A stretch of DNA of 39,642 bases. Source: a virus. The translations under genes were made by a program, and so were the position numbers. Where the stretch lies: IMG/VR virus record IMGVR_UViG_3300008114_000133, positions 1 to 39,642 of that record; one strand, written 5' to 3'. Below the pieces are notes generated by a model that was not told where the DNA came from, did no database searches, and worked only from the letters and a program-made list of their open reading frames with translations. This document shows, piece by piece, positions 1 to 39,642 of this stretch; positions within the stretch are counted from its first letter, which is position 1; every line of letters begins with the position of its first letter.

Positions 1-128
1 TCTTTCTCTTTACAGGCGGGGCAGATATTGCCCTCTCCCTCTTGCTCGTCATATTCTCTCTCACACTCGCCGCATTTAATCTCGTTGAGCTGGTGATTAG
101 CCCAGGGATCCGCGTCATAGTAGCTCAT
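1..128 (-). CDS. Small zinc-ribbon protein, cut by the window edge
   Basis: The gene starts at ATG 128 and stays open to the first base of the window, so only 42 residues are visible. Two CxxC pairs (CGEC near residues 19-22 and CPAC near 37-40) flank an acidic loop, the layout of a single zinc ribbon. Its ATG overlaps the TGA of the upstream gene (ATGA), so it is translationally coupled within the leftward operon. If the window ends are joined, the frame continues for four codons (D-T-G-W) and stops at a TAA that overlaps the next ATG. Function is unknown; a DNA- or RNA-binding or host-takeover peptide is possible, but this is inference. Confidence 0.7.
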   Translation of the reverse strand, partial: MSYYDADPWANHQLNEIKCGECEREYDEQEGEGNICPACKEK

Positions 129-247
129 TGCTTCTCTGCACAATCTGGGCAGAGCTTGACGGCATAGCCGTCTACTTGTCCGGCGCATAGCTCGGCAGGA
201 TCGTAGAAGTAATCGCACCCGTAGCAAGATTCGCGGTTATTCATCAT
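125..247 (-). CDS. Tiny zinc-ribbon protein (40 aa)
   Basis: A 40-residue frame begins with two consecutive ATG codons (247 and 244) behind a GGGAGAAG ribosome binding site. It contains two CxxC pairs, CYGC near residues 8-11 and CPDC near 33-36, plus a lone Cys near residue 22, so it probably binds one zinc ion. It overlaps the upstream gene by 11 bp and the downstream zinc-ribbon gene by 4 bp (ATGA). This tight packing is the main support for it being real. I recognise no named family. Confidence 0.7.
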   Translation of the reverse strand: MMNNRESCYGCDYFYDPAELCAGQVDGYAVKLCPDCAEKQ

Positions 248-425
248 CTTCTCCCTTTCTTTCATTTTCTAGTCGCTCCGTAAGGTAATCAATAGCTACC
301 TTGCGGGCATTCTTATAGCCGGTACCTACTACCCAACGGGGCGGAATCTCTTTGGCCTTGATTGCGTCAAGCATTGCCTGCGTACTCATTCCGCAGAATT
401 GTAGATGATCATATTTATATGGCAT
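237..425 (-). CDS. Hypothetical small protein (62 aa)
   Basis: The 62-residue frame starts at ATG 425 behind an AGAAGGAGAAAG stretch. It overlaps the upstream gene by 11 bp and the downstream gene by 11 bp, consistent with operon packing. The sequence mixes aromatic and basic residues, including IPPRWVVGTGYKNARKVAIDYL, with a strongly charged C-terminus. The first half (MSTQAMLDAIKAKEIPPRW) could form a short helix-turn-helix-like unit, but no family is recognised. It belongs to the early leftward block of small accessory genes. Confidence 0.65.
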   Translation of the reverse strand: MPYKYDHLQFCGMSTQAMLDAIKAKEIPPRWVVGTGYKNARKVAIDYLTERLENERKGEDDE

Positions 426-609
426 TCTCTTTCTCCTTCTCTAGTAATCGGCCGTCTCTTTCGCCCTTGGCGTAGCCGTAATCGTGCCAAGCGCTCTCCA
501 GTTGCGTCAATAGCGATCGCAATCTTTCTCTTTCTTTCGCAGGCAAGGTTGCCTTATTCGCCAGAATCGCGTCAATGTCTAGGCGGATATCGCTGCGATC
601 TCTATTCAT
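415..609 (-). CDS. Hypothetical charged helical protein (64 aa)
   Basis: The 64-residue protein is dominated by Arg, Glu, Asp and Lys. From about residue 9 to 60 (LDIDAILANKATLPAKERERLRSLL and onward) it would form one or two long amphipathic helices, suggesting an oligomeric or adaptor protein. The start at 609 lies 8 bp inside the upstream gene, and the 3' end overlaps the next gene by 11 bp. No catalytic motif is visible and no function is assigned. Confidence 0.65.
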   Translation of the reverse strand: MNRDRSDIRLDIDAILANKATLPAKERERLRSLLTQLESAWHDYGYAKGERDGRLLEKEKENAI

Positions 610-886
610 TGCCTTCCGCCTCTAACATCTCCGCAATCGCCTCATTTACTAAATGCGGGTTGTTGGCGTACTCTTTCAATGCGTCGCCAAGGTAATCAAG
701 CTCTAAGTATCCAAGAGCTACACCTTGAACTAGATCCATATCCTCATAACCGATTAGGCCTAAGAATAAAGTGGCCGGTGATGGGTAGCTGTAATTGCGA
801 GACCATTCAAAGAGCGCGGTGGTCTCTTCTGCGCCTTTGCGTGGATCCTCATAGATATCCCAAGTGCTGCGTGTTGCTGTATCCAT
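602..886 (-). CDS. Hypothetical protein (94 aa)
   Basis: The 94-residue acidic protein has the N-terminus MDTATRSTWDIYEDPRKGAEE and a central hydrophobic/aromatic part around residues 35-65. Its ATG at 886 follows an AAGAGAAAGAGACA leader. It is the first gene after a gap of about 90 bp that contains the CGGTAGAGTG element also found in front of the whole operon, so it may start a second leftward transcript. The 3' end overlaps the next gene by 8 bp. No recognisable domain. Confidence 0.65.
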   Translation of the reverse strand: MDTATRSTWDIYEDPRKGAEETTALFEWSRNYSYPSPATLFLGLIGYEDMDLVQGVALGYLELDYLGDALKEYANNPHLVNEAIAEMLEAEGNE

Positions 887-942
887 ATCTTGTCTCTTTC
901 TCTTGTAATTGCTTGCCTGGAGCTGTTAGCTACAGGATACCG

Positions 943-963
943 CACTCTACCGGACAAGTAGAG
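943..963 (-). promoter_or_regulatory. Candidate internal leftward promoter/hairpin with CGGTAGAGTG element
   Basis: On the minus strand the 10-mer CGGTAGAGTG (952 to 943) is identical to the one at 1985-1976 that forms the -10 region in front of the leftward operon. Here it also lies in an inverted repeat, CTCTAC/GTAGAG (945-950 and 958-963) with a 7-nt spacer. A good -35 is not visible at standard spacing, so this is either an extended -10-type promoter or a protein-binding site before the 94-aa gene. Confidence 0.35.
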
Positions 964-978
964 CGCGATATTCCGCCT

Positions 979-1104
979 CTAATCGCAATCGCGTTTGATA
1001 TCTTTGCCGCAATCGACGCAGAAGATGAGAGTGCAACCGGCCCAAGCTCCGCCGTGATGGCGTAGGCAAGGGATAGACGCCTCTTCTAGCTGTAAACATT
1101 CCAT
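979..1104 (-). CDS. Cys-rich mini-protein (41 aa), zinc knuckle
   Basis: A 41-residue frame from ATG 1104 with a GGAAAGGAG ribosome binding site. Cysteines at residues 3, 13, 24, 29, 32 and 40 include a CVDC pair at 29-32, and a His-His pair lies at 16-17, so it could coordinate one zinc ion. The upstream gene ends one base before this start, so the two are coupled. Function unknown; one of several Cys-rich mini-proteins in this operon. Confidence 0.65.
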   Translation of the reverse strand: MECLQLEEASIPCLRHHGGAWAGCTLIFCVDCGKDIKRDCD

Positions 1105-1105
1105 T

Positions 1106-1237
1106 CTAGTACTCCTTTCCAGTAATCTTGCAATAGAGCCAGAAGGCTCCTTCTATGAGCTGCCATAGCGCCCAACCTGCGATCGCATAAGCTGCGAAAG
1201 TGAGCAATATGGATCCAAGATATGCGAGCTCATTCAT
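1106..1237 (-). CDS. Single-pass membrane mini-protein (43 aa)
   Basis: A 43-residue frame with one long hydrophobic segment, about residues 4-37, rich in Leu, Ala, Ile and Trp (LGSILLTFAAYAIAGWALW), followed by the charged end KITGKEY. It starts at ATG 1237, whose first base is the last base of the upstream stop codon (TAATG), behind an AGAGAGAGG stretch. It probably inserts in the host inner membrane early in infection. Small phage membrane proteins may act in superinfection exclusion or inhibit host functions, but nothing here indicates which. Confidence 0.65.
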   Translation of the reverse strand: MNELAYLGSILLTFAAYAIAGWALWQLIEGAFWLYCKITGKEY

Positions 1238-1377
1238 TAGTATATCCTCTCTCTCTTGGGCATTAGCCCCCTTGCAGCACATACGGGCGATCCGCAGCTG
1301 TAGGTACGCCAGACTTCAAACCCAACGCCTGGCGAATCTTTAATGGTCACATCACGATCGCAATAGTCGCATTGCAT
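1237..1377 (-). CDS. Zinc-finger mini-protein (46 aa)
   Basis: A 46-residue frame with CDYC at residues 3-6 and a second pair C28 and C33 separated by four residues, followed by a basic tail (RGLMPKRERIY). The Cys pattern suggests a treble-clef or ribbon-like zinc site. It starts immediately after the upstream TAA (TAAATG, abutting) and its own TAA shares a base with the next ATG (TAATG). The upstream gene's end supplies the ribosome binding site (GGGAGAGAAG). Function unknown. Confidence 0.65.
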   Translation of the reverse strand: MQCDYCDRDVTIKDSPGVGFEVWRTYSCGSPVCAARGLMPKRERIY

Positions 1378-1521
1378 TTAATCTTCTCTCCCGTACTCTT
1401 CAATGAAGAGGCGCTTGGCCTCTTTCACACTATACCCTATAAATCGCTTGCTTACCAGATAGCCGCCTCTTGTCGCGTAGATCGTAAACCCATCTACGCC
1501 GTGCCTTTCTATGCTTACCAT
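1378..1521 (-). CDS. Hypothetical protein (47 aa)
   Basis: A 47-residue frame starting at ATG 1521, which overlaps the end of the upstream gene by 7 bp (ATGGTAA). The sequence alternates short beta-like stretches (VSIERHGVDGFTIYATRGGYLVSKRF) with an acidic-basic helical end (SVKEAKRLFIEEYGRED), a plausible small alpha/beta fold. No known motif. It lies between two zinc-knuckle genes in the leftward operon. Confidence 0.6.
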   Translation of the reverse strand: MVSIERHGVDGFTIYATRGGYLVSKRFIGYSVKEAKRLFIEEYGRED

Positions 1522-1664
1522 TCGATATCCTTTGCAGCTTCCAGGGTGATTCGATTCAATTCGGTAAGGGCTCCATCTAACGCGTGGTATCCCTCTTTAG
1601 TTGATATGTCTAGCTTGGCGGTCTCTTGGATCCATTGATTGAATCGCTCTTGTGCGTTTGACAT
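1515..1664 (-). CDS. Hypothetical helical protein (49 aa)
   Basis: A 49-residue, mostly helical acidic protein (MSNAQERFNQWIQETAKLDI and onward), starting at ATG 1664 with an AAGGGGAAG ribosome binding site inside the upstream gene. Start and upstream stop share bases (TAATG). It overlaps the downstream gene by 7 bp. No domain is recognised; the amphipathic helix pattern would suit a small dimer. Confidence 0.6.
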   Translation of the reverse strand: MSNAQERFNQWIQETAKLDISTKEGYHALDGALTELNRITLEAAKDIEW

Positions 1665-1756
1665 TATTCTTCCCCTTTGCAGCTATCTTTGCAGCAATCG
1701 CAATAACGGTTTATGTTGGCGTGGCCGCAGCTGCGGCAGATGTCTGGAGATGGCAT
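1664..1756 (-). CDS. Very small zinc-knuckle peptide (30 aa)
   Basis: A 30-residue frame in which six residues are Cys: CRSC near residues 7-10, then C19, C21, C22 and C26. With one His it could bind one or possibly two zinc ions. It starts at ATG 1756, overlapping the upstream TAA (TAATG), and ends with TAATG onto the next gene. Support is the operon packing and the non-random cysteine spacing; there is no independent evidence of translation. Confidence 0.55.
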   Translation of the reverse strand: MPSPDICRSCGHANINRYCDCCKDSCKGEE

Positions 1757-1935
1757 TATTCGCCAACCCCGCAAGCCTCTAGGAATCGCAAGCGATCGAA
1801 TCGGTGATTCATTGCCAAGAGCTGATCGGCTAGGCCAAGGGTGATTACATCGGCAGCCTTCTGGCCTGCCTTGTCTAGTGTCTCGCGATCTACGCGAATT
1901 GACTTTGCGATTAGCTCGTAATCTTTGCGTGTCAT
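1756..1935 (-). CDS. Small helical protein (59 aa), first gene of the leftward operon
   Basis: The 59-residue protein starts MTRKDYELIAKSIRVDRETL, a type I have seen as a short orphan protein in many phages and host genomes, usually with no known function. It is mostly helical with basic and acidic residues interspersed. Its ATG at 1935 follows an AGAAAGAGGACACA leader, about 35 nt downstream of the predicted transcription start from the promoter at 1977-2004. It is therefore the promoter-proximal gene of the nest of tiny genes running to the left edge. Confidence 0.7.
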   Translation of the reverse strand: MTRKDYELIAKSIRVDRETLDKAGQKAADVITLGLADQLLAMNHRFDRLRFLEACGVGE

Positions 1936-1976
1936 TGTGTCCTCTTTCTGTTAGTGGGTTATTAAGTTATGAGCTC

Positions 1977-2004
1977 ACTCTACCGTATAGCTGCGCCCGG
2001 TCAA
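1977..2004 (-). promoter_or_regulatory. Leftward sigma70/SigA-type promoter
   Basis: On the minus strand TTGACC (2004 to 1999) is followed after 16 nt by TAGAGT (1982 to 1977), a good -35/-10 pair. Transcription would begin near 1970 and run into the 59-aa gene at 1935. The -10 lies in the 10-mer CGGTAGAGTG, which recurs at 952-943. Confidence 0.6.
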
Positions 2005-2223
2005 GCATATTTACATAACAGTTTGATAACGATTAGCTGAGAATTAGCTGAGAGCCTTGGCCTTGCTTATGTCGATATGTCGACAATTCAAAGGCAGCTA
2101 GATAGTTGAATCTTCAATCACTTTACAGCTGCGGCTCTTGATTCGGATCGCAATCGGCTAGTGAGTCGACTCTTGGATCCTGGTAAAGAGCTACAGCTGC
2201 GTCCGGTTAGGAGGTCGATGGTC

Positions 2224-2245
2224 TGCCGGTTGGCGTGCCGGTTGG
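2224..2245. repeat. Direct repeat TGCCGGTTGG x2
   Basis: TGCCGGTTGG occurs at 2224-2233 and again at 2236-2245 with a 2-bp spacer, giving a 12-bp period close to one helical turn. It lies in the GC-rich part of the control region. Confidence 0.7.
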
Positions 2246-2320
2246 TTAGTAGCCCGCCCCACCTTACACAACAGGGCAGACAATTCCCGCCTATCTGTCT
2301 ACGGTCTGCCCCGCCTGCGT

Positions 2321-2342
2321 CTAGCCCTGCCCTAGCCCTGCC
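2321..2342. repeat. Tandem 11-bp repeat CTAGCCCTGCC x2
   Basis: Two perfect adjacent copies of CTAGCCCTGCC span 2321-2331 and 2332-2342, followed at once by the hairpin at 2345-2361. An 11-bp period suits cooperative protein binding on one face of the helix. Confidence 0.75.
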
Positions 2343-2344
2343 CC

Positions 2345-2361
2345 GTCTCACGGAGTGAGAC
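2345..2361. promoter_or_regulatory. Perfect 7-bp hairpin (GTCTCAC-GGA-GTGAGAC)
   Basis: GTCTCAC (2345-2351) and GTGAGAC (2355-2361) are exact inverted copies separated by 3 bp. No T-run follows on either strand, so it is not an obvious intrinsic terminator; a protein-binding palindrome is equally possible. Confidence 0.55.
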
Positions 2362-2469
2362 AGACCCCATATGCTTAATTCGCAAGCGCAGAGGGTATAT
2401 ACTCCCCAACAAAAAATATTTGCTAAAGTTAAAGCTGTGATCTAGCCTCTGACCTGCGGTTATATATAT

Positions 2470-2485
2470 TGTGATACGACTCACA
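2470..2485. promoter_or_regulatory. CRP/GlxR-family-like operator TGTGA-N6-TCACA
   Basis: TGTGA (2470-2474) and TCACA (2481-2485) form a perfect inverted repeat with a 6-bp spacer. This is the core recognised by CRP-family regulators, including actinobacterial Crp/GlxR proteins. It follows directly after an AT run (2461-2469) that could serve as a -10 region. No CRP-like protein is encoded in the window, so the ligand would be a host regulator. Binding is inferred from the motif alone. Confidence 0.45.
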
Positions 2486-2568
2486 TAGCACAATACGCAA
2501 ACGGCGTCTTTTTTAGCGCCTTATATATAGTAGGGGAGTAAAGCGGGGAAGGGTCCGGTTTACGACCC

Positions 2569-2623
2569 AGTACGCTACGGGTGAAACCCTTCGCGTAGCC
2601 CCCTAGGGCGAAGCGAGCAGTAC
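2569..2623 (+). other. Dense nested inverted repeats (possible structured RNA or DNA site)
   Basis: Within 55 bp lie GCTACG/CGTAGC (2574-2579 and 2594-2599) enclosing GGT-gaa-ACC, a competing pair CTTCGC/GCGAAG (2589-2594 and 2608-2613), the palindrome CCCTAGGG (2601-2608), and AGTAC at both edges (2569-2573, 2619-2623). The two 6-bp stems share a base and exclude each other. This could be a switchable RNA leader or a protein-binding or packaging site; no known RNA family is recognised. Confidence 0.4.
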
Positions 2624-2648
2624 CACTAAATGCGGGATAGGTCTATCC

Positions 2649-2724
2649 AGTATTGAATCTTATATTTTGAGATTATCAGCCCAGTATTAGGAAACTCTCC
2701 AACCTAGTATAAAGGAAACATTCC
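2649..2724. repeat. Iterated AGTAT boxes upstream of the terminase
   Basis: AGTATTAGGAAACTCTCC (2683-2700) and AGTATAAAGGAAACATTCC (2706-2724) are degenerate copies sharing AGTAT, AGGAAAC and TCC at about a 23-bp period. A third partial copy, AGTATTGAATC, begins at 2649. Iterated boxes just before a large terminase gene suggest a packaging-recognition or regulatory site. Confidence 0.5.
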
Positions 2725-2728
2725 GGCG

Positions 2729-2747
2729 GGTGAATTAAAAATTCACC
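2729..2747. promoter_or_regulatory. Perfect 8-bp inverted repeat GGTGAATT-AAA-AATTCACC
   Basis: The two 8-bp arms (2729-2736 and 2740-2747) match exactly around a 3-bp centre. It lies about 55 bp before the terminase start, and its symmetry suits an operator for a dimeric protein. Confidence 0.55.
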
Positions 2748-2767
2748 TAGCAGACGACACCTCGTCA

Positions 2768-2791
2768 GCCCATTTCGGGCCGTTTACTATT
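2768..2791. repeat. Hairpin plus TTACTATTA tail, copy A
   Basis: GCCC-N5-GGGC (about 2768-2780) is followed by CGTTTACTATTA directly before the terminase ribosome binding site. A related element, GGCCC-N5-GGGCC followed by GCTTACTGTTA, occurs at 30775-30800. About 20 of 27 aligned positions agree, and both keep a short stem and a TTACTRTTA tail. Confidence 0.35.
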
Positions 2792-2801
2792 AGGAGAATA
2801 C

Positions 2802-4661
2802 GTGGCAGAGAATTCAGCAGATATAGCCAAGAGAATTATTCTTGGCTGTGTAGCAGAAGGTATGACCATTGACGCCGCTTGCAGCTCGGCCGGTAAGTCA
2901 ATGAAAACCTATGAGTACTACCGCCGCACCGATAAGATATTTGCAGATAAGATTGATCGTACTAGGCTCGGACTGAAAGAAAAGTCCTTTGCCTCAGGGG
3001 ATGTCCACGATATCGACTTCGTCGAGTTCCGTAAGCGATTCCTGCACAGCCAGACCTTTGCCCATCAGAAGAACCTCATAGATGTCATTGAGGGTCGGGA
3101 ACCTAGCTGGCTCCATCCTAGTATGAAGTATGAGCCGGGGCTAGCGGCAAACCGAGTTCTGATTAACATTCCGCCAAACCACGCAAAGTCCATTACGGTC
3201 ACCGTAGACTACGTAACCTGGAAGGTAGCCCAGAACCCAAACTTCCGAGTTTTGATTGTATCCCAAACGCAGCAGTTAGCTGCCGACTTTCTCTACGCCA
3301 TCAAGCAGCGACTGACGCATCCTATGTATGCAGACTTGCAGAGCGCTTATGCTGCTGGCGTAGGGTTTAATTCCAAAACCGCTTCTTGGCAAGCAACCCG
3401 CGTCACCTTCGGTGATGAACTCCGTGAGTCTTCTGAAAAGGATCCGAACATCGAGGCCGTCGGTATCGGCGGTCAGATTTACGGTAAGCGTGCCGATATG
3501 ATTATTGTCGATGACGCGGTCACCCTCAAGAACGCTAATGAGTTTGAGAAGCAGATACGCTGGTTAACCCAGGACGTCCGGTCCCGTCTTAACCCAACCG
3601 GTAAGTTGATTGTTATTGGTACTAGAGTTGCATCCGTTGACTTGTACCGCGAGCTTCGCTCCGAGGACCGGTACCCAGGTGGGCTAGTCCCTTGGAAGTA
3701 CTTGGCTATGCCAGCCCTTCTTGAGATAGATGAGGACCCCGACAAGTGGGTTACCTTATGGCCTGCCTCAGATGCTCCATTTGACGGACAAGAAGAGACA
3801 GATAAGAACGAAGACGGTCTATATCCTCGTTGGTCTGGTCGTAACCTTTACAATGAACGCCAAGCAATGGATGCGAGTACTTGGGCGCTGGTCTACCAGC
3901 AACAGGATGTATCTGAAAACGCAGCCTTTGACCCAGTATGTGTACGTGGCTCGATTGATGGAATGCGTAAGTCCGGCAGACTTGAGCCAGGACATCCGGG
4001 CCATCCAAAAGATTTAAGTGGTTTTACTATTATCTGTGGTATGGACCCGGCCATTGTCGGTGACACCGCAGCTATCTGTTACGCCGTAGATCGCGGTAGC
4101 AACAAACGCTACATCGTAGATGCTATGAAAGTGACTCGCCCCTCACCTCAGCAGATTCGTGACATTATCCTTAACTGGACTAGCCTCTATTCACCTAGTG
4201 AGTGGATTATTGAGAAGAACGCTTTTCAGGCTTTCTTAACTCAAGACGAAGGCATCAAGCAATTCTTGGCATCTCGTGGCGTTCTACTCAAAGAACACCA
4301 TACCGGTTCTAATAAGTGGGACTCAGGCTTCGGTGTTGCATCTATGGCTACCTTATTCGGTAGCAAGCAACACGATGGTAAGCACCACCGAGATAACTTA
4401 ATACATCTACCTAGTGACCAGACTGAGAATGTCAAGGCTCTTATCGAGCAGTTGATTACTTGGACACCAACTACTAAGGGTAAGACCGATATGGTAATGG
4501 CACTCTGGTTCTGTGAGATTAGAGCACGTGAGATGCTCAACTACGGCCAGTACGCCACACACCACTTGAAGAATCCATTTTTAACTAGCGCTGAAAAGCG
4601 CAAACGAGTAGTCGTCAATATAGACGAGATGCTTGCTAACCAAAACAAACTGTTTGTCTAA
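2802..4661 (+). CDS. terL: Terminase large subunit (packaging ATPase/nuclease)
   Basis: This is the DNA-packaging motor, 619 residues, of usual length or slightly long. An N-terminal helix-turn-helix-like segment (about residues 7-60, GMTIDAACSSAGKSMKTYEYY) resembles the DNA-binding part of small terminases. The ATPase has a P-loop variant PPNHAKS (124-130), a Walker B IIVDD (234-238) and a coupling motif VIGTR (271-275). The RNase H-like nuclease shows GMDPA with Asp near 415, IIEKN with Glu near 471, and an Asp in GKTDMVMAL near the end. The GTG start at 2802 is chosen for the AGGAGAATAC ribosome binding site. No separate small terminase gene is visible nearby. It opens the rightward structural operon. 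Confidence 0.95.
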   Translation: MAENSADIAKRIILGCVAEGMTIDAACSSAGKSMKTYEYYRRTDKIFADKIDRTRLGLKEKSFASGDVHDIDFVEFRKRFLHSQTFAHQKNLIDVIEGREPSWLHPSMKYEPGLAANRVLINIPPNHAKSITVTVDYVTWKVAQNPNFRVLIVSQTQQLAADFLYAIKQRLTHPMYADLQSAYAAGVGFNSKTASWQATRVTFGDELRESSEKDPNIEAVGIGGQIYGKRADMIIVDDAVTLKNANEFEKQIRWLTQDVRSRLNPTGKLIVIGTRVASVDLYRELRSEDRYPGGLVPWKYLAMPALLEIDEDPDKWVTLWPASDAPFDGQEETDKNEDGLYPRWSGRNLYNERQAMDASTWALVYQQQDVSENAAFDPVCVRGSIDGMRKSGRLEPGHPGHPKDLSGFTIICGMDPAIVGDTAAICYAVDRGSNKRYIVDAMKVTRPSPQQIRDIILNWTSLYSPSEWIIEKNAFQAFLTQDEGIKQFLASRGVLLKEHHTGSNKWDSGFGVASMATLFGSKQHDGKHHRDNLIHLPSDQTENVKALIEQLITWTPTTKGKTDMVMALWFCEIRAREMLNYGQYATHHLKNPFLTSAEKRKRVVVNIDEMLANQNKLFV

Positions 4662-4671
4662 GGAGATAACT

Positions 4672-5148
4672 ATGGCTAAGAAGAAAGCCAAACCTTCATT
4701 AAAAGAAGGCCTTAAGGAAGATATAAAACTTATAGGAAAAGGCGCAAAAGCAGGTTTAGTAACTGTCGCCAATTTAATCCCTACCGGTAAGGCAGCAAGC
4801 ACTGTTGGAAAATTTGTATCTAAAACAACAGCTGGAAAAATGGTTGCTACTGAAGGCAAGACCGTAACTCGCAAATTTACTCAAGGCAGCAAAGCAAACA
4901 TTACTCAGCAAGCTCCTAAGAAATTCAAGGAAGGCGTCAAGTCTCCTGTAAAAGGAACTAAGGTAACAGTAGTAAAACAGACAAAGGGACAAACTCCTTT
5001 GCAACAAACTACTGTAACAAAGGGCAGAGTTGCTAGAGAGACTACAAAGAAAGCCGGTACTTACGCCAAAGGCGCTGTAACTGGTGCATACGTAATGGAT
5101 GAGTATAACAAGTCAAAGTCTAAGAACAGAAAACCAGGTAAAAACTAA
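4672..5148 (+). CDS. Very basic Lys/Ala-rich protein (158 aa), probable DNA-associated virion protein
   Basis: The 158-residue protein is dominated by Lys, Thr, Ala, Val and Gly (MAKKKAKPSLKEGLKEDIK and onward), with almost no aromatic residues. Start ATG 4672 is chosen for the AAGGAGATAACT ribosome binding site; an in-frame ATG further upstream lies inside the terminase gene. Its TAA overlaps the next ATG (TAATG). A weakly hydrophobic stretch (AGLVTVANLIPTGKAASTVGKFV, about 27-49) is followed by low-complexity basic sequence. It is the first of three consecutive basic proteins between terminase and portal. DNA condensation or ejection roles are plausible but inferred only from composition and position. 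Confidence 0.8.
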   Translation: MAKKKAKPSLKEGLKEDIKLIGKGAKAGLVTVANLIPTGKAASTVGKFVSKTTAGKMVATEGKTVTRKFTQGSKANITQQAPKKFKEGVKSPVKGTKVTVVKQTKGQTPLQQTTVTKGRVARETTKKAGTYAKGAVTGAYVMDEYNKSKSKNRKPGKN

Positions 5149-5546
5149 TGGCAACACGCAAGCCAACATACGGAACAGGACCTGATGACATTGACATTCA
5201 GGCTACCAAGGCAGTTCGCAAGCCTCGTACAGATGTAGTAGATGCTACAGGTAAACCATTACGTGAACTGACACGAGCCGAAAAAGATGCTCAGTACAAA
5301 AAGATTAAGACAAAGTGGGAGACAGCTCGCGCTGCTACCAAAGCTAAAATTGCTGCAAATTCTAAAGTTGTTAAAAGCCGACCAGCAGGATCTACTATTC
5401 CAAAGTCAGCAAAACCAAAAATTACTAAGGCTGAAAAGCAGATTGCAGTTGAACTTTCTAAAAAGGGAATGAAGAAAGCTGCTAAGGACCAAGCAAAGGC
5501 TTTAGATAAAAAGTATCCAGGACTTTACAAGAAAAAGGCAAACTAA
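5148..5546 (+). CDS. Basic Lys/Ala-rich protein (132 aa)
   Basis: The 132-residue protein has a short acidic N-terminus (GPDDIDIQATKAV) followed by long Lys/Ala helical repeats (RAEKDAQYKKIKTKWETAR, KAKIAANSKVVKS), ending KKYPGLYKKKAN. The composition recalls histone H1-like or nucleoid-type tails. It starts at the TAATG overlap with the preceding gene without a clear ribosome binding site, so translational coupling is likely. It sits in the basic-protein trio between terminase and portal, suggesting a role in virion DNA packing or ejection, but no homologue is recognised. Confidence 0.75.
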   Translation: MATRKPTYGTGPDDIDIQATKAVRKPRTDVVDATGKPLRELTRAEKDAQYKKIKTKWETARAATKAKIAANSKVVKSRPAGSTIPKSAKPKITKAEKQIAVELSKKGMKKAAKDQAKALDKKYPGLYKKKAN

Positions 5547-5547
5547 T

Positions 5548-5952
5548 ATGGCAATGAAGAACGTATCAGGCGGTAAGGGCAGCCCAGGAATTGCAGGCGG
5601 TACATATACACGCCCTGCTGCAAAGGTTGCTAAAGTTGCAAGCAAAGTAGCAGGTAAAGCAATGTCTGCTGTTGCAAAAAAGAAATCAGCAAAAGAAGTT
5701 GCCAACACTAAAAAAGCAGTTCGTTATGTTGTAGAAAAAGTACAACCTAAAACTATTGCTGAGAATAGTGTAAAGGTACGCAGAGGTAATCCTTCTGAAG
5801 CCAAAAGAATGAATGAGTTTAGCAACAAAAGAACACAAGATATTGCAACTGGTAAAAGAGCAAAGATGGAAGAGTCTTCAGTAAAGAATATGAAGCCAGC
5901 TAAGGTTGTAAAAATCAATTCAGGAACAACAAAGTCTTCAACTAAAAAGTAA
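5548..5952 (+). CDS. Basic Lys/Ala/Val-rich protein (134 aa)
   Basis: The third basic protein in a row has 134 residues and a Gly-rich N-terminus (KNVSGGKGSPGIAGGTYTRP). A stretch of KVAKVASKVAGKAMSAVAKK follows (about 25-45), then a Lys/Ser/Thr-rich tail. The start at 5548 lies 1 bp after the preceding stop. The AKVAKVASKVAGKA type of repeat would form an amphipathic basic helix able to bind DNA or membranes. It could be a minor virion component delivered with DNA; this is inference from composition and from its place directly before the portal gene. Confidence 0.75.
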   Translation: MAMKNVSGGKGSPGIAGGTYTRPAAKVAKVASKVAGKAMSAVAKKKSAKEVANTKKAVRYVVEKVQPKTIAENSVKVRRGNPSEAKRMNEFSNKRTQDIATGKRAKMEESSVKNMKPAKVVKINSGTTKSSTKK

Positions 5953-5965
5953 GTAAGGAACCCCA

Positions 5966-7714
5966 GTGCTAACACCAAAAGAAGTTAACGCGAAGTTAGG
6001 TCGCTTGCAGACCAAGTTTGCAGCCCGCGACCAGCGTATGCGTGACGTCCTTTCGGTGCGTCAAGGAGATCTATCAAAGGTCTACCCTTCGATGTTCTCA
6101 GAGGATTACCCTAAGCCACTCGTAGCAAACTTTATTGACGTTGCTGCCCGTGACTTAGCAGAAGCAATGGCTCCACTTCCATCATTTAACTGCTCTGCGT
6201 CCAATATGGTTTCCGATACAGCCCGTCGCGCTGCTGATACTAGAACTCGTATTGCTAACTTCTATGTCGGCGTATCAGAGTTACAGCTTCAGATGTATGA
6301 AGGTGCCGACTGGTACAACACATACGGAATGATGATTGGTATGGTCGAGATGGACTACGACTCTAACAATCCACGTATGCGCCTGCTCAACCCTTGGGGT
6401 TGCTACCCAGAGATGGACCGCTTTGGCCGCGTAGTCTCTTTGACTCAGGTTCTCAATACTGACACAGAAACTCTTGCATCCCAGTACCCAGAGTTTGCAG
6501 AACAGATTTACAAGAAAAATAACTATCAGCCTGGTAACCCATACATCACTATGGTCCGTTACCACGACGCTGAGCAAGACCTTATCTTCCTACCTGAACG
6601 TCAAAACCTAACTCTTGTACGTACACCAAACCCAGTTGGCAAGTGTCTTGTACACGTTGCTATGCGCCCATCTCTTGATGGTCAAGCACGCGGTCAGTTT
6701 GATGATGTACTAGCAGTACAGCTCGCACGTGCTCGCTTTGCAATCCTACAGATTCAGGCAGCTGAAAAGTCTATCCAAGCACCTATTGCTATCCCACAGG
6801 ATGTGCAGGAACTTGCTCTTGGTCCAGACTCCATTATGCGTTCATCTCAGCCACAGAACATTCGTCGTGTTGGACTAGAACTTCCACCAGGAGTATTTAC
6901 AGAGTCGGGAGTACTAGAACGTGAACTACGGCTTGGCGCTCGTTACCCTGAATCACGATCCGGAAACCTCAACGCGAGTGTTATTACTGGTCGTGGAGTA
7001 CAGGAACTGCAGGCTGGCTTTGATACTCAGATTAAATCCGCACAAGCGCAATTCGCCAGAATGTTTGGCGATCTTATTGGGCTATGCTTTGAAGTAGACG
7101 AAAAGTTATTCTCAAACGTACAGAAGACTATTAAGGGTTCTGAAGATGGAACACCGTATGTCTTGAAGTACACACCTTCTCGTGACATTCGTGGCGAGTA
7201 CGGAGTAGAAGTACGCTACGGAATTATGTCCGGTATGGACCCATCACGTGCAATCATTGCACTTCTTCAGATGCGTTCAGACAAGTTGGTTTCACGCGAC
7301 TATGTACGTCGTGAGATTCCAATGGACCTTAACGTCACACAGGAGGAACAGCGTGTTGATATTGAAGAGATGCGCGATGCTCTTCGCGTTTCTGTTGCCC
7401 AGTACGCACAAGCGATACCGGCTCTTGCGGCGCAGGGGCAAGACCCTTCTCAGATTGTCTCTCGTATCGCAGAGGTTATCAAAGGTCGCCAAAAAGGATT
7501 AGCACTAGAATCAATCGTGGAGAAGGTATTTACACCTGAACCACAGCCAGAAATGGCAACGCCACCAATGGGTGGCCCAGAACTTCCAGCAGCAGGCGCG
7601 GCCCCCGCTCCTGCCTCGCAGCAACCTCCACAAGAACAAGCTGGTCAGGCCCCTGCTGCTGGTCAAAAACCCGATATAGCGACACTACTAGCCGGTATCA
7701 CCGGCGCAGCGTAA
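5966..7714 (+). CDS. Portal protein
   Basis: The 582-residue protein has the size, position and composition of a portal, the dodecameric ring through which DNA enters and leaves the head. It follows the terminase block and precedes internal virion and capsid genes. The N-terminal half has a typical helix-rich portal character (NFIDVAARDLAEAMAPLPSF) and the middle contains the conserved-looking LQAGFDTQIKSAQAQFARMF. The last 60 residues are Pro/Ala/Gln-rich and probably disordered (PEMATPPMGGPELPAAGAAP). The start is GTG 5966, with GTAAGGAA about 7 bp upstream. The family assignment rests on gene order and overall pattern rather than one diagnostic motif. Confidence 0.75.
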   Translation: MLTPKEVNAKLGRLQTKFAARDQRMRDVLSVRQGDLSKVYPSMFSEDYPKPLVANFIDVAARDLAEAMAPLPSFNCSASNMVSDTARRAADTRTRIANFYVGVSELQLQMYEGADWYNTYGMMIGMVEMDYDSNNPRMRLLNPWGCYPEMDRFGRVVSLTQVLNTDTETLASQYPEFAEQIYKKNNYQPGNPYITMVRYHDAEQDLIFLPERQNLTLVRTPNPVGKCLVHVAMRPSLDGQARGQFDDVLAVQLARARFAILQIQAAEKSIQAPIAIPQDVQELALGPDSIMRSSQPQNIRRVGLELPPGVFTESGVLERELRLGARYPESRSGNLNASVITGRGVQELQAGFDTQIKSAQAQFARMFGDLIGLCFEVDEKLFSNVQKTIKGSEDGTPYVLKYTPSRDIRGEYGVEVRYGIMSGMDPSRAIIALLQMRSDKLVSRDYVRREIPMDLNVTQEEQRVDIEEMRDALRVSVAQYAQAIPALAAQGQDPSQIVSRIAEVIKGRQKGLALESIVEKVFTPEPQPEMATPPMGGPELPAAGAAPAPASQQPPQEQAGQAPAAGQKPDIATLLAGITGAA

Positions 7715-7731
7715 CCGAAGGAGGTGCAAAT

Positions 7732-7860
7732 ATGAACAAGGGATCACACGCTCCAGCTCCAGTACAGCCAGTTAAGGTTGATACAAAGGCAGGATCAGTT
7801 AAAGGCGGCAAAGTTGAATTCGGTTATGCCGGACCAGCTCGCAAAGGCAAGAAGGCTTAA
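7732..7860 (+). CDS. Tiny basic protein (42 aa)
   Basis: The 42-residue frame MNKGSHAPAPVQPVKVDTK continues to a Gly/Lys-rich end (YAGPARKGKKA). It has one of the strongest ribosome binding sites in the window (GAAGGAGGTGCAAAT), which is the main reason to accept it. It lies 17 bp after the portal stop. Pro/Ala/Lys composition suggests an unfolded basic peptide, perhaps a virion component related to the basic proteins before the portal. No family recognised. Confidence 0.7.
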   Translation: MNKGSHAPAPVQPVKVDTKAGSVKGGKVEFGYAGPARKGKKA

Positions 7861-7880
7861 TAAGTAGAAAGGCGTGCGGG

Positions 7881-8093
7881 ATGATGGAAGACAATAAAGT
7901 ACGTCCTCCCGTACGCTCTTCTCACTTTATAGTGTTGTTTGCAGAATTCGCATATAACCTAGCAAGTTCAGTAGCAACTTTTTTTGAATCAATATTAGAA
8001 TTAAGCATCTATAATTACAACCGCAAGAGCGAAGAGTCTCAGGCGTGGGAACAGATGACACAAGACCTAGAGACTTTAGAGGAGGACAGATGA
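7881..8093 (+). CDS. Small membrane-associated protein (70 aa)
   Basis: The 70-residue protein has a basic start, a hydrophobic/aromatic central segment (HFIVLFAEFAYNLASSVATF, about residues 15-34) and a strongly acidic tail. The centre could form one membrane or amphipathic helix. Its TGA overlaps the next ATG (ATGA). The ribosome binding site is modest (AGAAAGG, 13 bp upstream). Position between portal and virion proteins suggests a minor morphogenesis role; function unknown. Confidence 0.6.
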   Translation: MMEDNKVRPPVRSSHFIVLFAEFAYNLASSVATFFESILELSIYNYNRKSEESQAWEQMTQDLETLEEDR

Positions 8094-8512
8094 CAACAGC
8101 GCCAATGAATCCATTAGCGGGTCCTTCCGGTCCAGGCAAGTTTTCAACTCGTACCGATAAACTCGATATGGGTTCAACCTCATACGGAGAAGGTCAAGAA
8201 ACTGCGGCTATTAAGTCCGGTGCTACTCTTGCTACTACTCCTGATGTAAAGGGAACGCCAGCATCTGCTGTGCGTCAAGCAGCGCTTACTCCGCTATATG
8301 CTCCAACAGAGCGCCCAGATGTACCTGTTACAGAAGGTATTGATATGGGGCCAGGTGCAGGATCAGAAGCACTTGCTATGCGTAAGGAAGACGACACTAA
8401 TTTTAGAGCAGCTATTGCTGATTACAAGCCAGTATTAAATTTTATTGCAGACCAGCCAAATACCTCACCAGAAACACGTGCAGCTATTAGGCAGTTATGG
8501 GATAATCTGTGA
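8090..8512 (+). CDS. Hypothetical virion-associated protein (140 aa)
   Basis: The 140-residue protein starts at ATG 8090, chosen for the GAGGAGGACAG ribosome binding site and the ATGA overlap with the preceding gene. The first 100 residues are Pro/Gly/Thr/Ala-rich and probably disordered (APMNPLAGPSGPGKFSTRTD). The last 40 form a helical region (RAAIADYKPVLNFIADQPN). It overlaps the giant downstream gene by 4 bp. A scaffold-like or linker role in the head is possible; no family recognised. Confidence 0.7.
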   Translation: MTTAPMNPLAGPSGPGKFSTRTDKLDMGSTSYGEGQETAAIKSGATLATTPDVKGTPASAVRQAALTPLYAPTERPDVPVTEGIDMGPGAGSEALAMRKEDDTNFRAAIADYKPVLNFIADQPNTSPETRAAIRQLWDNL

Positions 8513-11500
8513 GTATATGGAACAGAATTGGTGATGTAGCAACTACTGCAGTAAAGAACACTGCTAAATTTGGCGGTGAAATTCTTGAAGCAACAGGAAG
8601 TGCTGCACGTTTTGCTTGGGATGTAGGAACTGCGCCTTGGAATGGTGCAGAAGAATACAACGGTTTTATTCAACCATTTAAAACTGCTGCAGAAAAAGAA
8701 GGCAAAGATATTATCAAGCCTTTAGCATCTGCTGCAGGCGCTATTATGAAGGTACCTGGCGTACAGCCAGCACTTGAGCGTATTGGTTATATCAACCAAG
8801 AGTACATTCGTGAGCCACTTACTACTGTTGCACTAGCAGTTGGTGAGATTAACAAGCGCGGTGTTACCGGTGAAGGTCCACTTATTGCTGAACTTGGCTA
8901 CTTTGACCCTAACTTATGGCGTAAAGCCTATAAAGGCGCTCAAGAAATTTCATTTGGTCAGGCAGTAGTGGGCGCAGGGCGCTCAGTGTATGACCCAAAG
9001 TTTAATATCTACGATCCAGCACAGCGTGATGCAGCATTTAAGAAGAGTGCTTGGGGCAAAGCCTCATCAGGTGGCGTTGATTTACTAGCACAGTTCTTTG
9101 GTGATGTAACTCTTGCTGGTGGTAAGGTTGCAAAGGTAGCAAAGGCCAGCGAATTAGGCGTGGGACTACTTAAAAATTCAGATGTTGTAGCAAAGGCAGC
9201 TGAAGATATTACTAAGGCTCAGTTTGGCGTTAATAATCGCTTCAGTAAAGTACTAGATGACTTTACTAAGAATGATTCCTTGTACGCTTTAAACCATCCA
9301 ATGGTTAAGTCTTCTTCACAGCCAGGACTATTAGCGCATTTACTAGGTGATTCTGTAGACCGCGATGAAACAGCAATGATTCTACGTTCTGCACTAGGTG
9401 ATCCTGCAGCAATGGATGAACTTCGTTTGCAGCGTGCATATATTACAGACGCATTAGAGGCTGCTCGCGGAGATTTATCCGCAGTAGATGAATTTAAGTT
9501 ATTTGCTGCCCCAGACGGTAGTGGAATGCTACCTTTCTTAAACGATAATCCTACTATTATTAAACAAGCGCAGGATAACTACTCATCTTTAATTGCATCT
9601 GATAAGTATTTTGCTAAGTTAATGCAGGTTGGTGAAGGCGGTGGTTCACTTACACGCACAACTGGTAAGGGACTACAGCAGGCAGAAGATTTCGTAGCAA
9701 CAGCTCGTGCTATTAAGTTCTACGACCAAACAGTAGGCGCAGCTAAACTTGAAGTTTACCAGCCAACTCCATTTCACCGTTTATATCAGAAAATCTCTTG
9801 GAGCCAAGGGGAACGTCCAGCAGGACTTGTAGACTTTAATGACCCAGATTCATATAGAGAAGTCGTTGCAACACTTGAGCGCTTGCGCCCAACATCTGCT
9901 ATTAAAGGAACACCATCTACTGTAAAAAGAGTTGGACTTTTTACCGATGAACAGGCAAACGGTCTTCTTAATAGCTATATTGCTGCAGCAACTCCTGAGC
10001 AAAGATTTATTGCTACCCAAAATATTGAAGAGACTGCAGTAAGAGCGTTAGCTGCCAAGTATAAGATTACAGAAGAAGCAATCAACGACATCTATAACGA
10101 TTACAAAGGTGCTCGTACATCCGCTTTGAAGTCAATCCAAGATCGTGGATTTATGGTTGATACTGACGGTGGGATTATCAAGGTACAGCAACTTGAATCA
10201 CAGAGCGCTGACTTCCTGCCTTTGATGGACTTTGACCTATTAGACAAGGTGCTCAAGCGTAACGCAAATACAATTAACGCTACCCTTGGTCGCGCTTCAG
10301 GCAGAATATTTAACGCAGCAGACGTAGTACAGGACTTGTTTAAGGCTGGAGCTTTGCTTCGCCTTGGCTATACACAGCGTAACGCTATTGATTCACAGCT
10401 TCGTATCGCTGCATCCGTTGGTGCTATGGCATCTCTTCGTCACCTAGGTCCTGGTATCAAGAACATTGTTAATAATTCAGTACGAGTTCCAGCAAGATTG
10501 GTTGATAAGTACAGCCCTCTTGGAACCACTGCAACACTTGAGAAAGTTCAGAAAGCAAGCGTTGGAGTTATTCGTGAACTTGATGAATTAAAGACCAAGA
10601 TTGGTGCAGCAGAAGCCAAGTTGTCTCTTGACCCAGAAGATGTAGATTTACTAGGTGAAGTAAACACACTTAAACTTCTTCAAGAAGAAAAACTTGCTGT
10701 GTATAACAGTTACGCAGAGGCTCTTAATAAGTCTAAAAAGGCACAGCCAAAAGACCGTATCGGTACTGGTACATTTGAAATAACAACATCTGATGGTCAG
10801 GTCTATGAAATAGACGATGCCTTTGGTGGGCCACTAGGTGATATGTTCCGTAAGATTGCCTCATCTGGTAACTCATTTGAACGTATGGTCGATAGCAATA
10901 CTGATATGTACGCACGTAACCTAGCATCAAAGGGTATCGGTGCTGTTCGCCCTACAGATCCTGCTTACTTTGAACAGTGGGCACAGACACTACGTCAGCA
11001 GTTTGGTAACTCTGCTGTAGTAAAGAAACTCGTTAATGGCGAGACTATTGATGATATCGCTAAGTGGCTAAAGACTTCTCCAGAAGGACGTGACCTACGT
11101 AATCGTCTTTCAATACCTTCAGATGAAGCAGTTGAGTACGTTACAAGAATCAGCAACTTCTTTGATACATACTTACCGGTTTCCTCAAACTTGCGTAGCA
11201 AGTTAAGCGATATAACCGCAGAGGATTTGCGCGGTACATTTAAAGACCCAACTGACCTACCTATCATTCACGGACATCTACTTGAAGAGACATTCTTTAA
11301 CAAGTCAGATAACGTAGTAAAGAAGTTTATTAACGGTGCGTTTAAGTTACTTGCAACTTTGCCAGAAGACACATTGGCACGCAACCCATTATACGTACAT
11401 TTCTACCGCGAGGAAGCACGTCGTCGCGTAGATATTGTTGCAGGACTTAAGGGAGATAGAATATCATTTGAGGACCAGCAGAAGATTATGGCTGCAGCTC

Positions 11501-13176
11501 AAAAGTCTGCTCTTCGTGAGATGAAGAAGGTGCTCTTTAATATTGAGCGCAAGAGTAATCTTGCTATGGTTATGAAATACATTAACCCATTCTTCTCAGC
11601 ACAGGAAAACTCTTACAAGACTTGGATGAAGTTTGCAGTAGCAAACCCTGCCATTGTTAATCGTGGTTATATGGTTTGGCAGGCTCCAAATGAAGCTGGC
11701 CTTGTCACAGATCAAGACGGCAATATTGTCCCACCTGGACAAACTTCAGGTAATGACACTATGTGGTTTAGCCTTCCAAAGGGATTAACACAAGCAGTCC
11801 CTGGATTAAAGTCACTTACTGAAATTGGAATTCCTAAAGCATCACTAGATATTATTTTCCAGGGTGGAATGGATGCCTTGTACAACAAGGGTAATCCAAA
11901 TGTATTTAGCGATATATTCCCAACCGGTCCATACGTAGCAATCCCAGTTGCTGAGATTACAAAGAATCAACCTGATACAAGAGAAACTCTTAAGTGGTTG
12001 TTCCCATACGGATATCCAAAGGATGCAGCATCTGGCTTATTGCCAGCTTGGGTACAAAGATTCCAGACACGTGCAGCAGGTCAAGATGACCCACAGTTTG
12101 CTCGTACTTATCAACTTATCTGGAACACAGAACAAATGCGTGCAAAGCGCAATGGACGTGACCCAGTAAGCCCAGAGAAAGTCCTTAGAATGACAAAGGA
12201 CTACTGGAATATGCGTGTTGCTGCAAACCTTATTATGCCGTTTGCCCCACGTTTTGATACTCCTTACAAGTACTACCTCGATAAGACACGTGAGTACAGA
12301 CGTGTATACGGAATCAATGCAGACGCTAAGTTCCTAGAAGACTATCCAGAGTTCTTCTCATTTACATCTAGCCTTTCAAAGAATCCAACTGGTGTTCAAT
12401 CATCAGTTGCTGCTACAAAAAACATTAAAAAGTATGACAAACTTATTGGCGAAGTAGTTGATATTGACCCTAAGTTAGTTGGTTTAATTGTTAACGATCC
12501 TTCCGGATACGAGTTCTCACAATCTGCATACGACTATCTTTACAAGAAGCGTGTGTCAGCAGATGCCCCTGATAGATTCCTTTCATCACAAAGCCCTGCT
12601 GAAGCACAGAAGAAGACTGATGCAGAAAAGGGTTGGATTCAGTACAACAAGTTTGCTGATGCGCTAGACACAGAACTTGCTGCTCGTGGACTAACATCCA
12701 TTCAGCAAACAGGTGCGGAAGACTTGGCTATTATCAAGGCTGCATTTATCAATAAACTTGCAGTACAGACTGACGTTGATGGAAAGCCTATGTTTGATAA
12801 GAAGTCTGGCGAGTATGTACGCACAGCTTGGTATGACGATTACCTTGACTCAGACGGGTCAAAGACTAACCGAGTCATAGCAGGTTTAAGCAAGATTCTT
12901 ACTGATCCAGATTTTATCAAGAACAATAAAAATAATACAACTTGGAAGTCAGTTGACAGATATCTTGAGTTTAGAAAAGTTATCGCAAAAGAACTTCTTA
13001 CTAGAGAAGCAAAGTCAATCGAAGCAAAGTCCAATGCTGATTTAAGAATCATATTTGATGGCTTTATCAATAAGTTAAAGCGTGACGATAAATTAGGTTT
13101 TGCTTATATCCACGATAGATTCTTGTCACAAGACCTAGTAGTAGATAAGCAGCTTACACCAAAGGAAGTTAAATAA
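8509..13176 (+). CDS. Giant probable internal virion / ejection protein (1555 aa)
   Basis: At 1555 residues this is the longest gene, starting at GTG 8509 inside the preceding stop (GTGA). It is mainly helical, with no repeated units. It lacks the coiled-coil and hydrophobic pattern of a tape measure, and it sits between portal and capsid genes, where podoviruses and related phages may encode large internal or ejection proteins. Alanine-rich N-terminal segments (about 60-230) may be membrane-active. A region near 1000-1060 (NPLYVHFYREEARRR, then KYINPFFSAQENSYKTW) resembles conserved parts of large polyvalent phage proteins. No lysozyme, transglycosylase or protease motif was spotted. Its product would be expected in the particle and possibly injected with DNA; this is inference. 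Confidence 0.7.
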   Translation: MSIWNRIGDVATTAVKNTAKFGGEILEATGSAARFAWDVGTAPWNGAEEYNGFIQPFKTAAEKEGKDIIKPLASAAGAIMKVPGVQPALERIGYINQEYIREPLTTVALAVGEINKRGVTGEGPLIAELGYFDPNLWRKAYKGAQEISFGQAVVGAGRSVYDPKFNIYDPAQRDAAFKKSAWGKASSGGVDLLAQFFGDVTLAGGKVAKVAKASELGVGLLKNSDVVAKAAEDITKAQFGVNNRFSKVLDDFTKNDSLYALNHPMVKSSSQPGLLAHLLGDSVDRDETAMILRSALGDPAAMDELRLQRAYITDALEAARGDLSAVDEFKLFAAPDGSGMLPFLNDNPTIIKQAQDNYSSLIASDKYFAKLMQVGEGGGSLTRTTGKGLQQAEDFVATARAIKFYDQTVGAAKLEVYQPTPFHRLYQKISWSQGERPAGLVDFNDPDSYREVVATLERLRPTSAIKGTPSTVKRVGLFTDEQANGLLNSYIAAATPEQRFIATQNIEETAVRALAAKYKITEEAINDIYNDYKGARTSALKSIQDRGFMVDTDGGIIKVQQLESQSADFLPLMDFDLLDKVLKRNANTINATLGRASGRIFNAADVVQDLFKAGALLRLGYTQRNAIDSQLRIAASVGAMASLRHLGPGIKNIVNNSVRVPARLVDKYSPLGTTATLEKVQKASVGVIRELDELKTKIGAAEAKLSLDPEDVDLLGEVNTLKLLQEEKLAVYNSYAEALNKSKKAQPKDRIGTGTFEITTSDGQVYEIDDAFGGPLGDMFRKIASSGNSFERMVDSNTDMYARNLASKGIGAVRPTDPAYFEQWAQTLRQQFGNSAVVKKLVNGETIDDIAKWLKTSPEGRDLRNRLSIPSDEAVEYVTRISNFFDTYLPVSSNLRSKLSDITAEDLRGTFKDPTDLPIIHGHLLEETFFNKSDNVVKKFINGAFKLLATLPEDTLARNPLYVHFYREEARRRVDIVAGLKGDRISFEDQQKIMAAAQKSALREMKKVLFNIERKSNLAMVMKYINPFFSAQENSYKTWMKFAVANPAIVNRGYMVWQAPNEAGLVTDQDGNIVPPGQTSGNDTMWFSLPKGLTQAVPGLKSLTEIGIPKASLDIIFQGGMDALYNKGNPNVFSDIFPTGPYVAIPVAEITKNQPDTRETLKWLFPYGYPKDAASGLLPAWVQRFQTRAAGQDDPQFARTYQLIWNTEQMRAKRNGRDPVSPEKVLRMTKDYWNMRVAANLIMPFAPRFDTPYKYYLDKTREYRRVYGINADAKFLEDYPEFFSFTSSLSKNPTGVQSSVAATKNIKKYDKLIGEVVDIDPKLVGLIVNDPSGYEFSQSAYDYLYKKRVSADAPDRFLSSQSPAEAQKKTDAEKGWIQYNKFADALDTELAARGLTSIQQTGAEDLAIIKAAFINKLAVQTDVDGKPMFDKKSGEYVRTAWYDDYLDSDGSKTNRVIAGLSKILTDPDFIKNNKNNTTWKSVDRYLEFRKVIAKELLTREAKSIEAKSNADLRIIFDGFINKLKRDDKLGFAYIHDRFLSQDLVVDKQLTPKEVK

Positions 13177-14084
13177 TGGCAGATTTTTACGATGCTCTTG
13201 TCAAAGATGGTTCCATAACACAGGAACAGGCAGACGCTGCTCGTGCTGCTAGAAATCAGGGAACTGCTGGCAAGACACCTAAGCCACCTAAGTCTGGTAC
13301 TTTCACACGTACTTATGTAAGTAATAACATACCTGCCGATACTACACTTGCAGATACAGTTAATAAGACATTCCAGAAGTACTATGGCCGTGACGCTTCT
13401 CAGACAGAGTTAACAACCTGGATACCTCAACTTAAGAACAAGTACAAGTCTAAGACAGGTGCTTCTAAGAGCACAGTCAAAGAGACTTACAAGAATGGCG
13501 TTCTAGTAGATACCTCGTATCTTACCGCCGATAATGAAGATCCTTCAATCTTTCTTGAGACTACTATTAAATCTCAGTTGGCCGCAGGAGTACAAGAACT
13601 TAATGAGCTTGCGATTCCGGAAGGTCCTTCTGGTAAGTACTTCGTAGCAGTAAAGAGACTTGCCTCTGATAACGGCATTATGCTTTCAGATTCAGCAGCT
13701 AAGTCATACGCCAATAATATTGTTGCTGGAGTTGTAGATGAGAACACAGTTTTCAATACAATTCGTGAAAGTGCTGCACAAGCCTTCCCATCTTTAGCGG
13801 ATAAGATTAAAGCAGGTCTTGACCTTAAGACACTAGCAGATCCTTATATCCAGTCTATGAGCAATATCCTTGAAATACCAGACACAGCCATTGACCTCTT
13901 TGACCCAAAGATTCGTAACGCTATGGCTTATACTCTTCCAGATGGCAAGGTTGGAACTAAGTCTATCTATGACTTTGAAAAAGAATTACGTCAAGATGAC
14001 CGTTGGCAGTACACAAATAAGGCACGGGAACAAGCAGCATCTGTTGCTACTACCGTCCTCCGAGACTTCGGATTTATGGGGTAA
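13176..14084 (+). CDS. Probable internal virion protein (302 aa)
   Basis: The 302-residue protein begins at ATG 13176, overlapping the giant gene's TAA (TAATG). Residues 1-45 contain a short helix and a Pro/Lys linker (GKTPKPPKSGTF). A motif FQKYYGRDASQTELTTW near 66-82 recalls the xYYGRxAxxxExxxW pattern in DUF4214-like and internal phage proteins. The remainder is helical. Together with its neighbours it probably forms the internal or ejection set. It has no enzymatic signature. Confidence 0.65.
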   Translation: MADFYDALVKDGSITQEQADAARAARNQGTAGKTPKPPKSGTFTRTYVSNNIPADTTLADTVNKTFQKYYGRDASQTELTTWIPQLKNKYKSKTGASKSTVKETYKNGVLVDTSYLTADNEDPSIFLETTIKSQLAAGVQELNELAIPEGPSGKYFVAVKRLASDNGIMLSDSAAKSYANNIVAGVVDENTVFNTIRESAAQAFPSLADKIKAGLDLKTLADPYIQSMSNILEIPDTAIDLFDPKIRNAMAYTLPDGKVGTKSIYDFEKELRQDDRWQYTNKAREQAASVATTVLRDFGFMG

Positions 14085-14086
14085 CA

Positions 14087-15268
14087 ATGGCTAAGAAAAA
14101 ATTAGAACCAACAGTTACTATTGGTGGAGCACCGGCTGGATATAAGCCTGCTACAACACTTCAACCAACTGTAACTATTGGCGGTGCGCCTGCAAGTTAT
14201 CAACCTACAGCAACACCTAATTACATTACCGGAGAGAACGTTCCTGGGGTAAAGACAACACCTAAAGTTACTGAAGAAACTAAAGCTACAAAGGAAACAA
14301 TATCGGCTACTCCAGTAATTCCTAATTCTGGTCTTAACGCCGATGAAGTTCAGACTCTTATAAAGAGTTATACTTCTGATGTACTTAATAGAATGAGCCA
14401 AGAGGAAAAGACTGCAGAGCGCCTTAGCGCTTACAACATCCTTCGTATGGAGTTTGAGCAGTATGGCTTAGGGTCTTTAGTTACAGACATCAAGAATCTA
14501 CTTATTAACGATACTCCAGTATCTGAGTTTGGTCTACGCTTGCGTGGAACTGATGCTTACAAGGATCGCTTTAAGGCTAACGAAGCACGCATTGCTGCGG
14601 GTCTTTCAGCCCTTAGCCCTGCTGAGTATGTAGCACTAGAGGACCAGTACCAGAATGTTATGCGTAACTATGGACTTCCTGCTACCTATTACACAAAGGA
14701 TAAGACAGGCAAGCAAGCTGGATTCGAGAAGTTTATTGCTGGAGATGTATCTGCTACAGAGTTAGAAGACAGAATCTCTACAGCACAGAAGCGCGTTATT
14801 AACGCCAACCCAGAGGTATCTAGTGCTCTTAAGGCATTCTACCCAGACATTAACAATGGCGATATCTTGGCTTACGCACTAGATCCATCACAGGGTCTTG
14901 AAGGAATTAAGCGCAAGGTAACAGCTGCTGAAATCGGTGGCGCTGCTATGGCACAGAACTTGTCAACAACAGCAGCACGTGCAATGGAACTTGCTGGTTA
15001 TGGAGTTACTAAGGAACAAGCACAACAGGGCTATCAGACAGTAGCCGGTGTTGCCCCACGTGGAGCACAACTTGCTGAGATTTATGGTCAGTCACCATAC
15101 GGACAGACAGAAGCAGAACAAGAAGTATTTGGTCTTGCGGGTTCTGAGGCAGCATCTGCTCGCCGTAAGAAACTAACAGGACTTGAAAAGGCTGCATTCT
15201 CTGGTACTACCGGAGCAGCAGCAGGAGCACTTGGCCGAGAAAGAGCAATGGGCCAAGGCCAAATATAA
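14087..15268 (+). CDS. Probable internal virion protein with N-terminal tandem repeat (393 aa)
   Basis: The 393-residue protein opens with two copies of a short repeat, PTVTIGGAPAGYKPA (about residues 8-22) and PTVTIGGAPASYQPT (about 27-41), a likely binding or linker motif. A disordered Thr/Lys segment follows to about 85, then a helical core, and the end is Ala/Gly-rich (SGTTGAAAGALGRERAMG). ATG 14087 lies 2 bp after the previous stop. It completes the three-gene block between portal and scaffold, and the operon context suggests a structural internal protein. Confidence 0.65.
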   Translation: MAKKKLEPTVTIGGAPAGYKPATTLQPTVTIGGAPASYQPTATPNYITGENVPGVKTTPKVTEETKATKETISATPVIPNSGLNADEVQTLIKSYTSDVLNRMSQEEKTAERLSAYNILRMEFEQYGLGSLVTDIKNLLINDTPVSEFGLRLRGTDAYKDRFKANEARIAAGLSALSPAEYVALEDQYQNVMRNYGLPATYYTKDKTGKQAGFEKFIAGDVSATELEDRISTAQKRVINANPEVSSALKAFYPDINNGDILAYALDPSQGLEGIKRKVTAAEIGGAAMAQNLSTTAARAMELAGYGVTKEQAQQGYQTVAGVAPRGAQLAEIYGQSPYGQTEAEQEVFGLAGSEAASARRKKLTGLEKAAFSGTTGAAAGALGRERAMGQGQI

Positions 15269-15277
15269 ATAGACCTG

Positions 15278-15319
15278 CCTTGGACCTACCGGCCCCAAGG
15301 AGTGTTTTAAGACCGGTAG
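15278..15319 (+). promoter_or_regulatory. H-type pseudoknot-like RNA element before the scaffold gene
   Basis: CCTTGG (15278-15283) pairs with CCAAGG (15295-15300). Its loop contains CTACCGG (15286-15292), which pairs with CCGGTAG (15313-15319). Connecting lengths are 2, 2 and 12 nt, a standard H-type pseudoknot geometry with perfect 6-bp and 7-bp stems. An extra CCAAGG at 15253-15258, inside the preceding gene, could compete for CCTTGG. It lies in the only sizeable gap (126 bp) of the head module and ends about 75 nt before the scaffold start. Confidence 0.5.
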
Positions 15320-15394
15320 TTAGAGCCATACCGTTTCCCCAGACGAATATGAGGCTAACGACAATTCAACTAACGAATAGGGAGAAGGACCACT

Positions 15395-15871
15395 ATGTCC
15401 AATTACGACTACGAGGATGAAGACGACGACATCACCACCAATGGTGATAACCAATCGAATGACCTTGTTAAACAACTACGCAAAGCAGCTAAGCAGAAGG
15501 ACAAAGAACTTGCGGAACTCCGCGATAAGTTTGATGGACTAAGCAAGGCTCAACGCGAGAGATCCATCAAGGATGCCCTCGAACGTCGAGGAGTAAATCA
15601 GAAGATTTCTGCATTTATTCCACAGGACATTGACCCAACTGAGGAGTCTGTGTCTAAGTGGCTTGAGGACTATGCCGATGTATTCGGTATTGACCTTGGC
15701 CAGAACCAAACTACGAATGTAGATCCAGCTGATATTGCTGCATACAAGAAGATGACTGGTACTGCTGATGCAGGACTGTCACCAGAACGAGGCGCAGACG
15801 TGATGTCCCGTCTTATGAATGCAAATAGCAAAGATGAGTTGGATGAGATTATTCGTCAGTCTGGACTTTAA
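15395..15871 (+). CDS. Scaffolding-like protein
   Basis: The 158-residue protein directly before the capsid gene has a very acidic N-terminus (SNYDYEDEDDDITT), a predicted coiled coil at about 23-60 (VKQLRKAAKQKDKELAELRD), and a C-terminal helical part ending DELDEIIRQSGL. Acidic, helical and capsid-adjacent is the usual description of phage scaffolds, which guide procapsid assembly and then leave or are degraded. The AGGGAGAAGGACC ribosome binding site supports the ATG at 15395. No protease domain is present. Confidence 0.75.
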   Translation: MSNYDYEDEDDDITTNGDNQSNDLVKQLRKAAKQKDKELAELRDKFDGLSKAQRERSIKDALERRGVNQKISAFIPQDIDPTEESVSKWLEDYADVFGIDLGQNQTTNVDPADIAAYKKMTGTADAGLSPERGADVMSRLMNANSKDELDEIIRQSGL

Positions 15872-15901
15872 CTCAACCCAAACAACGAAAGGTAGCGCCT
15901 A

Positions 15902-16831
15902 ATGGCAATTCCATCAGGTTCCCTAACCGGAACATCGGACATTAGCAACCTCGTCAAAACCGCATACGACCAATATGTTCGTATGGCTCTCCGTAGCATC
16001 CCGGTAATGCGTGCGATTGCAGATGTCAAGCCAGTACAACAGGCAATGCCAGGTTCATCAGTTGTATTCTCAATCTATTCAGATCTAGCTCAGGCTACAT
16101 CTACATTGACAGAAACATCAGATGTATCAAGCATTGCACTAGGTAACCCAAACCAGGTTACAGTAACACTGAACGAATACGGTTCAGCAGTTACAACAAC
16201 AAAGAAGCTAAACCTAACTTCTTTCAACGATGTAGACTCAGCACTTGCTGACATCATCGCTTACAACTCAGCAGACTCTATTGATGCTGTAGTTGCTGGA
16301 GTTCTTACAGGTGGCTCAAACGTCATCTACGCAGGAACTGCAACAACAACCAACACCATCACATCTTCAATGACAATGGCTGTTGCTGATATCCGTGAGG
16401 CTGTAACACAGCTTCGCACAAACAAGGCTGTGCCACGTATCAATGACTTGTACGCTGCATACCTCCACCCACGTCAGGCAGCTGACCTCCGTGCTGAATC
16501 AGGCACAGGCGGCTTCCAGGCGCTCACACAGTACGTTGACCGCACACCATTCGTGGCTGGTGCAGTTGGCGTAATCGAAGGTGCGTTTGTAGTTGAGACA
16601 CCACGTGTCCCATTCGCTGCAAACTCAGGATCAGTTAACGTCTACAAGGCTGTTATCGCTGGTCGTGAAGCACTTGCTGAAGCACAGGGTCAGGACATCT
16701 CTACCGTTATCGGACCAGAGATTGACGCACTCCGTCGTTTCCGTACCATCGGTTGGTACTATATGGGTGGCTTTGCACGCCTCCGTGAAGCAGCACTCTA
16801 TCGTATTGAGTCAGCAGCTTCAATCAACTAA
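15902..16831 (+). CDS. Major capsid protein
   Basis: The 309-residue protein has the expected size for an HK97-fold major capsid protein and follows the scaffold gene. The N-terminus (SDISNLVKTAYDQYVRMALR) forms an arm helix. The central sequence VTVTLNEYGSAVTTTKKLNL near residues 78-97 resembles the N4-gp56-type capsid proteins common in actinophages. It is Ala/Thr/Val/Ser-rich without Cys. It begins 30 bp after the scaffold stop with AACGAAAGG upstream, and a strong hairpin follows its stop codon, possibly helping set high expression. Family placement is by pattern and gene order. Confidence 0.85.
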   Translation: MAIPSGSLTGTSDISNLVKTAYDQYVRMALRSIPVMRAIADVKPVQQAMPGSSVVFSIYSDLAQATSTLTETSDVSSIALGNPNQVTVTLNEYGSAVTTTKKLNLTSFNDVDSALADIIAYNSADSIDAVVAGVLTGGSNVIYAGTATTTNTITSSMTMAVADIREAVTQLRTNKAVPRINDLYAAYLHPRQAADLRAESGTGGFQALTQYVDRTPFVAGAVGVIEGAFVVETPRVPFAANSGSVNVYKAVIAGREALAEAQGQDISTVIGPEIDALRRFRTIGWYYMGGFARLREAALYRIESAASIN

Positions 16832-16844
16832 GTGCAACGGTGGG

Positions 16845-16862
16845 GGGCAGGGAAACCTGCCC
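16845..16862 (+). terminator. GAAA-loop hairpin after the capsid gene (attenuator or RNA stabiliser)
   Basis: GGGCAGG (16845-16851) and CCTGCCC (16856-16862) form a perfect 7-bp GC-rich stem with a GAAA tetraloop, 13 bp after the capsid stop. The tract that follows has only scattered Ts (TTCATCACTT). Partial termination or 3'-end protection of capsid mRNA is more likely than full termination, since the module continues downstream without a new promoter. Confidence 0.6.
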
Positions 16863-16887
16863 TTCATCACTTAAGAAGGGAAGATGA

Positions 16888-17211
16888 ATGCCGTATAACT
16901 TGGTAACTCCTTGGGAGAACGAAACCTGGTGTGACAGTACATACTTTAATACGTATGCACGTTTGGCAGGACGACCACTTGCTGGTGGTTCTTATACTGG
17001 AGCTGTGCCATCTTTTCTTACAGATGTTCCACGTGGTGTAACACTTCTAGTAAACGGTACAACCGTTACTGAAAGCAGAACTCCATATCAGGATGACTTA
17101 GCAAATGCTGACACCTATTATCTAGGTGGCCACGCCTATACGCTATCTGATGCAGAAGCGCAGATCCTAATAGATGCTGGTTACAGCGAATATCTAACAC
17201 CGGTGGCTTAA
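16888..17211 (+). CDS. Hypothetical head/neck-associated protein (107 aa)
   Basis: The 107-residue protein lies immediately after the capsid gene, with an AGAAGGGAAG ribosome binding site. It looks beta-rich through about residue 75 (GVTLLVNGTTVTESRTPYQDD) and has a helical end (LSDAEAQILIDAGYSEYL). Proteins of this size in this position are often decoration, adaptor or completion proteins. The LSDAEAQxLIxAGY pattern is familiar from other phage small proteins without known function. TAATG couples it to the next gene. Confidence 0.7.
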   Translation: MPYNLVTPWENETWCDSTYFNTYARLAGRPLAGGSYTGAVPSFLTDVPRGVTLLVNGTTVTESRTPYQDDLANADTYYLGGHAYTLSDAEAQILIDAGYSEYLTPVA

Positions 17212-17480
17212 TGGCAAAGCATTGGGAAGTACATCCAGAAGAAGTAGCAGGTTGCTTCGGATGCAAGGCTATGGGCCTTCAGATGAATACAGGTGCAGCA
17301 AGCAGTCGTGGTATACCCACTGCCAAGCAGCACGATAAAGAGTTGGGTGCGTATTACGACGCAGTTCGACAAGGCATTGAACCTCGTTCAACGAGACAGC
17401 CTGATATTGATGCAGCAGTAAGAATCAGTAATGAAGGCGGCAAGGCCTTTGACGGAATCAACCTAACATACAAGGAGTAA
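17211..17480 (+). CDS. Conserved actinophage protein with CxxC motif (89 aa)
   Basis: The 89-residue protein carries HPEEVAGCFGCKAMGLQMNTG near its start. This matches, as I recall it, a widespread actinophage family beginning W-E-x-H-P-x-x-V-x-G-C-F-G-C-K, whose function is unknown. The single CxxC plus nearby His could bind zinc as a dimer. The start overlaps the preceding TAA (TAATG). Its conservation in structural modules of actinophages supports the host assignment. No catalytic motif. Confidence 0.75.
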   Translation: MAKHWEVHPEEVAGCFGCKAMGLQMNTGAASSRGIPTAKQHDKELGAYYDAVRQGIEPRSTRQPDIDAAVRISNEGGKAFDGINLTYKE

Positions 17481-17483
17481 AAA

Positions 17484-17645
17484 ATGAAGGAAGAAGCATA
17501 CGCTAAAGAAAACGGCAAAGCGTTTGAATATGTCAAGAACGTTGAAGAAGTAGAAGCCTATCCTCTAGCAGACAAGCAGTTTGCATCTAACCGTAAGTAT
17601 ATGACATACGAGTCAATCTCTACTGGCGTCGGTGGTAAGAAGTAA
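17484..17645 (+). CDS. Hypothetical small protein (53 aa)
   Basis: The 53-residue protein, MKEEAYAKENGKAFEYVKN and onward, is helical and acidic in its first half and basic at the end (GVGGKK). It has a good ribosome binding site (AAGGAGTAAAAA), and its TAA overlaps the next ATG (TAATG). It starts the run of mini-genes between the capsid and tail modules. Function unknown. Confidence 0.65.
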   Translation: MKEEAYAKENGKAFEYVKNVEEVEAYPLADKQFASNRKYMTYESISTGVGGKK

Positions 17646-17740
17646 TGTGTGCTAAGTGCGGATGTAAGTGCAAGGCAGGTAAGCCACAAAAGGGCTGCAA
17701 GTGCAGCTGTGCAACTTGCAAGAATGCTAGGAAGAAGTAA
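17645..17740 (+). CDS. Metallothionein-like Cys-rich peptide (31 aa)
   Basis: The 31-residue peptide contains eight Cys (residues 2, 5, 7, 9, 18, 20, 22, 25) arranged as CxxCxCxC, a nine-residue Lys/Gly spacer, then CxCxCxxC. The remainder is mostly Lys, with no aromatic residues. The mirrored CxC-rich clusters, high Lys and absence of aromatics are the classical description of metallothioneins, which bind several Zn, Cu or Cd ions through thiolate clusters. Start and stop both use TAATG overlaps with neighbours, which supports a real gene. It lies beside other Lys-rich mini-genes. Metal buffering is inferred from composition; a structural zinc peptide is the alternative. Confidence 0.6.
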   Translation: MCAKCGCKCKAGKPQKGCKCSCATCKNARKK

Positions 17741-17910
17741 TGAAGAAGGCTAAAGGCGCTAAGAAAGTTGCCAAGGTTATGCGCGAGTTTAAAGCTGGCA
17801 CACTTCATTCAGGTAGCAAGGGTCCAGTAGTCAAGAACAAAAAGCAGGCTATTGCTATCGCTCTTTCTGAGGCAAAGATGTCTAAGAAGAAAATGGGCAA
17901 GAAGAAGTAA
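17740..17910 (+). CDS. DUF6496-like small basic protein (56 aa)
   Basis: The 56-residue protein has a Lys-rich start and end around the core KVMREFKAGTLHSGSKGPVV, followed by a QAIAIALSEA segment. That core matches my recollection of DUF6496 (VMxEFKxGxLHSGSKxGPxVKxxKQAIAIALSEA), found in many bacteria and phages without known function. It starts at a TAATG overlap with the Cys-rich peptide and ends directly before the next ATG. The strongly basic tails suggest nucleic-acid contact. Confidence 0.75.
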   Translation: MKKAKGAKKVAKVMREFKAGTLHSGSKGPVVKNKKQAIAIALSEAKMSKKKMGKKK

Positions 17911-18171
17911 ATGGCCAAGGATCCACGCTTAGAACGTGCAGGTGTAGAAGGCTTTAACAAGCCTAAGCGCACACCTAGCCATCCAACTAAATCACACGTT
18001 GTCGTTGCAAAAGAAGGCGACAAGGTAAAGACAATCCGCTTTGGTCAGCAAGGCGTCACTGGCGATAAGAAGCCAACAGCAAGACAAGCATCATTTAAAG
18101 CACGTCACGCAAAGAACATTGCCAAGGGCAAGATGAGTGCGGCGTACTGGGCAGATAAGGTGAAGTGGTGA
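17911..18171 (+). CDS. Conserved small basic viral protein (86 aa)
   Basis: The 86-residue protein has two conserved-looking blocks: RAGVEGFNKPKRTPSHPTKS near the start with VVVAKEGDKVKTIRFGQQGV behind it, and AKGKMSAAYWADKVKW at the end. I recall closely similar small proteins from many environmental phages; their role is unknown. It is highly basic. It begins at the base after the preceding stop and overlaps the next GTG by 4 bp. The recurring association with DUF6496-like proteins suggests a shared role, not established here. Confidence 0.75.
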   Translation: MAKDPRLERAGVEGFNKPKRTPSHPTKSHVVVAKEGDKVKTIRFGQQGVTGDKKPTARQASFKARHAKNIAKGKMSAAYWADKVKW

Positions 18172-18326
18172 AGAAGAAAGCATTTTGGGATACAAAGAAT
18201 CCTAAGAAAACATCTAAGACATTAACACCTGCTCAAAAGGCTGCAGCTAAGGCTAAGGCAAAAGCAGCAGGGCGACCATATCCAAACTTGGTCGATAACG
18301 CAGCAGTATCTAAAAAGAAGAAGTGA
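18168..18326 (+). CDS. Lys-rich mini-protein (52 aa)
   Basis: The 52-residue protein starts at GTG 18168 inside the preceding stop codon (GTGA) and reads MKKKAFWDTKNPKKTSKTLT, then an Ala/Lys run (QKAAAKAKAKAAGRPYPNLV) and a KKKK end. The GRPYPNLVDN motif recurs, as I recall, in small basic proteins of other phages and gives some support for conservation. DNA association is possible. It closes the basic mini-gene cluster before the tail module. Confidence 0.65.
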   Translation: MKKKAFWDTKNPKKTSKTLTPAQKAAAKAKAKAAGRPYPNLVDNAAVSKKKK

Positions 18327-18334
18327 GGTAGACG

Positions 18335-18630
18335 GTGCCAACAGGTAACGCAGGATCAACTCTGGTAGCAGAATTAAATAGACTAGCCAATGGTGGCACC
18401 TATCCTCCAATTACTTCTTATCTTGATGAGGCAGGCGCAGCCCGTGCTTGGGCTGCAGCACGCTCTGTAACTATTTACCATACAGATACAGTAGGAGTTC
18501 TTAATGACATTGCGGGTATCCCGGATGGTGCGGATGGGCGCCTTGACTACACTGGTATATGTAATTACCTCGCTGGTACTACTGGCCTTACTGCAAACGC
18601 AGCACTCCAAAGTATTGATGAAGGTGCTTG

Positions 18631-18631
<1 letters not shown>
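18335..18631 (+). CDS. Hypothetical tail-module protein (98 aa)
   Basis: The 98-residue, Ala/Gly/Thr-rich protein starts at GTG 18335 behind a GAGGTAGAC ribosome binding site. It begins MPTGNAGSTLVAELNRLANG and contains DEAGAARAWAAARS in the middle, with a helical end. It overlaps the next gene (TGATG). Proteins of this type commonly precede tail fibre genes in environmental phages, and some act as connector or chaperone components. No firm function. Confidence 0.65.
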
Positions 18632-20030
<1,399 letters not shown>

Positions 20031-20033
20031 GTT

Positions 20034-20048
20034 TGCTATACTGTCAAG
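20034..20048 (+). promoter_or_regulatory. Extended -10 promoter giving a leaderless glycosyltransferase mRNA
   Basis: TGC-TATACT (TG at 20034-20035, hexamer 20037-20042) is a good extended -10 element. It ends 6 nt before the ATG at 20049, the distance expected when transcription starts at or near the A of the start codon. There is no convincing ribosome binding site before this ATG, and no good -35. Leaderless starts are frequent in Actinobacteria. Confidence 0.5.
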
Positions 20049-21107
20049 ATGAAAATAGCCATCTATACAATCAGTAAGAATGAGGAAAAACACGTTGAGC
20101 GTTGGTACAACTCCACAAAGGAAGCTGACTACCACCTGCTCGCAGATACAGGATCAACAGACAGAACAGTTGAAATTGCTAGAAGTCTTGGTATTACTGT
20201 CTTTGAAATATCTGTCGTACCCTTTAGGTTTGATGACGCGAGAAATGCGTCGTTAGCGCTACTACCGCCAGACTTTGATTACTGCATTGCACTAGATGTA
20301 GATGAAGTACTCACACCTGGTTGGCGACAGGCGCTAGAAGCACCCCTTGCTGCAGGTATTGATAGACCTTCGTATAGAAGAATCGAAGCGTTCCACGAAG
20401 ACGGAAGTGTTGCTTCAGAGTTTGATGGCTTTAAGGTACACCGCAGACAAGGTATTAGGTGGAAGTACCCAATCCACGAAGTACCAGAATGGTACAAAGA
20501 AGAACCTGAAGTTAAAGGTCGCATTGAAGGTTTTGAAACGCACCACTTGCAGGATAAGACAAAGTCTAGGGCGCAGTACTTAACGCTACTAGAGGCTGCA
20601 GTGCGTGAGAATCCAGATGCTAGAAACTTGTACTACCTTGGTAGAGAACAGTCCTACCATAACCAGTTGAAAGAATCTACTGAGTCACTGAAGAAGTACT
20701 TAGAGTTAAGTATCTTTCCAGAAGAGCGTAGCGCAGCTTGTCGAATCTTATCTAAGTCAGACCCAAAGAATGCTGAAGAGTGGTTGACAAGAGGTACTGA
20801 AGAGTATCCGTGCAGAGAATCAATACTAGGTCTTGCTAACTATTACTACGTAAACCAAGAGTGGGATGCGTGCCTATTAGTAGCAAAGAAGGCTTTGGAA
20901 TATGACAAGAAGCCTATGTCCTTTTTGTCTGAGTCTTGGGCGTGGGGATCAATGGCCGATGACCTGATTGCAATTAGCAGTTGGCAACTTGGAGATTTTG
21001 AAACAGCAGTAAAGCACGGAACTAAAGCAGTAGAGATAAACCCAAATGATGAACGCTTGGTTAAAAACCTTGAGTTCTATAAGGAGAAACTAGATGGCAA
21101 CCCTTAA
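20049..21107 (+). CDS. Family 2-like (GT-A) glycosyltransferase with TPR-like C-terminus
   Basis: The 352-residue enzyme starts with a GT-A nucleotide-sugar-binding pattern: MKIAIYTISKNEEKHVERW, then LLADTGSTDRTVEIARSLGI (about 30-50), and the metal-binding DxD in CIALDVDEVL near residues 78-87. The C-terminal 150 residues are helical with TPR-like character (NLYYLGREQSYHNQLKESTE, VKHGTKAVEINPNDERL). It would transfer a sugar from a nucleotide donor to a protein or glycan acceptor in the cytoplasm. It lies inside the tail module between the collagen-like fibre and the adaptor, so the fibre is a likely acceptor. It has its own leaderless promoter and overlaps the next gene by 14 bp. Confidence 0.85.
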   Translation: MKIAIYTISKNEEKHVERWYNSTKEADYHLLADTGSTDRTVEIARSLGITVFEISVVPFRFDDARNASLALLPPDFDYCIALDVDEVLTPGWRQALEAPLAAGIDRPSYRRIEAFHEDGSVASEFDGFKVHRRQGIRWKYPIHEVPEWYKEEPEVKGRIEGFETHHLQDKTKSRAQYLTLLEAAVRENPDARNLYYLGREQSYHNQLKESTESLKKYLELSIFPEERSAACRILSKSDPKNAEEWLTRGTEEYPCRESILGLANYYYVNQEWDACLLVAKKALEYDKKPMSFLSESWAWGSMADDLIAISSWQLGDFETAVKHGTKAVEINPNDERLVKNLEFYKEKLDGNP

Positions 21108-21990
21108 CGATATCATCAGTGAGATTCGTTCTTCACTCGCAGGTTTTACCTTGCGACAAGATCGTATTACTTACTTGACGAGCGCTTTAAATACTACAGA
21201 TACTGCTATCCAGATTGGCTCATCAGCCAACCTTGCTAAGGGTATTATCGAAATTGATGATGAACTCATCTGGGTTGATAACTTTACACAATCAAGCAAC
21301 ACAATGAACGCGGCTCCTGGGTTTGGTCGCGGATATCAGGGAACCTCAGCTGCTCCACACGCGGTTAATTCACAAGTAATTCTTACTCCATCATTCCCAC
21401 GTACCAACATCCAGCAGGCAATCAACGACACAATCAACTCTGTCTATCCTAAGCTCTGGGCTGTTTACTCAACTACATTTACTTTTAACGCAAGCCAGAC
21501 AACATACGCACTACCAGATGATGCAGACAATATCTTGTATATGTCTTGGCAGACTACTGGTTCAAGCCGTGAGTGGTTGCCTATCAACCGTTGGCGTCAA
21601 GACCTTATGGCTAACGTTGCAACATTTAATACACAGAAGACTATTAACATCTATGAGAACATCCAGCCTGGTAGAACAGTACAGGTTTGGTATATGGCAA
21701 AGCCACAGACTATGACAAGTGGCACCGATGACTTCAGCGCAGTAACTGGTCTACCAGAATCCTGTAGAGATGTCATTGTCTATGGCGCAGCATATCGTCT
21801 GCTCTCCTTCGTAGACCCAGGTCGTATCAACTTGACATCAGCTGAAGCGGATCTTGCAGATAGCAAGGTGCCAGGAGCAGCCGGTGGTAATGCTTCTCGT
21901 TACATCTATGCACTCTACAACCAGAGACTGCAGGATGAATCACTCAAACTTACAAACATCTACCCAGTGCGTTTACACTACACGAAGTGA
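21094..21990 (+). CDS. Probable head-tail adaptor/connector protein (298 aa)
   Basis: The 298-residue protein starts MATLNDIISEIRSSLAGFTL behind an AAGGAGAAACTAG ribosome binding site. Residues 25-85 form a beta region with a G-I-I-E-I-D-D-E-L-I-W-V segment, also seen in the next gene (EEIVWVTNIS). A helical core follows (NIQQAINDTINSVYPKLWAV), then a mixed alpha/beta region ending in helices. The DxIxxVxPxLW pattern and gene order resemble adaptor or tail-tubular-A-like proteins of short-tailed phages. It is present once and is not fibre-like. The assignment is moderate. Confidence 0.55.
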   Translation: MATLNDIISEIRSSLAGFTLRQDRITYLTSALNTTDTAIQIGSSANLAKGIIEIDDELIWVDNFTQSSNTMNAAPGFGRGYQGTSAAPHAVNSQVILTPSFPRTNIQQAINDTINSVYPKLWAVYSTTFTFNASQTTYALPDDADNILYMSWQTTGSSREWLPINRWRQDLMANVATFNTQKTINIYENIQPGRTVQVWYMAKPQTMTSGTDDFSAVTGLPESCRDVIVYGAAYRLLSFVDPGRINLTSAEADLADSKVPGAAGGNASRYIYALYNQRLQDESLKLTNIYPVRLHYTK

Positions 21991-22000
21991 GGAATAGCAA

Positions 22001-22807
22001 GTGACAAGAAAATATAGTTCAACTTCGGTTGCCACAACATTAGCGGCAGGTGTTAACAGTTCTGCCTTGAGCATCACAGTAGCATCTGGTACGGGTGCAG
22101 CACTTATGGGTGGTGTGACGTTATCGCCAGGTAACGTAGATACCTTTGCTGTCGCACTTGACTATGACACCATCAACGAGGAAATCGTTTGGGTCACCAA
22201 CATCTCTGGAGATGTACTTACTATTGACCGCGCTGAGGCTGGTACTACAGCAATCGCACATACAGCTGGCGCATCTGTAAAGCACGTCTTTACTGGAGAT
22301 GACGCAACCTTCTTCACAGCAGGAGTTGCTACAGCAGATGCTGCAATCCCTGAGGCTATTGTGACAGCAAAGGGTGACCTGCTTGTAGCGCAGACAAGTG
22401 CAACTGTAGACAACCTAGCGGTTGGAACTAACGGTCAGGTACTGACAGTAGATAGCACACAGACACTTGGTGTTAAGTGGTCTACACCTGCTACAACAGA
22501 TCTTACATTCAACGCACAGACCGGTACAACGTATCAGTTGGTAATCGGTGACCTTAACAAGTTGGTTACCTTAAGCAACGCTAGCGCTATTACCTTAACT
22601 GTACCTAACGGTACCTTCACAGCAGGACAGCAGATTAACGTACAGCAGATTGGTGCAGGACAGGTCACTATCGTCAGCGATGGAACTACAGTGCTGACAT
22701 CAACCGGTGCTACATCTACTGCTCCTAAACTGCGAGCGCAGTACTCAGCTGCAACAATTATCTGTACCTCAAGCAACAACTTTACAGTCGTGGGGGACCT
22801 AAGTTAA
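22001..22807 (+). CDS. Tail fibre/spike protein sharing the collagen fibre's C-terminal domain (268 aa)
   Basis: The 268-residue beta-rich protein begins at GTG 22001 with GAGGAATAGCAA upstream. Residues 1-110 contain TTLAAGVNSSALSITVASGT and NEEIVWVTNISGDVLTIDRA, a domain resembling part of the preceding 298-aa protein. Residues 115-160 are a typical fibre linker (VTAKGDLLVAQTSATVDNLA). From about residue 167 to the end (TFNAQTGTTYQLVIGDLNKL onward) it aligns with the last 100 residues of the collagen-like fibre. It is likely an accessory trimeric fibre. TAATG couples it to the next gene. Confidence 0.75.
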   Translation: MTRKYSSTSVATTLAAGVNSSALSITVASGTGAALMGGVTLSPGNVDTFAVALDYDTINEEIVWVTNISGDVLTIDRAEAGTTAIAHTAGASVKHVFTGDDATFFTAGVATADAAIPEAIVTAKGDLLVAQTSATVDNLAVGTNGQVLTVDSTQTLGVKWSTPATTDLTFNAQTGTTYQLVIGDLNKLVTLSNASAITLTVPNGTFTAGQQINVQQIGAGQVTIVSDGTTVLTSTGATSTAPKLRAQYSAATIICTSSNNFTVVGDLS

Positions 22808-23361
22808 TGTCACCAATTCTAGGAATCTGGGCATCCCAGATATCAGGACACCTTTGGGCACCTGCCGGTGCCTATGATGCTTTGGGTACGCTGACATTGT
22901 CTGCAAATGCAACAAGCGTAACTATTTCTGGCATTCCGACTGGATATAAGCATTTGCAAATTAGAGCAAACGTTCTTACTAGTCATCCAAATAACGATTT
23001 AGGAGTTCGTTTTAATGATGACTCTGCAGGGAATTACAACACTCATACACTTTACGGTTCAGGCAGCGTAGCAGGTTCTTTAGCTATATCAAACTCAACT
23101 TTCTTGGGAGCCGCTTTTAGCCAGCCAAGTGATTATCCTGGATCATTTGTTATGGATGTCCTTGATTATTCTAGTAGTAATAAATTTAAAACTACTCGTT
23201 CGTTGTGGGGTCACGATAGAAATGGTGGCAGTGGATACGTTGGTTTATATTCAGGCGCTTGGCGTTCCACTTCAACAATTACTTCAATTACTTTTTATAA
23301 TACATTTAGCGGTTCAACAATCAATACAAATACGCAATTCGCCTTGTACGGCGTAAAGTAG
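22807..23361 (+). CDS. Tail fibre domain protein (184 aa), short paralogue
   Basis: The 184-residue protein consists of one beta-sandwich-like domain. Markers are TSVTISGIPTGYKHLQIRA, VRFNDDSAGNYNTHTLYGSG and a final ITSITFYNTFSG..FALYGVK. The same domain occurs at the start of the two following genes (IPQGYTDL, MRFNGDTGSNY, FSLYGIA). This copy has no glycine-rich extension. It is probably a receptor-binding or fibre-tip subunit. Base usage is somewhat more AT-rich than its neighbours, which could reflect acquisition. Confidence 0.75.
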   Translation: MSPILGIWASQISGHLWAPAGAYDALGTLTLSANATSVTISGIPTGYKHLQIRANVLTSHPNNDLGVRFNDDSAGNYNTHTLYGSGSVAGSLAISNSTFLGAAFSQPSDYPGSFVMDVLDYSSSNKFKTTRSLWGHDRNGGSGYVGLYSGAWRSTSTITSITFYNTFSGSTINTNTQFALYGVK

Positions 23362-23371
23362 AGGAGAGACG

Positions 23372-24727
23372 ATGGCTACCAATACATACGTTGCACTTGA
23401 TAAAGTAACAGTAGGAACTGCTACTGGAACCATCTCGTTTAACTCTATTCCACAAGGGTACACAGATTTAATTATTGTTGCTAAATATGGAACATCAGGT
23501 TCTGGTAACTCTATGGGTATGCGTTTTAATGGAGATACTGGAAGTAACTACTCAATCACTACGCTTTATGGCACTGGTTCAAGCGCCCTTAGCGATAGAG
23601 CATCCAATCAATCTTATTCTCTTTTTGCGTACAACATTACTTCATCAAGCTCTTCAACTCTTGATACACAAACAATCTTAAATATACAAAACTATTCAAA
23701 TACAACTACTAACAAAACTGTTTTAGAAAGAACTGCATCTATAGGTAGCGCTTATCCAGGAACAGAAGCAGGAGTTACTCTTTGGAGAAACACCGCAGCA
23801 ATTACTAGCTTGCAACTTATATCTATTGGTTACACTTTCCAAACAGGCTCCACATTCTCGTTGTACGGCATCGCTGCAGCTTCAGTCGGAGCCAAGGCAA
23901 CTGGTGGAACTGTCTACTCAGATGACCAGTACTACTACCACGTCTTCGGATCAACCGGTACATTTACTCCGTTGCAATCACTGAGCGTTGATGCTCTTGT
24001 AATTGCAGGTGGCGGTGGTGGCGGTGGCTCTGCATCTGGTGGTTACAATGGTGGTGGCGGTGGTGGAGCCGGTGGTCTTCTTGGTCTTACATCTCAATCA
24101 TTATCAGCAACTGGTTACACAGTAACCGTTGGTGGCGGTGGAGCAGGTGGCAACCCAGGAATTGGAACACAAGGTTCAAGTTCAGTATTTAATAGCAACA
24201 CTGCAATCGGTGGCGGTTACGGCGCAGCACAAGCTGCAAACACAGTTGGTGGCAACGGTGGCTCAGGTGGTGGTGCATCGCAATACGGTTCAACATCTAG
24301 CGGTGGAACTGCAACATCAGGTCAAGGCTTTGCTGGTGGTTCATCTAATGGACAAGCAGGCGGTGGTGGTGGCGCAGGAGCCGCTGGTACTAACGGAGTG
24401 AACTCAACATCAACATACGGTGTTGGTGGTGTTGGCTCTACAACTTATTCAACGTGGGGTCTTGCAACTGGCTTTGGTCAGAATGTTTCTGGAACTGTTT
24501 ACTTCGCAGGTGGTGGTGGCGGTGGTAAGTACTTTGATGCAGGCGCAGGTCCATTAGGTGGATTAGGTGGCGGTGGCAATGGTGCCGCTAAAGAAACTTC
24601 ATCAACAGGTACTGGTACTGCTAACACAGGCGGTGGTGGTGGTGGTGCAGGTGGTAGCGCAGGTTCAAACCTTTCAGGCGCAGCTGGTGGATCCGGCGTA
24701 GTTATAGTTCGTTACTTGAAGGCTTAA
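23372..24727 (+). CDS. Glycine-rich tail adhesin (451 aa)
   Basis: The N-terminal domain (about 1-170) is the same beta domain as in the 184-aa neighbour (TISFNSIPQGYTDLIIVAKY, then SLYGIAAASVGAK). A linker with YYYHVFGSTGTFTP leads to a Gly-rich region (about 210-450) of repeated GGGGGG runs alternating with short loops, ending GGSGVVIVRYLKA. This Gly-rich type is common in phage receptor-binding proteins, where polyglycine-II-like helices present variable loops (as in gp38-type adhesins). Ribosome binding site AGGAGAGACG. It forms a tandem pair with the next gene. Confidence 0.85.
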   Translation: MATNTYVALDKVTVGTATGTISFNSIPQGYTDLIIVAKYGTSGSGNSMGMRFNGDTGSNYSITTLYGTGSSALSDRASNQSYSLFAYNITSSSSSTLDTQTILNIQNYSNTTTNKTVLERTASIGSAYPGTEAGVTLWRNTAAITSLQLISIGYTFQTGSTFSLYGIAAASVGAKATGGTVYSDDQYYYHVFGSTGTFTPLQSLSVDALVIAGGGGGGGSASGGYNGGGGGGAGGLLGLTSQSLSATGYTVTVGGGGAGGNPGIGTQGSSSVFNSNTAIGGGYGAAQAANTVGGNGGSGGGASQYGSTSSGGTATSGQGFAGGSSNGQAGGGGGAGAAGTNGVNSTSTYGVGGVGSTTYSTWGLATGFGQNVSGTVYFAGGGGGGKYFDAGAGPLGGLGGGGNGAAKETSSTGTGTANTGGGGGGAGGSAGSNLSGAAGGSGVVIVRYLKA

Positions 24728-24740
24728 GGGAGATTAACTA

Positions 24741-26102
24741 ATGCCAGCTAACTACATTCTTTTAGAGCGCATTGAACTCAATGCCTCAGCAGCAAGCGTC
24801 ACATTCTCCAACATCCCACAATCGGGCTATACCGATTTGAAGGTTGTTATGTCTGCTCGTATTACTCGTTCAGGTTTTCCAACAGATATTATGAATGTAT
24901 CGTTCAACGGCACAAGCACAAACGAGTCTAGCCGAAGAATGGAAGGTAATGGCTCAAGTGCTTCATCTGCATCTAACTCATTGCTTCTTGCATATCAAGC
25001 ATCTTCAACAGATGCAACAGCAAATACATTTGGTAACGCTGAGTTCTATATTCCTAACTACACCAGTAGTAATTACAAGTCAGCATCTAATGATGGTGTT
25101 TCAGAGAACAATGGAACAACTGCTTATGCTGGTTTTGCTGCCAACTTATGGAGCAATACAGCAGCAATTACAAGCATTACATTTACACCCGACGCCGGTT
25201 CTGATTTTGTTCAATATAGTTCCTTCTCGCTATACGGCCTAGCAGCAGTAGGCACAACGCCTGTGATTGCTCCAAAGGCAAGCGGTGGAAACATCATCAA
25301 TGATGGTACTTACTGGTACCACACCTTTACTTCAACCGGTGCTTTCGTACCGCAGACAGGACTATCTTGTGACGTACTTGTAGTTGCTGGCGGTGGTGGT
25401 GCCTCACGTGGTGGTGGCGGTGCAGGTGGAGTTGCTTACTACGCAACTCAATCACTAACAACAACTAGTTATACTTGCACAATCGGCGCAGGTGGTGCTG
25501 GTTCCACAGACAGCGAAGGCTCAAACGCTGCAAAAGGAACATCAGGTGTTAACTCAAGTTTTACTGGTCTTACTGCAGCAGTCGGTGGCGGTGGAGCAGG
25601 TGCCGATTATTCAACAGTTAATAACGGATTAAATGGTGGTTCTGGTGGTGGTTCAGGTTATGGACGACCAAGCTCTGATACACGTGCAACAGGCACAGCA
25701 GGACAAGGCAGTAGCGGTGGTTTAGCTCTTTCAGATTCCACAACATATACATCCGGTGGTGGTGGCGGTGGCGCTGGCGCACAAGGCGGAGACGTTAATA
25801 GCGGTTCTAAAACAGGTGGAGTTGGTGGAGTAGGTGTATCTACTTATTCATCTTGGGGAACAGCAACTGGTATCGGAGAAAATGTATCAGGCACTTATTA
25901 CTTTGGTGGTGGCGGTGGTGGCGGTGGTAACACTTACGCTGGCGGTGCTGGTGGTTACGGTGGTGGTGGTGCAGGCAAGAACACAGGATCTTCTAACAAC
26001 GGTTTGACTAATACCGGTGGCGGTGGTGGCGGTAACGCCGATGGTGTTACTTGCGGTCAAGGCGGTTCAGGCGTAGTAATTATTAGATATCCAATAGCGT
26101 AA
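24741..26102 (+). CDS. Glycine-rich tail adhesin, paralogue (453 aa)
   Basis: This is a second copy of the preceding architecture. The N-terminal domain has SVTFSNIPQSGYTDLKVVMS and FSLYGLAAVGTTPV, a YWYHTFTSTGAFVPQTGLSC linker follows, and the Gly-rich receptor-binding region (about 215-450) ends GGSGVVIIRYPIA. The two proteins agree in domain order and linker but diverge in the loops between Gly runs, as expected for paralogues diversifying host recognition. It starts 13 bp after the previous gene with an AGGGAGATTAACTA ribosome binding site. Confidence 0.85.
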   Translation: MPANYILLERIELNASAASVTFSNIPQSGYTDLKVVMSARITRSGFPTDIMNVSFNGTSTNESSRRMEGNGSSASSASNSLLLAYQASSTDATANTFGNAEFYIPNYTSSNYKSASNDGVSENNGTTAYAGFAANLWSNTAAITSITFTPDAGSDFVQYSSFSLYGLAAVGTTPVIAPKASGGNIINDGTYWYHTFTSTGAFVPQTGLSCDVLVVAGGGGASRGGGGAGGVAYYATQSLTTTSYTCTIGAGGAGSTDSEGSNAAKGTSGVNSSFTGLTAAVGGGGAGADYSTVNNGLNGGSGGGSGYGRPSSDTRATGTAGQGSSGGLALSDSTTYTSGGGGGGAGAQGGDVNSGSKTGGVGGVGVSTYSSWGTATGIGENVSGTYYFGGGGGGGGNTYAGGAGGYGGGGAGKNTGSSNNGLTNTGGGGGGNADGVTCGQGGSGVVIIRYPIA

Positions 26103-26112
26103 AGGAAAACAA

Positions 26113-26298
26113 ATGGCTCACGCAGCAGAAGTAGATAGCAACAACACAGTCGTTCGTGTACTTGTAGTACCGGATGAGCAGGAACACCGTATCCAAGATT
26201 ACTTGGCTAACGAGTTGGGACTTGGTGGTACTTGGGTACAGACCAGTTACAACGCACGCATCCGTAAGAACTATGCACAGAGTGCCACGACACCGTGA
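26113..26298 (+). CDS. Short version of a widespread phage tail-module protein (61 aa)
   Basis: The 61-residue protein MAHAAEVDSNNTVVRVLVVP contains GGTWVQTSYNARIRKNYAQS. It matches, from memory, a family common next to fibre genes in cyanophages and other environmental phages (MAHFA-LDENNxVxxVxVV ... WVQTSYNxxxRKNYAG). Those proteins are usually longer and continue with a Trp-rich C-terminus. Here the frame stops after KNYAQSATTP and a short overlapping frame follows. Ribosome binding site AAAGGAAAAC. Role unknown, probably tail assembly. Confidence 0.75.
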   Translation: MAHAAEVDSNNTVVRVLVVPDEQEHRIQDYLANELGLGGTWVQTSYNARIRKNYAQSATTP

Positions 26299-26378
26299 CC
26301 TTTGACGAAGAAACTTGCACCTGGTCTTGTCCAGATGCTTCACACGTAATCATCATAGGAGAAGAAACAAATGGCTGA
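26295..26378 (+). CDS. Overlapping 27-aa peptide, possible split C-terminus of the preceding gene
   Basis: A GTG at 26295 overlaps the previous stop (GTGA) and opens 27 codons (MTFDEETCTWSCPDASHVII and six more). The segment FDEETCTW resembles the C-terminal part of longer members of the preceding protein's family, as I recall them, so the family may be split here into two coupled frames. No independent ribosome binding site. It overlaps the next start by 8 bp. Confidence 0.4.
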   Translation: MTFDEETCTWSCPDASHVIIIGEETNG

Positions 26379-26598
26379 TAAGAAACTGATCGTAGACCTT
26401 GCTAAGGGAACACAGACTTATGTGGACCTAACACCAGAAGAGATTGAACAGCGTGCAGTAGATGCACAGGCTGCAGAGATTGAGCGAGCAGAGCGTGAAG
26501 CAGCGCAGGCTGCTAAGGCTGATGCAAAGTTATCAGCACAGGCAAAGCTCGCAGCCCTCGGTCTTACCGGTGAAGAAGTAGCAGCTCTTACAGAGTAA
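26371..26598 (+). CDS. Small helical tail-module protein (75 aa)
   Basis: The 75-residue protein MADKKLIVDLAKGTQTYVDL continues into a long Ala/Glu-rich helix (about 22-58) and ends KLAALGLTGEEVAALTE. The last part recalls the LxxLGLTxEExxAL end found in XkdW-like and fibre-associated small proteins of many phages. An AGGAGAAGAAACAA ribosome binding site supports the start. It is probably an assembly factor or minor fibre component. Confidence 0.7.
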   Translation: MADKKLIVDLAKGTQTYVDLTPEEIEQRAVDAQAAEIERAEREAAQAAKADAKLSAQAKLAALGLTGEEVAALTE

Positions 26599-26672
26599 TG
26601 CTTGAAGAGTTAGTCCCTATCCGTAGGGATATAGATGATGCAGTAGACGAAGTATTGATTCAACCATTTTAA
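26598..26672 (+). CDS. Possible 24-aa coupled peptide
   Basis: A frame of 24 codons (MLEELVPIRRDIDDAVDEVL and four more) starts at the TAATG overlap with the preceding gene and ends 9 bp before the next start. It is acidic and helical. Its stop region provides the AAGGAGAAGTA ribosome binding site of the 735-aa gene, so its main role could be translational coupling. Weakly supported. Confidence 0.4.
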   Translation: MLEELVPIRRDIDDAVDEVLIQPF

Positions 26673-26681
26673 GGAGAAGTA

Positions 26682-28889
26682 ATGGCCTACGGAAGTGACA
26701 TCAGTGAACGCATACCAACGGTCCTGTCAAACCCTGCTGGTAGTACAACCTATACACCTACAGGGTACTCCTACGATGTTGCCATCGCTGGTCTACCATT
26801 CTTCATCTCACCTTTAGATGACTCACCTTATCGTCGTGTAACAGCCCAGTATCGTAAGAATCAGTTTGATACTAGCCGTGAGCCAGGTGAGCAGACGCTC
26901 ACCGGTTGGTGGCTACGTTCACAGTCATCATTCCACTTTGGTCAAGGCATTAAGTTCTTTGAGCCAGCACAGGATGAGTCACTTCGTTTCCAGTACACAG
27001 AGTCTAAAGGCTTAGATGTATGGACTAAGGGACAGGCAACACTTCTTCCAGCCTGCGATAACCAGCACATTACAACCGGTGGCATTAGAACAGATGGTCG
27101 CCCTTGGCAGATTATGCGATCTATCCAATGGACTAAGAACAGCAATACTTACGACGGCGTACTGCTATCTGATGAGTACGACGTAGATAAGGTATTTCCT
27201 GCCATCACCGTCTCTATTAACAACAAGGCTTTGACTAGCAACGTAGCTACACTGACTACAACTGCAGCACACGGCCTATCTACTGGTATGGAAATTACTA
27301 TCAGTGGGGTAGATGCTACTTTCAATGGTGAGTACCGCATTACAGGCGTACCAACTACAACTACCTTTACCTATGCTAAGACTGCAGCTAACGTAACATC
27401 AACTGCAGTATCTCCAGTAGGTACTGGAGTAGCAGAGATTATCCACTTCATTGACTACAACACAGGAACTGACTATCCAGTACACGCTCTCTGTGATGAT
27501 GGCGTCTATGCCTACTGGGTTACTAACGTACTCAACGCTGGAACTCCAAGACTAAGAGTCTATAAGAAGTTGCTATCTGATGATGCTTCTGTATCACCTA
27601 CCCTGATGATTACCGATAACGGTATTACTGTAGCTAATGCGGTAATGGAGTACACCAAAGAACGTATCGTTATGTGCGTCAATGACAAGGTGTACGAGTT
27701 TGCTACAACTGCAACAACACTACCTACTGCGGTCTATTCACACAACGATCCAGACCACATCTTTACTAGCATCACCTCAAGCGGTGCTGCAATCTATATT
27801 GCTGGCTACTCAGGTATCCAATCTAATATCTACAAGTTCACCCTTGAGACAACAGGTGCTATGCCTACCCTGTCATCTGCTATTACTGCAGCTGAACTAC
27901 CGGTAGGAGAGCGCTGCTTTAAGATTAGTTACTATCTTGGCTATATGGCTATCGGTACATCTAAGGGTATGCGAGTAGCACAGACATCAGACCAAGATGG
28001 CTCTATTGCCTATGGCCCACTACTCTTTGAGTCAACACAACCAGTCTATGACTTTGCCTTCCGTGATAAGTACATCTGGGCTACTACTGGCGTAGATGGA
28101 CAGGTAGGACTTACTCGCGTCAACCTTGGCACAGAGATTAGCCAGTTGGTATTTGCCTATGCGTGGGACTTGTACGATCCAGATGACACACTAGGACACT
28201 ACACAACTACCTGTTCCTTTATGGGAGACACAGACCGCCTTGCATTCTGCAACGCTGGTAACGGCTCAGATGGAACTATCTATATCCAGTCAGCAGATGA
28301 ACTACTACCTGATGGATATATCCGTACAGGCTTTATCCGCTATAACACTCTTGAGAATAAAATCTTTAAGTTGGTACAACCTCGCATTGATACCTTGCAG
28401 GGTGCTTTCAATATGTACTCTATTAGCGCTGAGAATATCGAAGCTAACATCGGTACATTTGCTCAGGGTGATGCTGTCCCAGAGGTAAACGTCAACTACC
28501 CAATCGGTGCTAACCAGTATGTAGCCTTTAAGTTTGAGATGTTCCGTGATGCCGATGACTCATCACTTGGGCCACTGTTTACTGGCTACCAGGTTAAGGC
28601 ACTGCCTGCTATTCCACGTCAGCGCTTAATCCAATACCCACTGATGTGCTACGACCACGAGATGGATAAGTTCAACAACGAAGTTGGATACGAAGGATCT
28701 GCATACGCCCGTATGTCTCAGCTTGAAGCAGTTGAGAATATCGGAGATACCATCCGCGTACAAGACTTTAGAACTGGTGAGTCCTATATCGGACTTATCG
28801 AAGAGTTGGACTTTATTAACAAAACCCCATCAGATAAGCGATTCTCCGGATACGGCGGGTTGCTCCTAGTAACAATTAGAAGCGTCTGA
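26682..28889 (+). CDS. Large tail protein, nozzle/tube-like (735 aa)
   Basis: The 735-residue protein is mostly beta, with an N-terminus of about 165 residues ([39 protein letters not shown]). An inserted Ig-like or beta module follows at about 175-245 ([20 protein letters not shown] ... [18 protein letters not shown]), then repeated propeller-like segments to about 530 and a C-terminal domain. The inserted module is a familiar decoration domain in actinophage tail proteins. With no tape measure in the genome, this is a candidate for the tail nozzle (tubular-B-like) of a podovirus-type tail. Its TGA overlaps the HNH gene start (TGATG). Confidence 0.6.
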
Positions 28890-29308
28890 TGGGTTTACGC
28901 GGTCCTAAGCCAAAGGGAAGAACTTGCTCCCTTGAATCTTGTTCCAAGCCACATAAAGGTCTTGGTTATTGTACTGGTCATCTTAATAGATTAAGAGCGA
29001 ATGGTGATGTAAACGAAAGCAAGCCATTAGAACCAGCCTATAAACCTGTATCCGATAACAATGGTTATATGGTTTACAAGAAAAACAACAAAACAGTTAA
29101 GGTACATAGAGAAGTAATGGAACAACATTTAGGTAGACCGTTGTTATCACACGAATCTGTGCATCATAAAAATGGAGATCGGGCAGACAATCGAATTGAA
29201 AACCTTGAACTCTGGTCAACAAGTCAACCCTATGGGCAACGAGTAGAAGACAAAGTCAAGTGGGCTTTGGAAATACTTGAAACCTACCAAACGATTAGGT
29301 CGGTGTAA
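28889..29308 (+). CDS. HNH endonuclease with N-terminal zinc finger
   Basis: The 139-residue protein has an N-terminal zinc site (C13, C18, C28, H31) and a C-terminal HNH_3-type nuclease core, [20 protein letters not shown] (about 90-109), with the catalytic His pair and NRxENLELW signature. An AP2-like or spacer region lies between them ([20 protein letters not shown]). Such free-standing HNH genes are often homing elements placed between structural genes. It is overlapped with both neighbours (TGATG and TAATG). Its last five residues, TIRSV, are identical to those of the upstream protein although the codons differ. Confidence 0.85.
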
Positions 29309-29511
29309 TGCAAGCACAAGACTACGCAACAGTAGCCATAGCAGTAGTAACTATTGTTACAGCCTTTGCAGGCGCAGTACGTTGGTTGGTTAAGCATTAC
29401 TTAAATGAACTCAAGCCAAACTCAGGCTCAAGCCTCAAGGACTCCGTCACTAGGCTAGAGGAGAAGGTTGAGATTCTTTACCAGATTATGATTCAACGAG
29501 GTGGTAAATGA
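29308..29511 (+). CDS. Holin-like membrane protein (67 aa)
   Basis: The 67-residue protein has one N-terminal transmembrane helix (VAIAVVTIVTAFAGAVRWLV, about 8-27), a short linker and a C-terminal coiled coil (LKDSVTRLEEKVEILYQIMI). One membrane helix plus a coiled coil directly before the endolysin matches the DUF2746-type holin-like proteins of actinophages. It overlaps the endolysin start by 4 bp (ATGA). A role in membrane permeabilisation or endolysin release is likely but not proven. Confidence 0.7.
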   Translation: MQAQDYATVAIAVVTIVTAFAGAVRWLVKHYLNELKPNSGSSLKDSVTRLEEKVEILYQIMIQRGGK

Positions 29512-29963
29512 TTCCATTAGCAAAGCGTGCAACACCTGCTGCTATTGCTGTCCTTCGTCAAGCTACAGCACTTAAGCCAGGACGCAAGAAGGCAAGTGAT
29601 GGGCTACTCCCATCTAAGGATCACGTCAAGCAGAATCCAAACTCTGACCACAACTCAGGCTTTGCAGTAGATATTACTCACGACCCAGTATTTGGTATTG
29701 ACTGCGCCTTTGCTTTCATTAAGTTACAGCGCGACAAGAGAGTTAAGTACTTGATATTCAACGGTAAAATCTGGTCACCTGAGAAGGGCAACAGAGATTA
29801 CACAGGTCCTAACAAGCACACCAAACATCTTCACATCTCCATCAAAGAGACGTGCGGTAATGACACCTCGCCTTGGTTTCCTTGGCTAGGTGAAATTAAA
29901 AAAATCAACAAAGTAAAGGCTAAGTTTTCTAAACCTTTACCTAAGAAGAAAGAAGTGAAATGA
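29508..29963 (+). CDS. Endolysin, peptidase M15-like
   Basis: The 151-residue protein has the M15 / D-Ala-D-Ala-carboxypeptidase-like zinc motif: SDHNSGFAVDITHDP with His48 and Asp55, and a distal KHTKHLHISI with His107/His109. The intervening segment RVKYLIFNGKIWSPEKGN is typical of compact phage M15 endolysins. It would cleave peptide cross-links of the host cell wall. The C-terminus is Lys-rich (KPLPKKKEVK), perhaps a wall-binding tail; no separate binding domain is present. It lies between two small membrane proteins, the usual lysis cassette arrangement. Confidence 0.8.
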   Translation: MIPLAKRATPAAIAVLRQATALKPGRKKASDGLLPSKDHVKQNPNSDHNSGFAVDITHDPVFGIDCAFAFIKLQRDKRVKYLIFNGKIWSPEKGNRDYTGPNKHTKHLHISIKETCGNDTSPWFPWLGEIKKINKVKAKFSKPLPKKKEVK

Positions 29964-30106
29964 AAGACTATATGAAGAACCCAATCGTCCTAGCAACAGG
30001 TGCATTCCTTGCTGCTTGGGCATCTAGCAACTTTGATCTTGACTACCGCGCAGTTCTATGGGCAGTTCTATCTGGCATCTTTGGATACGCTACACCTAAG
30101 AAATAA
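29960..30106 (+). CDS. Second small membrane protein of the lysis cassette (48 aa)
   Basis: The 48-residue protein has two hydrophobic segments, about residues 8-22 (PIVLATGAFLAAWAS) and 31-45 (AVLWAVLSGIFGYA), separated by a short polar turn and ending TPKK. The hairpin-like topology fits a class II-type holin or antiholin. It starts at the ATGA overlap with the endolysin, is the last gene of the late operon, and is followed by a strong terminator. Confidence 0.7.
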   Translation: MKDYMKNPIVLATGAFLAAWASSNFDLDYRAVLWAVLSGIFGYATPKK

Positions 30107-30126
30107 AGTTTGACTGCGAGGCCAAT

Positions 30127-30162
30127 GGCCCCTGCTCCTTCGGGAGTGGGGGCCTATTTTTT
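30127..30162 (+). terminator. Rho-independent terminator of the late operon
   Basis: GGCCCC-TG-CTCC (30127-30138) pairs with GGAG-TG-GGGGCC (30143-30154) through a UUCG tetraloop; the two TG positions form G-U wobbles. The 14-bp stem is followed by TATTTTTT. It ends the structural/lysis operon and insulates it from the minus-strand island. Confidence 0.95.
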
Positions 30163-30167
30163 GTTGC

Positions 30168-30509
30168 CTAAAATATGCCAGACTTACTGTCACCGTTGAG
30201 GTGAGTCTTTAGTCGGTGGCAGTTAGCACAGAGCGTTTGTAAGTTAGACGGGTCGTTGTTGTTCCTGTTGCCGTCGATGTGGTCAACGTCAAGTTGACTG
30301 ATATGTACCGGCTGGAAGTTACAGTGTTCACAGTAGCTCTTGCGGTGGACTGATAGTGGGTATCTAAAGCGCCGGTAGACTGCGTGACACTTGTACTTGT
30401 TGTGCGCTTTGTCCTGCCTAGAGTCTCTAAGGTTGACTTTGGTAGGACCACAGACTGAGCATACACCAGTCCGAGTCTCTTCGTTAATCTCCGAAAGTCT
30501 GTGCTTCAT
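30168..30509 (-). CDS. HNH endonuclease (minus-strand island)
   Basis: The protein of about 113 residues has two Cys pairs (CSVC near 17-20 and CEHC near 60-63) and the HNH core DVDHIDGNRNNNDPSNLQTL followed by CANCH near 95-99. This gives a classical zinc-bound His-Asn-His nuclease. The start is ATG 30509 (a GTG is in frame one codon earlier), inside the upstream zinc-ribbon gene by 26 bp, with no strong ribosome binding site, so coupling is likely. Phage HNH genes can be homing nucleases or packaging cofactors; position away from the terminase favours the former. It ends just past the late terminator. Confidence 0.85.
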   Translation of the reverse strand: MKHRLSEINEETRTGVCSVCGPTKVNLRDSRQDKAHNKYKCHAVYRRFRYPLSVHRKSYCEHCNFQPVHISQLDVDHIDGNRNNNDPSNLQTLCANCHRLKTHLNGDSKSGIF

Positions 30510-30750
30510 CACGATCTGGGGGACAAGGTACGACTACTAGATTACCGCAGGAGAAGCAGGTAGCATCAAGTGCGTACCAAACTAGCTCATAATCTTCAAA
30601 GGACGCTGCGACGTTAAAGACCATAGACCCACACGGACACACGTGGAGTGGTCCTAACTGTCTTAAATCGGTCCCAAAAGGCTCAGGAAGGCCATTGTAG
30701 GGGTCCTTATATGACCTGAACTTTCGCAGGGTTGGTAGACGGAGCCGCAT
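30484..30750 (-). CDS. Zinc-ribbon protein of unknown function (88 aa)
   Basis: The 88-residue protein starts MRLRLPTLRKFRSYKDPYNG. It has CPCG near residues 38-41 and CFSC near 65-68 that together can bind one zinc, with an acidic end (CPPDRDEAQTFGD). A strong ribosome binding site (GGAAGGTAGGAGG) precedes the ATG at 30750. It is the promoter-proximal gene of the minus-strand island and overlaps the HNH gene. The zinc ribbon suggests nucleic-acid binding; no family is recognised. Confidence 0.7.
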   Translation of the reverse strand: MRLRLPTLRKFRSYKDPYNGLPEPFGTDLRQLGPLHVCPCGSMVFNVAASFEDYELVWYALDATCFSCGNLVVVPCPPDRDEAQTFGD

Positions 30751-30773
30751 ACTGTCGGGCCTCCTACCTTCCT

Positions 30774-30800
30774 CGGCCCGTCAAGGGCCGCTTACTGTTA
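30774..30800. repeat. Hairpin plus TTACTGTTA tail, copy B
   Basis: CGGCCC (30774-30779) and GGGCCG (30785-30790) form a perfect 6-bp stem with a 5-nt loop, followed by CTTACTGTTATT. It resembles the element at 2768-2791 before the terminase. Relative to the gene it would control here (the minus-strand zinc-ribbon gene) it lies in the 5' leader in opposite orientation. Confidence 0.4.
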
Positions 30801-30817
30801 TTCGCCTTACGGCTCAT

Positions 30818-30869
30818 ATTGTAGACACAGTATGCCTAGTATGTGTCTTGCGACACGCCGTGATAAGAT
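30818..30869. promoter_or_regulatory. Divergent promoters around an inverted-repeat operator
   Basis: A leftward -10, TACAAT (30823 to 30818 on the minus strand), and a rightward -10, TAAGAT (30864-30869), flank the perfect inverted repeat AGACACA-N12-TGTGTCT (30823-30848). A further GACAC copy at 30852-30856 gives GTGTC-ttgc-GACAC. The rightward -10 ends 7 nt before the ATG at 30877, implying a leaderless transcript. No clear -35 is seen on either side, so activation by a phage or host factor is possible. Confidence 0.5.
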
Positions 30870-30876
30870 GACCAGT

Positions 30877-31437
30877 ATGACAACCCTTGTAGGAATCTCT
30901 AGTAACGACTTCGTCGTGATGGCAGCTGATAGTCAAATCACCGATGGTGACCAACGTATCATCTCAACCGATACGCCGAAGATAATTAACACTGGTAGAT
31001 ATTTACTGGGCTTAACTGGTGACTCACGTCCAGGAGATATCCTTGCCTATGCGTGGAAGCCACCGCTTTATCGCGGTGAAGATCCCGTTAGGTTTATGGG
31101 AGCCAAGGTATTACCTAGTATCTCAGCTGCGTTCAAGGAAGGTAACTACGAAGTAGATAACAAGGAGATGAACTTCTCGTTCCTACTATCCTTCGACGCC
31201 AACCTGTTCTCTATAGGTGGCGACCTATCGTTTAATACATCTGAGCGTGGGTTGTTCTCGGCAGGCTCCGGTGGAAATTATGCCCTTGGGTACTTGTATT
31301 CCTTGGAACCTAAGTCTTACAATAGGTTACTCACGGCAAGTGTAGTAGCTGAGAAGGCAGTCAAGATTGCATCTTTACTGGATATCAATACACACCCACC
31401 GATTCAAGTTGTCACACAGATAAGGAATGATAAATGA
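30877..31437 (+). CDS. Proteasome-beta/HslV-like Ntn hydrolase
   Basis: The protein of 186 residues from ATG 30877 starts MTTLVGISSNDFVVMAADSQ. Removing Met would expose Thr2 as the N-terminal nucleophile. AADSQIT matches the GGDGQVT-type motif of HslV (Asp18), Lys35 lies in DTPKI, and FSAGSGGNYALGYLYSL near 127-143 matches the AxGSGGxYAxxAA block of HslV and proteasome beta subunits. These are the main catalytic and structural landmarks of the family. In-frame starts upstream (30868, 30832) would bury the Thr, and the leaderless -10 at 30864-30869 also favours 30877. It heads the early operon. The substrate is unknown; no cognate ATPase (HslU/Mpa) is encoded here, so it may act alone or with host partners. 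Confidence 0.8.
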   Translation: MTTLVGISSNDFVVMAADSQITDGDQRIISTDTPKIINTGRYLLGLTGDSRPGDILAYAWKPPLYRGEDPVRFMGAKVLPSISAAFKEGNYEVDNKEMNFSFLLSFDANLFSIGGDLSFNTSERGLFSAGSGGNYALGYLYSLEPKSYNRLLTASVVAEKAVKIASLLDINTHPPIQVVTQIRNDK

Positions 31438-31541
31438 AAGAGATAATTGCACTTTGTTTAACTTGTTTTTTACTAGGGTTTGTTGGAGCATACGGCTTCG
31501 ATACTTGGTTGCAATGGAGAGATGACCGTAAATGGCGATAG
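31434..31541 (+). CDS. Single-pass membrane mini-protein (35 aa)
   Basis: The 35-residue frame MKEIIALCLTCFLLGFVGAY continues to a charged end (WLQWRDDRKWR). One transmembrane helix (about 4-20) with a positive cytoplasmic tail is clear. It overlaps the preceding gene (ATGA) and the next start by 10 bp. Its place directly after the Ntn hydrolase may be functional, but no role can be assigned. Confidence 0.6.
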   Translation: MKEIIALCLTCFLLGFVGAYGFDTWLQWRDDRKWR

Positions 31542-32491
31542 AAGATCCTAAAGAATTACTACTGCACGTACTGCATTCTAAAGATGCAAGTCGTGACCGT
31601 AGTTTACAGACAGAGGTAGGTCCATCAGAGATTGGTGGATGTAAGCGCAAGGTCTGGTACAGACTAAATGCACAGCCTCATACCAACGATAACCAATCTA
31701 AGTTGGCTGCAATTATGGGTACCGCTATCCACGCAGCTATCGAAGAGGCTATCGGCGCACTTGATCCTGAAGGCAAAGAATACTTGGTGGAAACTGAGGT
31801 TGCCTACGGTGATATGAAAGCACACGTAGACTTATTCGTACCTAGTACTGGTGCTGTCATTGACTGGAAGACTTCTAAGATTAAGAACCTTAGTTACTTT
31901 CCATCTAACCAACAGCGTTGGCAGGTACAGCTCTATGGTTATCTACTATCTAAGAATGGCTATGAGGTTAAGACAGTTAACCTAGTTGCTATTGCTAGAG
32001 ATGGTGCCGAGAAAGACATCAAGGTACATACAGAACCTTACGATGAGACGATGGCACTTGCTGCTATGTCTTGGTTAGATAATGTTAAGAAGTCTGCGAC
32101 GTTGCCTGAACCTGAGAAGGATGCTAGTTTCTGCAAGGACTACTGCCAGTACTACGATGCAACAGAAGAGATGGGTTGCGGTGGTTTAAAGAAAGAACGT
32201 ATCGTCCTTAGTGAAGTCGTGATTGAGGACGAAGAAGTTGACAAGCACGCACTGCATTACTTACAGTTAGATAGCAAGATTAAAGAGCTGGAAAAGGAAC
32301 GAGAGTCCTTGAAAGAATCTTTACAAGGCTCTACTGGCACTACTGCTAGTGGCGTTGAAATCAGTTGGACAACAGTCAAAGGTCGTGAGACAGTTGATGC
32401 AAAGGAAGTTGAGAAACTTCTGGGGTTTGTACCGAAGACAATCGGTAACGAATCTGTAAGACTCAATATCAAAACAAGTGGAGGAAAGTAA
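31532..32491 (+). CDS. Cas4/RecB-like Fe-S exonuclease (PD-(D/E)XK)
   Basis: The 319-residue nuclease has the PDDEXK_1/Cas4 layout: Cys37 in GGCKRKVWYRL, MGTAIHAAIEEA (His67), KAHVDLF (Asp100), GAVIDWKTSK (Asp111, Lys113), QVQLYGYLL (Gln131, Tyr135) and a C-terminal Cys trio (201, 205, 216). One N-terminal and three C-terminal Cys are the signature of the 4Fe-4S cluster in Cas4 and AddB-type enzymes. A coiled coil follows (KIKELEKERESLKESLQG, about 255-275). It probably resects DNA ends for recombination or replication with the neighbouring zinc-ribbon protein and resolvase. No cas1/cas2 or CRISPR array is present, so a CRISPR role is not indicated. Confidence 0.88.
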   Translation: MAIEDPKELLLHVLHSKDASRDRSLQTEVGPSEIGGCKRKVWYRLNAQPHTNDNQSKLAAIMGTAIHAAIEEAIGALDPEGKEYLVETEVAYGDMKAHVDLFVPSTGAVIDWKTSKIKNLSYFPSNQQRWQVQLYGYLLSKNGYEVKTVNLVAIARDGAEKDIKVHTEPYDETMALAAMSWLDNVKKSATLPEPEKDASFCKDYCQYYDATEEMGCGGLKKERIVLSEVVIEDEEVDKHALHYLQLDSKIKELEKERESLKESLQGSTGTTASGVEISWTTVKGRETVDAKEVEKLLGFVPKTIGNESVRLNIKTSGGK

Positions 32492-32875
32492 ATGGCTGCA
32501 AACGAAAACACAAAGTTCCAGATTAACTACAAGTTAGCTGATGGAACTCTTATCAATCTTTATGCTGCAGATGTACGCGATCTTGAGACAGGTCTTACTG
32601 ACCTATCAATGGTCGCAGCACTCATCAAGTCAACAGCAGGTGAACTATCAGGTGGTAGCGCACTAGCAACAGCTAACGCTGTTATCACACAGGCATTCAA
32701 TGCAACACCAGTTGCTGCTCCAGCAGCAGCACCAGCAGAGCCAGGTGCGAAGGTATGTAAGCACGGACCGATGTCCTTTAAGACAGGCACATCAGCACGT
32801 GGACCTTGGCAGGGTTATATGTGTCCATCACCTAAGGGTGCGATAGATAAGTGCGAGACTATCTGGGTTCGTTAA
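32492..32875 (+). CDS. Zinc-ribbon partner of the RecB-like nuclease (127 aa)
   Basis: Residues 1-70 of this 127-residue protein form an alpha/beta domain (TKFQINYKLADGTLINLYAA). An Ala/Pro linker follows (PVAAPAAAPAEPGA), then a C-terminal zinc ribbon with CKHGPM near 89-94, GYMC near 109 and KCETIW near 120. The same order, nuclease followed by a CxHGxM-type ribbon protein, is recalled from other actinophages, where it may be a single-strand-binding or nuclease accessory protein. The gene starts at the base after the nuclease stop with GTGGAGGAAAGTA upstream. Confidence 0.7.
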   Translation: MAANENTKFQINYKLADGTLINLYAADVRDLETGLTDLSMVAALIKSTAGELSGGSALATANAVITQAFNATPVAAPAAAPAEPGAKVCKHGPMSFKTGTSARGPWQGYMCPSPKGAIDKCETIWVR

Positions 32876-32878
32876 TGT

Positions 32879-33145
32879 ATGCGCGAGCCAAGGTTCTATG
32901 AGAACCCAAGCTGCGCTGAGATAGGTGGTGACTTGTTCTTTCCTGAAAAGGAAGGGCAACCATTTGGCAATATAGAAATTGCTATGGCAAGAAACATTTG
33001 CCAATCTTGTCCTCATCAAACTGAATGTGCAGAGTGGGGAATTAAAAAAGAGATATACGGAATCTGGGGCGGTCTATTACCTAGGCAGCGTCAGATTGCT
33101 AGACGACAATTAAACATCATACTGAGGGAGGAAGACGTTGCTTGA
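32879..33145 (+). CDS. whiB: WhiB-family transcriptional regulator
   Basis: The 88-residue protein has the four WhiB cysteines: C12 in NPSCAEIGGDLFF and C41, C44, C50 in CQSCPHQTEC. The GIWGG turn (61-65) and basic C-terminus (PRQRQIARRQ) follow. WhiB proteins bind a 4Fe-4S cluster, contact the primary sigma factor and regulate transcription in Actinobacteria, where they can sense redox change or nitric oxide; phage versions can repress host whiB genes. The start is 3 bp after the preceding stop. It identifies the host phylum and could control the divergent promoter region or host genes, which is inference. Confidence 0.95.
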   Translation: MREPRFYENPSCAEIGGDLFFPEKEGQPFGNIEIAMARNICQSCPHQTECAEWGIKKEIYGIWGGLLPRQRQIARRQLNIILREEDVA

Positions 33146-34016
33146 TCTACAACGTGCGTGGGGCACAGTCCTCACTAAAGCAACGCCTCTTCCTGATGTA
33201 TGGAATGCACTAGCAGCACAACAGATTAAGTTCCGAAGAGGACAAGTCTGTATGGTTGCAGCTGCACCGAATGCTGGTAAGTCTATGTTTGCACTTATCT
33301 ATGCAGTCAAGGCTAAGGTACCAACGCTGTTCTTCTCAGCAGATACTGATACCACTACTGTAATGATGAGAGCAGCAGCACATACATCTGGTCATAACCA
33401 GGTGAACGTGGAGCAGAACTTATCTTCTGACTCCCATTACTACGACGTACACTTTGAGAAGCTCAAGCACATCAAGTGGGTCTTTGACTCCAGTCCGTCA
33501 CTCGATGATATCGAGTTGGAGATTAAGGCTTATGTCGAGTTGTACGGCCAAGCCCCTGAGTTGATCATCATAGATAACCTTATGAATGTAGCTGCAGAGA
33601 CAGACAACGAATGGGCGGGGCTTCGTGCAATTATGATGGAGCTTCACGATATGGCACGTAAGACTGAAGCCTGTGTTCTAGTATTGCACCACGTCTCTGA
33701 GCAATCAGAGTACGGGTCTCCTACAGAACCACCAGCACGTCGTGCTATTCACGGTAAGGTCAGTCAGTTACCAGCACTGATACTTACACTGGGCTATAAT
33801 CCTGAATACAACGAGCTTAAGATAGCTGCAGTAAAGAACCGCTTTGGTCCACACGCTGCAGATGGCAAGACCTACGCCACCTTGAACGTAAGTTACGGCG
33901 CTTGTCAGATATCAGATAAGAACGCATACGGAGCAATGCTGGCTAACGATGCAAGGCACGGATATACTGGTAACTATATACCTGAAGATGAATACGGAAA
34001 TGAGATAGCGGTCTAA
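33138..34016 (+). CDS. RecA/DnaB-fold ATPase, probable replicative helicase or recombinase
   Basis: The 292-residue protein has a Walker A motif AAPNAGKS (42-49), a Walker B ELIIIDN (141-147) and a later H-H-V (about 178-180, LVLHHVSEQ) followed by HGKVSQLPALILTLG. This pattern fits RecA-superfamily ATPases of the DnaB/RepA type, without the DnaB N-terminal domain. The start is TTG 33138, chosen for the GGGAGGAAGACG ribosome binding site and an overlap of 8 bp with whiB. It lies just before resolvase and primase genes, so a replication helicase or loader role is likely. A RecA/Sak4-like recombinase remains possible. Confidence 0.8.
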   Translation: MLDLQRAWGTVLTKATPLPDVWNALAAQQIKFRRGQVCMVAAAPNAGKSMFALIYAVKAKVPTLFFSADTDTTTVMMRAAAHTSGHNQVNVEQNLSSDSHYYDVHFEKLKHIKWVFDSSPSLDDIELEIKAYVELYGQAPELIIIDNLMNVAAETDNEWAGLRAIMMELHDMARKTEACVLVLHHVSEQSEYGSPTEPPARRAIHGKVSQLPALILTLGYNPEYNELKIAAVKNRFGPHAADGKTYATLNVSYGACQISDKNAYGAMLANDARHGYTGNYIPEDEYGNEIAV

Positions 34017-34171
34017 TGGCTAACACAGAGATTCAGTATCTAAAGAATGAAATCAAACAGCTCAAGTCTGATATGGCTAACCTCATTATGGCCTTGATTG
34101 AACTGAAAGTATTTAAGATTACGACAGATGAGAACGGTAACCCTGTCTACGATACTGGTAAGAATGAGTAG
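34016..34171 (+). CDS. Small coiled-coil protein (51 aa)
   Basis: The 51-residue protein has a heptad-like helix (EIQYLKNEIKQLKSDMANLI, about 5-24) and ends KITTDENGNPVYDTGKNE. TAATG overlap with the ATPase gene and an 8-bp overlap with the resolvase gene support it. It may be an oligomerisation or regulatory partner of the ATPase; there is no direct evidence. Confidence 0.65.
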   Translation: MANTEIQYLKNEIKQLKSDMANLIMALIELKVFKITTDENGNPVYDTGKNE

Positions 34172-34520
34172 TCCAAAGTACAACAAGGCTAAGGGTGCAG
34201 CCTTCGAGATCGATGTAATGAAATGGTTTCGAGGACTGGGTGTATTAGCTGAGCGCTTACGTCTAGCGGGTAAAGATGACGAAGGTGATTTAGTATGTGT
34301 TGTCGCGGGACAGACCTACATACTAGAACTCAAGAACACCGCAAGACTAGACTTGCCGGAGTTCTGGAGACAGGCAGAGGTTGAGGCGCTTAACTACGCT
34401 AAGGCTCGTGGTATTGGGGAAGTGCCACTGCATTATGTTGTAGTTAAGCGTCGCAACGCTGGCATAGAGAAGGCTTGGGTGGTCCAAGACTTAACACAAT
34501 GGCTAAAGGAGAAACAATAA
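34164..34520 (+). CDS. Holliday-junction-resolvase-like nuclease (PD-(D/E)XK)
   Basis: This protein of 118 residues starts at ATG 34164 (MSSPKYNKAKGAAFEIDVMK). It has the active-site set of archaeal Hjc/phage resolvase-type enzymes: GAAFE (Glu15), EGDLV (Asp42) and ILELKN (Glu55, Lys57), followed by a helix (LPEFWRQAEVEA). Length of about 120 is typical. It would resolve branched DNA before packaging. A longer in-frame start at 34128 lies inside the preceding gene and lacks a ribosome binding site. It overlaps the next gene at TAATG. Confidence 0.8.
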   Translation: MSSPKYNKAKGAAFEIDVMKWFRGLGVLAERLRLAGKDDEGDLVCVVAGQTYILELKNTARLDLPEFWRQAEVEALNYAKARGIGEVPLHYVVVKRRNAGIEKAWVVQDLTQWLKEKQ

Positions 34521-34636
34521 TGCCAACACCACAAGGTGATATCACAAGTACAGAAACGTGGAGCGAAGCTCCAGCAGAAGAAGCAGTAGAAGTAGTAGAG
34601 GAAGAATTACCGGAAGAGGAATTGGACCAAGCGTGA
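34520..34636 (+). CDS. Very acidic mini-protein (38 aa)
   Basis: The 38-residue peptide has about 14 Glu/Asp and no Lys or Arg; the second half is nearly all Glu, Val, Leu and Pro (EEAVEVVEEELPEEELDQA). AAGGAGAAACA upstream and TAATG/GTGA overlaps on both sides support translation. Strongly acidic small phage proteins can mimic DNA and inhibit host DNA-binding proteins, but this is only a possibility. Confidence 0.6.
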   Translation: MPTPQGDITSTETWSEAPAEEAVEVVEEELPEEELDQA

Positions 34637-34806
34637 TTTGCCAGCCTTGTATAGATGCAGGTGAATACAACCGCTTGAATCAAATTAAACTTAGCGAAGC
34701 ACATCACGAACAATGCGAGGGGTGCGTATGCCAGCACAAGACTGGTCCAGAGTACGTAAAGCGGGCAGGTACAAAGGTTCCGTTGATGCAAACTCAATCC
34801 CCATAG
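34633..34806 (+). CDS. Zinc-knuckle protein overlapping the primase gene (57 aa)
   Basis: The 57-residue frame begins at GTG 34633 inside the previous stop codon (GTGA). CQPC (3-6) and CEGCVC (about 28-33) plus His residues would bind one zinc ion. The last 79 bp overlap the start of the primase zinc-finger gene in another frame. The Cys spacing and coupled start favour a real gene, although the long overlap is unusual for this genome. Confidence 0.6.
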   Translation: MICQPCIDAGEYNRLNQIKLSEAHHEQCEGCVCQHKTGPEYVKRAGTKVPLMQTQSP

Positions 34807-35105
34807 ATGCAATCATTAGATTCTTTGGCGGTGAAGTAAGAGAAGGTAAGTCAGCTAGTGTGCGTTGCTGCTTACATAGCGACAGTAGACGATCTGCTGT
34901 AATGAATACGTACGATAACTTGTACTACTGCCATACCTGCGGTAAGGGTGGTAATGCAGCAAACATAGTTTGCATACTAGAGAACTTGGAGTTTAACGAT
35001 GGCCTCAAACGCGCAGTCGAAATTGCAGCTGGAAGCGGCGCAGCGATACGCACAGCAGATAAGTCCAGAGGCAATCGTGGCGCTAGAAGAACGTGGGATA
35101 TCTGA
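34728..35105 (+). CDS. Primase zinc-binding (CHC2-type) protein
   Basis: The protein of 125 residues from ATG 34728 (MPAQDWSRVRKAGRYKGSVD) contains the DnaG-type zinc ribbon: C47/C48 and H50 in VRCCLHSDS, and C68 and C71 in YYCHTCGKGG. Helices follow (ANIVCILENLEFNDGLKRAV). It is the template-recognition domain of a primase, separate from its catalytic TOPRIM domain, which is encoded by the next gene in a different frame with 107 bp of overlap. The start is selected for the GAGGGG sequence 7 bp upstream; an earlier in-frame ATG at 34713 is possible. Confidence 0.82.
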   Translation: MPAQDWSRVRKAGRYKGSVDANSIPIDAIIRFFGGEVREGKSASVRCCLHSDSRRSAVMNTYDNLYYCHTCGKGGNAANIVCILENLEFNDGLKRAVEIAAGSGAAIRTADKSRGNRGARRTWDI

Positions 35106-35649
35106 AGAGGTAGCTGCGCTCTATATGCTAGGCAGTGTGACTGATCCTATGAACGGTCACGAGATGCACGATGGGTGGATATCTATTCCATACATCACTG
35201 CCCTTAACCACTGCGTAGGCTTTAAGTTCCGTAGGTTAGATGATGGTAAGCCTAAGTACGGTAGCCCTACTGGGCAGAAGGCTCATCTCTATAACGTCGT
35301 TGACACAACCATACTGAGTAGACACATTGTGGTTTGTGAAGGCGAGTTAGATACAGTCATAGTCTCAGGAGTCCTTGGTATACCAGCAGTAGGTGTACCT
35401 GGAGTACAGGCTTGGAAGCCACACTTTGCCAAGCTGCTCAATGGTTATGACACCGTCTATGTTGTAGGTGATAACGACGTCAAGGAAGATGGCACTAATC
35501 CGGGTGCTGAATTTTCTAAGCGCGTTGCTTCCGAGGTATTGAACGGAACTATTGTTACACTTCCACCTAATATGGACATCAACGACTACTACTTGGCTCA
35601 CGGTGCAGAAGCAACGACAGCCTTGCTGGTAGGTGAAGGAAATGGATAA
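34999..35649 (+). CDS. Primase catalytic (TOPRIM) protein
   Basis: The 216-residue protein has an N-terminal helical part (SPEAIVALEERGISEEVAAL), a DnaG-like RNA-polymerase core (GWISIPYITALNHCVGFKFR) and a TOPRIM motif set: HIVVCEGELD (Glu114) and VYVVGDNDVK (Asp158, Asp160). It synthesises RNA primers with the zinc protein encoded just upstream. ATG 34999 has its own ribosome binding site (TTGGAGTTTAACG) inside the upstream gene, so separate translation of the two primase parts is the simplest reading. Confidence 0.85.
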   Translation: MASNAQSKLQLEAAQRYAQQISPEAIVALEERGISEEVAALYMLGSVTDPMNGHEMHDGWISIPYITALNHCVGFKFRRLDDGKPKYGSPTGQKAHLYNVVDTTILSRHIVVCEGELDTVIVSGVLGIPAVGVPGVQAWKPHFAKLLNGYDTVYVVGDNDVKEDGTNPGAEFSKRVASEVLNGTIVTLPPNMDINDYYLAHGAEATTALLVGEGNG

Positions 35650-35758
35650 GGGTGAATGGGCACAGATGGTACAGATTTTGCATACTATGGGCTTTCACAT
35701 CTTGGAAATCAATTACGAAAAGGAGACTCTTCTAATATGTCCAACAGCAACCCGTTAG
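35642..35758 (+). CDS. Possible 38-aa overlapping peptide
   Basis: A 38-codon frame from ATG 35642 (MDKGEWAQMVQILHTMGFHI and onward) overlaps the TOPRIM gene end by 8 bp and the next gene by 22 bp. GTGAAGGAA precedes the start. It fills the gap between the two genes, as other mini-genes do in this operon. No motif; weakly supported. Confidence 0.45.
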   Translation: MDKGEWAQMVQILHTMGFHILEINYEKETLLICPTATR

Positions 35759-36045
35759 TAGATCATCTTGCAGTAGTTGGTTACCGTGCAGATGGAGTAT
35801 CAACTGAAGACTTAACATCTTTCATTGAATCCTTTGCTTCCCTTCGTGCTAACAGAGTCAAGGGCGTGGGCCACGACCAGTATGCAATAGCACAAGGACA
35901 GAAGTTTGAATCCTTTACCACCGCAGATACCATCAGAGAGTTGATTGAAGAGTTAGCTGACGCTAGTAACTACATAGACTTCCTTGCTATCAAGTTGCTG
36001 AACATTCAGCACACAATAGATTTGGTGTTACCTGACTGTGACTGA
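35737..36045 (+). CDS. MazG-like nucleotide pyrophosphohydrolase-type protein (102 aa)
   Basis: The protein of 102 residues starts at ATG 35737, with AAAAGGAG about 11 bp upstream. It contains GVGHDQYAIAQGQKFESFTT, followed by IRELIEELADASNYIDFLAI (about 70-90), similar to the EELxDxxNY core of MazG/dUTPase-2-like proteins. Similar small proteins in actinophages carry GxGHxQYxxxxxQxFE plus EELADxxNY. A role in cleaning nucleotide pools is suggested; the second acidic motif of MazG is not obvious, so this remains tentative. Confidence 0.5.
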   Translation: MSNSNPLVDHLAVVGYRADGVSTEDLTSFIESFASLRANRVKGVGHDQYAIAQGQKFESFTTADTIRELIEELADASNYIDFLAIKLLNIQHTIDLVLPDCD

Positions 36046-36670
36046 ACTCAACCCTTCCATCTATGACATCGTACCTAGCATCGCTCGTGTTGTACACAAC
36101 CAGTACAACAAGTGGGTAGAACGTGATGACCTTCAACAAGAGTGTGTGCAGTGGGCGCTTATGCGTATTGAATATATCAATAGCCAGTTAGATGTAGAAA
36201 ATACTACTGAGCGCAGACATAACGAGCAGAAGATTGCGTGGCAGATGAAGCGTGCAGCTGAACGCTTTGCACGCAAGGAGAAGGCAACCAAGTCCGGCTA
36301 TCAGTTAGGTGATGAAGCCTACTATCAGACCGGAACATTAGGTCAGTTGCTACCCTTTGTTATTGCCTCAGTGATAGACGGTACTGTGCTAGAGCAGGCA
36401 CAAGAGATGATTAGAGATGGCCAGCCGAAGGGTTCATCGTCTCCAGCAGAAGGTGGCAACCTTCTCAATATGCTCATTGATATTAAGAGCGCTTACCAGA
36501 AGCTAGATGAAGAAGACCAGAAGATACTTATGCTTCGCTATCACGAGAACCTTAAGTTAGAACAGATAGGTGAGATACTAGGCTGTCACTTAACTACCGC
36601 AGATCGTAGATGTGACCGTGCTTTGCGTGAACTAAACAATAAACTGGGTGGGCCTAGCCCTTATCAGTAA
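36038..36670 (+). CDS. Sigma70-like factor / HTH protein (210 aa)
   Basis: The 210-residue protein starts at GTG 36038 and overlaps the preceding gene. Residues 12-45 (IARVVHNQYNKWVERDDLQQ) resemble sigma region 2 (the DDLxQE segment). Residues 150-203 match region 4: SAYQKLDEEDQKILMLRYHE, then LEQIGEILGCHLTTADRRCD, a helix-turn-helix. A Ser/Gly/Pro linker (about 128-142) joins them. Similar sigma-like proteins occur in actinophages. It may redirect host RNA polymerase to phage promoters that lack a -35, several of which are seen here. Confidence 0.75.
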   Translation: MTELNPSIYDIVPSIARVVHNQYNKWVERDDLQQECVQWALMRIEYINSQLDVENTTERRHNEQKIAWQMKRAAERFARKEKATKSGYQLGDEAYYQTGTLGQLLPFVIASVIDGTVLEQAQEMIRDGQPKGSSSPAEGGNLLNMLIDIKSAYQKLDEEDQKILMLRYHENLKLEQIGEILGCHLTTADRRCDRALRELNNKLGGPSPYQ

Positions 36671-37053
36671 TGAACGAGTTAATCCTTTTCGACTTTCTTA
36701 AACTTAATCTCTACCCAGATTTAGAGAGAGCACCTGGTATCTATGACGCCTTCGACTGCACCAGTGCTAAAGCCGGTCACTTCATTGAACTGAAGTGTCG
36801 CCAAACCCATTATTCTACGCTACTTATAGAGCAGATGAAGTATCGTAAGCTCATCACTCAGGCCTACCACCGTGACCTGTTGCCCTTCTATATCAACAGC
36901 ACACCGCTTGGTATCTACTCCTTTGATCTCACAGAGTTAGATGAACCTGAGTGGTTCATTCACCAGATGCCAGCGACCACAGAGTTTGAGAACAACAACA
37001 AGGTAGAGAAGATAGTTGGATACCTAGACGTAGAGGAAGCGGTGAAGTTATGA
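36670..37053 (+). CDS. PD-(D/E)XK-type nuclease-like protein (127 aa)
   Basis: The 127-residue protein has YDAFDCTSAKAGHFIELKCR (about 25-44), giving Asp then Glu-x-Lys, the minimal PD-(D/E)XK signature, followed by a helix (TLLIEQMKYRKLITQAYHR). The remainder forms beta strands and an acidic tail. It could be a DNA endonuclease in recombination or host DNA degradation, or a restriction-type enzyme near the methyltransferase genes. It shares TAATG with the sigma gene and ATGA with the next gene. Confidence 0.65.
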   Translation: MNELILFDFLKLNLYPDLERAPGIYDAFDCTSAKAGHFIELKCRQTHYSTLLIEQMKYRKLITQAYHRDLLPFYINSTPLGIYSFDLTELDEPEWFIHQMPATTEFENNNKVEKIVGYLDVEEAVKL

Positions 37054-37223
37054 CCTATGATTACGAGTGTGCTAAGTGTAAGAACACATACACTATTGAA
37101 CGCAGTATGTATGACACTGAGGTGCTACCAGTCTGCGTTACCTGTCACGAGTCTATGACTCGCGTCTGGGCAGTAGGCGGTATCACTTTCAATGGAGATG
37201 GCTTCTATGTCAATGGGGGATAG
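37050..37223 (+). CDS. FmdB-like zinc-ribbon protein (57 aa)
   Basis: The 57-residue protein MTYDYECAKCKNTYTIERSM has CAKC (7-10) and CVTC (about 29-32), with R-V-W, GGITFNGDGFYVNGG at the end. This pattern (YxCxxCxxxxExxxS, CxxC, FxGxGFYxN) is the FmdB/putative regulatory zinc-ribbon family, widespread and small. In phages it is probably a nucleic-acid or regulator-associated ribbon. It directly abuts the Dam-type methyltransferase start. Confidence 0.8.
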   Translation: MTYDYECAKCKNTYTIERSMYDTEVLPVCVTCHESMTRVWAVGGITFNGDGFYVNGG

Positions 37224-37676
37224 ATGACACAAGGATTTACCAGCGGTATGCGCTCATCATTAGATGATACGTGGTCTACTCCTCGTGACTTCTTTGGGAA
37301 GTTGCATACAGAATTTAACTTTACTTTAGATGCAGCTGCGCTGCGTTCATCTGCTGTCGTGCCTAACTACCTTGGACCCGATCACGAATCCGATTGGCGT
37401 CGTGACGCACTTGCTGTTGAATGGGCTGAGGTTTCAGAGGGTGGCGCAGTGTGGTTAAACCCACCTTACGGCAGAGAAATAAAGAAGTTTATGAAGAAGG
37501 CTAATGAGGAATCCAAGAAAGGTATTACCGTAGTATGCCTAGTACCCTCACGCACTGACACCAACTGGTGGTGGGATAATGTTATTATGAATGAGGTTAG
37601 ATTTGTTAAGGGTAGATTAAAGTTTGGTGGCCAAGGTCCTGCTCCATTTCCTAGTGCAGTGGTAGTAATGAAGTGA
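37224..37676 (+). CDS. DNA N6-adenine methyltransferase, Dam phage type
   Basis: The 150-residue enzyme has WSTPRDFFGKLHTEFNFTLD (17-36, with the family's Asp36) and the catalytic VWLNPPYG (77-83). VVCLVPSRTDTNWWWDNVI follows, and the end is GQGPAPFPSAVVVMK. This is the short Dam-type family common in phages (PF05869-like). It would methylate adenine at the phage's own DNA target and protect it from host or phage nucleases. It overlaps the next gene by 4 bp (GTGA). Confidence 0.88.
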   Translation: MTQGFTSGMRSSLDDTWSTPRDFFGKLHTEFNFTLDAAALRSSAVVPNYLGPDHESDWRRDALAVEWAEVSEGGAVWLNPPYGREIKKFMKKANEESKKGITVVCLVPSRTDTNWWWDNVIMNEVRFVKGRLKFGGQGPAPFPSAVVVMK

Positions 37677-38245
37677 CATACCCAAACTGGTTTGTTCAAG
37701 CTGCACAGTATAACTTTGAAGAGTACTTGAAAGAGTATGCTGGTAAAGAGAACCTGCGTTTCTTACAGCTAGGTGTATTCACTGGTGACGCCAGCCTATG
37801 GTTACTAGAGAACATACTTACCGGCGAAGGCTCACGCCTTACTGACGTTGATACCTGGGAAGGTAGTGATGAGGAAGCCCACGAGAGTATGGACTTTGCT
37901 GATGTGTTTAATACATACAAGGATAAGGTTAAGAACTTTCCTGTCACTTCAATAGAAAGTAGAACAGATAACTTCCTCATTAGGGCAAGAGCTGTTCACG
38001 TTACCAAGTATGACTTCATCTACATAGACGCAGACCATACAACTGTCGGTGTTCTACTAGACGCTGAACTATCGTGGCCACTTCTTATGTCCGGTGGCAT
38101 TATGGCCTTTGATGATTACGAGTGGGGAAGTCATCTTCCCTTACACTTGCGGGCCAAGCCTGGCATTGACCTTTTCCTCTTGCACCATAAAGGTGAGTAT
38201 GAAACCTTGGTAGTTAATAATCAATACTGGATTAAAAAGAACTAA
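37673..38245 (+). CDS. Class I SAM methyltransferase, family 24 type
   Basis: The 190-residue protein has a Rossmann-like SAM site LQLGVFTGDASLWLLENI (31-48), VDTWEGS (59-65), FIYIDADHTTVGVLLDAELS (115-134) and GGIMAFDDYEWG. The IDADH and DDY motifs are those of Methyltransf_24, which modify small molecules or glycans rather than DNA in most characterised cases. The start is GTG 37673, overlapping the Dam gene. It is the last gene of the rightward early operon; a target such as a sugar on the virion or host is possible. Confidence 0.8.
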   Translation: MTYPNWFVQAAQYNFEEYLKEYAGKENLRFLQLGVFTGDASLWLLENILTGEGSRLTDVDTWEGSDEEAHESMDFADVFNTYKDKVKNFPVTSIESRTDNFLIRARAVHVTKYDFIYIDADHTTVGVLLDAELSWPLLMSGGIMAFDDYEWGSHLPLHLRAKPGIDLFLLHHKGEYETLVVNNQYWIKKN

Positions 38246-38281
38246 CCCCCACCGGAAAGAGGTTGAAACGGTGAGGGTTAG
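38242..38281. terminator. Long inverted repeat between convergent operons
   Basis: CTAACCCCCACCG (38242-38254) and CGGTGAGGGTTAG (38269-38281) form a 13-bp stem with one mismatch and a 14-nt loop, overlapping the stop codon of the family-24 methyltransferase. It lies between converging transcripts and lacks a T-tract on either strand. A bidirectional stop, possibly factor-assisted, or a 3'-end stabiliser, is likely. Confidence 0.55.
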
Positions 38282-38299
38282 TCGGAGAGGCAAGCGTGC

Positions 38300-39019
38300 T
38301 TATTGTAGCAGCCTTTCCTGAATCATTGCACAATACTCACCGCTAATTTCGCTACCAATATACTTGCGCTTCAATCTCTTAGAGACCGCAGCTGTAGTGC
38401 CTGAGCCTGCAAAGGGATCGTAGACTATGTCTCCTTCTACTGACCAAGATAAGATGTGGTCCTGGGCCAGTGCTTCAGGGAAGGGAGCAGGGTGCTTCCA
38501 CCCATTGAAGGAAGTGGTGTACTTCCAGATGTTATTGCGAGGGCTAAAGTCCGGTACTGGGTTCTTTAGTTTGCCGGAAAAATCTTTATGCCCTGCCCAC
38601 TTGTTAGGCTTGTCGCATATCAGCTGCTTATGCACTGTGCCTTTGGCAAACACAAACATATACTCGAATATCTGGGTATACCTGTTGCTATTTTTACTAG
38701 CTGGATAAGCTGGACTATTTTTCTCATAAATCATAGTGTCGTGCAGCTTAAACCCAATCTCCTTAAAGTAAAGAGCTTGTCGGAAGCTAGTGCCTGTCTC
38801 CGATCCGTTAATAGTGGAGTCACCTACAACCCATACAACAATACCGTTGTCCTTGGTTACCCTAAATAGCTCTCTAGCTACCGCTTCAAAGTCAAAAGAG
38901 TATCCATTGTAGGCACGCAAGTTGTCATAAGGGGGCGAGGTAAGCACCATATCGACATACTTGTCAGGCATATCGGCCATAGTAGCTAGACAATCCTCGT
39001 TCCTAATGGAATCAATCAT
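38300..39019 (-). CDS. Site-specific DNA methyltransferase (N4/N6, beta-class)
   Basis: The protein of 239 residues from ATG 39019 has TSPPYDNLRAY (27-37; catalytic motif IV) near the start and DPFAGSGTTAAVSKRLKRKY (201-220; SAM-binding motif I) near the end. This beta-class order is the DNA_methylase (PF01555) pattern. It modifies N4-cytosine or N6-adenine at a specific sequence. A longer start at 39058 runs into the upstream gene and is less likely than the TGATG overlap at 39019. It has no partner restriction enzyme. It is in the leftward early operon. Confidence 0.88.
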   Translation of the reverse strand: MIDSIRNEDCLATMADMPDKYVDMVLTSPPYDNLRAYNGYSFDFEAVARELFRVTKDNGIVVWVVGDSTINGSETGTSFRQALYFKEIGFKLHDTMIYEKNSPAYPASKNSNRYTQIFEYMFVFAKGTVHKQLICDKPNKWAGHKDFSGKLKNPVPDFSPRNNIWKYTTSFNGWKHPAPFPEALAQDHILSWSVEGDIVYDPFAGSGTTAAVSKRLKRKYIGSEISGEYCAMIQERLLQ

Positions 39020-39293
39020 CAGTACCAACCTCTGGCGTGATGCCGCAGAGCGCGGCACGCACTCCCTCGATAGCGGTGTTCAATGTATCGTAGACCGTGA
39101 AGGATTTGAAGTTCAGGGTCTCCACTACGCTCTCTAAGGAGTTGAGCAATTCCATAAGCCGAGCTTCCTCGCTGGTTCTTTGCGAGGTGGTCAAACCTGC
39201 TCTCACGGGTCCATAAGGTGACAAGGCACGCTCTCTCTCTTGGCGAATATCCGAGAGCTTTACTAAATTTGATAGCGGTTTGTCGGTTCTCAC
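39012..39293 (-). CDS. 93-aa hypothetical protein overprinted on the transglycosylase gene
   Basis: The frame starts at GTG 39293, which overlaps the stop of the 97-aa gene (GTGA) behind a GGGGGAGAAGC ribosome binding site. It ends 8 bp inside the methyltransferase gene. The product is charged and helical, with SEEARLMELLNSLESVVETL in the middle. By operon logic this is the expected gene between its neighbours, yet all but 7 bp of it lie inside the transglycosylase gene in another frame. No family is recognised. Confidence 0.5.
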   Translation of the reverse strand: MRTDKPLSNLVKLSDIRQERERALSPYGPVRAGLTTSQRTSEEARLMELLNSLESVVETLNFKSFTVYDTLNTAIEGVRAALCGITPEVGTDD

Positions 39294-39435
39294 GCTTCTC
39301 CCCCATCGTCGCTTTGGTTCTCTCCTTGATTACCGGCTTTACTTGTAGGTGCAGAGCTGGAATTGGATCGTGTATCCACGAGGCTAGCAGCAGTAGTGCC
39401 GTTAATATCAAGCCACTTCTTACCCATTTGTTCAT
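39019..39435 (-). CDS. Membrane-anchored lytic transglycosylase (SLT-like)
   Basis: The protein of 138 residues from ATG 39435 has a basic start and a membrane anchor or signal (VRSGLILTALLLLASWI, 5-21), a variable linker, and a compact SLT/Rpf-like domain. TLWTRESRFDHLAKNQRGSS (73-92) contains the catalytic Glu78, and SSAYGIAQ, LQILHGLRYIEHRYRGSACRA and HHARGWY follow. These landmarks (ExxF, N-x-x-SSAYGIxQ, final GWY) are typical of actinobacterial and phage transglycosylases that cleave peptidoglycan glycan strands. A possible ribosome binding site (GAAGGAG) lies 10 bp upstream, inside the 97-aa gene. The gene overlaps the 97-aa gene by 146 bp and contains nearly all of the 93-aa frame. It may act in entry or lysis, complementing the M15 endolysin. 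Confidence 0.8.
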   Translation of the reverse strand: MNKWVRSGLILTALLLLASWIHDPIPALHLQVKPVIKERTKATMGEKRENRQTAIKFSKALGYSPRERACLVTLWTRESRFDHLAKNQRGSSAYGIAQLLRERSGDPELQILHGLRYIEHRYRGSACRALRHHARGWY

Positions 39436-39583
39436 CAAAGGCTTTCTCCTTCTCTAACAATTCTTTGTAGTGTTCAAAGTGGGCAGTAGCCAACTTGGTG
39501 AGAGCTCGATCTCTCGCTCTTCTGTAGTTCCTGTAACTGACAGCCTGACTTGCGGCAGACTTCATACGCTTTTCGTTCATCAT
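39290..39583 (-). CDS. Hypothetical actinophage protein (97 aa)
   Basis: The 97-residue protein starts at two consecutive ATG codons (39583, 39580) behind a GAGAGGAAG ribosome binding site. Residues 18-60 are basic/helical (RNYRRARDRALTKLATAHFE, KELLEKEKAFDEQMGKKWLD), reminiscent of small helical proteins of other actinophages. The last 37 residues are Ser/Thr/Gly/Asn-rich and disordered; this tail is encoded in the stretch that also encodes the start and membrane anchor of the transglycosylase. Function unknown. Confidence 0.7.
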   Translation of the reverse strand: MMNEKRMKSAASQAVSYRNYRRARDRALTKLATAHFEHYKELLEKEKAFDEQMGKKWLDINGTTAASLVDTRSNSSSAPTSKAGNQGENQSDDGGEA

Positions 39584-39642
39584 CTTCCTCTCTTAATCAT
39601 AAGGTAGCCTACCAGTAGGACAGCTCCCATTACCAGCCAGTA
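39580..39642 (-). CDS. Partial membrane mini-protein at the right edge
   Basis: A frame open from the window's last base reads YWLVMGAVLLVGYLMIKRGR and stops at TGA 39580-39582, overlapping the ATG pair of the 97-aa gene. It looks like a transmembrane helix with a basic end. An internal ATG at 39630 would give only 16 residues. If the window ends are joined, that ATG overlaps the TAA that closes the zinc-ribbon gene from the left edge (TAATG). Confidence 0.4.
   Translation of the reverse strand, partial: YWLVMGAVLLVGYLMIKRGR

Follow-up and report, generated by a model that had tools for sequence, protein, structure and literature searches.

Same-strand nesting is known from the lysis genes of tailed phages: the lambda spanin genes Rz and Rz1 are nested envelope-lysis genes whose products work together, that of Rz1 being a lipoprotein. 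In Phi-X174, gene E is nested in gene D (reviewed in PMC8227390), and in Pseudomonas phage Fc02 the superinfection exclusion genes olg1 and olg2, near the repressor, are overlapping genes (PMC9936078). At the locus analysed here, a 93-codon gene (F93) appears to have arisen in the +1 frame over the entire catalytic domain of an older gene (SLT) that is predicted to encode a membrane-anchored cell wall hydrolase, and a third gene (F97) overlaps the other end of SLT.

The window, by which we mean the whole stretch of DNA that was analysed, is one entire virus record (IMGVR_UViG_3300008114_000133; 39,642 nt) with the genes of a tailed phage, including terminase, major head protein, sigma factor, helicase, primase and several methyltransferases. 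Between 39583 and 39012 three genes overlap on the minus strand and use all three of its frames; the coordinates, lengths and overlaps that the initial annotation had given for them proved exact (Table 1). SLT lies entirely beneath its two neighbours, sharing 146 nt with F97 and 275 nt with F93. The bases of the last F97 codons (Gly-Gly-Glu-Ala-stop) serve three purposes at once, as they also contain the putative F93 binding site and encode Met-Gly-Glu-Lys-Arg of SLT. Downstream, the ATG of the methyltransferase gene shares one base with the SLT stop codon and its start is overlain by the 3′ end of F93. A relative with a 97% identical SLT (L004) has, judged from the translation, a C5-cytosine methyltransferase (3378-4142) in place of the N6/N4 type, and the slot that follows SLT and F93 seems to be swapped between phages. 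Elsewhere in the window, positions 1-2780 hold few long open reading frames and many short minus-strand frames, which are probably small early genes, with an apparently non-coding stretch at approximately 2000-2780.

Table 1. Features of the overlapping locus; positions are those of the window.
Feature	Position	Strand	Description
F97 (97-aa gene)	39583-39290	-	ORF; N-terminal core kept, variable tail above SLT anchor, GGEA-stop end
SLT (138 aa)	ATG 39435 to TGA 39019	-	Predicted membrane-anchored, lysozyme/transglycosylase-like; probably the older gene
F93 (93-aa gene)	GTG 39293 to TGA 39012	-	+1 frame over entire SLT catalytic domain
F93 ribosome binding site GGGGGAG (predicted)	39298..39304	-	Codes Gly-Gly-Glu in F97, Met-Gly-Glu in SLT
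GTGA	39290..39293	-	F97 stop overlapped by F93 start; SLT reads through
SLT ribosome binding site AAGGAG (predicted)	39446..39451	-	Located within F97
N6/N4 DNA methyltransferase	38300..39019	-	Next operon gene; Pfam N6_N4_Mtase 2.4e-45

The motifs that had been claimed for SLT are all present: a hydrophobic N-terminus, Glu78-Ser in RESRFD, SSAYGIAQ and a C-terminal GWY. Across 41 aligned SLT sequences Glu78-Ser79 is invariant, as are G95, I96 and Q98 of the G-x-x-Q motif that follows the catalytic Glu. SLT matches a PHROG transglycosylase family (1.5e-9) and, more weakly, Phage_lysozyme2 (PF18013; 8.7e-5) and SLT (PF01464; 0.011) in Pfam, with 19/41 and 10/41 relatives respectively matching at E 1e-3. 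Since its Pfam scores fall below the curated cut-offs (23.2 vs 28.2 for PF18013, 15.8 vs 21.3 for PF01464), we name it SLT-like and not a member of either family. The AlphaFold model had a pTM of 0.59 and Foldseek returned no significant PDB match. SLT is a predicted membrane-anchored lysozyme/transglycosylase-like enzyme, with its catalytic domain presumably facing the wall, and scanning the proteins of the window, with part of the small ORFs included, revealed no second endolysin. Its named relatives are mostly from Streptomyces phages and the cultured Planktophila phages LanE43AprE7 (E7) and F5; from the latter the host is probably a member of Ca. Nanopelagicales (PMC10202952). One scan of bacterial genomes for a host gave a weak Asticcacaulis match alone (34% identity), which is uninformative.

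An open frame of 93 codons in the window alone is weak evidence for a gene: given the same SLT protein and the codon usage of the window, F93 would be open by chance in approximately 6% of cases for the window and 2-8% for sequences of its clade. Relatives were therefore collected, in a first scan with SLT alone as the query and F93 not used. The +1 frame was open over the whole catalytic domain in 45 loci and the window and had stops in 34 others, and the +2 frame was closed throughout, with many stops. Counted as unique loci, 41/41 were open on the window's side of the SLT tree vs 0/31 on the other, a split that corresponds to a single change (SH-aLRT 100). Two additional SLT-only scans, in which 140/149 loci were open, enlarged a second deep lineage (the L043 group), and all its members were open. 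When an F93 profile was the query, at least 508 relatives matched; in 80 loci taken from these SLT was intact throughout (80/80), and F93 was complete with an RTGA start in all 79 not ended by the contig. In total, F93 was open in 163/163 unique loci of the two deep lineages and interrupted in 34/34 loci of the sister clade. In several members of the L043 group (L269, L271, L272, L289, L291, L293) F93 extends 88-97 nt beyond the SLT stop, vs the usual 4-22 nt, and three divergent loci with an open F93 (L302, L306 and L295; SLT 48-61% identical to that of L043) are useful for rooting the three lineages.

When the evolution of SLT alone was simulated on the real tree (200 runs for each of three settings), only 8-11% of tips were open and in 0/200 runs were all of them open, as compared with 92/92 in reality. 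The simulation drew on a parsimony count of changes, which is an underestimate and so biases it toward openness. Chance openness is excluded across the relatives. The codons concerned can be seen at the Leu/Val/Ile junctions that decide whether a stop arises in the +1 frame, where stop-type codons were used in 0/358 cases in open loci, 99/206 in closed loci and 242/765 in other genes of the window; the zero follows from openness itself, and it is the contrast that is informative, as it shows what needed to be avoided. The +1 frame over the SLT domain is also open in four camviruses (L083, L084, L315, L318) with no similarity to F93 found; this is explainable by their GC content of 66-68%.

The substitution pattern points to selection on the F93 protein. 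With changes counted by site-wise parsimony, SLT codon positions one, two and three had changed 556, 306 and 674 times in open loci and 156, 146 and 494 times in closed loci. SLT third positions, which are F93 second positions, are thus slowed, the ratio of third to first plus second positions being 0.78 in open vs 1.64 in closed loci; the two open lineages taken separately gave 0.80 and 1.19, vs 1.52 in the enlarged closed set. A comparison of substitution rates frame by frame among aligned relatives, which the initial annotation had called for, gave F93 a dN/dS of 0.25 (0.18-0.32) on SLT-silent changes vs 0.73 (0.51-1.02) for the virtual frame in closed loci, and the low value was repeated in each open lineage (0.28 and 0.30). 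Among SLT-altering substitutions the ratio for F93 was 0.87 (CI 0.66-1.12) and that of the control 1.29, with overlapping intervals, and we therefore regard the constraint on F93 as moderate and uneven and F93 as still fairly fast-evolving. At an SLT identity of 0.6-0.7, F93 identity was 0.547 where 0.331 was expected from SLT and an open frame; in the closed control the values were 0.358 and 0.306. Within SAYGIAQLL of SLT, degenerate codons vary in closed loci but are frozen in the two open lineages (GCT 163/163, ATT 162/163, CTT 161/161); in F93 these bases code for the beginning of the helix, around ELLNSLE. SLT is under purifying selection in open loci too (0.13 and 0.46 by two estimators). 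As had been claimed, the three-frame overlap is genuine and involves a predicted catalytic wall hydrolase. The comparisons show that both reading frames remain open and unbroken under constraint and that the layout of the starts is conserved. F93 is very probably a real, selected gene, younger than SLT and overprinted on it.

When F93 arose is less clear-cut. The rooted tree shows a three-way split between the closed clade and the two open lineages, and a grouping of the open loci is neither required nor rejected (p-AU 0.547); the closed loci are one clade on this tree and on the PMSF tree of a subset, and not on the enlarged FastTree tree. A variant of our explanation places F93 in the ancestor shared by all these freshwater phages, with a later loss from the closed clade instead of a gain confined to the open lineages. 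The split would allow this, although a loss is then needed besides the gain and the outgroup phages have no F93 homologues; we consider it a realistic possibility, if not the favoured one. Another explanation for slow third positions would be an RNA structure or regulatory element, and not the F93 protein, as the source of constraint on the overlap. Slowed third positions by themselves would fit, but the signal is specific to one frame, stops being avoided in +1 and abundant in +2, the start and end are conserved, and substitutions that change F93 and are silent in SLT are slower than those silent in F93; we therefore regard such an element as very unlikely. That F93 is a shadow frame, held open by the codon choice or amino-acid composition of SLT, might be argued from the 2-8% chance in any one sequence and from the high-GC Streptomyces phages in which the frame is open with no F93 homologue. 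It is, however, contradicted by the simulated openness of approximately 10% of tips, the dN/dS values, the excess of identity and, in the open lineages only, the frozen codons and slowed third positions, and it accounts poorly for the conserved RTGA start and an end near the SLT stop; we hold it to be extremely improbable. The initial annotation had taken relatives with a broken 93-aa frame beside an intact SLT as the mark of a shadow, and such loci do occur throughout the sister clade (34/34), but never in the window's clade.

The preferred reading, an old SLT overprinted by a young F93, rests on where each gene is found without the other. SLT lacks F93 in the closed sister clade (hereafter the WhiB-SLT clade), in Planktophila phages E7 and F5 and in Streptomyces and Microbacterium phages, and F93 was not found without SLT in the phage collection or among the 80 loci taken from the F93-profile matches. 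In the WhiB-SLT clade SLT has its anchor and the same length and is coupled, by a 4-nt overlap (RTGA) in 32/34 loci, to a gene that reads as a WhiB-like transcription factor (for example in L040, L042 and L065), as is also reported for the cultured Planktophila phages. Further, SLT codons fit the usage of the window better than F93 codons in 162/163 loci. As SLT and its anchor exist without either neighbour, SLT has the better codon fit and F93 was never found without SLT, we take SLT to be old and F93 young, and the anchor itself appears to be old. This largely reverses the direction first proposed, in which SLT had been overprinted on its two neighbours and the disordered F97 tail opposite the anchor was what a young overprinted gene would be expected to show; the tail is indeed variable and looks disordered, but it is probably an extension of F97, opposite an old anchor. 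Within the segment shared by F97 and SLT, the codon usage of the window is matched better by F97 (z -2.7 vs -5.2 for SLT), a comparison that has too few codons to set polarity and a sign opposite to that of the phylogeny, and this opposition makes polarity there less certain. A young SLT laid over older F97 and F93 genes, which the F97 tail and the codons of that segment would favour, can be dismissed on the occurrence of SLT without its neighbours, the rooted tree and overall codon usage, and is exceedingly unlikely.

The N-terminal core of F97 (RNYRRARDRAL..YKELLEKEK) is conserved, and its Ser/Thr/Glu/Gly-rich tail, which overlies the SLT anchor, is variable. Homology with the upstream gene of the closed clade was considered, but profile comparison was negative and the upstream gene has the look of a WhiB-like gene. 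At a mere 71 aa, the F97 of the L043 lineage stops short of F93, and the part opposite the anchor is a C-terminal extension absent from that lineage; there the F93 start, ATGA, is preceded in most loci by an AGGAAGG-type site. In the main clade, the GTGA coupling that had been annotated for F93 holds widely: the start is GTGA or ATGA (RTGA) in 122/122 loci, and an F97 frame of at least 60 codons reaches into its TGA in 118/122. The strong binding site annotated for F93 has counterparts of GGAGG type in many relatives. The sites for SLT are of GGAG type in relatives, with the ATG within F97. We propose that F93 arose in the +1 frame of the catalytic domain of SLT and was retained in two deep lineages, and that in the lineage of the window F97 was then probably lengthened over the SLT anchor until its stop reached the F93 start. 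As the F97 stop meets this start, F93 would most likely be made by ribosomes that complete F97 and restart at GTGA, aided by the binding site in the F97 tail, and SLT would initiate independently from its internal ATG. One region of mRNA may thus yield three proteins in three frames.

F93 is 86-102 aa long in the main clade, with a median pI of 5.0 there and 8.1 in the L043 lineage, and has no hydrophobic or membrane segment (median maximum KD19 0.87 and 0.74). Its AlphaFold model, for which the underlying alignment was shaped by SLT itself, is a single long helix (residues 36-83) and little else, with confidence limited to about residues 40-80. Database searches had been suggested for each product; they placed SLT and gave no convincing homologue of F93 in phages, Pfam, PHROGs, PDB sequences or a viral fold library. 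We predict the F93 product to be soluble and helical. We would tentatively suggest a small, perhaps coiled-coil, cytosolic protein whose role is either to regulate SLT and F97 or to target the host, although this is a guess and less likely than not. Translation of F97 and F93 crosses the start and body of SLT and so could throttle SLT synthesis in cis. It is a more speculative and rather improbable idea that F93 is a de novo regulator of SLT; a hydrolase and its controller would then be written in the same bases along the entire catalytic domain, and the arrangement of three frames with F97 would time the attack on the wall.

Overprinting is a known process and among the few routes to a wholly new protein. 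The present instance is apparently unreported: we found no report of it in the open-access literature on gene overlaps in connection with endolysins, actinophages, transglycosylases or freshwater phages. In the literature found, few cases concern a tailed dsDNA phage for which there are both numerous divergent relatives and a sister group without the gene. Here, throughout a large freshwater phage group, the same stretch of DNA would encode two unrelated proteins, and three with the upstream neighbour. F93 is present on at least 508 contigs. Phages with only the older gene, with the new one and with intermediate layouts (F97 of 71 and 97 aa) all exist, so that the birth of a gene and its translational coupling can be traced stepwise. 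Ordinary gene callers normally reject a gene nested in another, and F93 has probably been missed by them.

Of the described systems, the SLT-like proteins of the camviruses and of Planktophila phages E7 and F5 are homologous to SLT, but are without F93 and coupled to other genes (in the Streptomyces camviruses, to the adjoining downstream thymidylate synthase gene, ThyX). Fc02 olg1/olg2 likewise overlap in alternate frames on the same transcript, without involving a wall hydrolase. Rz/Rz1 resemble the present pair as same-strand nested genes of envelope lysis; however, Rz1 is a lipoprotein whereas F93 has no hydrophobic segment, by which a spanin role was rejected, and SLT is enzyme-like. In Phi-X174, as here, the younger gene lies in a shifted frame wholly inside an older phage gene. 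In that 5.4-kb ssDNA phage, however, it is the nested gene that serves lysis, and its host gene is structural; at the present locus, on the approximately 40-kb genome of a tailed dsDNA phage, the predicted wall hydrolase is the older gene.
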